64,000 nt of DNA, taken from Ustilago trichophora. Its lineage: Eukaryota > Basidiomycota > Ustilaginomycetes > Ustilaginales > Ustilaginaceae. The stretch spans positions 1,860,001-1,924,000 of the forward strand of contig OOIN01000003.1 of assembly GCA_900323505.1 (NCBI GenBank), given 5' to 3'. A program made the translations under genes and the position numbers. The notes under the pieces were generated by a model. That model saw nothing but the letters and a program-made list of their open reading frames with translations, was not told where the DNA came from and did no database searches. Below, piece by piece: positions 1 to 64,000 of the stretch; the first letter of the stretch is position 1; every line of letters begins with the position of its first letter.

Positions 1-1449
1 AGGATTCCCGCGTAGCGTGCAAAGCGGCGGTTGGACGAGCCGGGTAGCTTTGGCGCACAGCTGATGTCAGGTGTCACAGACGTAGCGTGGCTATCGCAGA
101 ATGAGCAACATGAACGACGACGATCAACCCTGCTGCCTTTTGGCAACTGCCAAATCTGTGTCGTGCTGTTGTTGGTCTGGATTGGGATATTCGGCGCATC
201 AGTGAGCTCCGCGGGATCGCACGACAGAGCTTGCTTGTTCGACGCAAGTGTCAGCAAGCAAGACGCTACGAACTTCAACTTCTTCAGCCATAATAGCTTT
301 CTTCAAGAGTTCGAGATGCTGCCACGTTTCATCATGAGTTCTTTGTAAAGAAGCAAGGACTCGGAGAAGCAAAGCCGAAATTTTAAGAGACCCTTCAACC
401 CAAGGATCGCTCAGTGTGGAGCAGAGAGCCGCTCGTAGAAAAATTGAGCTTTCCAAAATCCGAAAGCTCAAAGAAGAAAAAGCAAGAAAAAAAAAAAAAG
501 AAAAGCCAAATGGGAAAAGCAGTGTGACGTCTTTGTGCTGGAAGCTGAATGTATCCGGAATTGTAATGCCCGTCGTTGGCCTTGTTTCCGTGGACCTGTG
601 GAATGCATTCATCATCAATCACTCAACAAAGTAGCTAGACCATCCAACCCACCAATGATCGCAAATCGACTGTGGAAGATGATCAGCTTCTGTCCCACAC
701 GCAGCTGATATGAAGTCAGTGTGCAAGGATCTCCTTGGTGGCGCCAGCCGCCGGGGAATGAAAGTCATCAAAGGGCACACAACAAACATCGCAATGTTGC
801 GGCGTGGGAGAGGCCTGAGCGAATGCATCACTAGAGCTAAATCGCAAGCGAGAAGAGAGCGTACCGCTAATATAGGAGGGCACGTTCGATCCGGATCGAC
901 TGAGGTCACACAAACTCTGTCACGGACCCTTGTGGCTTGGCTCTCGTGCAAGGCGTGAACCACTCGTCACAAAGTGACTCAGCCTGTAATGCCCTCTCCC
1001 TCTCTTTTGTTCCGTGTCTGAGAGTGACAAGCACGACAAAGGGATAGACAATCTGGTCTTCTCTGGGAGCGCGAGCTGCAGCGACAAGTCCGCGGTCGAT
1101 GGCTTCCGAATTACGGCTGTTCATCTCTTCGCCTCAATTGCAGATGCTTGGCAGACAATGGTAAAAACTTCAGACTCCGCCTGCTCAGGCCGCTGTCCCA
1201 TGTCGTCGTCGTTATCTTCGTCCTCCTCTGGTCCCTTGCGTCTGGGATCACCACGGAAGGGCCTCGCCGGATAGTTCAGGGATGCACGTATGCAAATCTT
1301 GTCTGCACAACACAGACCCCCCCAATTTTTTAGACTGTGCGCCCGGCTATTGGTGTGGTCTTCATGAAACTATCATACTCTGAAAGAAGCTCTCTGGCTT
1401 AGACTCATGGCTATCACGATGCGGCGGGCGGTTGAGTCGGGGCCTTTGC

Positions 1450-1498
<49 letters not shown>

Positions 1499-2074
1499 AT
1501 CATCGGAACTGGTGGATTGCGAGTTTCGAGTGTGACTGTACACACACTTACCCGCGAAAAAACAGGGCGACAAGGCACCTCCACACTGTCAAAGGAAAAG
1601 ATGTGATGCATGAAAGCTCTACTGCGTTCTCCTGCCCGATGCTCTCACAGGGTCGTCCTTGTTCCGTTGACTGCCCGGTCTTGGCTTTGGTTCCGTTTCA
1701 ACTGGCCAGACCTCATCCTGACCCTTTTGCGAGTCGACTGACGTCTAGGTCACCCATTTGCATATCAACCGATGGTCTCCTCCTCGACGTCGCATCGCCC
1801 CTTTCTTTTCCGCTTCTCACCATCATAAGTGCCCAGCGTTCCTCTCCTGCCTCCTTCTCCTCCATCATTACTTGATCTCTAGCAATTCGGTATCACCTCC
1901 ACGTCCAGTCTCGACTGTGTGGGCTGCTACCGTCAACCTTCGACCACATCAACTTCAATTCAGCGGCGGATCATCGACAGCGCCGTCTTTCGCTCGAGCT
2001 TCTCCCTGCCCGCCTAGCTGCTCTAAATCCAACAACCGATTGCCTGCATTAACAGCATAGACACTCCGGCCACA
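1..2074. other. Left-end intergenic region, no gene seen
   Basis: Only short overlapping ORFs of low-complexity or unrecognisable protein occur on either strand. The stretch holds a 13-base A run near 487-499, a long GCT triplet repeat (separate entry) and, from about 1,750 on, C/T-rich sequence typical of a fungal promoter and 5' leader for the gene starting at 2,075. Part of the left end could be the 3' flank of a gene outside the window. Confidence 0.5.
1451..1498. repeat. (GCT)16 perfect trinucleotide repeat
   Basis: Sixteen uninterrupted GCT units (CAG on the other strand), about 575 bases upstream of the aspartyl-tRNA synthetase/DUF2156 start codon. It lies outside any supported coding region. 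In the three frames it would read as poly-Ala, poly-Cys or poly-Leu (poly-Ala, poly-Ser or poly-Gln on the minus strand), and this is the only reason ORFs appear there. Repeats of this kind are prone to length variation between strains. Confidence 0.95.
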
Positions 2075-5074
2075 ATGTTGAAGCGTGCCGTAGCCACCCT
2101 CACTAAGGACTCGAACGGCGAGAATGGCCATTCCAAGGGCTCCAGCTCGCCTGCCAGTGGTCAGACCACGCCCAATGCGCCTCCGTCCGCCAAGTCCACC
2201 GTAGACTCGAACCAGAGCACCGACAAGGAGGATAAAAAATTCCGCCTTTCTCACATCTTTTCCGGCCACTCTCTTCCCGGCTCTCGCAGATCCACCTCGC
2301 GAGCTGCCAGCCTCGACGAACCTCGTCCTAGCGCCGTCAAAAAGGCACAGCGGATCGAGGAAAAGGAACGCAAGGCCATTGAGCAAGAGAAAGTCAAGGA
2401 AAAGATCGCCATGGCCCGTCGCCAGTCTGATCTGCGTGCCGCTCAGATCGAAACTCCCGAACAGCGTGCTCGCTACGGTGAAGAGTACCCTTCCGAGTGG
2501 AACAAGGATCACGACAAGTGGGCCAGCATTTTTACCATCTGTGATGATGCTCAGATTGGCGACACGGTGACGCTGCGGGCCCGTATTCACACCATCCGCG
2601 ATGTCAGCTCGCATCTCGTTTTCATTGTCCTCCGACAGCAGATCTCCACCATCCAGGCTGTGCTTGCCGAGGAGAATGGAGTCATCACGGGTCATATGGT
2701 GCGATGGGCGAAGCGTTTGCCCTTGGAATCTGTCGTCCTGGCCCGTGGTAAGTTGCAGAAGCCTCGCGAACCCATCACTGGCGCTACCACCGAGCAGGCC
2801 GAGATCAAGGTCCAGGAACTCTTCGTCGTAGCTCAGCCCAAGGAGACCCTCCCTTTCAACGTCTACGACGCCGACCTTGTCCTCAAGAAGAGCGACGACA
2901 ACGACAGCGGCAGCGGTAGCAGTGCCAACGGCCACGCAACCGACTCGGATGGTGAAGGCCCTCCTCGGGATGAGAACCACTCGATCGAACGACATGAAGC
3001 TCCCGTCATCACCCAGCGTGTCCGCCTCACCAACCGCATCATCGACTTGCGCACACCCACCGCCCAGGCCATCTTTCGTGTGAACGCAGCCATCTGCAAT
3101 AACTTCCGCTCCCATCTCGACAAGAGCGGCTTCATCGAGATTCATACCCCCAAGTTGCAAGGTGGCGCTTCCGAGTCCGGCTCGAGCGTCTTTATGCTCG
3201 ACTACTTTGGTCGACCCGCCTTCTTGGCACAGAGCCCGCAGCTGTACAAGCAGATGTGCATCGCTGCTGATTTCAAGCGTGTCTACGAAATTGGTCCCGT
3301 CTTCCGTGCAGAGAACTCCAATACGGCTCGCCACCTCACCGAGTACACCGGTCTCGACATTGAAATGGAGATTGTCCACTACTACGACGCCATTCGTGTC
3401 ATCGACGGCATGCTCAAGAGCATCTTTACTGCTTTGAGGGAGAATTTCAAGCCAGAACGCGAACTCATCAAGCGTCACTTCCCTCACGAGGACCTCATCT
3501 ACCCCGAGGACACGCTCATCCTTCCGTTCGCACAAGGTGTACGAATCCTGCGCGAGTCTGGCTACGTCGAGGAGGATGGCAGCTTGCCCAAGGAAGATGA
3601 GGATCTGCACACGCGTGCCGAGATCCGTCTTGGTGAGCTGATCAAGGAAAAGTACAACACCGACTACTACATCCTCGACAAGTTCCCCACTTCGGTGCGT
3701 CCTTTCTACGCCATGGAGGACAAGGAGAACTCCAAGGTGACCAACTCGTTTGACATCTTCATTCGAGGTCAGGAGATCTGCACAGGTGGTCAGCGTATCC
3801 ACGACATTGAAGAACTCGAGAAGAAGATGCAGCGCTTGTCCATCCCGGCCAAAGGCATGCAGGAGTATCTCGAGGGCTTCCGACTTGGTGCACCACCTCA
3901 TGCAGGATGCGGTATCGGTCTCGAGCGTCTCGTCATGCTCTACCTCAACTTGGGTGACGTTCGTCTTGGAACCCTCTTCCACCGTGATCCTCGCAGTCTT
4001 CCACTGCAGAAGAACGCCGAGGATGAGCTGCGTCACCCCGAGGCCAGCACCAATCCGCCTCCCTGGAAGCATCCTCGCGTGGCGCTCAAGGCCGATGCCG
4101 AGAGCGAGTTGCGCGACTTGCAGCCTTTGGAGAAGCTCATCGCCAACTACGGTGATGCTTCGAACACGGCCTGGCTCGATGACCGATACAAGGTCTGGCG
4201 ACATGCCGACACGGGTGCGGCGGTGGGCTACTCACCGTTCAAGGGCTATGCCATGATCATCGGTGACCCTCTCTGCGACAAGACCCAGATGACGCAGGTC
4301 GTCTCGGCCTTCCTGCAGTTCATCAAGAAAGAGGCCAAGCTCAAGCCCATCTGGATGATGGTATGCGAGGAGGTCGAGGAGATCCTAGGAGGAAGGCTCA
4401 ACTGGTGCTCCCTTTCGTGTTCGGCAGAAGAACGTGTAGAGGACCCTGCCAAGAACCCGGCACGCAACGACCCCGAAATCCAGAAGAAGGTGCGCCATGC
4501 ACGCAAGGAGGGCGTCAAGATCCAGGACTACTCGCTCAACGAGGATGTCCCCGAAGAAGTTGTCCGCGAGACAGACGAGCGCATCGAGGACTGGCGTAAG
4601 AACCGCAAGGGGGAGCAGGTGCACATGACCGATGTCCACCCGTGGCGCGACATGTCGCACCGTGTCTACTACATTGCGCGTGATTCGAGTGGCAAGGTGT
4701 GCGCCATGGTGGTGCTGCACCAGCTTTCGCCCCAGCACGGATGGCACATCAAGTGGGCGCTCGACTTCCCCGGTGCGCCCAACGGCACCATCGAGCATGT
4801 CATTCTTCACGCGCTGGAGAACAACGCTGGCAACAAGATGACCTTCGGTGCCTCGGCCACTTCGACACTGATCGCCAAGCACGGTCTGAGCAAGATGACC
4901 ACAAAGTGGCTGACCAAAGCATACAACTCGCTTGCCGAGCACAACAGGTTGACCAACAAGGGCGAGTTCCGACAGAAGCTCGGTGCGGTCGAGGATCGAG
5001 TATTTATCTGCTACCCACGTCACGGTCTCTCGCCCGCTGGTATTCAGGCGATCATTGGTTTCTTCAAGCAGTAA
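2075..5074 (+). CDS. erdS: Aspartyl-tRNA synthetase fused to DUF2156 aminoacyl-tRNA transferase (ergosteryl-aspartate synthase type)
   Basis: This 999-residue protein joins a class IIb aspartyl-tRNA synthetase to a C-terminal DUF2156 domain. The first 110 residues are low-complexity and basic; an OB-fold anticodon domain follows (about 140-250), then the catalytic core with the Asp-pocket segment QSPQLYKQM, motif 2 (GPVFRAE, Arg411) and motif 3 (GIGLERLV, Arg618). Residues about 680-999 match the GNAT-like DUF2156/ATT fold. In fungi this fusion is known as ErdS: the AspRS half charges tRNA-Asp and the DUF2156 half moves Asp onto the 3-beta-hydroxyl of ergosterol. All synthetase motifs look intact, so it should make its own Asp-tRNA. 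The start has A at -3 and there is no intron. Whether it is also the cell's only cytosolic AspRS cannot be told from this window. No ErdH-like hydrolase is adjacent. Confidence 0.9.
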   Translation: MLKRAVATLTKDSNGENGHSKGSSSPASGQTTPNAPPSAKSTVDSNQSTDKEDKKFRLSHIFSGHSLPGSRRSTSRAASLDEPRPSAVKKAQRIEEKERKAIEQEKVKEKIAMARRQSDLRAAQIETPEQRARYGEEYPSEWNKDHDKWASIFTICDDAQIGDTVTLRARIHTIRDVSSHLVFIVLRQQISTIQAVLAEENGVITGHMVRWAKRLPLESVVLARGKLQKPREPITGATTEQAEIKVQELFVVAQPKETLPFNVYDADLVLKKSDDNDSGSGSSANGHATDSDGEGPPRDENHSIERHEAPVITQRVRLTNRIIDLRTPTAQAIFRVNAAICNNFRSHLDKSGFIEIHTPKLQGGASESGSSVFMLDYFGRPAFLAQSPQLYKQMCIAADFKRVYEIGPVFRAENSNTARHLTEYTGLDIEMEIVHYYDAIRVIDGMLKSIFTALRENFKPERELIKRHFPHEDLIYPEDTLILPFAQGVRILRESGYVEEDGSLPKEDEDLHTRAEIRLGELIKEKYNTDYYILDKFPTSVRPFYAMEDKENSKVTNSFDIFIRGQEICTGGQRIHDIEELEKKMQRLSIPAKGMQEYLEGFRLGAPPHAGCGIGLERLVMLYLNLGDVRLGTLFHRDPRSLPLQKNAEDELRHPEASTNPPPWKHPRVALKADAESELRDLQPLEKLIANYGDASNTAWLDDRYKVWRHADTGAAVGYSPFKGYAMIIGDPLCDKTQMTQVVSAFLQFIKKEAKLKPIWMMVCEEVEEILGGRLNWCSLSCSAEERVEDPAKNPARNDPEIQKKVRHARKEGVKIQDYSLNEDVPEEVVRETDERIEDWRKNRKGEQVHMTDVHPWRDMSHRVYYIARDSSGKVCAMVVLHQLSPQHGWHIKWALDFPGAPNGTIEHVILHALENNAGNKMTFGASATSTLIAKHGLSKMTTKWLTKAYNSLAEHNRLTNKGEFRQKLGAVEDRVFICYPRHGLSPAGIQAIIGFFKQ

Positions 5075-6125
5075 TATTGACTTTTTCCAGAGAAGAGCGA
5101 TCGTATATACACCTGACAGGATCGTCACGCTACTATGACTTATACAGTACGCGGATTTGTACATGTTCGGCTTTAATGATACCACCATTTCCCCATCCTA
5201 TTGTATTCCGTCAGCACCTGTGTTGAGGTCTCTGCGGGAGTTGAAGCTATTTGATCGCAGCGGTGATGGCGGTGTCTGAGCCAAAAGTAAAGTTGACCGG
5301 TTTGGCCCAAACCCGAGATCTGCACTTTTGCACGCCACGTTCTTGTCAAAATCGTTTGTGGGCTTTCAATCGAGGTTGTCGGGAACCCGCATCTTGTTCC
5401 TAGATCAATGTCCACTTGGCTACAATGAGCTTTCATCTTCCGTCTCACCGAGGACGGTCAAGAGTGACCGGTGAGGAAAGGTGTCAAGTACAGAAAAAGT
5501 CGGAGCGTCAGACTCCGCACGAATTGTACGACGTGAATTTGCGCACGTTCTGAAAGATTGCCGTGAGTGTACTGTATGTTGGGAGAACGTGTTCGCGCTC
5601 TTCTTGCTCCGGTCTTGCCGGTCAATTTGGACAGGCGCCAATGCATATAATGCAAGTTTGATAGCGCTTTGTGATGCGAACCATGCTGCATGAAAGTGAG
5701 GATAGAAGCGAGAAGGTAATGCTGGGCACAAAATCACAAGGGTCTGAATGGCTGTCATGCAGAGAAACAGTGCGCCCAGACCATCACTTTGAGGCGGTCG
5801 ACAACTCGCCGCCCCGCCGGCCGTCTCTCTTTCTCTTTCTCTTTCTTCCTACTTTCTTTCTATTCCATCTGCATACTTGCCTTCGGCTACACATCCTTTG
5901 CTCCAAAGCTTTCGACAGTCCGCTCGTCCCGCTTTCCACCACTTGCACAACCTGTCAGCACGTGGGGATTCGACACATCTATCCCTAGAAGCTCCGAACA
6001 GCAAGACGCTTGAGTATATATTTAGCCACCTCCTCCCGCATAGACGATTTAAAGTAGGTCTCATCATCTATCTTTCTTCTTCGAGCTTGTATCTGCTGCA
6101 GATCTGCTGACTTTCACTGGAACAA
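5075..6125. other. Intergenic region
   Basis: No supported gene. The left part is the 3' flank of the synthetase gene and the right part is C/T-rich promoter and leader for the histidine phosphatase gene. Confidence 0.5.
6015..6024 (+). promoter_or_regulatory. Probable TATA box of the histidine phosphatase gene
   Basis: An A/T-only TATATATTTA run stands 102 bases before the start codon at 6,126, in otherwise GC-balanced sequence. Spacing fits a TATA element with a short 5' leader. This is inferred from sequence only. Confidence 0.45.
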
Positions 6126-7245
6126 ATGGTCTCTTCGTCCGCCTTCCTGGCTCTACTTGCCGTCGCCGCTTCCGGTGTTCAAGCTGCCCCTGCTTGGGTC
6201 ATTCCCTTCTGGAATCCTTTCGCAATGCAGGCCAAGTCGTATACCTTCACTGTGAGTCACTCCACGTCCATTCCTTACTTGATGTTCTCTGACCTCATAC
6301 TGACATGATCTTTCTTCTGCTCTCTCGTAACGATAGACCTACACCGGCTTTTTCAAGTACGACAGTGCCGATGGAAGCAGTCTCCCCGCCGTAGCTCCCA
6401 ACTTTGGCCTTCGTGAAAACACCACGTGGTCCGACCTCACCCGCATCCTATTCCAGCTCAACGTCGATGGCGCTCTCAAGGACGGCTCGTCTTACAAGCT
6501 CCTCTTCGCTGGACGACACGGACAGGGATTCCACAACGTTGCAGAGTCTCAGTACGGCACCCCTCTGTGGGACTCGTACTGGTCTCGACTCGACACTGAT
6601 GGCAAGTTGACTTGGGGTCCCGATGCCCGTTTGACCGATTTGGGTATTCAACAGGCTCAAGCGGTCAACGATGCTTGGGTGGCCATGTTGAAGCAGTCTG
6701 ACTCTGCACCTTTGCCGACGAAGCTCTATTCGAGCCCTCTCAGCCGTGCTTTGTCCACGCTGGAGATTTCGTACGACAAGATCCTGGTTAACAACCCCAA
6801 CAACACCGTTTCTACCCAGCAGAAGAACCACAACAAAGGCATAGATGGTCTCGTCAAGGACATCCTCTCCCACGTTGGCTCGCCTCGTCACATCGCACCC
6901 GAAGTAAAAGAACTCTTTCGTGAGGAATACGGAGATCACACCTGCGACAAGCGTCGCACCAAATCCGAGCTCCACAAGGACTACCCCAACGTCCACTTTG
7001 AACCCGGTTTCGCAGAGACCGACAACCTCTGGACTACCACCAGGGAAGAGGATAGCCATTTGGATGCCAGGATTCAACAGGCACTCACCCAGGTGTGGAA
7101 CGAGGCTCAGCAGGATCAGGTCATCTCGTTGACTTCGCACTCTGGTGTCATGCAGGGTTTGTTCAGGGTCGTTGGGCATTACAAGATCAGGCCGGCTACG
7201 GGAGCGCTTATCCCGCTGATTATCAAGGCTACCCCCCAGAAGTAA
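6126..7245 (+). CDS. Secreted histidine phosphatase (phosphoglycerate mutase-like)
   Basis: Two exons, 6,126-6,251 and 6,337-7,245, with an 85-base intron (GTGAGT donor, ATAG acceptor) give 344 residues. Residues 1-20 form a signal peptide (hydrophobic core then Val-Gln-Ala-Ala), so the enzyme is probably secreted or enters the secretory pathway. The catalytic RHG signature is at residues 102-104 (AGRHGQGFHN), and the second catalytic His sits in TSHSGV near the C-terminus. The family includes yeast Pmu1-like phosphatases; the substrate cannot be assigned. Several Asn-x-Ser/Thr sites (for example NNT) fit glycosylation. Splicing is required: without it the signal peptide is separated from the catalytic domain. 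Candidate extracellular phosphatase; acid-phosphatase or phytase-like activity is possible but not shown. Confidence 0.85.
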
Positions 7246-7255
7246 GGGCCTTACT

Positions 7256-7279
7256 TTCAGCCCTTTATATAAAAAAGGG
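7256..7279 (+). terminator. A/T-rich 3' element with dyad symmetry after the phosphatase gene
   Basis: Eleven bases after the stop codon comes CCCTTTATATAAAAAAGGG, whose CCCTTT and AAAGGG ends can pair around an A/T core. It probably contributes to 3' end formation between the two convergent genes here. Its function is inferred only from position and composition. Confidence 0.35.
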
Positions 7280-7469
7280 ACAGTGGCTTGTGCCTTTGCG
7301 GTCGGTCGTTCTTGTTGTGCAATTGTACATTCGTCCCCGTAGAACAGGTTCCCCCGTGGAGATGCTAGCACACTCACACTCTCGCACAACGTCTTTGTAG
7401 TTTATCGATACAACGTTCGTTCCATTTTGCGAGTGAGACTTGGCGATACATAATTCGTGCTACTACTGT

Positions 7470-8585
7470 TTACTTCCACACCTTGGCGCTCTGCATCTGC
7501 TTTCCGAGATTCCACTTCTCTGCACGCTCAGTGTCGATCAACACGGCGACCTTACCATTGTTCTCACCGGTAAAGAGCCTCAAGAAGGCATCTTCGGCAC
7601 CGTAGACGCCGAAAGTGACATCTTCCCTGTTCTTGATCTTGCCCTCAGCAAGCATCTTGGGCACCTCCTGCATAAATTGACCGATCCACTTAGGGATGAA
7701 GGAGCTGACGATGAAGCCCTGGTACTTGATCTCCTTTGTGACAATGTTGAAGAGGTTCTTGGGGTAAACGACGTCTTCTGGCTTCTCGGCGTTGTAGCCC
7801 GAGATGTAGCCGCAGGCGACGATGATACCGTATCGTGCGGCGTTGGCGATGTAAGCTTCGAGCTGGTCTCCTCCAACATTGTCAAAGTAGTAGTGGATTC
7901 CTGTTTCTCCGGCGAAGGCCTTGAGCTTGGCTTTGAGATCCTCGGTCTTGTAGTTGATGCTCTCATCGGCGCCGAGGGACTTGACAAACTCGCACTTTTC
8001 GTCGGATCCAGCGGAGGCGATGACCTTGACACCGGCCTGGTGGCAGAGCTGCACAACGAGCTGTCCAACGGCACCAGCGGCACCAGAGACAAACATCTTG
8101 TTACCAGCTTTGAGATCGCCAACGATCTCCTTGAGAGACATGTAGGCGGTCATACCGGCCATACCGGCGGCACCGAGGTAAGTGGTGATCGAGAGACCGT
8201 TGCTCAACTGGGCCGGGTCGAATTTTCGGAATCCAGCGGCAGCAGCGGCTGGGTGAATGGTGTACTCCTCGATACCGATGGACCAGGCGTAGACGATGTC
8301 GCCAGCAGCGAAACCGTCGACTTCGGAGCGGACAACCTCACCAATACCGATGGCGGTGACGGGCTTGCCAACCTCGTAAGGAGGAGTGAAGTAGCCAATG
8401 TCACCCTTCATACGGTTGCGCATGGTAGGGTCGAGAGAGACGGCAATGTTGCGAGTGAGGATACCGCCGTTAAGGGGGACATTGTCGAGATCGAGCTCGG
8501 CAGAGCCGCGAGTGGTGGTCTCGCCAGGCTTGGGAAGGCCAGTAGGCTGAACCTTGTTGAAGAGGACTTGGTGGTTAGTGACCAT
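7470..8585 (-). CDS. NAD(P)-dependent MDR oxidoreductase (PTGR/leukotriene B4 dehydrogenase-like)
   Basis: A 371-residue medium-chain reductase. Evidence: N-terminal GroES-like fold with the segment SLDPTMRNRM typical of the prostaglandin reductase/LTB4 dehydrogenase branch, the nucleotide-binding turn SGAAGAVGQLV around residues 155-170, and a YFDNVGG segment conserved in that branch. No zinc ligands are seen, as expected for zinc-free enoyl/alkenal reductases. These enzymes reduce alpha,beta-unsaturated ketones and aldehydes, often in detoxification. I choose the ATG at 8,585 over the in-frame ATG at 8,648 because a TATA box at 8,653-8,660 lies too close to the upstream one, and the 8,585 start gives the usual MDR N-terminus with A at -3. 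The exact substrate is unknown. Confidence 0.85.
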   Translation of the reverse strand: MVTNHQVLFNKVQPTGLPKPGETTTRGSAELDLDNVPLNGGILTRNIAVSLDPTMRNRMKGDIGYFTPPYEVGKPVTAIGIGEVVRSEVDGFAAGDIVYAWSIGIEEYTIHPAAAAAGFRKFDPAQLSNGLSITTYLGAAGMAGMTAYMSLKEIVGDLKAGNKMFVSGAAGAVGQLVVQLCHQAGVKVIASAGSDEKCEFVKSLGADESINYKTEDLKAKLKAFAGETGIHYYFDNVGGDQLEAYIANAARYGIIVACGYISGYNAEKPEDVVYPKNLFNIVTKEIKYQGFIVSSFIPKWIGQFMQEVPKMLAEGKIKNREDVTFGVYGAEDAFLRLFTGENNGKVAVLIDTERAEKWNLGKQMQSAKVWK

Positions 8586-9665
8586 TTTGAGCGAGTACGA
8601 CAGGGTGGGTGTGTGTTGCGGAAGAAGGGCAGTAGAGAAGACAGCCACAGCTCTTTATACTCTGGGATGGCATGACCAGGCGGCAAACGCTACAAGTCTG
8701 TGCATCGTCTTTACCAAGTGCAACGGCAATCAATCCTGACTTGACAGGGCTAAAGTCCGAGCAGTACTCTGAACAACAGAGGATCACATTCCATGCACGA
8801 GCGGTTCATGCATCACAACATCTTTGCCACGCGCCTGCTCTCAAGGGAGTGTCTTGGTCGGAGAATCTACCGAGCATAGTGAAGCTGCCTTACAGTAGGT
8901 GGAGAAAGAAAGCAGCAGAACCAAGAAGAAACCACCGCTCTCTCTGTACTGCTGTGCTTTGGTGTTAGATGCTGACCCGAAAGCCGGTAGAACTTGATCC
9001 GAACAGCAACTTTGGCTGCTCGATGACACACTCGACGACACACTCTCAAACCCGAAATCCGCGAATTATTTTTTGGGAAAAAATTGATGCATTGCCGATC
9101 CTTTTCTCCTCCACCTGCTGTGTCGGTCTGTCGTACGAAATGGTATCCACTGCGAATGAAGAGCAACTCCGCGCGACTTGGCATGCTACAGTAGTCGAGG
9201 CGGTTATTTCAACCACGTTGTCTGCATGATATGTGTTCCGATCACACAAACAGGCCCATTCGCATGCTCTGCAAAGATGGCAGTGCGACATATCAACACG
9301 CCATCTTGGTAAAGTGTGTGTGGCTGTAATTGTGACCCTTGAATGCTGGGTATAGTGTGAAGCTGACGCTGACATGTGGAAACGGCATGGCGATTCCGAT
9401 GAAATTTTAGATCCGAGATGTCAGAATTTAGAGCTTCTGCCTCCACCTCTATGAGCACGGACTGTATTCTTCTTCCGGTCCTGACCTTTGTTATCTCTGC
9501 TCCTCTCATCACTACCGTCATCGTAGTCCAGCATACACAGGGTAAGATAGATACACTCTACATCTCACAATCATCCGATCGCTACGACTACCCCACCCGT
9601 CGGATACATCTAGAGCTTCTCGAACTCTGCGCGCGTTTCCACACGCCGCATTGCAGCGCCCCACC
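8586..9665. other. Divergent intergenic region
   Basis: It separates the divergent MDR reductase and SYLF-HAD genes. No supported gene; short ORFs on both strands look random. The last 250 bases are C-rich leader sequence. Confidence 0.5.
8653..8660 (-). promoter_or_regulatory. Probable TATA box of the MDR oxidoreductase gene
   Basis: GTATAAAG on the minus strand, 68 bases before the chosen start codon at 8,585. Its position argues against translation from the upstream in-frame ATG at 8,648. Confidence 0.5.
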
Positions 9666-12455
9666 ATGTCAGCTCCACCCCCACCACCCACGCGAACCGT
9701 CGCCGCCGCCTCCTCTTCCACCTCGACCTCCACAGACGCAGAACAAAGCAGATGGAAGCGATGGGGCAAAACAGCCTTCGACAAGTCCATCGTTGTCTCT
9801 GACTGGGCCTCGGGCTATGCCAATTCTGCATCGGCCAAGATGGGCGGTGAGAGATTTTGGCCCAAGAGCAACGATTTCCCCGAAGAGATCGCAAAATGCG
9901 AGCGCATCCTCCGCGCCTTCACTGCCGAAGGCATAGAAGCCAAGCCTGCTGCTTCTTCCACCTCTGGTAGTTCTACCCCTCCCAGCGAGGGCAAAGACGA
10001 AGCTACCGATGACGCAGAAACCGCCACCAAGCCCAAAGAGAGCTTTATGAAGAAGAAACGCAAAGTCTTGCGCAAGATCCCCCCCGCAGTCATCAAACGC
10101 GCTAAAGGAATCATCATCTACACCGCCATGCGATCAGGTATCGCTCCCTTTGGCGGTGCAGGTGGAGCAGGACTCATGCTCGCCCGCTTACCCGATGGCT
10201 CATGGTCGGCGCCTTCCAGCATCACCCCCAACAACCTCGCCGTCGGACTCCTCCTCGGATTCGACATTTTCGACGTCATCCTAGTCGTCAACACCGATCG
10301 AGCTATGCAGTCCTTCAAATCGCACAAGGTCACCCTCGGAGCCGAAACCGCCGTCGCAGCCGGTCCCTTCGGCACGGGCATCAGTGGAGAGATGGGTATC
10401 GATCGATCTCCCGTCTTCTCCTACGTTCGGAGTCGGGGTCTGTATGGTGGAGTCGAAGCTATGGCCCAAGCATTCTTGCATCGATTCGACGAGAATGAAC
10501 GCATCTACTACTGGCCTGGCATCACCGCGGCGGATATTCTGGAAGGGAGAGTTCGTAAGCCGCCCCTCGTAGATCCCCTATACCGTGCGCTGAGGGACGC
10601 AGAAACGGGTGTCGCACAAGGAGACTCGCTCGAACGTACAGTATATGAACCCATTCACGCCCCGCCAAATATCGCCGTGCGTCAATTGCAACAAGAGGAG
10701 AGTGCCGAGCTGTTGCAGGATGGGGAGAGGCTGAAATTGCCACCGACGCCGGAAGAGTTGGAGGCGATGGAAGAAGCGGGGATTCCGGATGAGTTTGATT
10801 TGGAATTAGAGAAGAAGGAAGCGGAAGAAGCGAGGATCAGGGCTGAGCAGGAGAAGAGGGAGATCATGGCTCTGCCACCGCCACCGAAGCATAAGAATGT
10901 GGTGGGGTATTGGGAGAAGAGGGGTTCCACTGTAGGGAGGAAGAGACGTGTTGCTCCTCCGCCGCCGTCGCCGTTAAACAAGGAGGCGGAGGTGGAGGGG
11001 AAGGAGGAGCAGCAGGCAGAGGCCGAGCTGGAACTGATCGATCTAAACGAGCCCGAAAAGCCTCCGCTCCCGGTCCGTAGACCGCAACAGGTGGAAAGTC
11101 TAGCAGATGAGCTGGGAAGAACTAGTCTCGAGGACAACTTTGAAGAGGCCACCGAGGTCGATCTACCTGCCTACCAAGCCGACTCGTCTTCAGCAACCGC
11201 AGCGGCGGCGGATGGCGATCACAAGGCTGAACAGCTCTCCAATTCCTCCCCGCCGCTACCAGCTGGCGCGTTGGACAAATCCTCGGAGGCTGTGCCCCTC
11301 ATCGTCACCGAGCCCATCCACGATTCAGCCTCATCCACAGACCCCAAACCAGCCCTTCCCGCAGATCTCACCTCAGACTCGCTCTCCCGCTCAACATCCC
11401 TCACCCGCCCATCTCGCCCCCCACGCCGTGCACCTCGCGGCAACGCCACCCCTACAACTCCCACCACCCCCTCCAGCCCCACCTTCACCACCACCACCAC
11501 CAAGCCATCACTGCGCCTCTTCTTCGACTGGGACGAAACCATAACCTCCTCAGACACGCTCTCCCTCATCGCCCCTCCCGAATCGCACCAACTTCACGGC
11601 CCCTCTTTTTCGCACTACACCTCGGCCTACCTTTCCGACCTGTCCGAGTTCGAAACCTCCTTTGGTCCGCGTGAGGACTGGCAGACGCAGCTCAAGTTCC
11701 TGGAGCGCATTGACGAGGTAGAACTAGCTTCTGTTGCCCGAGTGGAGGAAGGCGGACTGTTCAAGGGCGTCACTCTCTCCTCGATTCGGGAGAGGGCAGA
11801 AACAGAGGTGCAATTCAGGGAAGGTTGGGAAGCGTTCAACTCGTGGCTTAGTGCCGAGGTTAAGGAAGGAAAGTTGAGCGCCGATGTCATCAGCGTTGGA
11901 TGGAGTGGCGAGTTTATACGGCACGCTCTCTCCACCCAATCCTCCTCGTCCGAGCGTATCCCAAAGGTGTACGCGAACGAAATTGAAATGGATCCCAACA
12001 ACAGTGACGACGTAGCAACAGGCAAGATCACCAAATCTTTACCCCTCTCCCTGCTCACTCTGCAACAAGAGACAGCCCAAGGAAGGGGAGGAATCAGGAC
12101 CGGACTGCACAAGCTGACCGTTATGCAGGCTCTCTCGGACAGCAGTGGAGAAGGGGTCAAGAGGGTTTATGTAGGCGACTCGACGACGGATTTGCCCTGT
12201 TTGGTGGCTGCTGATTTCGGGTTGGTGATGAAGGCGAGGGATCAGTGGGAGGATTCGAGTGTTAGAAAGGTTATCGAGGGGACAAAGCCGCCGGTGAAGA
12301 GGTTGTACGAAGAGTATGAAGAGTTTTTGAAAGCTGATGCGGACGAGAAGGAGCAGGAGGGAGAAGGAGGAGTGCTGGTTAGAGTAGATGACTGGACACA
12401 GGCTTTGGAGGTGATCAAGAAGATTCAAGAGCGAATGACGCCTGCATCGTTGTAA
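9666..12455 (+). CDS. SYLF (Ysc84-type) domain protein fused to a HAD phosphatase
   Basis: A 929-residue intronless fusion. Residues about 20-330 are a SYLF/DUF500 domain of the Ysc84/SH3YL1 type (conserved blocks around PPAVIKRAKGI, FGGAGGAGLML and GLYGGVEAMAQ), known to bind phosphoinositides and, in Ysc84, actin. A Pro/Glu/Ser-rich linker of roughly 280 residues contains short proline runs such as PPPPSPL. From about residue 615 a HAD phosphatase begins: motif I is DWDET with Asp621 and Asp623, and motif IV is GDSTTD at about 837-842; the cap between them is of phosphoserine-phosphatase type. The usual SH3 domain of Ysc84 is absent. The ATG at 9,666 is preceded by CCACC, a good context. 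The reading frame is open throughout, so the fusion is not an annotation join. Likely acts at endocytic membranes; the phosphatase substrate is unknown. Confidence 0.85.
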   Translation: MSAPPPPPTRTVAAASSSTSTSTDAEQSRWKRWGKTAFDKSIVVSDWASGYANSASAKMGGERFWPKSNDFPEEIAKCERILRAFTAEGIEAKPAASSTSGSSTPPSEGKDEATDDAETATKPKESFMKKKRKVLRKIPPAVIKRAKGIIIYTAMRSGIAPFGGAGGAGLMLARLPDGSWSAPSSITPNNLAVGLLLGFDIFDVILVVNTDRAMQSFKSHKVTLGAETAVAAGPFGTGISGEMGIDRSPVFSYVRSRGLYGGVEAMAQAFLHRFDENERIYYWPGITAADILEGRVRKPPLVDPLYRALRDAETGVAQGDSLERTVYEPIHAPPNIAVRQLQQEESAELLQDGERLKLPPTPEELEAMEEAGIPDEFDLELEKKEAEEARIRAEQEKREIMALPPPPKHKNVVGYWEKRGSTVGRKRRVAPPPPSPLNKEAEVEGKEEQQAEAELELIDLNEPEKPPLPVRRPQQVESLADELGRTSLEDNFEEATEVDLPAYQADSSSATAAAADGDHKAEQLSNSSPPLPAGALDKSSEAVPLIVTEPIHDSASSTDPKPALPADLTSDSLSRSTSLTRPSRPPRRAPRGNATPTTPTTPSSPTFTTTTTKPSLRLFFDWDETITSSDTLSLIAPPESHQLHGPSFSHYTSAYLSDLSEFETSFGPREDWQTQLKFLERIDEVELASVARVEEGGLFKGVTLSSIRERAETEVQFREGWEAFNSWLSAEVKEGKLSADVISVGWSGEFIRHALSTQSSSSERIPKVYANEIEMDPNNSDDVATGKITKSLPLSLLTLQQETAQGRGGIRTGLHKLTVMQALSDSSGEGVKRVYVGDSTTDLPCLVAADFGLVMKARDQWEDSSVRKVIEGTKPPVKRLYEEYEEFLKADADEKEQEGEGGVLVRVDDWTQALEVIKKIQERMTPASL

Positions 12456-12548
12456 GGCAAGATACTCGTACACACTTGATACACATGCCACCTTCAGACG
12501 AAGTCTCTGCGAGGTTTTATCGAATGCATACATTGCACGAGGTTCAAT

Positions 12549-14252
12549 TCAATGATGAAGACCGAGCTTGGAAAGTAGCGCTTTGCCTTTACCCATCTTG
12601 TCCTGCTGTTGCGATTGTTGGCTGTCGCCCTGCTGCTGAGGTTGCGAATGTGCTGGGGAGGTAGGCCGACTGGGGAGAGCAGGTTTGGTGGGGAAATTTA
12701 ATCTGGTTTGGCTACCGCTTTCCTCTACGCTAGATGCCGCAGTGTTGGAAACAGAAGCTGGGTATGGATCATCTAGCTTCTTCGGCTCCAATTCGCCGAT
12801 GCGCTCCTTGGGCAGGATGATCTTGAGCTTGCTAGGCGGCTTGTAGGGCGCTGAGGAAGGTCGAGGGCTAGAAGATGCGGGTGGAGGGTTCGAAGAGGTA
12901 CCGGGCGAAGGAGGATCGAGCTTGATGATGCGTCGCCTTGGTGCTGCGTCAGCCGGCGATGTAGCAGGCGCAGACATCTGCTGCTGGTGCGCTTCCTCAT
13001 CGAGCGTTTGAACATACTGATACAGCTCATCCTCCACCCCACTCGCATTTGCAGGCCGACCATAAACCGTGCCTTTTGCGTCATCGGGCAGACGATAGTA
13101 CGCTGCTTTGATGGCGGCAGCGATCTGAACCAGCTTTGGTGTGGTTTCGACCGAATCGGAGAGCAATGCAATGAGGTACATCGACTGTCCTTGCCCATCA
13201 CATCGAAGCAGCCTGATGGCATGTTGAACATATTCGTCGATCGAGCCCCACTTGGACACAAGCATCTCATTGGGCTCGAGATTGGCGATGCGGTCGAGAC
13301 TTGCGACGTCCGATGACTCGCTTGGATTACGTGGTAGTCTAGGGGCCTCGCCAGCCTGTGTTGCCGCAGCTGCTGAATGGCCGGGAGACCTTGCTTGGTT
13401 TGCCTGATGGCGAAGTTCAGCTTCCTGCCATGCAGAGCTGAATCCTTGCGTGCTGAGATCGGTCGGGAGACCACTGCTGCAGATGTAGAGATTGCGTTCA
13501 CCGCGAGATGCAATCTTTTCATCGTACTCTTGATCAAGCAGAGCACTTAGCGTCATCACAAGTGCCACTTCGAGACCTTTCTTGTCCTGGACGTCTAGGC
13601 GATTGATGTTGTAGTCCATGAGCTGCAAGGTGCCTGGTTTGCCTTTGGCTGCAGGAGGCCGATATTGCGCGGCCAGGACGCTTGGATCCGGTTTGCGGAT
13701 GACTTCGCAGACATAGGCCGATTGAGTAGACGAGCCTCGGGACGGTCCTCCCTCGCGTTTCCATGAGAACTCTTCGGCATGCTGGGAGGTGTCGCTGAAA
13801 TGAAAGCGCCAGGCCTGCTGGAAAGTCATGCTGCGCTTTTCGAGCTCGATCTCGCTGTCAGGGTTGTAGAGTTGGATTGACTTCTTCTTTGTAGAGGTGT
13901 ACGACTGTGAGATGGAAGCGAGGAGGCAGTCGTTGATGAGCCCATCGAGTAGAATGGTGCTATACTGTGTGTGGTTGGTGGCTCGTACGCGAGTGTAGCT
14001 GGGCGTCTGCTTGGAAAAGTCGTTGGACTCTAGAGCCAGAGCACGCTGTGCGGCAACATCGGGAATCGTGCCAGTGAAGGGAGTTGGTTTGGAGCTGCCA
14101 CCGGATGAGACGTCGCCATTCGTGTCTTTTGATGGCACTGGAGGTGCTACGCTGCTGCTTGGCCCAGCAGAAGTAGGATAGATGTCGACGATCCACGGCT
14201 CATTCCTTCTTCGCACGAAATGCAGGGTGAAGAGCGCTGCATCGAGGGCCAT
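12549..14252 (-). CDS. Conserved-looking protein of unknown function
   Basis: I do not recognise this 567-residue protein. The N-terminal 330 residues look folded (mixed hydrophobic pattern, with blocks like TFQQAWRFHF and QLMDYNINRLDVQ), while residues from about 400 on are rich in Pro, Ser and Gln with several PPS repeats and end in a short basic amphipathic stretch (GKGKALLSKLGLHH) that could touch membranes. There are no signal peptide and no membrane segments. The start codon has A at -3. It is transcribed away from the small mitochondrial gene at 14,682, with 429 bases between them serving both. Good codon structure over 1.7 kb supports a real gene. Confidence 0.75.
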   Translation of the reverse strand: MALDAALFTLHFVRRRNEPWIVDIYPTSAGPSSSVAPPVPSKDTNGDVSSGGSSKPTPFTGTIPDVAAQRALALESNDFSKQTPSYTRVRATNHTQYSTILLDGLINDCLLASISQSYTSTKKKSIQLYNPDSEIELEKRSMTFQQAWRFHFSDTSQHAEEFSWKREGGPSRGSSTQSAYVCEVIRKPDPSVLAAQYRPPAAKGKPGTLQLMDYNINRLDVQDKKGLEVALVMTLSALLDQEYDEKIASRGERNLYICSSGLPTDLSTQGFSSAWQEAELRHQANQARSPGHSAAAATQAGEAPRLPRNPSESSDVASLDRIANLEPNEMLVSKWGSIDEYVQHAIRLLRCDGQGQSMYLIALLSDSVETTPKLVQIAAAIKAAYYRLPDDAKGTVYGRPANASGVEDELYQYVQTLDEEAHQQQMSAPATSPADAAPRRRIIKLDPPSPGTSSNPPPASSSPRPSSAPYKPPSKLKIILPKERIGELEPKKLDDPYPASVSNTAASSVEESGSQTRLNFPTKPALPSRPTSPAHSQPQQQGDSQQSQQQDKMGKGKALLSKLGLHH

Positions 14253-14681
14253 CGTCGTTCGTCTAGACGAGGATATCAGAAATTGAGCAGATCGATGCGG
14301 GATTGTCCGGAAAGGGTACTGATGTAGTAGATGGTGGTGGTGGGTTTGATACAGGCTTGAACGAGAGCTCGACGTTAGTAGGTTGTGGCCAAAGTTACGC
14401 CAAAGTGAACCAAGCCCACACGAGCCGGGATTTCAGGGTCCAACGTTGAAATGCTGTGTTTCGTGCATATGCAGCACAGCCCAACACTCGTTCTTTCCGT
14501 GGAGATATTTTGTTCGGACCTGTGCTTCTACCGGCCTAACATTCTGAGGAAATTTCTTCCTCCACCTGTCTCTCGCTCCAAAAAAGGTTCTCGCCCTGAC
14601 ACTGTGACCACCAAAGCAGCCTTCCTCATCGTATACAATCACCCTCTGGCCCCACAATCGGTAGCTGGTCATTGATACAAG
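14253..14681. other. Shared promoter region between divergent genes
   Basis: 429 bases between two divergently transcribed start codons. I see no clear TATA element or conserved motif, and no gene. Confidence 0.5.
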
Positions 14682-15314
14682 ATGCTGTCATTCACAATAG
14701 CAACGAGATCGACAATCTCGCCTCTACGAATGATCGCAGTACGCAGGCTCAACTCGACCAGCTCAGTCAACGCGGCTCCTCGCCCTGCACCAAAATCAAA
14801 GGGACAAGGCTTGAATCAGCCCAAGTACATCTTTTGGGGGTAAGCATCATCTGTCTGTCCATATCTATGCCATATATAAAGTGCTGACTCCATCATCTCC
14901 TCGACAATGTTTGCAACAGCTGGACAGCGCTGATCTTTGTAGCAGGCTACGGCTACTTCACCGTCAAGGCGAACAACACCGCCAAGAAGCGCGAGTTTAT
15001 GATTAGGCAAGGTCAGGAATTACAGCAGCGAAATGCAGCGCTGGCTGAAGATGGACAGCCTCCAGCGAATGCGCCGCCCGTCCGTAAGTATCATATGGTT
15101 CTGCCTTGGAAAGAAAAGGGAAAGTTCAGTGAAGTGAGATGGTAGATTCTGACACTCTTACGCTTTCTTTGAGGGCGTTGGGCTGGGAACTGCAGTCATG
15201 TCGTCAGGTAGCCAGGAGAAGTACGCACAGTCGCCATTGCAGAGTCTTGCAGCTGCATTCAACAGGCAAACAACACAGCGCTCTCGTAACCCTACCAACG
15301 CCAACTCGGAATAG
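14682..15314 (+). CDS. Small mitochondrial single-pass membrane protein, three exons
   Basis: Built from three exons, 14,682-14,839, 14,920-15,083 and 15,196-15,314, with introns of 80 and 112 bases (donors GTAAGC and GTAAGT, acceptors ACAG and GCAG). Splicing keeps one frame and gives 146 residues. Residues 1-40 are rich in Arg, Ser and Thr with no acidic residues, typical of a mitochondrial presequence. A single hydrophobic segment follows (about 48-67, starting PKYIFWGWTALIFVAGYGYF) and then a charged helix (VKANNTAKKREFMIRQGQEL) and a polar tail. The function is unknown; small inner-membrane assembly or respiratory accessory proteins have this layout. None of the exons is long enough to stand out alone, so the gene is easy to miss. 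Confidence 0.7.
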
Positions 15315-15753
15315 GTCCAGACTGCCCTCGTCCCGCTCAGTGTTTGGGTCGGTCTGCATCCTTTGTACTTTTGCAACTCGAATATGTACCACTGTCACCG
15401 CTCATGCCGCTCACACAGTCCGACAGTAGTACGATGTGGTGTGCTCTACTATGCCTGGACGCGATCGTGAGGGTCGAGGGCGTGCCGCCAAAAGATTACC
15501 CGATCTTACCCCCGATGCGAGTTGATACTTGCCAAGCCGGGAATTTCACATTCTTAACCGGCCGCGGCTTGAAAACCTGCCCGAAGACCGCGCACCTACA
15601 CCTTAGTGTCTCGCTTTCCCCACAAATGCTCGCTTCCCGGTTCAACAAGCACACACACACAACTCTTCATCCTCGCCACTTTCTCTACTTCTTCCTTCAG
15701 CACCCATACACTCCTCGTACCTTTGCAGCTCCAGCTCGCCATTTCCTTTCAAG
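15315..15753. other. Intergenic region
   Basis: No gene seen. The right half is C/T-rich leader sequence with CA-rich tracts before the isomerase start. Confidence 0.5.
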
Positions 15754-16793
15754 ATGTCGTTCCCTCAACCCTATGCAGGCTACCCAGACGCCAAATACCA
15801 CAAGCTCACCTTGGCAGCCGAAGGCGTTCTTCTTCTTGCCTTCAATCGACCCCCCGTCAATGCTTGGATCGACCCCAAGTGGCAGGAGTTGACCCAGATC
15901 CTTCGCAAAGCACGCGATGATCCCGACGTCTCCGCCATTGTAGTCGCCGGTGAAGGACGCTGTTTCACCGCCGGTCTGGATCTCAACGAGCAATCTCTTG
16001 CCGCTGTCCTTGCCGAAGCACCCGATGCCGCCCGCAAAGCTTTCGCCATGCGCTCCCACTTGCGCGACTTCCAGGAGGCAATCAGCTGGTTCGAGCACGT
16101 GGAGAAGCCCGTCATTGCCGCTGCTCATGGTGTCGCCTTCGGCTTGGCGATCGATATCATGAGCGCCTGCGATATCAGATACGCCACCAAGGATACCAGA
16201 TTTAGCATCAAGGAGGTCGACGCTGGTCTGGCAGCTGACATTGGTACCTTGCAGAGGTTCCCCAAGATCGTTGGAAATGACTCTCTGGCTAGGGAGCTCT
16301 GCTATACCGCGAGGGAATTCAATGCCGCAGAGGCTAGGGAGATTGGCTTCTTGAGTAAGGTCGTCGACGGTGGACGTGAAGCTGTCGTTGGTAAGTGTTT
16401 CGCCCCCGAACAAGAACCACACCGTTGCGTCTTCCTACTCACTCTCTTTGAACTTTGTGCTGGAATACAGCTGCTGCCGTCAAGACTGCAACCGAAATTG
16501 CCTCCAAGGCTCCCGTCGCCGTTCGAGGCACCAAGATTTACCTCCTTCACGGCCGCGACCACAGGTAAGTCCACTTTTCTGCAATTTACCAGCAGTCATC
16601 CGTCACAGACCTTCTGCTGACATCCTTCCTATCTTTTGACGCTAACGCACTGCTTTCTATCGGGGCTCGTAGTGTCGAAGAGGGCCTCAAGTACACCCAG
16701 GCGCTCAACTCGGCCCTTCTCCAGTCCGACGATATGCCCGTGGCCATGCTGGCCGTTATGCAGAAACAGACGCCCAAATTTGCCAAGCTCTGA
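15754..16793 (+). CDS. Peroxisomal delta(3,5)-delta(2,4)-dienoyl-CoA isomerase-like crotonase
   Basis: Three exons, 15,754-16,390, 16,471-16,564 and 16,673-16,793, give 283 residues. The crotonase fold is clear: oxyanion-hole segments GRCFTAGLDL and AAHGVAFGLAID, then KEVDAGLAADIGTLQRFPK with Glu154 and Asp162, the acidic pair used by dienoyl-CoA isomerases (ECH1/Dci1 type) rather than a standard hydratase arrangement. After splicing the protein ends in Ala-Lys-Leu, a good PTS1 signal, so it should work in peroxisomal beta-oxidation of unsaturated fatty acids. The unspliced frame runs on into intron 1 and loses both the C-terminal helices and the PTS1. Intron sizes are 80 and 108 bases. The alternative is a related peroxisomal enoyl-CoA hydratase/isomerase. 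Confidence 0.87.
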
Positions 16794-17115
16794 GTTGGGC
16801 CCGTTGCACAGTATGATCGCAATACAATGCAGATGATACGTCTTGGCTCCTGTTCTGATCCGAATCATTGTCCTTGTCGTTGTGTAGAAGACTGTGAACA
16901 TGATCAGAGGTATGAGCACGAGTGAGGGCGTAAGCGTGTCGCTACGATAGGTGTAGTTTTGCTCCACATGAAACGCCAACTTCACGCGAGAACGGACCCT
17001 GTTGATGAAATTGCGCGCCGTTTTTGTGATTTCACTTCTTCCTCTTCGACCTTCTCTCCATTTCACCATCTCCTCTGCACCCTATCCTGCACATCACCGG
17101 CTCCGCTCGACCATC
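16794..17115. other. Intergenic region
   Basis: No gene seen; 3' flank of the isomerase and C/T-rich leader of the PWI protein gene. Confidence 0.5.
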
Positions 17116-18366
17116 ATGGGCGATTCATCCTACAAAGGTGTCTCGGCAGCCCGAGACTCCCGCTTCACCAACAAACAGACCGTCCTCCTCCGCAAGCTCA
17201 AGTTCCCGCCTCACTTTGACGTCAAGGTCGACATGCGCAAAGTGGAGCTCTCCGTCATGAAGCCCTGGATTGCACGTCGCATCACCGAATTGTTGGGCTT
17301 CGAAGATGATGTCGTTCTCGAGTATGCCAGTGGAATGTTGGAGGAGGATCGGTTCCCAGATCCGAAAAAAGTTCAGATCCAGCTTATGGGGTTTTTGGAG
17401 GGCAAGACAGCAGAGTTCATGAGTGAGCTTTGGGAGTTGTTGATCTCTGCACAGGATAGTCCGGGAGGAGTGCCGAAACGGTTTGTAGAGGAGAAGAAGG
17501 AGGAGCTGCGGCTGAAGAGGGAGGAAGGGGAGAGAGTGGTTAGGGAGGCTAGGGAGAGGGCACAGCGAGCTGCCGAGGCTGCAGGTGATTCTACCGGTAG
17601 GAAGCGGTCGAGATGGGACGCTGCTCCACCAACGACGTCATCAGCCTCTAACGGCGACACGCGTCCACCAGCGTACGGTGCCGGCCGCAACAACGACGAC
17701 TTTCGTCGCAGAGAAACACGAGATGATCCAACCAGAAGCGAATGGAACCGTCGACGCAACCCTTCTTTTCGCGATCGCAGTGGCAACACAACCGACCGAA
17801 GCAGAGATTCTGGCTGGGGCGCGCGCGCACCTCATCAAGGAGATTCATACAGACCTTCAACACGACGCTCTCCATCTCCTCCTCCTCTTCCGTCACGACG
17901 GGATCGTCGCAGATCTCCCTCTCCCGTTATTCCACCACCGCGTGAATCGCGCTCACGTTCCCGTTCGGTGACTCCAGACTACCGGGAAAAGATCCGCAAA
18001 GAACGTCCTTCAAGAAGAGAGGTGGTGGAAGAGGATGCGTATGATCGTGATGCCAGGCGCACGCATCGCAGGGAGGAGAAGGACAAGGATTCTTATGGTC
18101 GCGATCGCGAGAGGAGGAGAGATCACAGATCGGCGAGGAGGGACGAAGAGCAGGTGGAGGATGCGTATGAGCGGGATGCTAGACGAGCTGCACCGCGCGA
18201 CGAAGACGGTTCAGACGACGAATCGAAAGTCAACCATCACAAGCAGAAGAGGTCGAGGAGAGACGAAGATGATCAAGATGCAAAGAAGGAGGAGGAGAAG
18301 CAACGAGAAAAAGAGCTAAGGGACAAGTTGATGCGTGCCAAAAGTTCGAAGGGATCCAGACGCTGA
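17116..18366 (+). CDS. PWI-domain SR-related splicing factor (SRRM1/SRm160-like)
   Basis: A 416-residue protein with an N-terminal PWI domain (about residues 26-113, including the signature MKPWIARRITELLGFEDD), the RNA/DNA-binding fold of the SRRM1 splicing coactivator. After a charged coiled coil (about 115-160, Glu/Arg rich) comes an RS-like tail with SPSP, RSRSRS and repeated RD/RE/DR dipeptides. Two imperfect copies of an EDAYxRDARR unit occur near residues 308 and 351, so part of the tail arose by internal duplication. It probably acts in the nucleus in pre-mRNA splicing or 3' end processing. The ATG at 17,116 (ACCATCATGG) is chosen over an in-frame ATG 114 bases upstream, because every SRRM1 relative begins close to the PWI domain. 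Confidence 0.88.
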   Translation: MGDSSYKGVSAARDSRFTNKQTVLLRKLKFPPHFDVKVDMRKVELSVMKPWIARRITELLGFEDDVVLEYASGMLEEDRFPDPKKVQIQLMGFLEGKTAEFMSELWELLISAQDSPGGVPKRFVEEKKEELRLKREEGERVVREARERAQRAAEAAGDSTGRKRSRWDAAPPTTSSASNGDTRPPAYGAGRNNDDFRRRETRDDPTRSEWNRRRNPSFRDRSGNTTDRSRDSGWGARAPHQGDSYRPSTRRSPSPPPLPSRRDRRRSPSPVIPPPRESRSRSRSVTPDYREKIRKERPSRREVVEEDAYDRDARRTHRREEKDKDSYGRDRERRRDHRSARRDEEQVEDAYERDARRAAPRDEDGSDDESKVNHHKQKRSRRDEDDQDAKKEEEKQREKELRDKLMRAKSSKGSRR

Positions 18367-18474
18367 AAGTTCACGGCGAAATTGCTAGCACTCCGGAAAC
18401 ATTCTTCTTTGTGTCTGTGTCTATCTGCGTGTGTGGTATAAGTTTGATCAGTAAGAAGTACAATGCACTGAAGT

Positions 18475-19314
18475 TTAGACTCGATGCAAGGTATATATGT
18501 AATGGTTGAGCACGGGAGCGTTGGGATCGGATGATTCCACCGGCACCGGAGTCTTGTTCATTTCCTTCCATGGCCATGCTGACCTCGCATCTTGATCCAT
18601 GACATCTTCCCATCGATGTGAGCTGTAACTGTGACACAACCATATGCCTCCCTTTTGCACCACCGCTCCGAGATGTACACCAAGAATCTGCGTTGTTGCT
18701 ACACCTTGGTCTTGCTTTTCGAAGCTAGTTCTTCCGAGCTCGACCAGGTCTGGATGGTACTTGGCCGCCTTGGACGCTGCGAGGGAGGAAAATGGTACAT
18801 CTTCACCAGTCGATATTGAGTCGGTTGTACTCTTATCCAGCACCACATCGAACCCTCCCTCATCCCCTTTCGCTTTCAACATCGTTCGAACCTCTGACCA
18901 ATCAAGCAGATTCAACACATGATACTGCATCAACTTTTCCTCGCCATCTTCTCCTATTTCCTGCAGGAAATCTCGTTCGGTATTGCGTTGGAATGCAACG
19001 CTTTTGGGCGAAAAATCGACGTTGACCACTTGCTTCGCTCTCTCCTTCCAATCTGCTGGTGAATGCTGACGCCAGTATCTAAGCAGATCCAGTGAGAGCT
19101 TCGAGGTTCCCACGCCAATATGCAGTACTCGGATAGGCGGGGAACGCAGCAGAACCGAAGAGGGCAGCAAAGAGACTAGCGAGGTGGAAGAGGAAAGCCA
19201 TTCGAATCCACACACTTCTCGTGGGTCTGTAGTGAAGCGTGTTTCCGAATATGCAAGATCATCGTAGGATAGACCCGCTGAAGGGGCTTTGTGTGGCCGT
19301 GAAGTGCCGGTCAT
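18475..19314 (-). CDS. Class I SAM-dependent methyltransferase, METTL13/EEF1AKMT-like
   Basis: A 279-residue protein with Rossmann methyltransferase motifs: motif I VLHIGVGTSKLS, a post-I acidic strand VVNVDFS, and FDVVLDKSTTDSI, which matches the DVVLDKGTLDA block of the METTL13/EEF1A lysine methyltransferase group. A protein-lysine substrate is therefore plausible but not proved. I start at the ATG at 19,314 (MTGTSRPHKAP); an in-frame ATG at 19,398 would add 28 residues with no similarity to expected N-termini and could be leader sequence. The gene is convergent with the PWI protein gene, with 108 bases between their stop codons. Confidence 0.78.
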   Translation of the reverse strand: MTGTSRPHKAPSAGLSYDDLAYSETRFTTDPREVCGFEWLSSSTSLVSLLPSSVLLRSPPIRVLHIGVGTSKLSLDLLRYWRQHSPADWKERAKQVVNVDFSPKSVAFQRNTERDFLQEIGEDGEEKLMQYHVLNLLDWSEVRTMLKAKGDEGGFDVVLDKSTTDSISTGEDVPFSSLAASKAAKYHPDLVELGRTSFEKQDQGVATTQILGVHLGAVVQKGGIWLCHSYSSHRWEDVMDQDARSAWPWKEMNKTPVPVESSDPNAPVLNHYIYTLHRV

Positions 19315-19606
19315 GGCTTGTATCTTGCTAAAGCTGAGAGATTGGAGAATGAAACAAGGATGATCGTAGCAAGGCTGGATGGTTTTTCTGAAGTGCAAAA
19401 GAAAGGATCTGTTCAGGGTCCAATCTCATTTCTTCGCAACATCTTGCGAAATTCATTCCCGCGGCACAATCTTTGCCCACTCAGTCAATTCATCCGTTCC
19501 ACATCATCCAAGTATCGCTCCACGATGACATCGTGTAGTGCATATGCTTTGTCTAGAGTCTACGTAGAATAGAAATACATTCCTTCCGTGCATCTCACGT
19601 CATTTC

Positions 19607-21061
19607 CTAGCTGCCCGCAGTACCATCACCACCATCGCCGCTGTTGTTCGAGGTAAAATTGGTCAAGAATGAGCTGAGATCAACTCCGCCACTCGCACCA
19701 GCATCAGCACCACCCGCACCACCTGTGAGACTGGAAAAGTCAAAGTTGCTCAGATCTAAGCCGCTATTGCTGGTGCCAAACATGTCGGTGTCTTCGCCAA
19801 AGCCTCCGGATGATGAGCCGAGATTGAAGTTTCCAAGGGACGAGAGGTCGGGGATGCCTGTAGTTGAGGTGGAAGTGGTGGGGTTGGCGGAGGAGGAAGC
19901 GGTGGCAGAGGAGAGATCGATGCCCATCATCTTTTCGAGCTTGGCGAAGTCTCTAGCCGGAGCGAGTGATGTAGGGTCTGCCGAAGAGGTGTTGGAGTTG
20001 GAGGTGGCAGAAGTGAGGGAAGGGATGCCAAGAGAGGAGAGATCGGGAAGGTTTGTAAGGCTGGATAGGTTGATGCCGAATGCTGAGAGATCTAAGCCTG
20101 GGATGCCTACTGCCGCTGCGGGTGCTTCTGCTGGTAGCGAGGAGGTGATGGGGGGATCTTGGGTTGTACCATCAGATGTGGTGGTATTCGATGCGTCTGC
20201 GGGTTGGGAGGCAGCAGTGGATTGGAGAGGGTTGGCTGCATTTGGGAGGGTAGGCGAGTCGGTGAGGTCAATTGGTTTGGATGCGTTATCGTTTGCTCCA
20301 GCCTTGGGTGCAAACGCAAGAGGCACATCGTCTTCGTCGTCATCTCCGTCGCTGTCAATGATGATGGCGTCGTTCGCTGCCTTGCCAGGATCCTCCTTCT
20401 TTGCCTGCGCGCTGGCTCCTGTCTCCACTTTCACTGCATCATCAGTGGGGGCTGCTGGTAGTGGTGGTGTGGCCAGACCAGACAATGAGTCATCTCCTAC
20501 CTGTTCCTTCTTTCCTTCCGCTCCCTGCGCCCCCTCTCCAGCTGCATCCTTCTTGTCACCTGCAGCAAATGCATTCTTGGCCTTTCCCTCATCTTCGACA
20601 CGCTTCCGCTCAGCCTCCTCTTGAGCCTTCTTCCTCGCCTCCTCTTCTGCCGCCTGTTGCCTGATCAGCGCTTGCTCTGCAGCCAGCGCCGTCTTCTTCG
20701 CTTCCTCTGCCTCTCTCTGTGTCGCCGCCTCCAATTCGATTTCTATTGCCGCCTGTGCATGTAACAGATAATCCCTCAACCCATGCACCAGCGACAGATA
20801 CCGCGCGCACTCTCCTTGCAGCTTGTCCAGGCTCGAGCTTGACTCATTGACACTTGCCGCCGCTGATCCTGAGGAAGTGGGGACGGAAGATTGGAGCCGT
20901 TCAAGTTGTGTCTTTGCCCGTAAGGTTGAGGCGGTTTGGAGGACGATGGATTTGAGTGCTTCTTGAATTTCGCGTGCTCGCTGGGTGGCTGGTGCGGCGG
21001 GGAGCAGGGTGGATGATGATGGCCCAGCTTGTTGAGCGCCAGGTAGCGTTGGTGCTGACAT
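19607..21061 (-). CDS. Acidic coiled-coil protein with two SUMO-interaction-like motifs, function unknown
   Basis: 484 residues, not recognised. Residues about 15-120 are helical, and 120-180 are an Ala/Glu/Lys/Arg-rich coiled coil. Then comes a disordered Ala/Ser/Asp/Pro-rich region. Two sites resemble SUMO-interaction motifs: AIIIDSDGDDDED near residue 230 and KPIDLTDSP near 262, each a hydrophobic triplet next to acidic residues. The C-terminal 150 residues repeat a Leu-Ser-Ser-Leu pattern (GIPDLSSLG, GIPSLTS, FNLGSSSGG), like a low-complexity activation or assembly domain. A nuclear transcription-related role such as a Mediator subunit is possible but unproved. The ATG at 21,061 is the first in frame; 284 bases separate it from the divergent gene at 21,346. 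Confidence 0.7.
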   Translation of the reverse strand: MSAPTLPGAQQAGPSSSTLLPAAPATQRAREIQEALKSIVLQTASTLRAKTQLERLQSSVPTSSGSAAASVNESSSSLDKLQGECARYLSLVHGLRDYLLHAQAAIEIELEAATQREAEEAKKTALAAEQALIRQQAAEEEARKKAQEEAERKRVEDEGKAKNAFAAGDKKDAAGEGAQGAEGKKEQVGDDSLSGLATPPLPAAPTDDAVKVETGASAQAKKEDPGKAANDAIIIDSDGDDDEDDVPLAFAPKAGANDNASKPIDLTDSPTLPNAANPLQSTAASQPADASNTTTSDGTTQDPPITSSLPAEAPAAAVGIPGLDLSAFGINLSSLTNLPDLSSLGIPSLTSATSNSNTSSADPTSLAPARDFAKLEKMMGIDLSSATASSSANPTTSTSTTGIPDLSSLGNFNLGSSSGGFGEDTDMFGTSNSGLDLSNFDFSSLTGGAGGADAGASGGVDLSSFLTNFTSNNSGDGGDGTAGS

Positions 21062-21345
21062 TGTCACCTTTGGCTTCCGTGGCTATGGCAAGCCCAGTAG
21101 TCGGCGGAAGAAAGAAGGGAGGGTGGTCGGTGGTGAGAGGAAAGAGGAGCGGAAATGGGCGGAGTCGAATTCCGCGTTTTTTGGAGCAAAGCTGTGGAGG
21201 CAAATATGCACGCCAAAAGACCAAGCACAAAAGAGGTCGCGTTGGAAGTCTTCCCGCCGTGCATACGTAGCCTTCATTCCACATCACATTCATCATCCTC
21301 TCCCAAGCTTTCGGCGCCTTCATCATCGGTAGTGGACGACTCAGA

Positions 21346-21891
21346 ATGTCGGGCTGGATCATGTAAGTTTTCGCAATAGACATGATTGCAATAGTTGGCG
21401 CTCGATTCGCGATGCTAACCTTGTTTGTTCTCCGCGTATACCACAACAGCATCCCATCGGTGCTCGTACCACTTATCATTGTGGGCGCTGTCGCATCACG
21501 CTTCTTTGGCACGGGTAAGCGTGGTGGATACACGGGCAAATATGATCCCAAGACAGGTCTCGGACGCGGCGCTCCTGGGTTTCGTAAGTGCAGTTGCTTC
21601 TATCTCCCTATACGCTGGCTCACGATCTGATCTTGACTAACGCATGGCATCTCTCTTGATTTGATGCTGTAAACAGAAACGGGGGTCAAGCGCATGGCAG
21701 TGACGCCAGAAATCGCGGCGCGAATGCGAGCCGGAGAGCAAGTTACAGCGGAAGAAATCGAAGCAGCAGTCGCCAAAGCACAGTCGCAAAGCCAAGCCAA
21801 CTCTTCCGCAGTGCGCAATCCAAACGTCGACCAAGATTGGCTGCCTCAAGGCGGAAAGAGTCCCGCTGGCAAGAAGAACAAGAGGCGTTGA
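21346..21891 (+). CDS. Small N-terminally anchored membrane protein, three exons
   Basis: Exons 21,346-21,362, 21,450-21,583 and 21,677-21,891 give 121 residues; the first exon is only 17 bases. Donors are GTAAGT in both introns, acceptors ACAG. Residues 3-22 are a hydrophobic anchor (WIIIPSVLVPLIIVGAVASR), followed by Gly/Arg-rich FGTGKRGGYTGKYDPKTGLG, a helical block with VTPEIAARMRAGEQVTAEEI and a strongly basic end (KKNKRR). The layout suggests a signal-anchor protein of the ER or Golgi with a cytosolic basic tail. The helical block resembles the small ubiquitin-binding-like helices seen in some ER proteins, but I cannot assign the family. It shares a promoter with the gene on the opposite strand. 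Confidence 0.72.
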
Positions 21892-22009
21892 TTGTCTCGC
21901 AACACTCACGCCAGATTCCAGTGCACTCGCTCATTCGCTCATTCTTCCACTGTACTCTAGCATCACACCAAGAGCTGTGATAATGGTAACATTCAAATGC
22001 ATAGAGTAG

Positions 22010-22688
22010 CTATGAATGCCTAGGCTTGTCCAAGTCTTCGGGGCCAAAGCTCATGGGAAGCAGATACTCGAGTGTGACAACTTGGACGTTGGGCTCGTTC
22101 AACTCTTTTCCTCCTTTGTCTTGGATGGTAGCTTGAATGGTTTGTGGTGCGCTTGCCTTGTTCCAGTTGCATCCTACCATGAGGATTCGCGCGTGAAGAG
22201 CGCAATGTTCGCGGATGACCTGGCGACAGATACCGCATGGACTGCAACTGCCTTCGAGATCGCTGGCTACGGCTACGGCGATAATGTCGCCACGTTCGAC
22301 CTTTCGTGCTGAGTTTTGCTCATGGACGTCGAGGGTATCCGATCGGATGAGAGCTTTTGCGAGAGCGGTGCGTTCAGCGCAGACTGTACCACCATAGGAG
22401 GCGTTCTCATAGTTGGCACCGAGGATGATCTCGCCCCATTTGGTGAGGAGGGCTGCACCTACGCGGAACTTGCTAGAGAAGCACCAATACGGACAGAGAG
22501 ACATGGATGGAGACGAGGCCATTACAGAAGAATTTGTATCAGCAAGGTTTCGAGGTGCGATTGCGGAGTGGTTCAGATTGGCTTTTGACTTACCTGTATG
22601 GGGAATATGAGAGTTTTCTCGCCTCTTGTGCAGCGTGGAGGAGGTCATGCTTCTTGTTGGCTAGGAGCTGCAAGTCTTTTGGGTCCAT
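22010..22688 (-). CDS. CDD1: Cytidine deaminase
   Basis: Two exons on the minus strand, 22,688-22,594 and 22,472-22,010, joined across a 121-base intron, give 185 residues. The junction recreates the conserved SYSPYS-KFRVGAALL of the active site. Zinc ligands and catalytic Glu are all there: Cys63 and Glu65 in CAERTA, Cys111 and Cys114 in PCGICRQ. It deaminates cytidine and deoxycytidine in pyrimidine salvage, normally as a tetramer. The protein is about 45 residues longer than bacterial homotetrameric enzymes because of a C-terminal extension with ILMVGCNWN and LLPMSFGPEDL. The two starts 22,688 and an upstream in-frame one (22,796) both occur; the shorter gives a usual N-terminus. Confidence 0.9.
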
Positions 22689-23627
22689 GGCGAAAGTGTG
22701 AGTACAATGTGATGTGAGGGATTGGATGCGTGGTAGAATGCGCTTGGAAGACGGGTTGCGGTGACGCTTATGTATAGCAAGCTGGATGAACGGCAAGAAA
22801 GGGTCCGTTCAAGGGTCACAAGACATCGCTTTCTTGGTCCAAGCTCAACACAGAGAGAGCACAACGCTATCTCGGCATCTTCCGAGCATCCGCATCGCTT
22901 TCTCAAGACCAACACTTTTCGGCAAAATACCCGCGTGTCCATGAGCGCCCGATTCACTGGCCCCGATTCTTGATCCGAAAAAGGAGGCGTCTGTGACGAG
23001 AAAGCGAGTGAGCATCGGGGATGTGTCAGCCTTGCCCCAAACTCCGAACCGGATCAGCCGTCTTTGTTATCCCATTTTATCCTTTGACAAGATCACATTC
23101 GACTCAGCTTGGTATCATACTTTGCTTCAATCGGCTAGTGTGAATGTATAGAAGCTACTCTACTTGGCGCAGTCAGCACAGAAGGAATGGCCGTGAGGAA
23201 GAAAGACAGGCAGGAAGAGGGAGTGTGCGTCGTAAGCGGTGACCTGAAAAATGCAAAATCGCGGTTATCTTTTTTGGTAGAAATGCGCGAGAGAGAGGGG
23301 CAGACTAGCAGCTCTCCACATGATGATGCTGCTGGTGCTGCAAGCAAGCATGGCTCGCTTTCATATCTCGATGGCAGTTTTGAAGGGTCTCTCTGTGACA
23401 AAGAGTGTGTGTGCTCTGGGCTCCTCCGCGGCGAAGATGGTCTGACTGACCGGCAATTAGAAAGGGGGCATAGCGATAAGTCTAACTACACGCTTCAATC
23501 GCTCGGCCGTGCTCTTTCCGAGCATCACTCTTGACCTCTACCTGGCACATACTCATCTCCGCCAGTCTACATCCTCCCTCCCAACACCATCTCCAAGCGA
23601 ATGAGTTGATCATCGCACCCATCCATC
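22689..23627. other. Divergent intergenic region
   Basis: Separates the divergent cytidine deaminase and MFS transporter genes. Only short random-looking ORFs are present. It includes a CTGCTGGTGCTGC patch and C-rich leader before 23,628. No conserved motif recognised. Confidence 0.5.
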
Positions 23628-26600
23628 ATGTCGAGCTCTACCCCCTCGGCTTCAAAGCCACCACACAGAATCATCGTCAAGCCCCTCGGCCGCCAACTCA
23701 CCATCACCACCCTCATCAACGGACGTAGACGCACCCTCGTCGACACCTCCGATGCCCTCCAGCTTGCAGAATCCAACTATCCCATCAGGTTCTACTTTCC
23801 ACGCGACGCATTGCAGTGGTCTTTTGCCCTCAAGCCTAGCGACCACAACGAGACTTACTGCCCGTTCAAGGGCTTTGCTCAGTATCACGACATTGCAGAG
23901 GCCGGCTCCCGCATTGGGGACCTCAAGGGTTCGATCTGGTCCTACTCTACCCCGTTCACTACAAGCGATGCCTACGACGTTCGTGGTCATTTCTGCTTAG
24001 CTGCTCCCAGTAACCAGTTCGATGTCAAGATTGATGGTCGAGCTATCACCCAAGATGATGCTAAAAGAATGAATGACAGCGTACTGGCCGCATCTCCTTC
24101 TACCGTCTCTTCACCATCACTGCCTCGTGATGTTCTCGAAGAAGAGCGTAGGTCTCGATCTACTAAACGTTCCACATCCGCCACCCTCCAACCGCCCGTC
24201 ATGAAGCGCTCAGCCAGCAGCGGCTCAAATGCACCACCACAGTCTTTCCCCATCGCTCGACCCCTTGGCGGCGAGCTCGAGATCGACTCGACCAATCCTG
24301 TGCTTGCCGACATGATCTATCGCCTCGATGATGAAGATCAAGAAGAAGAGCGTCATCCTAGCCACCATCACGAAGCAGAATCATCCCAGAATGGAGACAA
24401 TGCAGGAGGCGCAGATGGGGACGGTCCCTCCTCAGTCGACGACCATCTGCTTTGGTTCAAAGACCAGCCATGGTATCGCAGACCTTCCGAAAAATGGCTT
24501 CGCCCCTTCGCCCTGCTCATCGCAACGGCCGGAGGAATGTGCATGGGTCCCAAGCTCGAGCTCCTCAACATGTTTGTTTGCGAAGAGGTGCTCGGTGACA
24601 GCTATGTCGGCGGTGGCGACATCATTGTTCCTCGTCCGTCTACCAACTCTTCTACCACACATCTGGCGCATGGTCCAAGTCACCTTCCATCGGGTGTCCA
24701 TCTCAAGACCTTCCAGCCCTGGTTAGCATCAAGCTCCAGTTCTGCCGCCGGCATAGCTTCTGATGCCGATGCAGTCACATCGTACCTTGCCGCACTCGAG
24801 CAACCCAACTCAACCGTCATCCCAGTTCCAAAACGTCCCAGCAAGGCTTGTTTCGCAAGCCCCGAAGTTCAGTCCTCCCTCGCTACGCTACAGCTTCGTA
24901 TGACCCTATCTATGGGCATCCTCGCCGCTCTCACCACTGGCTTCTGGTCCAATCTGTCGTCTAGACGCGGTCGACTGCCCGTCCTCCGTATCTCCATGAT
25001 TGGCATCGTCTTTACCGATCTCGTCATCCTCACTGCTGCCCTCGTCCCTCGTTCCAAGCTCCCCTTCGGCTACAGCTTCCTCGTCCTCGGCACTACCCTT
25101 GAAGGTCTTCTCGGAGGCTACAGCGCCGCCATTGCTATCCACCAGTCCTACATCTCCGACGTCACCCCCAGCGGCACCCGTGCACACATCTTTGCCCACT
25201 TTATGGGCATCGTCTACGCAGGCCTTGCACTCGGTCCTACCCTGGGAGGTCTCATCGTCAAGCACACCGACAACATTCTTGCTCCCTTCTGGTTCGCCCT
25301 CGCCATGCATTTGCTCTACGTCGTCGGCATCTTTACCTTTATCCCAGAGAGCACCAGCAAAGAATTCCGTGCCAAGGCACTTCAAGAGTACAAGGAGTCT
25401 CGCGCCGAGATCAAGCGCAAGGCCGATGAGCGCAAGACTGCTGAATTGCAGCCTTTGCTCAACTCGAGTAGCTGGGAAGGTGACAGGAGGCCCTTCAAGA
25501 AGCGCGCTTGGAAGCGGGTCAAGGTCATGTTCATGGACAGTGTGCTTTACGCACCTCTGGAACCGCTCAGCTTCCTTCTGCCCAAGAAGGTCATCGTCAA
25601 CGAGGAAGAAGAGCCAGAGCAACATGCATCCTCTGGTGCCAGCACGCCACGACCCGGCGCACTGGCTGCACCCGAAGCATCCGCCTCCCACATCTCGGTC
25701 TCACGCGTGGCTCCCAAGACGCGCTACGACTACAACCTCTCGTTCCTCTCCTTGACCTATTTTACCGAAACCGCCATCATCGGCATCATGTCGTTCAAGA
25801 TGCAGTATGCCCAGGAACAGTTTATCTGGGGATCTGCCGAACTCGGCATGTACCTCACTTTCCTGAGTATCACCCGAGTCCTTGCCCTCACCTTCATTCT
25901 TCCGGTCGCTATCAAGTTCCTGCACCGCCCTGTCAAGGCATTGCGTCTACCTCAGGATGGTCCTCCTGTCGAAGAAGAGCAAACCGTGGCACCCGACTCG
26001 CGCCGCCAATCTACGCTAGACGATGAAGGTAGACCGCACCGGAGGATGAGCTCGTACGGAGCTCTTGACCAGTCTCGCCCGGTCAACCAAGACTCCGAAG
26101 ACGGGCAGCAGGAAGACGACGCCGAGTGGGACGACACCAAAAAGTCGGTCGAGGAACTCTGGACGCTGCGAGCCAAGCACCTCCGTCTGATCCACGACAG
26201 CAAGTTCGACCTCAAGCTCGCCAAGATTTCCTGCTTTGTCAACACAGTCTCGTACGCGCTCCTCATCTTCTCCAACACTCCTCAGTTGTTCTTCCTCGCT
26301 ACCGCCATCACTTCGCTCGGTGGAGGAGGTGGTGCAGCCATGTCTTCGCTGGCACTTGCATTGCTCAAGTCGCCCGCCGATGCAGGAAAGCTGTTTGGCG
26401 CCTGGAGCATCACCTCTGCCATCTCCGGTACGGTAGTAGGTCCCATCCTGTTTGCAGAGGTCTTCAAGCGCACCACAAAGACGTTCCCTCCGGCCATATT
26501 CGTCGTCGGGACCGGAATGTTTGTCATTGCATTCCTGCTGCTCTGCTGCGTCAAGGTTAGGAAGCCCATCAGCCTTCCGCCGCTACCAGCACGGCCACAT

Positions 26601-26759
26601 CCCGCGCCGGGGATGGAAGAGAGGACCGAGGCAGAAACCACAAGCAAGTCAGCCTATCGCAGCTCAACGTTCAAGAATGCATTCAGTATGAAGACGGCCA
26701 AGAGGAGGGATGGTACAGATGCCAAGACAAGTCGACCTGGGCTGCCTGCATTCGATTGA
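23628..26759 (+). CDS. Large MFS transporter with long cytosolic N-terminus
   Basis: 1,043 residues, intronless. The first 280 or so are soluble, with a compact domain (25-140), then Ser/Pro- and acid-rich sequence. Two six-helix MFS halves follow. Helix 1 begins near LRPFALLIATAGG, and the cytosolic loop between helices 2 and 3 carries the family signature as WSNLSSRRGRLPVL. A long extracellular-type loop between helices 1 and 2 (about 100 residues, Ser rich) and a 150-residue central loop with RRGRP-like stretches are unusual for MFS. Helix 4-5 has the GPTLGGLIVK turn. Relatives in fungi are mostly uncharacterised, related to drug/H+ antiporters. The substrate is unknown. The long soluble N-terminus may be a regulatory module. 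Confidence 0.85.
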   Translation: MSSSTPSASKPPHRIIVKPLGRQLTITTLINGRRRTLVDTSDALQLAESNYPIRFYFPRDALQWSFALKPSDHNETYCPFKGFAQYHDIAEAGSRIGDLKGSIWSYSTPFTTSDAYDVRGHFCLAAPSNQFDVKIDGRAITQDDAKRMNDSVLAASPSTVSSPSLPRDVLEEERRSRSTKRSTSATLQPPVMKRSASSGSNAPPQSFPIARPLGGELEIDSTNPVLADMIYRLDDEDQEEERHPSHHHEAESSQNGDNAGGADGDGPSSVDDHLLWFKDQPWYRRPSEKWLRPFALLIATAGGMCMGPKLELLNMFVCEEVLGDSYVGGGDIIVPRPSTNSSTTHLAHGPSHLPSGVHLKTFQPWLASSSSSAAGIASDADAVTSYLAALEQPNSTVIPVPKRPSKACFASPEVQSSLATLQLRMTLSMGILAALTTGFWSNLSSRRGRLPVLRISMIGIVFTDLVILTAALVPRSKLPFGYSFLVLGTTLEGLLGGYSAAIAIHQSYISDVTPSGTRAHIFAHFMGIVYAGLALGPTLGGLIVKHTDNILAPFWFALAMHLLYVVGIFTFIPESTSKEFRAKALQEYKESRAEIKRKADERKTAELQPLLNSSSWEGDRRPFKKRAWKRVKVMFMDSVLYAPLEPLSFLLPKKVIVNEEEEPEQHASSGASTPRPGALAAPEASASHISVSRVAPKTRYDYNLSFLSLTYFTETAIIGIMSFKMQYAQEQFIWGSAELGMYLTFLSITRVLALTFILPVAIKFLHRPVKALRLPQDGPPVEEEQTVAPDSRRQSTLDDEGRPHRRMSSYGALDQSRPVNQDSEDGQQEDDAEWDDTKKSVEELWTLRAKHLRLIHDSKFDLKLAKISCFVNTVSYALLIFSNTPQLFFLATAITSLGGGGGAAMSSLALALLKSPADAGKLFGAWSITSAISGTVVGPILFAEVFKRTTKTFPPAIFVVGTGMFVIAFLLLCCVKVRKPISLPPLPARPHPAPGMEERTEAETTSKSAYRSSTFKNAFSMKTAKRRDGTDAKTSRPGLPAFD

Positions 26760-26968
26760 TCAATCAGGGTTGCATTTTTGTTTCACGCAAGAATCAAGAT
26801 CATGGTTCAATCCAGCTTTCTTTGCAAAGCATGAAGGGGCGTGAACTAATGAAATGAAGTGGCGCGAATTGGTAAAGTGTGTGAGACGGTCTGAGATGGT
26901 CGTGTACGGTCTTGAATTTGATGAGGTGGGGGAATTGTATGTCGGATGACTTTTGGGTGGGTGGAGGC

Positions 26969-29242
26969 TTAAATGAAGCGAAGGGTCCTGCGCTGCGAGG
27001 ATTGAGTCGATTGAGCATCTCCCTCTGCCTCTGCCCGACGCGTGTTCGAGCTTGCCTCTGCTCCATTGTCATCACCCTTTCCACTCGACTCGGCAGCTCC
27101 ACTCTCCTGCTGCTGACGAGAGGCTTTCTCCTTGATCGCGGTGCCGCTGCGTTGGAGCATCTCCCTCAACCTCTTCTGCTCCCTCTGCTCTCCTCTCTCC
27201 CAGCCTTCCTGCGCCTCGGTCAACGCTTCTTGGCGTTCGCTATTCATCTCCTTATCGAACGCACGCAGGATGGCAAATCTGCGCGGCGAGGTGGTTCGCT
27301 TCAGATCCGGCATCTCTGGCTTCTTCTCACCGTCCTCCTTCTTCTGAGGAGACGATCCAAATGTGGATGGATTCTGCAAGATCGGACTCGGCATCCTGCC
27401 ACCTCCACTCGTGGGCAACTCCATCGCAGGAGGAGGAAGACGACTCTTCATCTGCTCACCATCCGAACCAATCTCGGCCATGTTGACTCCCTCGGACGCA
27501 CCATATTCGTTGATCGCCCTTGCAATAGCGTCTTCCTCGACACTACGTTGTTTGACAGGTCGACTGGGAGCCGAGATTTCGGTCTTGTCAACACCGTGTC
27601 CATGATGATGGAAAGCATTGTGTTTGCCTGGGACGACGTCTTTGCGCCAGAAACTGTCCTTACGCCAGAAGGCGAAGACGTGAACGGCCCATTCTCCCGC
27701 TGCAACAAGCGGATTCCACAGCGGTTTGCCAGATTCGTCGTATCCAACGTGACCACGGGACGAGCCTCGCGAGGATTCGGGACCCCGTCCAGAGTCCGAA
27801 TGGTCAGGCGAGGAGGTGGGGTCGTCGGTGCTGTCGTTGTGGTTGTTGTTGACTTGGATGGTATTGTTGCGACTGACAGGGCGGGAGAAGGTGATGGATT
27901 TTGTCTTGGTCAAAGTGGCAGTACGGCGCATGACACCAGGGCCCAACTTGGAGATGGGGATGGTAATGCCGTGGGTCAGAACCGAAGCAAAGACCATGAA
28001 CAGTACCACGGGCGAATATACCGCGCGGAGCCGATCACGCGTACCGTCATCCGGCAGCTGCCTGAGCGCGACCTGGATGTAGAACACGGCGCCGACACCA
28101 ATGGGACCGAACCAACCAGCGAAAGCCGACTCTTTGAAGTCACGCAAGGCAGGGATCGCCTTGGTAGCAGCAATGACCCACGGCGGGCGGCGGAGGAGCA
28201 GAACCGTGATACCCAACACTACGACTCTCCAACCCGTCAGCTGCAATTCGGGGTTCGAGTAGTCAGCCCAAGGGATGATGGCGCCGATGTAGACGAAAAC
28301 GGTCATGTTGAGTACCGTATCGATGATCTCTTGGAAGTCGTTGTCCTCGGTTCGGATGCGGAACCAGTCGTCCCAGGTGAACGAGTTGCCGGCGATGAAG
28401 CAGGCCAGGATATCGTCCGATCCAAACAAGCCCGTCGTGCCAAGGGTGAAGAACGCCAAGCCAAGACCGTAAGCAAAGAAGTTGGCCTTGTCGATGTACG
28501 ACCTCGATTCGGCCCACTTGAGCGACTTCCTAGCCAGGTAGCCGACGAGAGAGCCGAACGCGATCGACAGCAGGATCTGGTAGATGACGACGGCGTACAC
28601 CCAGCGTCCAATCTCCGTGCCGACGCTGCTACCCTTATCCTCGCCAGTGCGGGCGAGGAGGTAAATGGCGAGGTAGAGGAAAGGGAAACCGAGCCCATCG
28701 TTCGCACCCGACTCGGCGACGATGATGTTCCTGACGTTGGCAGGGACGTGCTTCTCGGCGTACCTTCCCGTAGTGATCGAGTTTGCGAGCACAGGATCGG
28801 TCGGCGTGACAGCAGCGGCGATGCACAAGCTCTCCAAAAAGGTGAGATTGGGGATGAGACCCCAAATGAGCAGCGCAGTTGCAAACCAAGCCGTGGTCAT
28901 GATCCCAAACAGCAAGATGCTGAGTGAGAGCTTTTCCCTCCACAGATACGCTTTTGGCAGGGATATACCGCAGAAGAGTACCTGAATACCGACGACTATA
29001 CGGGTGAAAGTGTAGGTGACGTAGTTGGTCTCTTCGGTATTGCCCCAGCTGATAGGGTCTACCCAGTTGAGCACATAGGGTCCGACGATGATTCCGGCTG
29101 TCACGGCGAGGAGCGGCTCCGACAGGTAGAGTCGCTCTTTGACGACGTACGACAGTAGACCGTAGATGACGATGAAGCCTCCCAGGACAGCTAGCGACTT
29201 GCTGACCTGGGAAAGGTCTACCTCGACCACGTGTGCCGGCAT
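26969..29242 (-). CDS. NHA1: Plasma membrane Na+(K+)/H+ antiporter, Nha1 type
   Basis: 757 residues, intronless. The N-terminal 440 residues hold about 12 membrane helices of the CPA1/NHA1 antiporter; key block ESGANDGLGFP carries the cation/proton-binding Asn-Asp pair, preceded by TPTDPVLANS. The long hydrophilic C-terminal tail (about 310 residues) includes the segment DESGKPLWNPLVAAGEW, which matches a conserved tail block in fungal Nha1 proteins, a repeated FWRKD unit (FWRKDSFWRKD), a His patch and a basic, Gln/Arg-rich end. It exports Na+, Li+ or K+ in exchange for protons and controls salt tolerance and pH. An upstream in-frame codon near 29,257 is GTG, so the ATG at 29,242 is chosen. 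Divergent from xylulokinase, with 842 bases between them. Confidence 0.9.
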   Translation of the reverse strand: MPAHVVEVDLSQVSKSLAVLGGFIVIYGLLSYVVKERLYLSEPLLAVTAGIIVGPYVLNWVDPISWGNTEETNYVTYTFTRIVVGIQVLFCGISLPKAYLWREKLSLSILLFGIMTTAWFATALLIWGLIPNLTFLESLCIAAAVTPTDPVLANSITTGRYAEKHVPANVRNIIVAESGANDGLGFPFLYLAIYLLARTGEDKGSSVGTEIGRWVYAVVIYQILLSIAFGSLVGYLARKSLKWAESRSYIDKANFFAYGLGLAFFTLGTTGLFGSDDILACFIAGNSFTWDDWFRIRTEDNDFQEIIDTVLNMTVFVYIGAIIPWADYSNPELQLTGWRVVVLGITVLLLRRPPWVIAATKAIPALRDFKESAFAGWFGPIGVGAVFYIQVALRQLPDDGTRDRLRAVYSPVVLFMVFASVLTHGITIPISKLGPGVMRRTATLTKTKSITFSRPVSRNNTIQVNNNHNDSTDDPTSSPDHSDSGRGPESSRGSSRGHVGYDESGKPLWNPLVAAGEWAVHVFAFWRKDSFWRKDVVPGKHNAFHHHGHGVDKTEISAPSRPVKQRSVEEDAIARAINEYGASEGVNMAEIGSDGEQMKSRLPPPAMELPTSGGGRMPSPILQNPSTFGSSPQKKEDGEKKPEMPDLKRTTSPRRFAILRAFDKEMNSERQEALTEAQEGWERGEQREQKRLREMLQRSGTAIKEKASRQQQESGAAESSGKGDDNGAEASSNTRRAEAEGDAQSTQSSQRRTLRFI

Positions 29243-29681
29243 TGCTGCGATGCACACTTGAACAAGTGAAAGATGTAAATGATCCTCCTATAGCTAAGGG
29301 AAGCGAGGGTGATCAATCGAATTCGAGAAGTATGTCACAGTGGACGAAAGGCCAATGTCATTGAACGTGGGTAGAGGTGCGGCCGTGGGAGTTGACCATG
29401 GAGACGCTTGCAAAGATGAGCTGCGTGGTGGACTGCATGCGAACGACAGCTAGTTGAAAAGCTGGGGTTTAGACGAACTTCAGCACGAAGATTGAGGGAA
29501 GATCTTGGAGCTTTGTTTCCAAGATCTGTGATGGTGTGTATAGATATACAGATAAGGTTGTTGGTGTAAACCGGCGGTTAAGATGATGATGGCGAGTCGA
29601 ATCGAAGGCAAAGAAGGGCCGAAGGTTGAGTATGTGTGTCTGTTTCTGATCCAAAATTTCATAAGTCAGCAGTACTGGACT

Positions 29682-29705
29682 GTACAGTACAGTACTGTAC
29701 TGTAC
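29682..29705. repeat. Perfect 24-base palindrome built from GTACAGTAC units
   Basis: The sequence from 29,682 to 29,705 equals its own reverse complement; it is built from alternating GTACAGTAC and GTACTGTAC units. It lies in the divergent promoter between the Na+/H+ antiporter and xylulokinase genes. A shorter 14-base version is at 52,760-52,773, and an 8-base CTGTACAG core at 54,471-54,478. It could be a dimer binding site or hairpin-forming repeat; no binding factor is known to me. Confidence 0.85.
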
Positions 29706-29998
29706 GGCAAACACAGCCTGTGCGACGCAAACAAATTGCGTCAATAACGCCGCGCGTGCTGATTCTTGGCATTCGCAGCCTTCAATTTTCTCCAATTTGT
29801 TAGAGCTAATGAGGAAACAAAAGCTAAAAAAAAGCGCTCGGCAATCTTGACGAAATATGTCGCCGGCAATCTCTGACACCGACACACCGACGTACAATTC
29901 AATGACAGAAACACACCGGCGACCTCCCTCTCTGCTCTTCTTCTTCTGATGTTGTTCGTACACTTTCCCGTCGTTGCGGCGATCTCGTGTTCGGAGCA

Positions 29999-30006
29999 CA
30001 TATAAG
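29999..30006 (+). promoter_or_regulatory. Probable TATA box of the xylulokinase gene
   Basis: CATATAAG ends 79 bases before the ATG at 30,085, directly followed by C/A-rich leader. A typical core promoter distance in fungi. Confidence 0.5.
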
Positions 30007-30084
30007 CAGACCCCACAACCACACCTGCACCCTTCGTACCCTTCTTCACACATCGCATCTACTTTCCAGACCAACTCCTCGAAG

Positions 30085-31974
30085 ATGGATGCAGCAACCC
30101 CCCTCTTCTTGGGCCTCGATGCCTCCACCCAAGCTCTGAAAGCTTCGTTGCTCGACCAGGATCTCAACGTTCTCTCCGAGCTTGAAGTGCGATTTGACCG
30201 CGATCTGCCCCACTATGGCACCACTGGCGGAGTCTCTTCCCCAACCTCGACCGACGACGAAGGAACAGTGGTAGCGCCGGTCATGCTCTATGTCGAGTCG
30301 CTAGACCTTCTCGCCGATCGCATGCGTACCGCCTCTTGGCCCTTGTCTCGCATCACCGCTGTCTCTGCTGCTGGCCAACAGCATGCCTCCGTATACTTTT
30401 CTCGTGCGGCACCACGCATCTTTACCACCTTGTCGCACGAACAGACGCTAAAGAATCAGGTGGAGGATGCGTTCAGTCGCAAAGTCGTCCCCAACTGGCA
30501 GGACTCGTCGACCGTTGCCGAATGCCAATCTTTTGAACACGTCCTGGGGGGTCCTGAAGAGCTGGCCAAAGTCACAGGATCCAAGGCACACACTCGCTTT
30601 ACCGGCCCTCAAATCTACAAGTTCAGAAAACAACAGCCAGAAGACTACAAGAACACGGAGAGGATCGGATTGGTTTCTAGCTTCATCACCACCATGCTCT
30701 GTGTCGGAGAAGGCGAGGATAAAAACGAGGTGATCAAGGGGATTGATGAGTCGGATGCTTGCGGCATGAATCTGTTGAATATGCGTTCGACCATTCCTAC
30801 TGCGGAGAAGAAGGGCGAGATGGAGGCTGGATGGAACCAAAAGTTGCTCGCCCTTGCTTCGGGAGAGAGCGAAGGTGCGGATGTATCCCTTGGCGGTGCT
30901 GCCGAGCTGGAGCGAAAGCTCGGAAAAATCTACCGTGACGCTGGTGCACCTGTGGGGAAGATCGGCAGCTGGTGGCAGAAGAGGTACGGCTTTTCTTCCA
31001 CCTGTCAGGTCTTCCCAGGAACAGGTGACAATCCGGCAACTTTCCTCGCCTTCAGCCTTGCCGAACGTCAAGCAATTGTCAGCTTGGGTACATCAGACAC
31101 GGTCATGGTTGCCACTAATCAGTACGTCCCCGATCCGGATTTCCATGCCTTCTTCCACCCTGCAAAGCTTCCTTCCGCCGAAGGCGCAAAGGCGTTCTTC
31201 AACATGCTGGTCTACAAGTCTGGCTCGCTGGCGAGGGAATGGGTCAGGGATCATTACTGCCAAGCTGATTGGGATCGATTCAATGGCGATGTGGAAGAGT
31301 ATAAGTTGAAGCAAGAGGGGGAGAAGAGAGTTGGATTCTACTGGTTGCGGCCCGAGATCATTCCTTCTGGCGCTTCTGGGGTACATCGCTACACTGCTGC
31401 CAACGGTGGCGAGTGGCAGAAGGCGGAGAACTTCAAGGAGAAGGGCATGAACGCAAGCGCCATCCTAGAAACTCAATTTTTGAACTACAGATACCGCTCT
31501 TCTTCCATCATTTCTGGTCCTTCCTCCTCCTCAACATCTTCTGCTTCGGTAGACACGACTACCCTCCCCCTCGCCTCGATCTACGCCGTCGGTGGAGCAA
31601 GCTCCAACAGTACCATCACCCAGACCATGGCCGATGTCTTCGGATGCGACATTGTCAAACCCGTCCAGCCGAGGGAAGATGGATCTGGATGGTCGGCGGC
31701 CAACTACAATTTTTGCTCGGTGGGTGCGGCGTACAAGGCCGCGTGGGGGTGGACAAGGGTCAACGAGGGTAAAGTGGTCGAGTTCGATGACTTTGTACGG
31801 GCGACAAAGGAGAGCCAGGCTCAGAAGGCTGGGGTGAAGACAGAGAAGGGTGAGGGTGAGGTCGAGGGTGGTGTACAGGTGATTTGCAGGCCCAGGGAAG
31901 GTAGGACCAAGGTGTACACGGATGTAATCGGGGCTTGGAAGAAGCTCGAGGACCGGGCTCAGGCTGAGCAGTAA
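30085..31974 (+). CDS. D-xylulokinase (FGGY kinase)
   Basis: 629 residues, intronless. N-terminal FGGY fold with FLGLDASTQALKASLLD (phosphate-1, catalytic-site region), substrate-side segment GQQHASVYF near residue 100, and QIYKF. The C-terminal half has the ATP-binding block SLGTSDTVMVAT and the adenosine motif YAVGGASSNSTI, followed by GCDIVKPVQP. It phosphorylates D-xylulose to xylulose-5-phosphate, feeding the pentose phosphate pathway in the cytosol; xylulokinase of ascomycetes (Xks1) is about 600 residues. Two Ser-rich insertions (about 45-55 and 475-490) are the main differences. The earlier in-frame start at 29,974 lies upstream of the TATA box, so 30,085 is chosen. Confidence 0.9.
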   Translation: MDAATPLFLGLDASTQALKASLLDQDLNVLSELEVRFDRDLPHYGTTGGVSSPTSTDDEGTVVAPVMLYVESLDLLADRMRTASWPLSRITAVSAAGQQHASVYFSRAAPRIFTTLSHEQTLKNQVEDAFSRKVVPNWQDSSTVAECQSFEHVLGGPEELAKVTGSKAHTRFTGPQIYKFRKQQPEDYKNTERIGLVSSFITTMLCVGEGEDKNEVIKGIDESDACGMNLLNMRSTIPTAEKKGEMEAGWNQKLLALASGESEGADVSLGGAAELERKLGKIYRDAGAPVGKIGSWWQKRYGFSSTCQVFPGTGDNPATFLAFSLAERQAIVSLGTSDTVMVATNQYVPDPDFHAFFHPAKLPSAEGAKAFFNMLVYKSGSLAREWVRDHYCQADWDRFNGDVEEYKLKQEGEKRVGFYWLRPEIIPSGASGVHRYTAANGGEWQKAENFKEKGMNASAILETQFLNYRYRSSSIISGPSSSSTSSASVDTTTLPLASIYAVGGASSNSTITQTMADVFGCDIVKPVQPREDGSGWSAANYNFCSVGAAYKAAWGWTRVNEGKVVEFDDFVRATKESQAQKAGVKTEKGEGEVEGGVQVICRPREGRTKVYTDVIGAWKKLEDRAQAEQ

Positions 31975-32054
31975 TGTCCTACATCACATGATCACTGTTC
32001 TGACGCACTGTCTGGGTCACACGCAAAACCAACTCGATTAACACGTTTGCAATA

Positions 32055-33224
32055 CTAATGAACATAGCTTCGAACCGTCTCTAGCGCCTGCACCGCCTCA
32101 TCCGTAATCTGTCGCACGACCTCCGCCGCAGGTACGATAGCATCCATCGCCCCGACACCTGTACCAGACCAAATCACGATTCGTTCGGTATCGTTCTCCT
32201 TTGCGGCCTGCTTGTACCTCTCCATCCTCCTCTTTGCACCCTCAGGATCTTCTTTCCCAGCCTTGACCTGTTCCTGAAGATCTCGCTCGTACTCTTCCAC
32301 GGTCTTGTTGCGAAGTCCTCGACCATCTGTACCCTGAGGCCAACCGAGGGTTCCACGTGCGTCATCAAAGGCGAATGTGCGGAGGGTTTCTGAGCTCTTT
32401 GCTGCCACCAAGGCTTCTTTCTGCACCTGGGAGTAGGTGGATTCGGGGGTGAGGACGAATCTTGTCCCGTACACCGCGCCTGCGCAGCCACTTGCCAGCA
32501 GAGCAGCTAGAGATTTCCCATCAGCTAGTCCACCCGCACCCAACACCGGCGGCATCACATTGCCCGCATTATTCGGGCTCAAACCCGGCAACTTCTTGAG
32601 CGTATCCGCTAGCAAGGCACTGAGTGGTGGAGCTTGCGAATGTCCATGACCTCCTGCTTCGCATCCTTGAACGATCAGCACGTCGCATCGACATTTCTCT
32701 ACGGCCGCTTGAAGCTCCTGTTCCCTACCGATCATGATAAAGTATTTGAGCTCCTCCTTGGCGTCCGAGTTGTGTTTCTCGTCGAGATCAGAGATGACTC
32801 TTTGCCAGGAAGTGAGTTCGTGTTCATCACCAAAGCTGAGCCAAATTGCTTGTGGGCGAGACTTGACGATGACTTGGAGGAATTCCGAGACGGTTTGATT
32901 GGGCGGTGTGGCTGAATCGGGACGCTTGCCATCATTGAGCTCTGTAAGACGCCAGACGAGAATGCCGATACCAAAGTTGGCTCGATTGTGGCTGGAGAGA
33001 AGTGAGGCGTGCGTGACAGAGAGCTGCTGGTAGGCTTTCTCCACCTCAGATTGAAGCGAGGAAGGGGTGAGGTAGCCTGCACCGATGAAGCCGAAGCCAC
33101 CAGCAGAGGACACTGCTCCGGCGAGTTGGCCGCCTGATGCGCCCGCCATTGCGCCGAGCACAACGGGTGTTCTCACCGAAGGCAAGACGCGGGCTAGTGG
33201 GGTGATAATGTGACGTCCTGACAT
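32055..33224 (-). CDS. Nitronate monooxygenase (2-nitropropane dioxygenase family)
   Basis: 389 residues. An FMN-binding TIM barrel: N-terminal TPVVLGAMAGASGGQLA (phosphate/flavin-contact start), the block VQGCEAGGHGHSQAP with catalytic-type His, and GAGGLADGKSLAALLASGCAGAVYGTRF (flavin phosphate site). These enzymes oxidise propionate-3-nitronate and other alkyl nitronates, detoxifying nitro-compounds; the cytosol is expected. The last 110 residues (charged helices, ending ALETVRSYVH) form a C-terminal extension typical of fungal members. Convergent with xylulokinase (80 bases between stop codons) and divergent from the CoA-transferase gene. Confidence 0.88.
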   Translation of the reverse strand: MSGRHIITPLARVLPSVRTPVVLGAMAGASGGQLAGAVSSAGGFGFIGAGYLTPSSLQSEVEKAYQQLSVTHASLLSSHNRANFGIGILVWRLTELNDGKRPDSATPPNQTVSEFLQVIVKSRPQAIWLSFGDEHELTSWQRVISDLDEKHNSDAKEELKYFIMIGREQELQAAVEKCRCDVLIVQGCEAGGHGHSQAPPLSALLADTLKKLPGLSPNNAGNVMPPVLGAGGLADGKSLAALLASGCAGAVYGTRFVLTPESTYSQVQKEALVAAKSSETLRTFAFDDARGTLGWPQGTDGRGLRNKTVEEYERDLQEQVKAGKEDPEGAKRRMERYKQAAKENDTERIVIWSGTGVGAMDAIVPAAEVVRQITDEAVQALETVRSYVH

Positions 33225-33784
33225 GTTGATCTTGCTTTCCGAGATAGCTCTTGGAAGATAGAGTGTGTCGGAGGATGTGGTAGATGCAGGATGTACGGCG
33301 AGGATCGTTCGCGGCTTTGCAAATCACTTTTGTGGTTGAAAGGGTGGAGGAAGGTGTGTGTGTAAGTGTGTGTGTGTCGGTCGGTCGAGATATCCGATGT
33401 CATGTCGAAAAATGCGGGGGAAAGATTCGAGGTGCAGCTAAAATCCGCTTTGACCGCATTTCTGCCCTGAATCGGGCACAAACAACGCTCAACACCGGCC
33501 GATGCGTCCGACAGCGTGGGGGAGAACAGAATGCGGTAATCGCGCTTGCATCGGCTTCTTCGGTTACTTGGACAGCGACGGTTAGGCCAACACCGATCAT
33601 GGAGATGGTGAAGGGGTTCCTTCCTTTCCATACACCACAGTTGACTCGACACTTTTACCTTTTTCAGCATAGATCAGCTGCACACTTCGACAAACATTGT
33701 AGTCTCGACTAGAAAAGGGGAAAGCATCTCGACTCGTTCGATCAGCGCCGATCCCCCTCCCTTCTTAGAACAAACCTCTTCAAT
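33225..33784. other. Divergent intergenic region with GT repeat
   Basis: 560 bases between the divergent nitronate monooxygenase and CoA-transferase genes. A short GT microsatellite sits at 33,354-33,377. No gene is supported. Confidence 0.5.
33354..33377. repeat. Imperfect GT microsatellite
   Basis: About eleven GT units interrupted once by AA, followed by two CGGT units. It lies 130 bases upstream of the nitronate monooxygenase start on the minus strand. Confidence 0.85.
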
Positions 33785-35284
33785 ATGCGCACCATGTCCA
33801 ACTGCATTCGTCCCTTGCTGCAGGAGCATGCTATCAGGGGCATCACTAGGGTTATCTCCTCAAGAACGCTAGCCACCATCTCGACCGTCATCACAGCCAG
33901 CTCGGCAGCAAGTGCGTCACACCGACAAACGAGCAACCAAATCAAACGCGCTTTCGCAACAGCTCAACCCAGACACTCGATCGACCCGACAGCAAGCTCT
34001 TCGGCCACAGATGCCCCATCGATCCCACCGCCTCTCAAAGGCATTCGCATCGTCGATCTGACGCGTGTACTCGCCGGCCCTTACTGTACCATGCTCCTCG
34101 CCGACCTCGGAGCAGATGTAATCAAGGTCGAACATCCCCGTGGTGGAGACGACACACGTGCATGGCTGCCTCCCTTTGCCAAGCCACCCACCGGCAAAGA
34201 CGCACCCAAACCTCCTGCTGGAAAAGAAGACTACTGGGCATCTTTGCCTCCCGAGTCGGCCTATTTCCTCAGTGTCAACCGTTCCAAGCGATCCATCACC
34301 GTCGATCTCAAGTCTCCCGCCGGTAAAAAGATCATCTACGACCTTGTTGCCAAGGCAGACGTCGTCGTTGAAAACTATCTTCCCGGAAAGCTTGCCAGCA
34401 TGGGTCTCGGATATGAAGATCTCAAAAAGATCAAGCCAGATATCATCTACGCCAGTCTCACCGGATATGGTCAGACGGGATCGTACAGAGACAAGGCCGG
34501 GTACGATGTTATCATCGCCGCAGATGCAGGCATGATGCACATCACAGGTGAGGCCGATCGACCGCCGGTCAAGATTGGTGTGGCCATGACCGACTTGACC
34601 ACAGGTCTGTACGTTCATGGTGCGATCATGGCTGCGCTTCTGGGCCGTGCTCAAACAGGAAAGGGTGTTCACATCGATGCAAGTCTCTTCGAATCTCAGA
34701 TTGCGTCTCTTGCCAACATTGCATCCAACTACCTCATCGCTGGACAAGAAGCCGGTCGACACGGCGACAAACACCCTTCCATCGTTCCTTACCAGACGTT
34801 CCAGGCCAAAGACGGTCGCATTATGCTCGGTGCGGGCAACGACGGCCAGTTCAAGTTCCTTTCCAACCTTCTTGGTCGACCGGAGCTTTCCTCGGATCCA
34901 CGATATGCAACCAATGCCGCGCGTGTCGAGCATCGCGATACCCTGATCCCTCTGCTTGACGAGCTGTTGCAGCAAAAGACGGTGCAGGAATGGTGTGACC
35001 TCATCAATGGCAAGATCCCGGCTGCACCGATCAGGAACATCAAAGGCACATTTGACGAGCATCCCCAGAGTAAGGATAGGAAGGTGGTAGCTGAGGTGGA
35101 ACATCCACGGGCGGGCAAGATCAAGATTGTCGCGCCTGCAGTGAGGTATGGCGGCGGAAAGATGAAGATCACTAGACCTCCACCGGTGCTGGGACAGCAT
35201 ACGGATGAGGTGCTCATGGACGAACTGGGTTTGAGTGCGGAAGATGTCGCTGTATTGAGGAAGGCTGGTTCCATTGGACCTTGA
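33785..35284 (+). CDS. Mitochondrial class III CoA-transferase (SUGCT-like)
   Basis: 499 residues. Residues 1-60 are rich in Arg, Ser and Thr with few acidic residues, a mitochondrial presequence, followed by the family III CoA-transferase fold. Diagnostic segments: IRIVDLTRVLAGPYCTMLLADLGADVIKVEHP at the start of the domain, DLKSPAGKKI and VVENYLPGKL, and HIDASLFES, which contains the Asp nucleophile that forms the aspartyl-CoA thioester. Human SUGCT transfers CoA from succinyl-CoA to glutarate or hydroxymethylglutarate; this protein has the same organisation. The insertion WLPPFAKPPTGKDAP...AGKEDYW between the first two blocks is longer than in bacterial formyl-CoA transferase. A second ATG three codons in (33,794) has a better context. 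Confidence 0.88.
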   Translation: MRTMSNCIRPLLQEHAIRGITRVISSRTLATISTVITASSAASASHRQTSNQIKRAFATAQPRHSIDPTASSSATDAPSIPPPLKGIRIVDLTRVLAGPYCTMLLADLGADVIKVEHPRGGDDTRAWLPPFAKPPTGKDAPKPPAGKEDYWASLPPESAYFLSVNRSKRSITVDLKSPAGKKIIYDLVAKADVVVENYLPGKLASMGLGYEDLKKIKPDIIYASLTGYGQTGSYRDKAGYDVIIAADAGMMHITGEADRPPVKIGVAMTDLTTGLYVHGAIMAALLGRAQTGKGVHIDASLFESQIASLANIASNYLIAGQEAGRHGDKHPSIVPYQTFQAKDGRIMLGAGNDGQFKFLSNLLGRPELSSDPRYATNAARVEHRDTLIPLLDELLQQKTVQEWCDLINGKIPAAPIRNIKGTFDEHPQSKDRKVVAEVEHPRAGKIKIVAPAVRYGGGKMKITRPPPVLGQHTDEVLMDELGLSAEDVAVLRKAGSIGP

Positions 35285-35777
35285 TTGACGAGCAGACAGC
35301 ATCACATTCTCTGAGGGTTCAATCCAAAGTGTATCAATTGCCCCATTGCGAGTATGTGACATGTTTGAGTCTGGTTTTTCGACGATGTAGCTGTGCATCT
35401 GACGCACAGACGGCGGTCGAATTTGAATTCAGCTTGAGCCTCAGTAAGAAGGCGGTGCTCGTGTGAGCGCTAGGCGCTTGAGAAAGCTCGCGAATAAAAA
35501 GGTGGAACACGGAAAAAGGGGCCACTTGGACCAAAGGGTCTCGCGTCGGTATGGAGGCGGAGGTAGAAAAGTAAAACTCGTTTTTTTGGTTTTAGAGACA
35601 TGCACAGTCCCACGCTCAAACGTGTCCCTCTCAACACCATCTCCGCCGCACCTCTGCCATACACTGATCATCCGTCGCTCACAGTCCAAATCTCGTTCTT
35701 CCTTCAGGCATCGACGCCTTTCGCAAGTCTCCACGTGTACTCGCGCCGCTTCTAGCCCCACTCGAAGAATCACAACG
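35285..35777. other. Intergenic region
   Basis: No gene seen; the right part is the leader of the SFT2 gene. The ORF continuing upstream of 35,778 in frame has unrelated composition and is not included. Confidence 0.5.
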
Positions 35778-36425
35778 ATGTCGTGGTTCAGCAAAGGCGG
35801 CAACGCCTCCAACACCGCCTCGGCCAACCCATTCGCCAACACCGGCTCCTCACGATGGATCAACATGGACACCCAACAAGTCAAGAACTTTGGCGGCGAG
35901 CTTACAGGCGAGAATGACGCCTTTTCGAAAACTTTCGGCATCGAACTTACGCGACAACAGCGACTCATCGGCTTCGCAGCATGCACCTTTGGCGGCTTCG
36001 TCATCTCTCTCCTCGGCACTGTGCTCCTCGTCACGGGATCGCTGTCGACATTCGTCGTGCTGTATGCAGTCGGTGTTCTCGTCTCATTGACGGGCACAGG
36101 CTTCTTGCTCGGCTTCATGAAGCAATTCAAGCAGATGTTCAAGCCGGTCAGGATCACCTTCACGCTAGTGATGATCGTCGCATTTATCATGGTCTGGGTC
36201 TCAGTATTCGCTATTGGTAGTACGATTCTCGCGATTGTCTTTGTCATCGTGCTCTAGTAAGTAGCGAAGGAACGCAGAAAAGGCAAGATCGTTGGGAACG
36301 AATAGACAAGCTGACCATCTTCTTCTATATCTCGCCGTCACAGTGTCGCATTCCTCCTGTACTCGTTGAGTTACATTCCGTGGTGCATCGACTTTATCAA
36401 GCGGATGTTCAACAAGCTCTTCTGA
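35778..36425 (+). CDS. SFT2: Golgi transport protein SFT2
   Basis: Two exons, 35,778-36,256 and 36,344-36,425, separated by an 87-base intron (donor GTAAGT, acceptor ACAG), give 186 residues. The protein is a tetraspanning membrane protein: a 60-residue polar N-terminus, then hydrophobic segments at about 63-85, 89-107, 120-145 and 148-172. The pattern GTGFLLGFMKQFKQMF between helices 2 and 3 and the last segment YVAFLLYSLSYIPWC are typical of the SFT2/Got1 family, which helps retrograde and intra-Golgi vesicle fusion with the syntaxin Sed5. Splicing is needed to finish helix 4; the unspliced frame stops in the middle. Start chosen at MSWF, the usual beginning. Confidence 0.9.
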
Positions 36426-37022
36426 TCATGCGCTACACAGGACCCAGGGTTATCGGTCTGCAGACTCCCACGCTGGGTCTACGCCGGCGATACCTTTGAA
36501 TCTTACTCTTTCGCCGCCCCTGTTCGGTCGCACTCGAGGAATCCTTTCCCCCTTTCGTCTACTGTATTCTAGTCACCCGATCCATCTCAACCCACTCACC
36601 ATCAACACTTTGGCTCGATCTGTCGCACTCTTCCTCTCAGCCGCTTGCATGTTGCAGTGTCCAGGACGATTCTGACGATGCAAAGATGAGGAGGGCGTCG
36701 TCAATTTTACCGATGTTAGTTCTCACAGTCTCACACAGTTCTGCACTGCGTCCAGCTCCACGGCTCGCGACAGGACACAAAAATTGAAAAAAGAGGCACG
36801 GCTGGCTCAATTCAACCGGTCCGCGGTGCCTGTGCCCTGCAGCGGCCAATTTCATGTCGCGTATTTCAAGGAGTCACATGCTCGAGACCTTGAGAGCATC
36901 CTCGTCATTTGTACTGTAGCTCAACCCCGTTCCCCATCGTCCTCATTCACCATCACCTTGGCGGCAAGCATCCAGCTCCTCTATTGCGTGCGCTCATAGC
37001 ACATCCGCATCGCCGACAAGCC
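36426..37022. other. Intergenic region
   Basis: No gene seen. Contains the SFT2 3' flank and leader of ERT1; an in-frame upstream extension of ERT1 to 36,909 is likely untranslated. Confidence 0.5.
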
Positions 37023-39131
37023 ATGTCTGGTGCCAATGGCAACAAGTCGGCTCCTCGCCCGCCCTCCTACGCCTCCAACTCTACCAGCACACCAAACTAC
37101 TCGCTCCCACCGCATCCATCAACCACCAACACACAGCGACAGCAGAGTCCCGCTTCCCACGCAGCCGCATCCACGCTCGCAGCTCTTGCATCCAGTCCAC
37201 CTGCCAGCTCCAGTGTACCTTCCAACTCTCGACCTCATAATGCTTCATCTGCATCATCTTCGTCATCCTCCTTCAACATCCGCTCAAATACCGCATCCAT
37301 GTTGAATCAGAGTCTCTACTCCAACGCCTCTTCTTCTGCATCCAAGGCAGCTGCGTCCGCAGCTAGCAGATCCCCATCAGGTTCGCCGCTCAAGAAGGAG
37401 CTTGATATAGGTACAAAGCCAGGTCCGTCCCCTTCGAGTGCCTCGACACCAATCAAGCCTGCTTCTTCGTCAGCAGCGGGTACCCCGGCATCAGCAGGAG
37501 CCGGCGCATCATCAACTCCAAAGGATTCCGGATCCGGCAAGCGCAAGAAGGCGAACCGTGCGTGTCTGCATTGCCAAAAGGCGCACTTGACCTGCGACGA
37601 CTCACGACCTTGTCAGCGCTGCGTCAAGAAGGGCCTCGCCGACTCGTGCATGGATGGCCATCGCAAGAAGGCCAAGTATCTACTCGACGATGATGAGCTC
37701 GAGGAGCTGAAGCGCCAAAAGGAGGCCAAGAAGGCCGCCAAACAGGCCGCTCAGCAGAGGAACGGTGCCTCCTCACAGCAGGATACCGATAAATCTGCAC
37801 AGCAAGGATCTGCTCCTTCGCCAGAGAAGGCTTCGGCGATGAGCAACATCCTCGATCAAGTGGCAGGCGGTGTACCGACACCGAGCTCTTCGGGTCACGG
37901 CCCATCTCCGCACCAGCACGACTATCTGTCGAGCAACACGTTCGACTCTTCCTCTGGAGCTGACATGGCCCCCTCTGGTAACAATGGCGGCGCGCCATTC
38001 GACCTTTCCTTTGACCCGTCGACGCACAACTTTGGCAGTGAAGCGACGAGTCTCGAATACTCGATCCTGTCATCGATGCTGAACGGCACGGATTTGCAGC
38101 TGCTCGGGCCATCCGGTGCAAGCCCCGACTTTCAAACTTCGCCTGCAGTGGGTGTGATGGACGGATGGAACATCGCCAGTGGCGGTCTTGACGCGATCTT
38201 GAGCATGGGCATGCAGCAAAATCAACTCCCCGGTGCAGGCGGAATGGATACCGCTGCGGCAACCTACAGCGATACTGCAGGGATGGGTGCCTACGCTGAA
38301 CCGCAACCTACCACTGGTTTGCAGGAAGTCGGTGGAGATGGAGCCTTCAACGCGCTCGAAGTGCCCTCCCCCAAGCCCACCATGATGGACGAGCCCTCGC
38401 TGCTCTCCACAAGCAACGACGCCCAAGCACAGTCCGGCACGACCCAAGTGGATCTCGGCTCCTCTTCTCAGCGTTCCACATCCAACGAACCCGTCGCCGA
38501 CATCAACAAGGCCATCGCATCCCGACGCGTAGCGCGTCAGCAACAAGACACCATCTGGCGGGCCCGCATTGCCAAAACATACCGCGACAACACCGCCCCC
38601 TTCCCATACCCTGAAGGCTACCACTTCCTCATCAAGTACGTCACGTCCAAGTTCGAAAAGCAAGACGTGCTACGCATCGTTCGCGCGCTGGCCATCTTCC
38701 GACCGTCTCTCATCGCACTACAAATGCCGCTCACGGAGGAAGATGAGATCTTTGTCGAGCGCTCGTTCCAACGGACCATGCTGGAGTTTGAAAAGCTCAT
38801 CAGTTTTAGCGGCACCCCGACGGTGGTGTGGAGAAGGACGTGCGAGATCTGCGTAGTGGGTGCCGAATTCTGCATGTTGACACAGTGGAGCAAAGATCAA
38901 TTGATAGGGAGGAGGATATACGAGTTTATGGACAAGAACTCGACCTTGGACTACTGGGAAAAGTTCGCACTGCATGCGTTTGAGAATACTACCCAGAGCG
39001 TCATGACGACCTGTACGCTGGTCAAGCCGGATGGAAAGCTGGTCCCATGCGCTTGGAGTTTCACTATCAAGAGGGATATCTTTGATTTGCCGAGCTTGGT
39101 GGTGGGCAACTTTTTGCCGATTCTATCATAG
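37023..39131 (+). CDS. ERT1: Zn2Cys6-PAS transcription factor, gluconeogenesis/acetate regulator ERT1
   Basis: 702 residues, intronless. After 170 disordered residues rich in Ser, Ala and Pro comes a Zn(II)2Cys6 cluster, with Cys181, 184, 191, 197, 200 and 209, in the context KRKKANRACLHCQKAHLTC that marks the ERT1/RDS2/AcuK group. A basic coiled linker (about 220-250, EAKKAAKQAAQ) follows, then a 300-residue disordered stretch. The C-terminal 175 residues hold the ERT1 PAS-like domain, from about 530 (FPYPEGYHFLIKYV) to the end (LVVGNFLPILS). In other fungi the family activates gluconeogenic and alternative-carbon genes. The ATG at 37,023 opens the conserved N-terminus; the frame extends upstream to 36,909 but that ORF segment is poor. 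Confidence 0.9.
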   Translation: MSGANGNKSAPRPPSYASNSTSTPNYSLPPHPSTTNTQRQQSPASHAAASTLAALASSPPASSSVPSNSRPHNASSASSSSSSFNIRSNTASMLNQSLYSNASSSASKAAASAASRSPSGSPLKKELDIGTKPGPSPSSASTPIKPASSSAAGTPASAGAGASSTPKDSGSGKRKKANRACLHCQKAHLTCDDSRPCQRCVKKGLADSCMDGHRKKAKYLLDDDELEELKRQKEAKKAAKQAAQQRNGASSQQDTDKSAQQGSAPSPEKASAMSNILDQVAGGVPTPSSSGHGPSPHQHDYLSSNTFDSSSGADMAPSGNNGGAPFDLSFDPSTHNFGSEATSLEYSILSSMLNGTDLQLLGPSGASPDFQTSPAVGVMDGWNIASGGLDAILSMGMQQNQLPGAGGMDTAAATYSDTAGMGAYAEPQPTTGLQEVGGDGAFNALEVPSPKPTMMDEPSLLSTSNDAQAQSGTTQVDLGSSSQRSTSNEPVADINKAIASRRVARQQQDTIWRARIAKTYRDNTAPFPYPEGYHFLIKYVTSKFEKQDVLRIVRALAIFRPSLIALQMPLTEEDEIFVERSFQRTMLEFEKLISFSGTPTVVWRRTCEICVVGAEFCMLTQWSKDQLIGRRIYEFMDKNSTLDYWEKFALHAFENTTQSVMTTCTLVKPDGKLVPCAWSFTIKRDIFDLPSLVVGNFLPILS

Positions 39132-39602
39132 ACTCGTCCCACCTGGAAGCGTTCATACAGCTTTCGATCAAAGCAAGGACAGCTCGTCAATTCCATCTAT
39201 CATACCACAACCGTCTTGGCCACCGCCACAGAGCAGGTCTTTTCAATTGTATCAGTATTCTACGATCTTTGCTCTCGGCGTGATCGTGTGTTGGCGTGTC
39301 GGAAACGACGCTCGGCAAGAGGACGAGTGACATTGAGGTGTCACAGAGTCGCAAAGAGGCTTGATCAGTGGAAAGGGAATCCTTCTGGTGAAAACCTGGG
39401 ATTCGGTCTGTCTTAGTGGGCGACAAAGCTCGAGCGCATTGACGCCACAGGATCACGTTATCGAGCGTGAGATTTCGCTCAAACTTGACTTCGGAAAATC
39501 TATGCTACGTTACGAGTATCGCACCTCACCCTCCTTCACTTTCCCATCATTTCCCATCATCACCAAATTTCAACTCTCTTCTGCGGCTTCCCACAACGAA
39601 TC
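39132..39602. other. Intergenic region
   Basis: No gene seen. Ends in C-rich leader upstream of 39,603. Confidence 0.5.
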
Positions 39603-40328
39603 ATGGCTTCCATCGATCCGCCAGACAAGTCGAATCGCCTGCACTCGTGGATTTTGCTTGGGGCGGTTGGCTCTACCTTGGCCCTGCTTCCGGTCACCTT
39701 CGTCTATGAGCACTTTGCATGGCTGCTCACTACGGCAGTTTTCCCCTGCCTTACATTTCTTCTGCTCGCCTATCGCCAAGTGACCCCTGAGCGAGCCTCT
39801 GCGATGCGTCTCACTCTCGATTCAGCCGACTACCGCAGCTATGTGCGATTTCGTCATGTAACGCCGTCGCAAAATGTACGTGAGTATGGGAAAGGGTTGG
39901 TATTCGCTTTGATCTTTGCCAACCTTCCCATCCCACAAAGGACTTTCTTGGATAAGGTGCTATCGGGGATGGGATCGGTGCTGGCAACCATTCAGGTGTT
40001 GCAGGCGGTAACGTACTGCGTGTTTATTGCGTTCGAAGGCTTGCTTGCTGCATTCAACGAGGAGAAGGAAGGAGGGGAGTTGATCAGGCTGCAGGATTTA
40101 GAAGTATCAGGGGAGGAATGGGTGAGGACTGGAAGTAGCTGGAGAAGGGATCAGGAGACGTGGGTCCGAAGAATTCGTGGATTGAAGAAGGCTGGTTTGA
40201 GCGAAAAGACGGGTGAGGAGGATAGAGAGACGTGGGAGTTGAAGGTTGTACCAGCGCCCAAGCACAAAGATGCCAAGCTCGAGGCCAAGGATACTGCGAT
40301 CGTGCAGGTGCTCACTATTGTACTGTAG
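39603..40328 (+). CDS. Small multi-pass membrane protein, tandem paralogue A
   Basis: 241 residues, unrecognised. Hydrophobic segments at about 16-35, 41-58 and 96-115 and 125-150 suggest three to four membrane helices, then a charged cytosolic-type tail. It shares layout with the next gene: an opening LHSW, then a segment RQVTPERASAMRLTL, a Gly-Lys-Gly start GKGLVFALIFANLPI, and a C-terminus ending in a short hydrophobic stretch. The N-terminus is polar without a signal peptide. This and the next gene are probably divergent tandem duplicates. No function can be assigned. Confidence 0.75.
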   Translation: MASIDPPDKSNRLHSWILLGAVGSTLALLPVTFVYEHFAWLLTTAVFPCLTFLLLAYRQVTPERASAMRLTLDSADYRSYVRFRHVTPSQNVREYGKGLVFALIFANLPIPQRTFLDKVLSGMGSVLATIQVLQAVTYCVFIAFEGLLAAFNEEKEGGELIRLQDLEVSGEEWVRTGSSWRRDQETWVRRIRGLKKAGLSEKTGEEDRETWELKVVPAPKHKDAKLEAKDTAIVQVLTIVL

Positions 40329-40828
40329 CATCGCAGACCACTTACTAAAGCACCTGTGATCATTCTGCCAAGCATATGCTCAAGTCTGCTACAAATCAGG
40401 ATGAGCGCTTGCGCCATATGATGCTCGGACGAAGAATATCGTATCCCGCACCTGATGAATATTATAATACTTTTTTGCGACCGCTCACAATGGATCTGAG
40501 CCGCATACTGCTGTTAAGCGATGACATTGCCGTACATGTCTGAGTCGGCCGCAGTTGTGGAGACAGCACAGGAAGGCGAAGCGGTTAGACAGTGAGGACC
40601 GGTGTTCGCATGTCGATCTTAAGGAAACCGATTTTCGGGACCCTTATTTTGATCCGGGATTCTAGAAGCTCATCCGATTCTCGGCAAACAAAAAGCAGCG
40701 CACAGGACACAACTCTCATGTGTGGAGGCATATTCACTTTCTTCTTTTAACGACCACATCTTCAACCCTTCCCACCATCTCGATCGACCACCCTCGCATC
40801 TCCCCTACTCCTTCGCATCCTCGAAACC
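40329..40828. other. Intergenic region between tandem paralogues
   Basis: Five hundred bases without a credible gene; it ends in C-rich leader for the second paralogue. Confidence 0.5.
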
Positions 40829-41569
40829 ATGCCAACCATACAACCATCTGACCCATCCTACCAGCTCCACACCTGGGTGCTGACGATTCTTTCCGCCCTC
40901 TCCGTCAAATTCTTACTCGCCCCTCTCCCATCTGACAATCTGACCCTTCTTCGGGTGATCTGCACTCTCATACTTCCCACCATAACATTCACCCTTCTGT
41001 CCAACCGTCACATAACACTGCAGCGCGTAGCAGCTCTCCGACTTTCTCATACCTGCTTCGACTTTAGCAGAGCAATGGAGAACAAGACGATCCTCACCGC
41101 AGATGGCATGGGTGTGATTTTCAAGATGCTCCTCTCGACCGCGATGCTGTCGAATCTTCCGATTGCGTACGAGAGGTTGATGCAGGGGAACACGGCGGAG
41201 TGGATCCAAAAAGTAGGAAGACCTGCGAGCTGGTTCTTTGCAGCCGTCAATATGACGATCGTGCTGGTGTGTTGGGCAATGGTTATCACGCAGGAAGAGA
41301 TGCGATTTGAGTTCGAGGAGGGCTTCAGGATTGGGGATGAGGAAGTCGCATTGGAGAAATTGAAGAGCGCAGGGAAGAAGGAGGGGTGGAAGAAAGTTGC
41401 TAGCACCTCGAGAAGGCACGATGTTTACGTGAAGTCGGTGCGATTGCCGAACGGAGATGACATCGGCGTGTATGAGTTATCTACGCGGCTGGCGACCAAT
41501 CATCCTCTGTACAACGCAGACAACGACGAAAAGCCTTCCGGACCTATCCTTCGCATTGCGCTCCCATAA
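40829..41569 (+). CDS. Small multi-pass membrane protein, tandem paralogue B
   Basis: 246 residues, closely the length of its upstream neighbour and the same shape. Matching blocks: LHTW near residue 13, RHITLQRVAALRLSH (against RQVTPERASAMRLTL), and GMGVIFKMLLSTAMLSNLPI (against GKGLVFALIFANLPI). Hydrophobic segments lie at about 15-30, 42-58, 95-115 and 130-155; the tail is charged. Overall identity looks low, so the duplication is old or the family is evolving fast. Function unknown; a lineage-specific membrane family is likely. Confidence 0.75.
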   Translation: MPTIQPSDPSYQLHTWVLTILSALSVKFLLAPLPSDNLTLLRVICTLILPTITFTLLSNRHITLQRVAALRLSHTCFDFSRAMENKTILTADGMGVIFKMLLSTAMLSNLPIAYERLMQGNTAEWIQKVGRPASWFFAAVNMTIVLVCWAMVITQEEMRFEFEEGFRIGDEEVALEKLKSAGKKEGWKKVASTSRRHDVYVKSVRLPNGDDIGVYELSTRLATNHPLYNADNDEKPSGPILRIALP

Positions 41570-41698
41570 CCACCATTGGACTCAACCCAACTCACAATTT
41601 CACACAACGCCAATCACAACGAAGCGAACCTCAAAAAGCAAGAGCCACAGAGTCTGGTTTGAATTGCATGCAAGAAGAATTCCTTCTGTCGGTCGAAA

Positions 41699-43699
41699 TC
41701 AAATCTCGACCTCATCACAGTCGAGCTGAGGTTGAGTGGCAGACTCGTTGACGATGCAAGCGAAATCAGTCGCCTGTTTGCCAAGGGCGATCATCGGATG
41801 ATGCCAGATACCCGGGTGGTATTGGATCGCTTGCTCCGTTGTAGCCAAAAAGACGCCCAAGGTGCTTAGATCTGGCCGGTCATCTGCATCAACACAAGCG
41901 CAATCAAGACGAAATTTGAAATGTGTCAGTACTTCTTCCTTCTTTTCTCTAGCGGAAGGGGGAAGGAGGGTGGGGATGTGATGGGGTACCTTGACCATTG
42001 AGTGCAACGACGACGAGGAAGCCCTGCTGTTGACCGTTGATGGGGACCATGGGGATGAATGCCTGGGTTGTGAATCTGTGCCTTTCGAGCAGCTTGACCT
42101 CGAATGGCAGGCTTGTTGCAGGGTCGCAACGGTAAACGTGGATGTTTGTTCTTGCATCTGCTTCGGTGGGATAGTTGTTGAGAATTTCGGCCAGGTTGAG
42201 GTACTTTTTGGCCGTGCCTTGGTTGACGATCTTGAAAGGCTTGTCGAGAGGGTTTTGCGAAGAAGGACCGTCGATGACCGCTCCGTATCTCCCGAATGCC
42301 GATGTGGTGAGAGGAGTGGCGGGGATGAATTTGCCGTGGACCAAGATTCCCATGGTTGTCGATGTCGTCGTTGCCGAGGTGGTACTGGTGGAAGGAGCGA
42401 GGGAAGTTTCGGCACTTACCGGAGCAAAAGGGTCCGAAGTGGCCGATGGCAAAGGGTCCTGGATGTCTGCTGGTACAGCAACGGCGGGGAGGGAAGCGGG
42501 GGAGAGTTGCGAAGAGAGAATGGGACCGGCACGACGACCGTGTACGCGGAAACGCTTGATACCGCCGTCTGGGTGCATCTTGACCATAACGTGGGTGAAG
42601 GCGGCAGTGTTGCCCTCGGGAAGAGCGAAGAAATGACGACGACCGGGACCGAGCTTGGTGCGAGGCAAGAGGGTGACCCATTGAGCATCGGCAGCGGGAA
42701 TAGAGGAGGAGTTGTGCACGGTACCCAAGATCTCGGTCGACTCGGGGAAGTTGCCGAGGAAGTGGGCTGTGTCGACTTCTGCGTAGGAGAGGAAGCCTGG
42801 CTCGCCACTGTCATCGGGCAATACATCAATGGAAAACAAAGGAAGGAAGGCAATATCAGTACGTGACGCTCGAGAGAGGAGCAAGAGAGGCAAAGGCGAT
42901 AGTGAACTCACAGCTTGACAATGGACCAGTTGAAATGACCCTTTGCACGCGATCGACGAGTCTCCCAACCGTCACCCATGTCCTTGCCTCTACCAGGCAG
43001 GATGATGTTGCTGCCAGCACCAAAGTGGTTGTCATCGGTGAAGACGACCCTACCACCGTTGAGGCAGTGAGCCAGATCGAGGACGTTGTAAGCGCTGTTC
43101 TCGGCATTGACCTGTTCGCCCTCACCCTGACCGATGGGCGGTGGGGGGATGGTACCGTATACGCGGAACCTGGCAATACCGCCATCTGGAATCATGTGCA
43201 GCTTGATGTGGGTGTAGAGCTTGTCTGCTTTACCCTCGGCCACCTTGAATAGGTGTCGCTGCGAAGGACCGCAGGGTGTGACGGGGACGACGCACTCCCA
43301 TCTCGCGTCGTTCTCGGCGAGAGCATTGCCTGTAGCAGCTTCCTCTTCGGGAGTGAGAGCGAGGGCGTGAATCGAGATCTCTGGAGCTTCGTTGCCGTTA
43401 AAGTTGGCAGTGTCGACGTCGAAACCGATCAGACGACCACCTGCGTTGGGGCCGAGACGGAGGATGACCCAGTCATAGGTGGGGTTGTGACGACGTGTCT
43501 CCCAACCATCGAAGAGAGCGCCTTTGGGACCGAATTGACCCTTGAGCGATGGAGCAGGGCCGACTTTAAGGAGCGAGGAAGCCGGAGCGAACCATTCGTC
43601 AGAGGTGCTGAGGATTCGTCCACCAAGAGCGACTGAGGAGATCTCGGTGGAGGTGGAGCCGAGGACGGCATCGAACTGGTCGAGGGGGATCGCTGTCAT
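41699..43699 (-). CDS. Bifunctional allantoicase-ureidoglycolate lyase
   Basis: Three exons on the minus strand, 43,699-42,912, 42,807-41,990 and 41,883-41,699, give 596 residues. Residues about 20-190 and 205-365 are the two repeats of allantoicase (Dal2), with FDGWETRRHNPTYDW in repeat 1 and EVDTAHFLGNFPES across the first intron in repeat 2. A Ser/Thr linker leads to a ureidoglycolate lyase (AllA/Dal3) domain from about residue 415 to the end, with FKIVNQGTAKKYLNLAEIL, the RHRFTTQAFIPM block and GIWHHPMIALG. The two enzymes convert allantoate to ureidoglycolate and urea, then to glyoxylate and urea, so the fusion keeps two consecutive steps of purine use together. A similar fusion is known in Cryptococcus (DAL2,3,3). 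The second intron's donor is GTACCC, less usual. Introns are 104 and 106 bases. Confidence 0.9.
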
Positions 43700-44377
43700 T
43701 GTTTTCAATAGTTCTTGAGCGGGTTGCGGGATGAGGATGAGGGAGAGATAGGGTGAAGGAAGGAACGAAGAGCGAATACGAGTATATGAAGCAGCTGAGG
43801 GGCAACTCGACTCGGAAGGTATCGTGTGGACAAAGGTTGACCGTCCCACGAGAGGGGACCAACCACCGCTCCGGTAAATGAGCCGAATCCTTGCTTCTCC
43901 ATTCTGCATCTCACTGCCAAGCATTGCTCAGCACACTCGACCATGCCATCTCTCCCTTCATCCCCACTTTATAATTCTTCAACCGTGCTCGACCCAGATC
44001 GGATCGTCACCGTTGAAGCAGATGAGCCGATTCGAGGCTGAACGTCGTTGAACAAGTGCTTCGTGCTCTTTGGTGTTGGGCTCGGCCAAGTCCGGTGGAA
44101 GGAAGAATTCGCGTGTTGAAATTGGTCAAAGCTGGAAAGAAGAGAAAATATAAGATTTCGGTGTTCAATTCGGCTCTCGCGTGGATTTCTGCACGGAAAC
44201 TCGCCCGCTTCTTCAAGCACTCCCAATGAACCCAATCCGCTTCCACACCTTCGACCTCGGTCACTTCGCTCAACATCAAGTCACACCACAAAAGGTTGGT
44301 CCATGTCTAGCACCTTGCATTCCTATAACGATCCTGAAATGTAGCAATGTAATGCCATAATATATACATACAACAGT
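43700..44377. other. Intergenic region
   Basis: 678 bases holding the promoter of the allantoicase gene and the 3' flank of the next gene, both on the minus strand. An 88-codon ORF on the minus strand at 43,969-44,235 lacks recognisable features and is not called. Confidence 0.45.
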
Positions 44378-46861
44378 CTAGAGCGCGTGGACGACCAGCC
44401 TTCCCAGCCTGTCACCATCGCTTCCAATCACCGACTCGTCCAGATCTCCAGGCCGAGCCTTGCCTTCCTTCCAGATCCTCCACGCCTGCTTGTCATTCTC
44501 GCCCTTCAACCCTTCAAACACTCCCTGATCCTCCTCCCTCTTGTCCTCTAAAATCATCCGCTGCATAATCCCCACGTTGACTTCGAGGATCGCCTGCGAC
44601 CCCACACTGCCGACAAACTTGCTCATGCTTGGCAGCAAAAAGGGGAAATCCGAGAACGATGTGTGTTGACTCGCTTTCGTTTCCTGGACCTGTTGATCCT
44701 TGTGATACGTCCATGCTTTTGCGGGGGCTGCATTATCCTTGGACGCAAGCTCGCGCTCAAATGCTAAAATCTTTTCAGAGACCTCCTCCAAATTGCGCCC
44801 AACGACATCAGGAGTGCCGTATACAGAAGGGCAAGAGTAGAACTCCTCGTAGGTGACCCAGGCTGTGCGGAAGCCAGCTTGCTTGGCCGCAAAAGTGTCC
44901 CATGTGTGGGAGGCGACGAACCATATCCCTTGATATTCCTTCTGGGCTGAATTCGGATCCAGAGGTTCGGCCTTGATACGGCGTAGTACTTCAGCATACA
45001 CTTTAGGATCCGGTTTGGCCACACCGATCTCGTCACAGCTGAAGAGACCGATGCCGGATCCGATGCTGTTGTCTTGAACAGAGCGACCAGAGCGTGCAGC
45101 TTCGCTGTCGAGGTCGGCTCCGTCGCTCTCGCCAAGTGCACGGAGGAAAGACGCTCGTCCGAGTTGGAGGGAGCCGTTGGTGGCTGCCCATACATCGACC
45201 TTGTCTACACCGGGAGGCAAGCGACCCTTGCCATCGCGATCGCGATAGATGCGCGTGAGGGCATCTACCATACCAGGTCGAGGTCGGAGCTTCTTCAGTG
45301 CGCCCATCATGGTTTCCACCACCACCGGCTCGAATGGGTTCTCCAGCGCTTCCTCTGCCGGTCCGTCGTCTGCGTAAGATCCAGCCTTGGTGAGAGCCTC
45401 ACCTTTGCCATTCTTCTTCGGCAAAATACCTGCCTGGAGAAGAACACGCGGGAGCGTCCCCTTGAACACCTCGGCGATGGGCTTGTACTGTCCACAAACG
45501 CTCGAATAGGTGAAATCGCGCTGCGTGCCGTGGAACCAGTCCATGATCACCAGCTCTGGTACGATCTTGGGCACTCCTTTCCTCGACTCGAGCTGGTCGG
45601 GGAAGAGCGATTGGAGCGCTTCGATGCACGCATCCAATCCAAACAGCGTACCAAACATGTCGTGCACAATGACCAACCTCGACGGCGGCCCCGCAGTCTT
45701 TGACGCAGCCAAGGATGCGGCATCCGACTTTTCAGTGCCTTCAGCACCAATCGTCAGCAGCCAGCCTTTGCCGCCCGTGCTCGCCTTGCTCTCGCGAGAA
45801 ATGGTGGTTACGTCGTCCATGTGCGTCTTCCATTGTGTGAAGTCTTCGCTGTTGATCGTGTACAGCGGCTTGCTGACCGGTACTATGTCTGCGCCCGTGA
45901 TAGGGATGGGCTCCACCCAAGGATCGAGCACCAGCGCTTGGCCGAAGGGACAGTCGGTATGACGCAGAGTTTGGATCGCCGTGGATCCGCCAAAGCTGTG
46001 ACCAATGAGCCAGGGGTCTTGCATCTTGAGCTTGCTGCTAAAGCCAGAAAGGAGATGGGAGCGGTGCTCGCGGATCTTGTTGTCATCGCGCTGAGTGCGA
46101 GTACAGGATTCAACGAGGTTGGAAGCTTTGCCAGCGTTGATCTCTTGAAGGACGTTGAGAGCGGCAACGACTTCTCTGCGTCGGAATTCGACTTGAGCTC
46201 GACGCACGTCCATCGGTTCTGGCTTGCCATCGACTTCGGTGGGTCGCACATAGATCTTATTCTCCACGCCGTCGGATCCGCCAGATAACCATCGGAAGAG
46301 ACCTGACGAGCTTTGACTCTCCTTTCCGAGGGAATGATGGATGGTAGTTGACGCCGACGAGCCATCGCGATGCTCGACAGCAGCCACAACGATGCCCGAT
46401 CCAGCGAGTGAAGAACAGTAGGCCGAGTAGGTCGTGCGTGTACCACCCATGCCATGGCTAAACACAGCTACAGGGAAGCCTTCCGATGGAGCATCAGAGG
46501 CGAGAGGTGCATCGACTACAGCGCGCAGCTTCTGCGATACGACGCTGTAGGCGGGCAAGATGATGGGGAGAGCGAGGTACTTTGGAATACCTGCATACTT
46601 GAGGAGACCGCCGATAGAGCGCAATTTGGGCGCTTCGAGCCAGTCAAGAGATCGACCTGGCGCCGCGTCTTTTACGCTCGAGGAAGGATAGTAGATGGTG
46701 ACAAGGATCGTGTCTGTGGTGAGGAGCTCCTTGGTCACACCTCCTTCCTGGTAGGTGTACGGGTTGGGCGAATCTTGCTTGATCGGTGAAGGTAGTGGGA
46801 CTTCCAGCGTGACGGTTGAAACGGCATACCGCGCATTCTGCGGTGGCTGTGGGAGCGACAT
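44378..46861 (-). CDS. PAF-acetylhydrolase (lipase) with an inserted HAD dehalogenase-type domain
   Basis: 827 residues, intronless. The outer protein is a platelet-activating-factor acetylhydrolase/phospholipase A2 group VII hydrolase: nucleophile Ser289 in GHSFGGS, Asp313 in VLDPWVEP and His733 in SQHTSFSDF. Between the core strand ending near residue 371 (WLLTIG) and the His segment lie about 355 residues forming a type II haloacid dehalogenase domain: nucleophile Asp401 in VHDMFGTLF, ATNGS, then AKPDPKVYAEVL, and WDTFAAKQAGFRTAWV. The HAD domain is thus nested inside the hydrolase, between the second and third triad residues, instead of joined at an end. All catalytic residues of both domains appear present. 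Substrates of neither are known; short-chain phospholipids suit the outer domain. No signal peptide is seen, so an intracellular enzyme. Confidence 0.85.
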   Translation of the reverse strand: MSLPQPPQNARYAVSTVTLEVPLPSPIKQDSPNPYTYQEGGVTKELLTTDTILVTIYYPSSSVKDAAPGRSLDWLEAPKLRSIGGLLKYAGIPKYLALPIILPAYSVVSQKLRAVVDAPLASDAPSEGFPVAVFSHGMGGTRTTYSAYCSSLAGSGIVVAAVEHRDGSSASTTIHHSLGKESQSSSGLFRWLSGGSDGVENKIYVRPTEVDGKPEPMDVRRAQVEFRRREVVAALNVLQEINAGKASNLVESCTRTQRDDNKIREHRSHLLSGFSSKLKMQDPWLIGHSFGGSTAIQTLRHTDCPFGQALVLDPWVEPIPITGADIVPVSKPLYTINSEDFTQWKTHMDDVTTISRESKASTGGKGWLLTIGAEGTEKSDAASLAASKTAGPPSRLVIVHDMFGTLFGLDACIEALQSLFPDQLESRKGVPKIVPELVIMDWFHGTQRDFTYSSVCGQYKPIAEVFKGTLPRVLLQAGILPKKNGKGEALTKAGSYADDGPAEEALENPFEPVVVETMMGALKKLRPRPGMVDALTRIYRDRDGKGRLPPGVDKVDVWAATNGSLQLGRASFLRALGESDGADLDSEAARSGRSVQDNSIGSGIGLFSCDEIGVAKPDPKVYAEVLRRIKAEPLDPNSAQKEYQGIWFVASHTWDTFAAKQAGFRTAWVTYEEFYSCPSVYGTPDVVGRNLEEVSEKILAFERELASKDNAAPAKAWTYHKDQQVQETKASQHTSFSDFPFLLPSMSKFVGSVGSQAILEVNVGIMQRMILEDKREEDQGVFEGLKGENDKQAWRIWKEGKARPGDLDESVIGSDGDRLGRLVVHAL

Positions 46862-49800
46862 CGTGTTTCAGCCTTGCAAGCTCCGGACCTTCTAAGGGTA
46901 CTCTGTGGTGCTTTCGGGAATCTATGGGAAGGAGATGGTGGTTCAAAGGTGGGCAGACGATGGGTGACACAAGCGATTCCTCCACATCCCTATGATAAAT
47001 GCGGAGGACGACACGCGCGGGGCTTTCACTTAGGCCGGCAAGATCTTCTTGTGACACCCTTAAACCCGCATTGACCATATTTGACCCGTTGCGACTTTGA
47101 ACAAGAGATGCCCCGCTCGATATCCAACGATATACGACTCAGTCGGCATCCCGATGTTGGCCCGCGCTTCTCCGACACCATCTCCGCCGCTATTTGTTCT
47201 CCATCGCCACCGCGTCTCGCACGATATCCATATCGGCGGGCTGGCTGGCTCGGACACGGCTATCTATCAATAAACCTTGCACCACTTGTGCCTCACGCAG
47301 AATTGCCGGCCTGGAAAACACTGTCTCTCTGGCGGTTCTTCCGTGAGTCTGAGGATCAGCGTCTTTTGCTCATCCTCTGAATCTTTTCGAACAATGCGAG
47401 CGGGCTTGTGGTGATGGATCGGACGATCGGGGGCCAAAGCAGGGGTGCATCCATGAACGAGTTGGCTTTTGTTTGGCGACGTACACGAGAGATTACCGAA
47501 TCCCGACTCTCTTCTCTTGATTCTTTACATGAATACATGAAGCTCTTACGACACATGCAGAGCCTTCTTTCAGAACACTTGTGCTCAACAGCATTCTGAC
47601 TTCTTTCATGTTGCACAGATTCCAAAGGTGGCGTTGCTCAGGCGCTAAATTGTATTGCAAGTCCGACTCTCTGTTGTCGCGAGGTGCATTCGTTGCAACC
47701 CGCTCGAAGGGCATGCGAGATGCCAACGACGCGCGGTAGAAGCCAAATCGACGCCCGGCTCCGGCTGCTGCTCTGTGCCGATACAAGACGCACATCTACT
47801 GCTGCATTTCTCGTACGACGTCGAGAGCGGCTCAAAAAGAAGTGGCTGAAACTCGAGACTGTGACCAATGCATGGGATTGCATCTCTTGGGCGTGTGTGA
47901 TGGCATTCAGAAGGATTCTCTGTCACGTCGGCCATCCCGTGCGAGCCAGTCGCCCACCTGCATGCCACGAGCTTTTGGCTGCAACGGATCTGAGACCGGC
48001 TTATGTCGAGCTTGCCTCAAGTTTGGTGGATTCGTCGACAAGATACCTTTTGGCAGCATGGCTCGAAGAAAAGTAGAGTCCTCCGAAGCGGTTCCGACTC
48101 TGTGAGAGCGTGGTGGACTAAGCGAGGCCGAATGAGAAAGCAGCAAAAGTCCAAAGGTTAAGAGAGAGCGCCCTCGAATTTTTTTCTCAGCTGCACGACG
48201 TCTCAAACCCTGATCCCTCTTCTCTTCGCGACAGTTCGAAGTTCGGATTCCGTGACAGGGCATGGCTCGGCGTGACACGGTTCGGATAGCAAAACGTCCA
48301 ACGAAGAGAGCTTTTTTAGTCCTGCTTGCCGAACAAGAATCTCATAGGAGGGTTGACTTAGAAGGACTGAAGAGTTTGCAAGTCTACAACCTTTAGGGCT
48401 CGCTTATGGGTAGCCGAAGTGGTTCTCAGCAGCACGACACGCGTGATCGCTGTTGGTTGGTCGAGACAGACACTTGAGACCCGGCAGCTCGGGTATCGCC
48501 GAACATCATTCTCTCGTCCAGGATAGAGTGTGGATTGCCTTGTCTGCAATGCGCTTGTCGATTTCGAGATGACCGCTGCACACCCTGATGCGAAGAACAG
48601 TCGAGGATGGATATGTCGATGCACAGACCAAAATCAATATCCAACACTCTAGTTTCTCGGTGGGATGGGCGAGGTAGGCCGACTTTGGAGAACACCAATT
48701 GCGACCATCCGCGTGGGAGACCGGATCGAAGCGCCGAGAATGCACGCACTCGCGCACGCACTCAAGCACGGCCGCACTCACCTTGGCGATACTCGCTTAG
48801 CCCCATCACCACGACACTAAATCGACCTCTGCTCTGCGACTTTTGGCTATCCCACGCTATCCGAGGTGCCAACAAACACTCGACCGTGGTGGGTACTCGG
48901 CTCTCCAATTCACTCCATCTGCATCCCTTCTCTCGATTCCACCACGATCTCTAGCGTCTCTACAAGAAGATACGTAATCCACATGCATCTCAAATCCCTT
49001 CGTCCGTCGGATTGATGTGCCAGACAACTTGAAAGTCAGCTGGGGAAAAAGTCTTACTCGTCTTGAAAGACAAGACTTTTATGACGCGAGGCGATGATTC
49101 GAAAGAGCGCACAAAAGCGGGGGTGTGGGTAGATTGGGCTGGCTGAACTGTCATTACTGTACCCCATCCTGTTTCGAGGGGCTCGTGATTGAATCGGAGT
49201 GCGAAATCCAGGCTCAGAGGCGGAGGAAGGAGGGACGAGAAGACCATGAAACCAACGGAACAAAGAGAGGCGCACTCACTGCAAGCGAAGCAAACAAGAC
49301 TTGTCCTGCAGATCACAGCTCTTTGCAACCTACCACATGCGGTTCCAGAGGGCATTGCGCCGAGAAATTTTTTTTTTCTGTTCCCAGAACGAGAGAGCTG
49401 AGACAGAGGTCATTTGAGGTTTCTCTCATGCCGCTTGCTTTTGGGTAGAGAAAGGCAATATCCTGAAGTGTGTACATAAAAAATAAGACTCCGCTTGATG
49501 AAATTCTCTCACGCTGTAGCCTAGCCGCCGTCGTTGATGAGTGCGAGGACCCTGACTGTCTTGCTTTTTGCCATCCGCGGAATTTTCCATGGTTCTTCAC
49601 ATTGCCTCTTAACCACGCCCTTTGCTCGTACGCTCCATAGTATCAGACAGTAGTGTGACGGTGGGGCGTGGCGTGTATCGTATGACCCAAACAGGATGGT
49701 ATCTTGTTCGATCTTGTCCGTCGGATTGGTCTGTCTCACGATCATCATGCCGGCGATTTTGACGGTCCAACCATCAGCCCTTCCTGCTAGCGTGAGGTTG

Positions 49801-50315
49801 TGACCACGAGGTATGCTGTCACATAATCGCGGCGCTAAAATCGGCGGGCGTGGCGCTTGCCCTAATTGACTCTAGTAACAATACTCTCGGTGCAAACGGC
49901 CTCATCTGCGAGACACAAATCACATTTCACTTTCTTTGTCTGATGCTGAAACAGCTTTCAACCACGTCCGTGCTTTGCTGAACCGGAGCTGCAAGCTTCC
50001 ACTTCGCCTGTGCGAGCATGCGTGCATTTGCAGCTCGCATATGTCTTTCTGCGCATCAAAAAGAAAATCACCCTCCCTCCATCTTACTCCCGCCATCCCT
50101 TTCTCTTCTTCTTTGTGTGCGACAAGACAGTCAGCTGCGCTTCTCGGCAGCCGAGCCAAGAAAGCTCTGCGTATGCGTAAGATGGTTGCGCTAGATCGGT
50201 CTCGTCGGAACGGAGACCGGAGCAAGCAATCACCATCGCAACAGAAGCCAGAAATCGAGCCGTCGATGGTGCAACCAACTCGAAGTTAGCTCCCAAAATG
50301 TATCCCCGTCCTCAC

Positions 50316-50362
50316 TTTTTGTATTTTTTGTTTTTGTATTTTTTTTTTCTTTCTTTTTTTTG
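50316..50362 (+). repeat. T-rich tract
   Basis: Nearly pure T with a few G, A and C bases over about 47 bases, upstream of the gene at 50,881. Poly(dT) tracts of this kind disfavour nucleosomes and are common in fungal promoters. Confidence 0.7.
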
Positions 50363-50600
50363 ACAGCTCGTAGACTCCCCCCGAATCTAGGCTGCAAAGC
50401 TACAGCTGAGAAAGAGGATGCCTTCAAGGTCCGCTTGCCTGTCACCTCCGCCCCATCTTCAATACGAACTAGGGTACATACAGGCTTGGCACCAAACTCA
50501 GACACAATGCAGATGGACGAGGTTCAGTGACTTGAAGCAACGTTTCTTTTCGTGACAGCTCCCACCCGCAGAATCGGTGCATGAGATGTGAAGGGCTGCT

Positions 50601-50608
50601 ATATAAGT
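50601..50608 (+). promoter_or_regulatory. Probable TATA box of the seven-helix membrane protein gene
   Basis: TATATAAG, 273 bases before the ATG at 50,881, followed by a C/T-rich leader with few ATGs. A long leader would be implied. Confidence 0.4.
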
Positions 50609-50880
50609 TCGTCGAACCTTGGTGTTGAATATGGGCTCCCCCCTTCTCTTGAGCCATCCCCTCTGCTCCAGCCAGGACATCTGCTCGATACCCTCCGTCT
50701 CTGCTCGACACTCTTTGCTACAACTCTCATTCTTTTTCTCGTTCGGCTCGTTACGGCTCCTCTGATACTTTCTCTGGCGCGATCCATCGAGTGGTGCACT
50801 CTCTTTCAACGTCTTCTCCCAGCCGTCTCTCTACACCATCACACGCTTGCACACCGTCCCAGCGTGTACTCTCGTCCAAA

Positions 50881-52611
50881 ATGGCCTCCGCCGGCCCCGC
50901 ATTCTCGCTAGCCAGCGACACTCTTCACGCCACCCAGCCGTCCACCTCTGCCGCACCCGAAATCATCTTTAACGTCCTGCCCCCCTCCGCCGGCAAATCC
51001 TTCCTCGTCCTCCTCATCATCATGTGTCTCTGTCTAGGTGCAGTCACTATGGAGCTCTTCAACCACCTGCGATTCGATATCAACCTCATTCGCAAGTCTG
51101 GTTGGACTCAACCTGCCAAATTCGTCTCTCGAATCGCCTACCTCTCCTGCCGCTATCTCTCGGTGGTTTGCCTGACGTTGGTCGTGCTCTTCTTGAGCCT
51201 CAAGTTTGAGGACTGCAGAGCAATGCCCGAGGCGTTCAACATTTTGGGCATGGTTCTGTTGGATTCGGTCAGCTTGGTCTTTGTACAGCGTACCATGGCG
51301 TTGTATAGTTGGAAGCCAAAGATTGTCATTCCGCTGACATTCTATTACTGCGTAGTGCTTGCTGCTGCTGCGGTATGCATCCCCTTCTACGGTGTCGGGT
51401 ACCGCATTCCGGGTACAGAGTTTTGCGCATATGACACGAGGAGACATCTCACCAGGACATTGGTCGCCAATGTGGTGTACAAATCCCTCAGCATGGGTCT
51501 CGATATCATCCTGCTCCTGCTGACTCTGCATCGCCTTCTCGACGGTGGCTTGAAAGCCGTCTGGTCCAAGCAGCCCCAACAGCTCTACTCTGGTCTCAAC
51601 GACCGCAGTCTGTCCAGCTTCCTCGTTCGCCAAGGTTTCCACTTCTACGTCCTCCAACTGGGCACCGACATCTTCTTCGTTTCTACGTACTTTAGCTTCA
51701 GCGAGCCCTCCTACCAGGTTCTCGGCACCGCACTGGTCTTCTGCATTCCTCCCATCGCCGCCGCAGCCGCATTCAGGGAGATGGGCAAGAAGGCCTCCCT
51801 CATCACCGCACGCAACGGTTCCAAGGTCAACGAGATTATGAACTCTACCGCCTCTCCCTCGGCGGACAACTCTGGCACTCGCGGTACCCGTGGCCCGCGT
51901 GGCTCCGCCGCCGCACCTACCTCCAACGTTGCCCCTTCGGCAGTGGGTGTCAACTCGTACGTCCTCCAAGCGCGATCCAACCCCGGCAACATGACCTCGA
52001 GCAGCGCCGCTCCCGAGAAGACTACACGCATCTCTTGGGGTGGCCGGAGAAACAACTTCACCCGTTCTCGACCCGACCCCACCGACATTGAGAACAACGG
52101 AATCCTAGTCACCATCGGTACCGTCTCTCGCTCTGAAGACGTTGATCAAGAATGGGATGGTGGATCGCCGCGTTATTCGTCCGACAACCCGGATCCTGAG
52201 ACCCTCGAAATGCAACGTCAGTGGCCCAGACTCGCCATCAAGAACGCCCACTCGGAAGAAGCAGCCCATCGATCCAGCGAAGGTCACAGTTCTACCGAGA
52301 AGGTCGATCCAGAGGGTGTCGGATTCGAGCCGGTTCAAGTGCCTACATTGGCAAGAAGGCCAACGAACGGTGCAAATGGATATGCATCCAATCCTTACCT
52401 GTTCCATCTCAACAACAGTCATAACGGACCGGAGAGTTCGAGCCCCTGGATCCCTCAGACTCCAGAAAGCCCCTACCCTGCCACACTCCTTTCGCCTCGT
52501 CAATTTTCAAGACATCCAGAAGGATCGAGAAATAACAGCCTTTCGCATGGCCAGATGCAGCATACCCGGGTGGTTGAGGAGGAAGACGATAGTCCCTGGC
52601 GAGCACTCTAA
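50881..52611 (+). CDS. Seven-helix integral membrane protein of unknown function
   Basis: 576 residues from the ATG at 50,881, which has AAA just before it. Seven hydrophobic segments cover about residues 38-60, 80-102, 115-135, 150-175, 195-220, 250-270 and 280-300, followed by a 270-residue polar tail with Arg/Gly patches, Pro runs and several SP sites. The arrangement with a long cytoplasmic tail resembles fungal receptor-like seven-helix proteins common in basidiomycetes (the DUF6533/6534 kind), but I cannot place it. A polar N-terminus of about 35 residues without a signal peptide precedes helix 1. The in-frame upstream codons to 50,791 are not supported by the sequence. Confidence 0.75.
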   Translation: MASAGPAFSLASDTLHATQPSTSAAPEIIFNVLPPSAGKSFLVLLIIMCLCLGAVTMELFNHLRFDINLIRKSGWTQPAKFVSRIAYLSCRYLSVVCLTLVVLFLSLKFEDCRAMPEAFNILGMVLLDSVSLVFVQRTMALYSWKPKIVIPLTFYYCVVLAAAAVCIPFYGVGYRIPGTEFCAYDTRRHLTRTLVANVVYKSLSMGLDIILLLLTLHRLLDGGLKAVWSKQPQQLYSGLNDRSLSSFLVRQGFHFYVLQLGTDIFFVSTYFSFSEPSYQVLGTALVFCIPPIAAAAAFREMGKKASLITARNGSKVNEIMNSTASPSADNSGTRGTRGPRGSAAAPTSNVAPSAVGVNSYVLQARSNPGNMTSSSAAPEKTTRISWGGRRNNFTRSRPDPTDIENNGILVTIGTVSRSEDVDQEWDGGSPRYSSDNPDPETLEMQRQWPRLAIKNAHSEEAAHRSSEGHSSTEKVDPEGVGFEPVQVPTLARRPTNGANGYASNPYLFHLNNSHNGPESSSPWIPQTPESPYPATLLSPRQFSRHPEGSRNNSLSHGQMQHTRVVEEEDDSPWRAL

Positions 52612-53611
52612 TTTCTAACATGCCTTCAACTTTCTCTTGTACTTTATAGATTCCTCCCATAGCACCACTGGGAATACAACACAACCCTGAGCAAACCACG
52701 CACACTCTTTTTGCATCAATGCTATCCTGCTGTGTCCTCATAATGCAGGTTAACGATATGTACTGTACAGTACCTTACCCGTGAGTTTTGCGGTATGAAA
52801 ACGGCTCATGAGGGTGTTTGCATTTCTGATGGGTCAATTCTGAAGCAGCGTTGTAGACTTGATGATGGCAGTGACCGTGGTGGACGACGCAAATCTGTCA
52901 TACAAAAGATGAGGCGTATCGACCCACAGTCAGGAGCCTTAGCTTTTCAAGACGTGTTGAGCTGCAATGCAGAGCGCCGGTTTGATCTGTAGCTGTCTTT
53001 TGACTGGCAAAGATCTTGCATCCTAACGCATTCGGACCGAATCGTCAACCCTCTCAACTCGATCGTCTGAACCAAACTTTCTTCTTGTGTTTCTGTTCCG
53101 CGGTCAGTGTATAGGGACAGAAACGCAAGCAAGAGATTTATAAAGCGTTTGTGTAAAGACACTACATGCCAACGGGATCGCAAATCGTTCAAATCGGGCG
53201 CCTTTTGGACTCTTCGGACGTGCCGGGACCTAGACCTATGCAGTCCCTTCCCGCCACCTAAGAAAGATCGCTATGCAAGGACTGTCCGCATCGCCATCTA
53301 ATTAGAGCTCGGATCGACGAAAAGAAGAATGCGGGATGATCCCAAAAAGTGGAGCATGTCGATCTTGTAGACGTTGTGATGCGGTCGACAGAAACCCCTT
53401 CCCGGATTTGGGTTCGGCTCAGATGCGGCTCAGGGGTTGGTAGATTCCGATAAATGCCTGGCTACTTGCCGTCGGATTTCGTTTACATGTCGGATAAGAG
53501 TCTAGCTAAAACTGTTCTATGCTAGCCTGTGCTGGTCTGTATCGATGCAGAACAGTGACCCTTGCTGACACGTGATCCTTGTTCATGACCATGCAATGTG
53601 ATTGGTCTCGT
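52612..53611. other. Convergent intergenic region
   Basis: A kilobase with no gene between the 3' ends of the membrane protein gene and the SNARE gene. A 14-base palindrome (52,760-52,773) lies here. Confidence 0.5.
52760..52773. repeat. 14-base palindrome, GTACTGTACAGTAC
   Basis: A perfect palindrome related to the 24-base one at 29,682-29,705 and found 150 bases after the stop codon of the membrane protein gene. Their common core is TACTGTACAGTA or its shifted form. Confidence 0.8.
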
Positions 53612-54128
53612 CTATTTGAAGAATGCTATTAGAAGGATAAGCGTCACTATCAAAGCTCCGAGGATCCACACGGAGCCTAAGAGGCAAAAGAGAAGGAGTC
53701 ACAATCAGTACGCTTCGACATCATACAACTGCACCAAGGCTGAGACGACACTTACCGTGATCCTTCAAGCTGTTCCTCAGCCGATCCAGCTGGTTGGCCG
53801 CACCTCCCAACCTCAGACCTGTCCCATCTGCATCTCTGTCGAATTCCTCCAGTAGCTCGTGGTGGAGATCGAGCTCTTCGTTCATCTGCAAGCTCATCTC
53901 GTGCTGTCGGTTGAGTGACGCCGAAAGCGCATCGAGGTGCTGATCCTGGTCGTCCCAGTGTTGCTGTTGAAGCCCGGCAAGCTCAGCATTTGTCGCGCCT
54001 CCATCGTGAGCTTTTGTAGCATCATCGTCTTTGACACTTCCAGATGAGGCGGGTCGATGGGTATCGACTCCATCGTGGTCATCGGCGAAAGGGTTGTGAT
54101 CCGGTGCCAGTGGCCCGAGGCTCGACAT
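53612..54128 (-). CDS. Short Qc-type SNARE (syntaxin 8/Bet1-like)
   Basis: Two exons on the minus strand, 54,128-53,756 and 53,676-53,612, give 145 residues; the 79-base intron has GTAAGT and TTAG. Residues 65-118 form a SNARE coiled coil (LDALSASLNRQHEMSLQMN), and exon 2 encodes the tail anchor, residues 125-145 (GSVWILGALIVTLILLIAFFK). The best match by eye is syntaxin 8, but there is no N-terminal Habc domain, as in Bet1 and Sft1. The ionic zero layer, Gln in nearly all Q-SNAREs, seems to be His89. An NPF motif lies at residues 12-14. It should drive membrane fusion in the Golgi/endosomal system. Without splicing the anchor would be missing. The start has A at -3. Confidence 0.75.
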
Positions 54129-57089
54129 GGTGATTGTCGTCCTTGCTGCGTCCGCGTGAATCAGCAGTCTCACCACATCCTCCGCTGTAGACTGTTGACA
54201 GTTTAGAGCAGTACGATGATGACTTGGTAGCGATAAGAGTGGTCACATGTAAAATGAAGGTGAAGACTGTGAGAAATGACGAGAAGTGGAGCTCACTTGC
54301 ATGTCGTCCGTGCGTTCAGTCGAAGGATCGGAACCCGGAAGTCGGGTCTTCTCCCAAATGCAAAAGCTGTTACGTCGAGATTCAATATTGCTGCAAAGAT
54401 CAAAATGAAATGAAATTCAGCCTGATTCCCGACCGCGGAGAATTTCCAAATTACCTGCAGACCGGTAGTACTGTACAGCGACCTTTTCCCATTGCTGTCC
54501 GCAATAAGCAACAGCTCCTCTTGGCAGCTTCAAGTCACCATCTATTCGGAGCAAGGATCCGAAGACAATCCTTACTCAAAGTATCACCCTGAACACATCT
54601 GGCTGTCCAGCATCTGTCACAGATGCCGATCTAACCGGCAAGCAGGCTCACTATCACCGGTATCGAGAAAGAAGGGGACCGGATTCGGCCTTTCCGCCGT
54701 GACTGCATACCATGAAAAGACGAAAAAGTTTCTCAGACCTGCACGCTTTTATGTTTGCACGCTTTTATGCACGTTTTCAATTCGCACCCCTACTGCGCTG
54801 CTGCAGACACCGCTGGCGAGACTTGAATTACGGATTCTGTCGGCCCTTCCGGAAGTTCGGTTTGCCCAATGCGACTCGATGGCTTGCAGCTCGACTATCC
54901 TCTTTTCATCGTCGTTGAACACGCCACCAAAAATGTCTTTGCAACAAAGCTGTGCGGAAGAAGCTCGGAGAGATTGTACTCGATGCCAAGTTGAGCGCGA
55001 CAAAAAAGGACATTCTGTGCCTGAGCATGTGCACATCCCCGGCTACAGAGGAGCGCCGGCCATTTCCACTTGCATTGCCGTTGATGGCCAGCCGACTCGT
55101 ACGCACGAGCAAAAGAGTATGGTCGGCACGAGGACTCAGCTTGACGCGCCGATGCTTTAACCAGCTCGTGCGGAAAGAACACATCCGAGCCAACTCTACC
55201 ATGGATACTGTTCGGTGCCGAGTCAAGCGCATGAGCATGTGTATGTCTGTGTGGCCGGCAAGACCTGCCAAGCCACTGGCCTCGCTTGCGTTCAACTCCG
55301 TCGGAGCGAGAAAAGCTCTCCTTTACTCTTTAACGTTGTCCCCACAACTTGAGCCAGATAGAGCACAGAAGCTAAACGAGAGCTCTCTGTTGCTCATGCT
55401 CCAGAGGCAATTGGAAGGGAAGCGCACCAACAACGTGACAACGAGCGTGGCGGAGACCAAGAGGTTTTGCCTTGGCATAACGTAGTCTAGCGTGGCTGAG
55501 ATTGAAATGTTTTGCAGCGTCTGTGTACTGTATGTACCTTTAGCTCAATTTTGTAATTTTCTCTCTTGCCGCGCTAGTTGACTTCCACCAAGATTGTGAC
55601 AAACCACTTTACGTGTCGCGGTGACTTCATAGGCCAAGGCAGAGTGACAGGGTGAATGTCGGGAAAATTTACCCTACACAGAGCGGTTAAGCCGAACCTG
55701 GAAAGAAAATTTGGGAGAGAGGCTCGGCAGCGTCAAGAGACAGGTGACCCTGACTGTGGCCCTGCAGACAAAGCGGCAGCATCCCGAACGAATCCCAAGC
55801 ATTCGTTCATCATTGGCCGGCATAAACCTGTTTGGGCAATAACATTGCTCGATGCTAGGTCTTTGAATGTTTCAGCGCAAATTTCATGATTTCCTCTCTC
55901 TCTCTCTGTCTCCCTCTCCGCACAGCACTGAGTCGAAAGTCCATGCGGTGCATCGTCTCGCAAAGACGAGCTGACTGTTGCTTCGCTTTCGAGTTCGAGA
56001 GAGTCGAACGCTGGCAGGACTGGCTCTCGCGCTGCTGGTCTCGCAAAGCCATGCTCCCGTGTCCCTGCTTACCGGTTTTGGAGAGCGCTCTGCCTCTTTT
56101 TGAGCTCGGATTCTGCCGGTAAATTTTAGGCTCTCCCAAACTCCACTTTTTGAAGCTTTCTTCTTTTTCCCAGATTAGGCACTAGAGCGGAATGTCGCCG
56201 GTCTTATCCTGAAGCTGTGCTCCTTCATCGGGTGCAAGACCCTTTCATCATAGCGCCTTTGTTCATCAGGGCGGAACCTATTTCATCAGGAATGCGGCGT
56301 CGACTTATCCACATAACCAGCCCGAGATGAGGGTTTAGTGGAAGCGTTGATAGAATTTTTGCATTGGATGCAAGGTCAAAGGAAGGGGTCTGGTTCCTAT
56401 GAAAAGCTTGAGAGCCGTAGCACACATGGTTGTCTTTGAGTCGAGCTAAGTGCGAGATTGAGTGAATGGAAAGGGTTGCCATGGCAAAGCGTGGCAAAGG
56501 CACCAATAAGCTCGCTTGACTTTTCTTGCTGCTCTTCCTTCATCCATCCCATGTGAGCATCCCACCCAAAGGCACATCGTACCCCAGAATCACACTTCAT
56601 CGGTACCAAACCCAAATCTAAACCTTTTGCTTGCTGCTGTTGTCCCTTTCGGCCCTCGTCTCCGAAAGAAGGCACAGAAGGCGTGGCGTAGTCAGAACAA
56701 CAGGTCACCTGTCCCCTCTGATCTCGCCTCTGCCCGGTAGGCACAACTCTCTTCCCCCAGCTCGGATGGTCCGATTCGCTACATTTGAACCTCTGCTTCA
56801 TTGTCTAGCCCCATCTGTCGGTCCCTTCCGATACGATAAGCAAGCGAGGAGCCAAAAAGTACCTGCATAAAGTGGCTGCCCCCATTTCAAGCATTGCAAA
56901 CTTTTCTTCCTCCTCCCCTCTTCCCTCCATCTTCTCGGACACCCCGTTGCGGGACCCCACTGTTTCCCATAAAGGTCACCCCATCCAGTCTCGGAAACCC
57001 TCACAACCTCCAGTTTTCTCTGCTTCAATCTATCTCTTCCAGCATCAGCGCAACTCCTTCTCTATTGAGAGGCCCTAGTCACCTCCATC
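54129..57089. other. 3-kb gene-poor region
   Basis: Overlapping ORFs of up to 222 codons (54,492-55,160 plus) show no recognisable composition or domain and lie on both strands. Contents seen: an 8-base CTGTACAG core at 54,471-54,478, a CT-repeat tract near 55,893-55,920 and C-rich leader from about 56,890 before the aquaporin start. No gene is called. Confidence 0.45.
54471..54478. repeat. CTGTACAG core related to the GTACAGTAC palindromes
   Basis: Within TAGTACTGTACAGC, upstream of the SNARE gene on the minus strand. It shares the core with the longer palindromes at 29,682 and 52,760. Short, so chance occurrence is possible. Confidence 0.4.
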
Positions 57090-58925
57090 ATGCGTTCTCG
57101 TCGCTCTAGCATCGCGGCTGATGAGCAGAAACAGGCCTCCACCGCTGCCGACATCGCCGTCCCCATCGAAATCAACCTTCCCGGTCGTGGCAGCGCCAGC
57201 AGCAGTGCCAACAACAGCCAGGTCGACCTCTCTGGTCACCACATTTACCTTCCCGAGCATGGTACCGGCGATTCCGCCTCCCAGGGAGGCATGTTTGAGC
57301 TCAACCCCATCCAGCCCAACGAGTACGTCTCTGACGGCGAGGTCGTCAAGGACGTCAAGACGGGCAAGCACTACAAGAAGAAGCCCGTAGCCAAGCCTGC
57401 CTACTCGCTTGGACACACCACTGGCGCCCCCACCGTCTCGGGTGTCGGCGTTCGTACCACCGGTCGTATTGGTCTTGGGCACGCCTTCCCCACTGAGGAG
57501 CAGAACAGGCAGTACAAGGCCGAAAAAGCCGCTCGTAGGTCTCACAACGGTTCTGGTTCCAGGTCGCCTTCGATCGCTGGCAGCGCTTCTGGCCACCGCA
57601 ACTCGATGGATGTCAATACGATGGAAGGCAGGACGCAGCTCTTTGCCCAGCTCCGTGAGCTCATCCACGAAGAGTTCGAAAAGGCCAACCGCGGTCAGAC
57701 CGAGGAGCTGCGCAAGCATGTCCACCAGGCTCATCTCGAGCAGCAAAAGCATCTCGAGGGTCACATTGAGGATGTCAAGGATATCATCGCCACCGAGCTG
57801 CCTCAGTTGGAAGACGGCGGCGAGTCGCAAGAATCCAGCTTGAAGAAAGGCTCCGACAGCACAGAAACCACCACCGATGACGCCAAGCCCCTCGAATATG
57901 GCAGGAAGGGCAGCCAGGGTACCCTCATTCTCGATGGCCCCGGTCAGACCAACGCCGACACCATGGTCATGAATCCTCAGCCTGCCGAGCGCGGCTATGG
58001 CGACGACGAGGCGGATGGAAGCGACGAAGAATACGAGTTCCCCAACAAGTGGGCTGCCATCCGTTACAAGCTTCGCGAACCGTTCGCCGAGTTCCTCGGC
58101 TGCTTCATGCTTATGGTCTTTGGAAACGGTATCAACTGTCAGGTCGTAGTTTCGTCGCTCTACGATCAGAGTGATCCCAAGGGAAGCTATCTGTCGATCT
58201 CGTTCGGTTGGGGTGTCGGTGTCGCCATGGGCGTCTGGGTCGCTGGTGGTATCTCTGGTGGTATGATCAACCCCGCCGTCACGATCGCGTTGGCGTGTTT
58301 CCGAAAGTTCCCGTGGAAGAAGGTGCCCATCTACATCATCGCTCAGATTCTCGGCTGTCTCATGGGCTCGCTCTGCATCTACGGTCTCTATGTCAACCCC
58401 ATCCGCGTCGTCGATCCGCTGCAAACCGAAAAGACCGCCTCGCTCTTCACCACCTATCCAGCCGAATTCCTTCGCCAGCCATCCACCCGCATGAGCGCGT
58501 TCTACAACGAGTTCTTCGCCTCCACCATCCTGCTCATCGTCATCCTGGCCATTGGTGATTCTTCCAACACGCCTCCTCCCGACGGATTAGCCCCACTGGT
58601 ATTGCTCTGGTTGATTTGGGGTCTCGGAGCCTGTCTCGGCTGGCAGACTGCTTATGCAGTTAACCCAGCTCGTGACTTGGGTCCTCGTATCATGCTCTGG
58701 ATCGTTGGCTACTCTCCCAAGATCCTATGGACCTTCAACGCCTGGTACTGGATCTGGACGCCCATCCTCGCCACCTGCTCCGGCGCCATCATGGGATGCA
58801 TCGTCTACGACACGCTCTGCTATACCGGTGGCGATTCGCCCATCAACCGTAAATCCAGCAAAAACGCCCCTGCCTTTGCTCCGGGCTCAAAAGAAAAGAT
58901 GCCCGCTGCCCTCAGCGAGGCTTGA
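57090..58925 (+). CDS. Aquaglyceroporin with long N-terminal tail
   Basis: 611 residues, intronless. About 330 polar residues precede the channel. The MIP fold has six helices and both half-helices: NPA at 394-396 (GMINPAVT) and NPA at 525-527 followed by Arg528 and Asp529. An Asp after the second NPA-Arg points to a glycerol-permeable, GlpF/Fps1-like channel rather than a water-only one. It lies in the plasma membrane and probably helps set turgor and glycerol release. The tail has a Glu/Lys/His-rich segment (about 190-240, a possible coiled coil) and several Ser/Thr-rich stretches that are candidate regulatory phosphosites, as in Fps1. The C-terminus is short and basic. The frame and 57,090 ATG are well supported. 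Confidence 0.9.
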   Translation: MRSRRSSIAADEQKQASTAADIAVPIEINLPGRGSASSSANNSQVDLSGHHIYLPEHGTGDSASQGGMFELNPIQPNEYVSDGEVVKDVKTGKHYKKKPVAKPAYSLGHTTGAPTVSGVGVRTTGRIGLGHAFPTEEQNRQYKAEKAARRSHNGSGSRSPSIAGSASGHRNSMDVNTMEGRTQLFAQLRELIHEEFEKANRGQTEELRKHVHQAHLEQQKHLEGHIEDVKDIIATELPQLEDGGESQESSLKKGSDSTETTTDDAKPLEYGRKGSQGTLILDGPGQTNADTMVMNPQPAERGYGDDEADGSDEEYEFPNKWAAIRYKLREPFAEFLGCFMLMVFGNGINCQVVVSSLYDQSDPKGSYLSISFGWGVGVAMGVWVAGGISGGMINPAVTIALACFRKFPWKKVPIYIIAQILGCLMGSLCIYGLYVNPIRVVDPLQTEKTASLFTTYPAEFLRQPSTRMSAFYNEFFASTILLIVILAIGDSSNTPPPDGLAPLVLLWLIWGLGACLGWQTAYAVNPARDLGPRIMLWIVGYSPKILWTFNAWYWIWTPILATCSGAIMGCIVYDTLCYTGGDSPINRKSSKNAPAFAPGSKEKMPAALSEA

Positions 58926-59087
58926 TTCTTTCTTCCAATACACCAGTATGCTTCATATTGCTACTCTGAAATAATGTTGCTCTCTTGTCTTTGTAGTTGT
59001 ACCTCTTTCTCGCATTGCTCTTGAACTTGCATGTCATCGGGTTTGCCAAAGTGCAAAGTTTACATCACTCTCGAGAGCGACCGTGTG

Positions 59088-62000
59088 TTAATCAAGTGCA
59101 TCGTTGAGAGCCTGTCTGCACTCCCAAGCATCCGTCACGGCCGCCTCTCGCTGAGACTCGCCGTCGAACAGCCTCGCCACATACGCATGCGTCAGCGCAG
59201 TATCTTCGAGCGTCTTGTGGAGCTTCGACTTTGTGTAGGTAAACGGACAGTCGAACGAGATGCAATCTACGGGACCTGGTATGTCCATCTTTGCGCAAGT
59301 TGAACAGATCCTGTCGATTGCCACTGCCTGTTGTTCCAAGCTGTGCAACTTTGTCGAGATGGAGTGGAGGCTGGATGTCGGGGATTGACGGCAATCTAGG
59401 CAGAGGAGGGATTGGGTGCGGGTTGAGCAGAGGAGGCAGATTTCTGTGGCGTAGTGCGAGTTGAGGGTCTGTACTACTGCGGTTGACGATGCGCCTTTGG
59501 GAAGGATTCTTGGCGATGAAGTTGGGGAAGCGTCGTTTGATGCTGTGGTAGCGAGTTCGTCTTGTTGGGCGGCAAGGATGGAAGAGAGGAGGGTGGAGGA
59601 GGGTCTCTTGTTCCAATAGCTGTTGTTGGGTTTGGCCATTTCGTGGAACCAACTTTCCACATCTGCACCTAGCAGATTGAAAACTCGTGCTAGCGGTGGG
59701 ATGATGGTTCGGGTGATGTAGTACATTGCGTTGATTTGCAACTCGGGATTCTTGAGAAATGCTTCGGGTGACACTGCTTGCTGGTTGAGTTTCGCCTTTG
59801 GTTCGCCTTGGGAGATGATGTATGGCACCCGTTCACCATACTGTGGCTCGGATCGAGGATCGGCAAGCATCCGACGTGATGAAACAGCAGCTCCCGGTGG
59901 TGGAGCTACTTTATCGCTGTACGACCCCAATCGTACCTCTTTTGCAAAGATGAAATCCTGAGGCGAGACCCTACCTTCCAAGATCTTCTTCCACTGTCGC
60001 TGAAGGTACCTCTTGACGGCACTCAAGTCGCGAGATCGAAACAGGATGCGTATACACGCTTCGAGCATTCGCTGAATCGCCGGGTGGAAATCCCTCCGTA
60101 CCGTCTCTATCCCCTTTGCGTCAAATCCTGGCTCTCGATCCTCAAGCGTTTCGTACTTGAATCCTACATATCGTTTCTTGGCGAGAAGCACCGAGGGGAG
60201 GTAGACTTTTTCGAATTTGAGCTTGACAGGGCGAGGATTGAGGCTAGTGACCTTGTCGGCAATGGTGTGGCCGAGATGGAAGGCTTCTTCTTTGGTTCGA
60301 CCGGGGAGGTAGACGAAGAGCGAATCTGTGTCTCCGTAAACCACTTGGGCGCCCCATTCGGCAGTACCGTTGATCAGGTCCATCGCCTTTTCCAGCGTCT
60401 CGCGACCCGTCTGGACAATAGCGTCGGCAATCTCGACACACGGCATGCGACCCGAAAAGCTCGCCGAGGTATAGCCGTACGTCACATTGGCCAACAGCTT
60501 CAACGACAATTGTCGTGCGTTCTGAATCCGCTGAAACGACTTATCCGCCTTTGTCCCCTTCATACTGCCCTTTACCATCACCCTAGTATCCAAGATCTCC
60601 GAGAGCATCTTGGCCAACAATGACTTGCGCACGCTAGGCTTGACAAAAAGCAACCCGTTGCTCGAGATATTCACATCATCCTTCAACAAGCTAAGCAACC
60701 CTTTCGGAGGCGCATAGTCGGTCACCCCAAACTTACTCGTCCCTTTGAAACCCGCTACCCTACCCAGGCAGGTAGAGTAGCACAGATTGTACGCGATCAT
60801 AATCGACGGGTACAAGCTTTGGAAATCCAACACGATCAGCGGTCCCTTGTAAAACGCCGATTGAGGCTCCATGATCAACGGCAGGCATTCGGCCGCGTTC
60901 TGCTTCCCGACTTGGGCTCGACTCGGTGAGATGAGTACGAAATTTTCCGGTTTCGCAATGCGCAGCATGATACTCTCCACTTTGAATTGACTGCCGCGAG
61001 AGATGACGGAAAAGAAATCGATGCCGTAGATTCTGGCAAACTCGGCAGTACGCAGGACGAACTCAGATTCGGAGATGATCTCGAGCTCCAACTCAACCAT
61101 ACCGACGTAGTAGAGAAGCGCTCTTCGCATCAGCTCTGGTCGGCCGCTTTTAAACCACTGGGTCAAGGTCTGATGTGAGAACTTGGGGATGCGCCGGTGT
61201 AAGAGGTGATAGGTGACGTTCTCGAGCGTGTACAGGTTGAGGGTGAGCTCGCCCTTCATCAGCCGCCACAGGTTGAGCGTGTGTCGGCCCGTGATGCGGA
61301 GAGCGGATGACTGGGTGTAGGCGTAGTTGTCCGATTTACCTCCTGCTCGGCCGGTGTTGTGCACGATGGAGCGGCCGATTTGCGGTACCAAGTCAAAGTC
61401 GTACTCCTTACTGGCTCGCTCGATGATGTAACCCCAGGAGGAGGAGTGGATCTCCCATCCGACGATGATCTCGGGGTCAAAGGCGCGGATCAAATCGATC
61501 AGAGTGTTGAACAGCTCCAATTCGTCTTCCACCACTTCGATGGCCAGATGCGAAAGCCCGAGGCGATCCGCGTTCATCGCTTCGCTAGCGACCAGGATCA
61601 GACCAGTGCGGAGATCCGGTCGACTCCCTGTGTCTTGGAGGTTCTCGTCCTCGTTCTGGAACGAGTAGACGACCGCTTCGACCGCGTCAAAGGCGGGATC
61701 GGGGAACAGAATACCGCGTGTGGTGGTCAACACTTCTACGGCGAGCGTCGTCATGTGCTGTTTGTCACGCATGACCAGCGTCGTTGCTTTGTGCTGGGAG
61801 ATCTTGAATCCGTAATCGTTGGTCTGCGTAAGCCTCTCGATCTGGGAAAGGAGTCGCGCACGTCGGCGCTTGGAGCGTTGCTTTTCGACAATCCTTTCCT
61901 TTTGTCGCCACGCACGAGCTTCCAGCATCGTCGGCGGAGGCGGGCCGAATTGCCAACAAAGTCGACGCGGTGGAGATTTGCTGGATTGGGAAAGGGCGCT

Positions 62001-64000
62001 GGAGGGAGATCGATGCCAGTGCTCAAAGGATCGTAGGTATGGTAGCGTGCGAGATTGGAACTGGAACATGCGTCCTGCGTACTCTCGGGGCCTGGCAGGG
62101 ACATCGTTTGGATCGCTAAAGAAGGGCTCGGGGTGCACTTGACGTACAATCGAGAAAAGCGGGAAGGTCTCGACGACGGTACGGACCGACGGGGCCGGTT
62201 CGTGGAAAGTGAGTAGACGCTTGCGTGGGCCTGCTTGATTCGACGAGGAAGTGTCATGCGAGCTCAGAGATAGCGTCTCTCCGTTGGAAAGGTGGGTCTT
62301 TGTTGGTGTTGGAGGGGATGTCGACGAAGCGTCTGCAAAACGGACCTTGTTGGAACGGCCGGCTTCGTGCACGGTCTTCGGTGTTGCGCTGCTGGTGCCA
62401 TTGGCAGCCCCGGTCGAGTGATTGTACTTGGTCTGCTTGAATTTACGCACGCTGTCCTCGTGAAACTCTTTCGAGGGTCTGGAGGATGGACTGGCAGTTG
62501 GCGTCGTAGTGCCATTCTCAAGAAAGTCGACATGCTGGCGCTTTTTGGGTGTTGAAGAAGGACTTCTGCTGAAGGTGCTCCCGGTCGACATGTTTGAGGC
62601 TGAATTCGAGCTATCGGTCCGCTGCCATTTGCGAGTCTGTCCCGGATCATCTGTCTGTGCATCTGCTGGCTCGGCAGCATCCGCATCGTTAGCCTCGTCC
62701 TCCTGATCCGACGGCGGATCCACATTGGCAGCAACATCCTCCTTCTCTGCCTGTTGCAGTCTGTGGCTGAACTCCTGACTCTTGAAGAACCTTGCATCGA
62801 AATCTTCGGCTTCTTCCTTCATCTGCTGGGTAAGTTGCGTTGGATCGCTGTGGTCAGACGCTCCTCGCTGTGTTTGCGAGATGGCATGCTGGAGATCGTA
62901 CAATTTTGCAGAGGCGGATGGACCCGTGCGCTGCGAGTAGGGATCGGCTGCATGAATCTGATCCTGGTATGGATGAAAAACTTCAACAGCGTCGAAAGTA
63001 GTCATGATGTACTGATCCAGCCCAGGTCTTTCGGTGAAATGGTTTGGGTTTCGCTCACGTGGCAGGGTCTTTTGCTTCTCGTCAATGAGCCTCTTCTCGA
63101 GGAGAAGTCGCATGCGGTCTTCCGACATCCACGGTGGAGATTCTCCAGTGGCGTACAGCCGCGGATCTCGTGCAGGGTCCTCTGTGGGTATCGATGGGGG
63201 CAGACCGACGGCGCTCCTGCGATTCTTTTCGTCCTCCCACAGCCCCGACAAGCTGGGCACAAGGATGTTCTGATCTGGCGAGGCGTTGGGCACTTCGTCA
63301 AAATCATGATGGATATCTCTCTGCTTGAGTCTGCGGCGATTGATGATCCACGGTGCACTTGCGTCTGCTTCGAGCTCGCAGTGCGTTCCGCGATGCACGT
63401 CTTCTGCTTGCACATGGGCGTAAGGTATTGAGTTGCGGTTCCAGATCTTGCTACGGAAGTCGAGGGGCGATGGCTCATCGCTCGCCACGGTACTGCCCTC
63501 GGGTATAGGGAGCCGGAAGCGTACATCGTCGAGATCGACATAGTCGCAGCCAAAGATGTTGTAGTCGAGCATGAACTGTAGCTGGTATCGAATGTGGATC
63601 TCGAAAGGCTGAAAGACGGTCTTCATGACTCCGCCTGACTCGAGAATGGCAGCAATCCGGTAGTTGTGCGCTGGATCGACGAACGAGATCTTGAGAAAGT
63701 AGGAGTAGCCGACGTGGTAGCCGTAAAAGTTGACGCCCTTGCACAGATGGATGGCGGCGATGAACTGGTTGGCTTCTGGGTCGTCCGGATTACGGCGGAG
63801 GGAAGCGGCCATGGCAGCATTGAGCTCGCGGCCTAGGCGATGGATGTAGCGAAGAACGTCATCGGGATCGAGCGAGCCTTTGTATTGGATGTAGCAGTAC
63901 GGGTAGACGTTGTGGATGTGAAGACAGACTCGCTGGCCTGCGGGAGTAGCGCCAAAGATACGGAGGATGGGGACCTTGCGCAGAGCCTGACCTTCTGCAT
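59088..64000 (-). CDS. REV3: DNA polymerase zeta catalytic subunit Rev3, N-terminus outside the window
   Basis: The open frame covers the last 4.9 kb of the window and runs past its right edge without a stop (about 1,636 residues seen), so the start is missing. Family B polymerase motifs are present: motif A DFQSLYPSI (about 60,796-60,837), motif B with LLANVTYGYTSASFSGR, and motif C YGDTDSLF (about 60,315-60,345). An exonuclease-like region holds the LYxLE-type segments. The C-terminus carries two cysteine modules, CysA CLLCSTRTQSLLCLDC (about 59,390-59,435) and CysB (about 59,235-59,310, CSTC then CISFDC), the second of which binds an iron-sulfur cluster in B-family polymerases. Pol zeta extends mismatched primers in translesion synthesis. 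The N-terminal part (from 64,000) shows RIFGATPAGQRVCLHIH, usual for Rev3. Between about 61,900 and 63,000 is a polar, disordered insertion. Confidence 0.92.
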   Translation of the reverse strand, partial: AEGQALRKVPILRIFGATPAGQRVCLHIHNVYPYCYIQYKGSLDPDDVLRYIHRLGRELNAAMAASLRRNPDDPEANQFIAAIHLCKGVNFYGYHVGYSYFLKISFVDPAHNYRIAAILESGGVMKTVFQPFEIHIRYQLQFMLDYNIFGCDYVDLDDVRFRLPIPEGSTVASDEPSPLDFRSKIWNRNSIPYAHVQAEDVHRGTHCELEADASAPWIINRRRLKQRDIHHDFDEVPNASPDQNILVPSLSGLWEDEKNRRSAVGLPPSIPTEDPARDPRLYATGESPPWMSEDRMRLLLEKRLIDEKQKTLPRERNPNHFTERPGLDQYIMTTFDAVEVFHPYQDQIHAADPYSQRTGPSASAKLYDLQHAISQTQRGASDHSDPTQLTQQMKEEAEDFDARFFKSQEFSHRLQQAEKEDVAANVDPPSDQEDEANDADAAEPADAQTDDPGQTRKWQRTDSSNSASNMSTGSTFSRSPSSTPKKRQHVDFLENGTTTPTASPSSRPSKEFHEDSVRKFKQTKYNHSTGAANGTSSATPKTVHEAGRSNKVRFADASSTSPPTPTKTHLSNGETLSLSSHDTSSSNQAGPRKRLLTFHEPAPSVRTVVETFPLFSIVRQVHPEPFFSDPNDVPARPREYAGRMFQFQSRTLPYLRSFEHWHRSPSSALSQSSKSPPRRLCWQFGPPPPTMLEARAWRQKERIVEKQRSKRRRARLLSQIERLTQTNDYGFKISQHKATTLVMRDKQHMTTLAVEVLTTTRGILFPDPAFDAVEAVVYSFQNEDENLQDTGSRPDLRTGLILVASEAMNADRLGLSHLAIEVVEDELELFNTLIDLIRAFDPEIIVGWEIHSSSWGYIIERASKEYDFDLVPQIGRSIVHNTGRAGGKSDNYAYTQSSALRITGRHTLNLWRLMKGELTLNLYTLENVTYHLLHRRIPKFSHQTLTQWFKSGRPELMRRALLYYVGMVELELEIISESEFVLRTAEFARIYGIDFFSVISRGSQFKVESIMLRIAKPENFVLISPSRAQVGKQNAAECLPLIMEPQSAFYKGPLIVLDFQSLYPSIMIAYNLCYSTCLGRVAGFKGTSKFGVTDYAPPKGLLSLLKDDVNISSNGLLFVKPSVRKSLLAKMLSEILDTRVMVKGSMKGTKADKSFQRIQNARQLSLKLLANVTYGYTSASFSGRMPCVEIADAIVQTGRETLEKAMDLINGTAEWGAQVVYGDTDSLFVYLPGRTKEEAFHLGHTIADKVTSLNPRPVKLKFEKVYLPSVLLAKKRYVGFKYETLEDREPGFDAKGIETVRRDFHPAIQRMLEACIRILFRSRDLSAVKRYLQRQWKKILEGRVSPQDFIFAKEVRLGSYSDKVAPPPGAAVSSRRMLADPRSEPQYGERVPYIISQGEPKAKLNQQAVSPEAFLKNPELQINAMYYITRTIIPPLARVFNLLGADVESWFHEMAKPNNSYWNKRPSSTLLSSILAAQQDELATTASNDASPTSSPRILPKGASSTAVVQTLNSHYATEICLLCSTRTQSLLCLDCRQSPTSSLHSISTKLHSLEQQAVAIDRICSTCAKMDIPGPVDCISFDCPFTYTKSKLHKTLEDTALTHAYVARLFDGESQREAAVTDAWECRQALNDALD

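What the first reader, a model, noticed from the sequence alone, without database searches (positions are those of the whole stretch)
44378..46861. A HAD domain nested inside a PAF-acetylhydrolase
One unbroken 827-codon frame holds Ser289 (GHSFGGS) and Asp313 of a PAF-AH, then about 355 residues with all type II haloacid dehalogenase motifs (Asp401, ATNGS, AKPDP, WDTFAAKQ), and only then the PAF-AH catalytic His733 (QHTSFSDF). The whole second enzyme is inserted between the second and third triad residues. Domain fusions usually join ends; an insertion of a full enzyme into the catalytic fold is rare. It could couple hydrolysis of a lipid ester with removal of phosphate or another leaving group. 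I know of no described enzyme with this form.
Basis: partly seen in the sequence, partly recalled or inferred. Interest (0 to 1): 0.8.

Follow-up and report, generated by a model that had tools for sequence, protein, structure and literature searches.

The report
Dehalogenase-like enzyme nested inside a lipase
In smut fungi a complete second enzyme gene has been dropped into the middle of a lipid-cutting enzyme, just before its last catalytic residue, and both halves still look like working enzymes, so one protein chain carries one enzyme folded inside another.

The parts
44378..46861 (-). whole open reading frame, 827 aa, PAF-AH with nested HAD
   Evidence: 17 intact fused relatives, one of them the 92%-identical copy in the same genome
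45743..46861 (-). PAF-AH N-terminal part, residues 1-373, ends just after the strand GWLLTI
   Evidence: Pfam PF03403 49-359, E 1.2e-48; junction by alignment with unfused PAF-AH
45683..45742 (-). first linker, residues 374-393, variable
   Evidence: 20-25% identity to Violaceomyces and P. flocculosa against 56-60% for the HAD part
44750..45682 (-). inserted HAD domain, residues 394-704, corresponding to nearly the whole stand-alone HAD protein
44675..44749 (-). second linker, residues 705-729, fast evolving apart from a W/Y-x-Y patch (717-719)
   Evidence: dN/dS 0.54-0.55 in residues 704-729 between the two genome copies; W/Y-x-Y before the His in 18 of 18 fused
44378..44674 (-). PAF-AH C-terminal part, residues 730-827 and stop, with the catalytic His
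   Evidence: ASQHTSFSDFPFLLP aligns with GSKHTDFSDFPFLLP of unfused PAF-AH
45995..45997 (-). Ser289, PAF-AH nucleophile in GHSFGGS
   Evidence: 18 of 18 fused, 15 of 15 unfused rows of A4; position
45923..45925 (-). Asp313, PAF-AH triad
   Evidence: 18 of 18 fused, 15 of 15 unfused rows of A4; position
44663..44665 (-). His733, PAF-AH triad
   Evidence: 18 of 18 fused, 15 of 15 unfused rows of A4; position
45659..45661 (-). Asp401, HAD nucleophile
   Evidence: 18 of 18 fused, 24 of 24 stand-alone; position
45179..45181 (-). Thr561, HAD motif II (ATNGS)
   Evidence: 18 of 18 fused, 24 of 24 stand-alone; position
45014..45016 (-). Lys616, HAD motif III (AKPDP)
   Evidence: 18 of 18 fused, 24 of 24 stand-alone; position
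44897..44908 (-). His652-Thr-Trp-Asp655, HAD motif IV; His at -3 as in cis-epoxysuccinate hydrolases
   Evidence: His652 and Asp655 18 of 18 and 24 of 24; CESH residues from passages of PMC10869282
44843..44848 (-). Glu672-Glu673, invariant pair, candidate partner of His652
   Evidence: 18 of 18 and 24 of 24; role inferred

Best explanation
A single gene makes a bifunctional hydrolase, probably cytosolic. Its PAF-AH (group VII phospholipase A2-like) half is a discontinuous alpha/beta-hydrolase: residues 1-373 supply most of the fold with Ser289 and Asp313, and residues 730-827 return after a 356-residue excursion to supply His733. The excursion is a complete HAD enzyme on two linkers. It arose once, when a stand-alone HAD gene of the same group of fungi was inserted in frame into the short turn between a core strand and the catalytic His of one of two PAF-AH paralogs. 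Shown: order, conservation, one clade in both trees, purifying selection, predicted folds. Inferred: Ser289 cleaves short or oxidised sn-2 acyl chains from phospholipids. Asp401 attacks a carbon of a small carboxylate with a leaving group (halide, epoxide oxygen or similar), and His652 with Glu672/673 helps water to hydrolyse the ester intermediate. Both sites work, with or without coupling.
Against: No activity, expression or localisation data; 'cytosolic' rests on the Trichoderma enzyme (PMC4070952, passages), and no signal-peptide test was made. The loop with His733 is modelled poorly (block means 37-54 over the two models), and pTM is only 0.59-0.66, so the closed triad is inferred from homology and fold coverage. 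The HAD scores below the haloacid-dehalogenase equivalog cut-off, and an equivalent of the dehalogenase active-site Arg was not established. The place of the HAD clade beside Tilletia is weak (94/39), and the bootstrap had not settled.
Confidence: 0.75

Rival explanations
1. The HAD insert mainly works as a lid, allosteric or scaffold module of the PAF-AH (for example gating its mouth or binding a ligand), and its own catalysis is secondary or lost.
For: It sits next to the catalytic His, and the insert is the most conserved long part.
Against: Asp401, Thr405, Thr561, Lys616, His652, Asp655, Glu672 and Glu673 are kept in 18 of 18 fused proteins and in 24 of 24 stand-alone relatives; a pure lid need not keep these. 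No stand-alone copy was found in the genome to do the HAD job.
Confidence: 0.15
2. The HAD is a lipid phosphatase, as in soluble epoxide hydrolase, acting on the PAF-AH product.
For: Soluble epoxide hydrolase joins a phosphatase for lipid phosphates to an alpha/beta-hydrolase (PMC7000630, passages; that its phosphatase domain is a HAD is recalled).
Against: The residue at nucleophile +2 is Phe/Leu in 42 of 42 rows, not Asp; the 50 listed matches hold PAF-AH/esterases and dehalogenase-type HADs.
Confidence: 0.05
3. Two neighbouring genes, a retained intron or an assembly error gives a false fusion.
For: None found beyond the unusual form.
Against: Same frame in 17 database proteins besides the window, from several sources, and in two copies 12% apart in DNA with dN/dS 0.05-0.07 in the insert; no donor-like site at junction 1 by simple consensus; the PAF-AH C-part follows in the same frame and is conserved.
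Confidence: 0.01
4. The chain is cut at the linkers after translation, freeing the HAD and leaving a nicked PAF-AH.
For: The second linker evolves fast (dN/dS 0.54-0.55) and both linkers vary in sequence, the whole stretch also in length. A W/Y-x-Y patch is kept in that linker in 18 of 18, of unknown role.
Against: Variable linkers are expected of any flexible tether; no protease site is known to me for that patch, and none was tested.
Confidence: 0.06

Closest known systems
Fungal and human PAF-acetylhydrolase (Pfam PF03403; human Lp-PLA2, PDB 3d59/5i8p; Trichoderma harzianum PAF-AH, PMC4070952)
   Same: GHSFGG nucleophile motif, Asp, His, and the alpha/beta-hydrolase fold
   Different: 356-419 residues lie between strand and catalytic His in the fused proteins, against about four in the unfused rows where the His pattern was found; 0 of 36 unfused rows checked carry HAD motifs
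Type II / L-2-haloacid dehalogenases (TIGR01428; 1jud, 1zrm, 7arp) and cis-epoxysuccinate hydrolases (8wbk; PMC10869282)
   Same: Fold, nucleophile Asp, Thr/Asn motif II, Lys, Asp; His three before the last Asp as in CESH
   Different: Score far below the equivalog cut-off (50.1 of 125.4); a conserved DWFHxTQRDFTY-like motif in the cap region; embedded in another enzyme
Soluble epoxide hydrolase (EPHX2)
   Same: One chain with a HAD-type domain and an alpha/beta-hydrolase (PMC7000630, passages; superfamily names partly recalled)
   Different: There the two are joined end to end, phosphatase first; here the HAD is nested and lacks the phosphatase Asp
Domain insertions in general (PMC13114784, start of abstract and passages)
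   Same: One domain interrupts another
   Different: A word search of that paper for HAD and hydrolase showed no such pair (its supplements not seen); here host and guest are both complete hydrolases and the cut lies at the catalytic His

Membership tests
PAF-acetylhydrolase (PF03403) | Profile match over the curated cut-off | tested here: met
   165.9 bits against 20
PAF-acetylhydrolase (PF03403) | Ser-Asp-His residues in the family's positions | tested here: met
   S289, D313, H733 in 18 of 18 fused and 15 of 15 unfused rows of A4
PAF-acetylhydrolase (PF03403) | Triad assembled in space | tested here: inconclusive
   Fold covers 347 of 369 residues of 5i8p_A, model 1..826, but the His loop has low pLDDT and no coordinates were available
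PAF-acetylhydrolase (PF03403) | Hydrolysis of short sn-2 acyl phospholipids | not testable with these tools
   needs enzyme assay
Haloacid dehalogenase type II (TIGR01428 equivalog) | Score over the equivalog cut-off | tested here: not met
   50.1 bits against 125.4
Haloacid dehalogenase type II (TIGR01428 equivalog) | Fold and core catalytic residues (Asp, Thr/Ser, Lys, Asp) | tested here: met
Haloacid dehalogenase type II (TIGR01428 equivalog) | Halide-binding Arg of the cap (recalled) | tested here: inconclusive
   An invariant Gln447-Arg448 pair lies in the cap region, but its equivalence to the dehalogenase Arg could not be checked
HAD phosphatase (as in soluble epoxide hydrolase) | Second Asp two after the nucleophile (DxD; recalled rule) | tested here: not met
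   Phe in 18 of 18 fused, Leu/Phe in 24 of 24 stand-alone
cis-epoxysuccinate hydrolase (CESH[L]) | Nucleophile Asp with a His-Glu pair that activates water | tested here: inconclusive
Soluble epoxide hydrolase | HAD and alpha/beta-hydrolase joined end to end | tested here: not met
   HAD is nested at residues 394-704

The most novel reading that the evidence does not exclude
The two active sites are coupled. The HAD, tethered next to the catalytic His of the PAF-AH, takes the short electrophilic acid (epoxy, halo or otherwise 2-substituted) that the PAF-AH releases from oxidised phospholipids and detoxifies it, and opening and closing of the HAD cap gates the PAF-AH pocket: a lipid-damage repair enzyme made by nesting one hydrolase in the catalytic loop of another.
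Probability: 0.15. Interest if true: 0.82.

Novelty: new variant of a known kind. Interest (0 to 1): 0.56.

Why it matters
It is a natural case, placed on a tree, of a complete enzyme accepted within about four residues of a catalytic residue of another enzyme, with the unfused host, the unfused guest and an uninterrupted paralog all still available for comparison. That makes a general question testable: how can an active-site loop take in a whole enzyme and stay functional, and does the nesting bring coupling? It also corrects annotation: source names see only one half (PAF-AH or similar in several named rows, 'haloacid dehalogenase' in Pseudozyma hubeiensis SY62).

Tried and rejected
Retained intron or merged genes: rejected. 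Phosphatase reading: rejected on the +2 residue. Filing the insert as a type II haloacid dehalogenase: rejected, below the equivalog cut-off. A stand-alone HAD in this genome: searched with the Exobasidium protein, only the two fused copies came up; TIGR01428 gave seven places, the two fused copies and five others on C10, C11, C12, C30 and C36, which the Exobasidium protein did not find and which I did not follow up. Structures with no match listed: no phosphatase and no soluble epoxide hydrolase among the 50 rows each; this does not exclude them.

Alignments with both stand-alone HADs and unfused PAF-AH, or with long-tailed PAF-AH, placed the PAF-AH C-part wrongly, so I made two alignments, A3 (fused plus HAD) and A4 (fused plus unfused PAF-AH). 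The composition of A4 was chosen by trying sets of rows until the His motif lined up, so the invariance of His733 in A4 leans on that choice. Without alignment, a pattern for the His motif is seen in 33 of 36 unfused rows, and not in P0149, P0161 and P0034.

Literature: three searches for the combination gave 0 papers. Two searches on soluble epoxide hydrolase, a well-known enzyme, also gave 0, so a zero in this open-access library says little. One script failed on a pattern and was mended.

Rows dropped: P0017 (same order, broken frame) left out of both trees and of A2, A3 and A4; P0036 and P0079 (fragments of the fused gene) and 19 further rows of the 53 left out of the HAD tree (32 used). 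Of 847 hits the tool listed 120; the PAF tree used 21 rows and 7 unfused rows beside the 18 fused (46 in all).

Full report
What is there. The interval is one open frame on the minus strand, ATG at 46861, stop at 44378, 827 codons. Pfam sees only the host: PAF-AH_p_II at residues 49-359 with E 1.2e-48, while its HAD match is below threshold (13.7 of 26.4 bits). NCBIfam sees the guest as HAD_type_II with E 3.2e-13 but 50.1 bits against a cut-off of 125.4.

Relatives. A search of 5.8 billion proteins gave 33 hits (only the 7998 candidates sharing most words were scored). Seventeen have the same nested order with intact motifs: P0002-P0016 and P0018-P0019. Named among them are Ustilago trichophora, Ustilago hordei, two Sporisorium, Pseudozyma hubeiensis, Melanopsichium, Kalmanozyma, Moesziomyces, Testicularia, P. 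flocculosa and Violaceomyces palustris; six rows (P0003, P0007, P0009, P0012, P0013, P0016) carry no name. One hit (P0017) has the order but a broken frame. The other fifteen carry no HAD motif; among them are Ceraceosorus bombacis and Tilletiaria. A second search with the HAD part alone gave 53 hits. Those with an organism name are proteins of 233-312 aa (lengths) from Exobasidium, Tilletia, Ceraceosorus and Sympodiomycopsis, red yeasts and other Microbotryomycetes, one ascomycete (Neophaeococcomyces) and one amoeba record (Planoprotostelium); many rows carry no name. No row is named as a stand-alone HAD of a fused species. In the window's own genome the Exobasidium HAD finds only the two fused copies.

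Site of insertion. Unfused PAF-AH reads ...WLLTLTGSKHTDFSDFPFLLP... (Ceraceosorus P0020), and the uninterrupted paralog in the same genome reads ...WLMTLTGSKHTDFSDYPFLLP.... In 33 of 36 unfused rows the His pattern is found, with the strand running up to about four residues before the His; in three (P0149, P0161, P0034) my pattern did not find the His; none of the 36 has HAD motifs. The fused protein reads ...GWLLTIGAEG, a variable linker, the HAD, a second linker, then ASQHTSFSDFPFLLP. So the cut lies in the short turn between that strand (residues 366-373 in the model) and the catalytic His; from strand to His there are 356-419 residues in the 18 fused proteins. The guest begins within a few residues of the initiator Met of stand-alone HADs and ends close to their last residues: nearly a whole coding sequence was taken in. 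The second linker is variable but keeps a W/Y-x-Y patch in 18 of 18.

Origin. Nine named species appear with a PAF-AH row of type A and one of type B: Ceraceosorus, Exobasidium, Testicularia, P. flocculosa, Melanopsichium, P. hubeiensis, Sporisorium reilianum, Kalmanozyma and Moesziomyces (the type of the Kalmanozyma and Moesziomyces A rows is by search rank, they are not in the tree). In the 46-row tree type A (15 rows, none with HAD motifs) and type B form separate clades. All 18 fused proteins form one clade (100/99*) inside type B (100/98*), whose other five members (Ceraceosorus, Tilletiaria, Exobasidium and two unnamed rows) lack the insert. The order of branches among these five and the fused clade is open. 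The HAD parts also form one clade (99/84*) near stand-alone HADs of Ustilaginomycotina (50-row tree; bootstrap not settled; sister position weak, 94/39). By NCBI taxonomy the fused species that I looked up belong to Ustilaginomycetes (Violaceomyces, Testicularia, P. flocculosa) and the unfused type-B species to Exobasidiomycetes (Ceraceosorus, Exobasidium, Tilletiaria). One insertion before the split of Ustilaginales and Violaceomycetales is the simplest reading. In Exobasidium rhododendri the HAD and the type-B gene bear locus numbers 004246 and 004400 on contigs of the same length, 5,450,147, so they probably share a chromosome without being neighbours.

Selection. The genome of the window (G000, 38.8 Mb, 45 contigs) holds two intact copies, 88% identical in DNA and 91.5% in protein. 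The C5 copy is identical to P0002 of Ustilago trichophora, and its contig has the same length, so this is an assembly of that species as named in the record. dN/dS (NG86, YN00): whole 0.088, 0.120; PAF N-part 0.095, 0.126; HAD 0.052, 0.072; second linker 0.54, 0.55; C-part 0.14, 0.14; the 31 codons 730-760 around His733 show no amino-acid change. The HAD is thus held at least as tightly as its host. This excludes an intron or debris and argues against a passive spacer. It is a comparison of two sequences only, without error bars.

Chemistry. Asp401, Thr405, Gln447, Arg448, Thr561, Asn562, Lys616, His652, Asp655, Glu672 and Glu673 are invariant in 18 fused and 24 stand-alone rows. The residue at nucleophile +2 is never Asp, which speaks against phosphatase chemistry. 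The nearest solved HADs are named as L-2-haloacid dehalogenases, cis-epoxysuccinate hydrolases and, at rank 50, L-azetidine-2-carboxylate hydrolase, all of which act at a carbon next to a carboxylate (recalled). In cis-epoxysuccinate hydrolase the nucleophile is Asp18, Arg55 is proposed to give a proton, a His190-Glu212 pair to activate water, and Asp193 holds Lys164 (PMC10869282, passages); His652 lies three before Asp655 as His190 lies three before Asp193, and an invariant Glu pair follows 17-18 residues later (19 in CESH). I read this as a carbon-centre hydrolase of unknown substrate. A relative of the host, Trichoderma PAF-AH, is a cytoplasmic enzyme, most active without Ca, whose loss slows growth in heat and lowers eicosanoic acid and ergosterol (PMC4070952, abstract and passages).

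Known or new. The nearest known union of the two kinds of domain is soluble epoxide hydrolase, joined end to end with an N-terminal lipid phosphatase (PMC7000630, passages; PMC4548251, start of abstract in the listing). Domain insertion as such is not exotic (20% of multidomain proteins; PMC13114784, start of abstract), though the same paper quotes 9% of architectures from an older analysis and calls it relatively rare (passage). Searches for PAF-AH with HAD in Ustilago, for PAF-AH with HAD and domain insertion, and for domain insertion with Ustilago maydis gave 0 papers; the library is limited. In databases the functionally named fused proteins are named after one half only. I rate it a new variant of a known kind.

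Noticed in passing
genome G000 (window = C3:1860001-1924000): 38.8 Mb, about twice the 20.7 Mb of two published Ustilago trichophora strains (PMC4966473 abstract in listing; PMC8951962 table passage); the fused gene and its neighbour each have a second copy on C5 at 88% DNA identity in the same order. Looks like a diploid hybrid or two mixed lineages.
   Followed up: partly
L005:695-3184 (G000:C1): Uninterrupted PAF-AH paralog A of 829 aa with a long tail; unlike the fused gene, only one copy was found in the doubled genome, besides a weak PF03403 match on C27.
   Followed up: partly
window 44705-44713 (residues 717-719): A W/Y-x-Y patch is kept in the otherwise fast-evolving second linker in 18 of 18 fused proteins; role unknown.
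   Followed up: no
P0048, P0051, P0050: HAD-only proteins bear PAF-like names ('platelet-activating factor acetylhydrolase' in two JGI rows, 'PAF-1-RELATED' in Ceraceosorus); the first two may be names carried over from the fused proteins.
   Followed up: no
P0041 and P0102: A HAD assigned to the amoeba Planoprotostelium fungivorum falls among Exobasidiomycete HADs, and a PAF-AH assigned to the plant Cichorium endivia is 55% identical over 43% of the smut paralog: likely fungal contamination, or transfer.
   Followed up: no
P0017: A fused relative of 743 aa leaves the common frame in the last part of the HAD; gene-model error, sequencing error or decay.
   Followed up: no
window 41949-43924, minus strand: The next gene downstream looks like an allantoicase (recalled from its sequence, not tested).
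   Followed up: no
window 45074-45703 (+) and 45883-46455 (-): Open frames of 209 and 190 aa overlap the gene in other frames; most likely by-products of the GC-rich codons.
   Followed up: no
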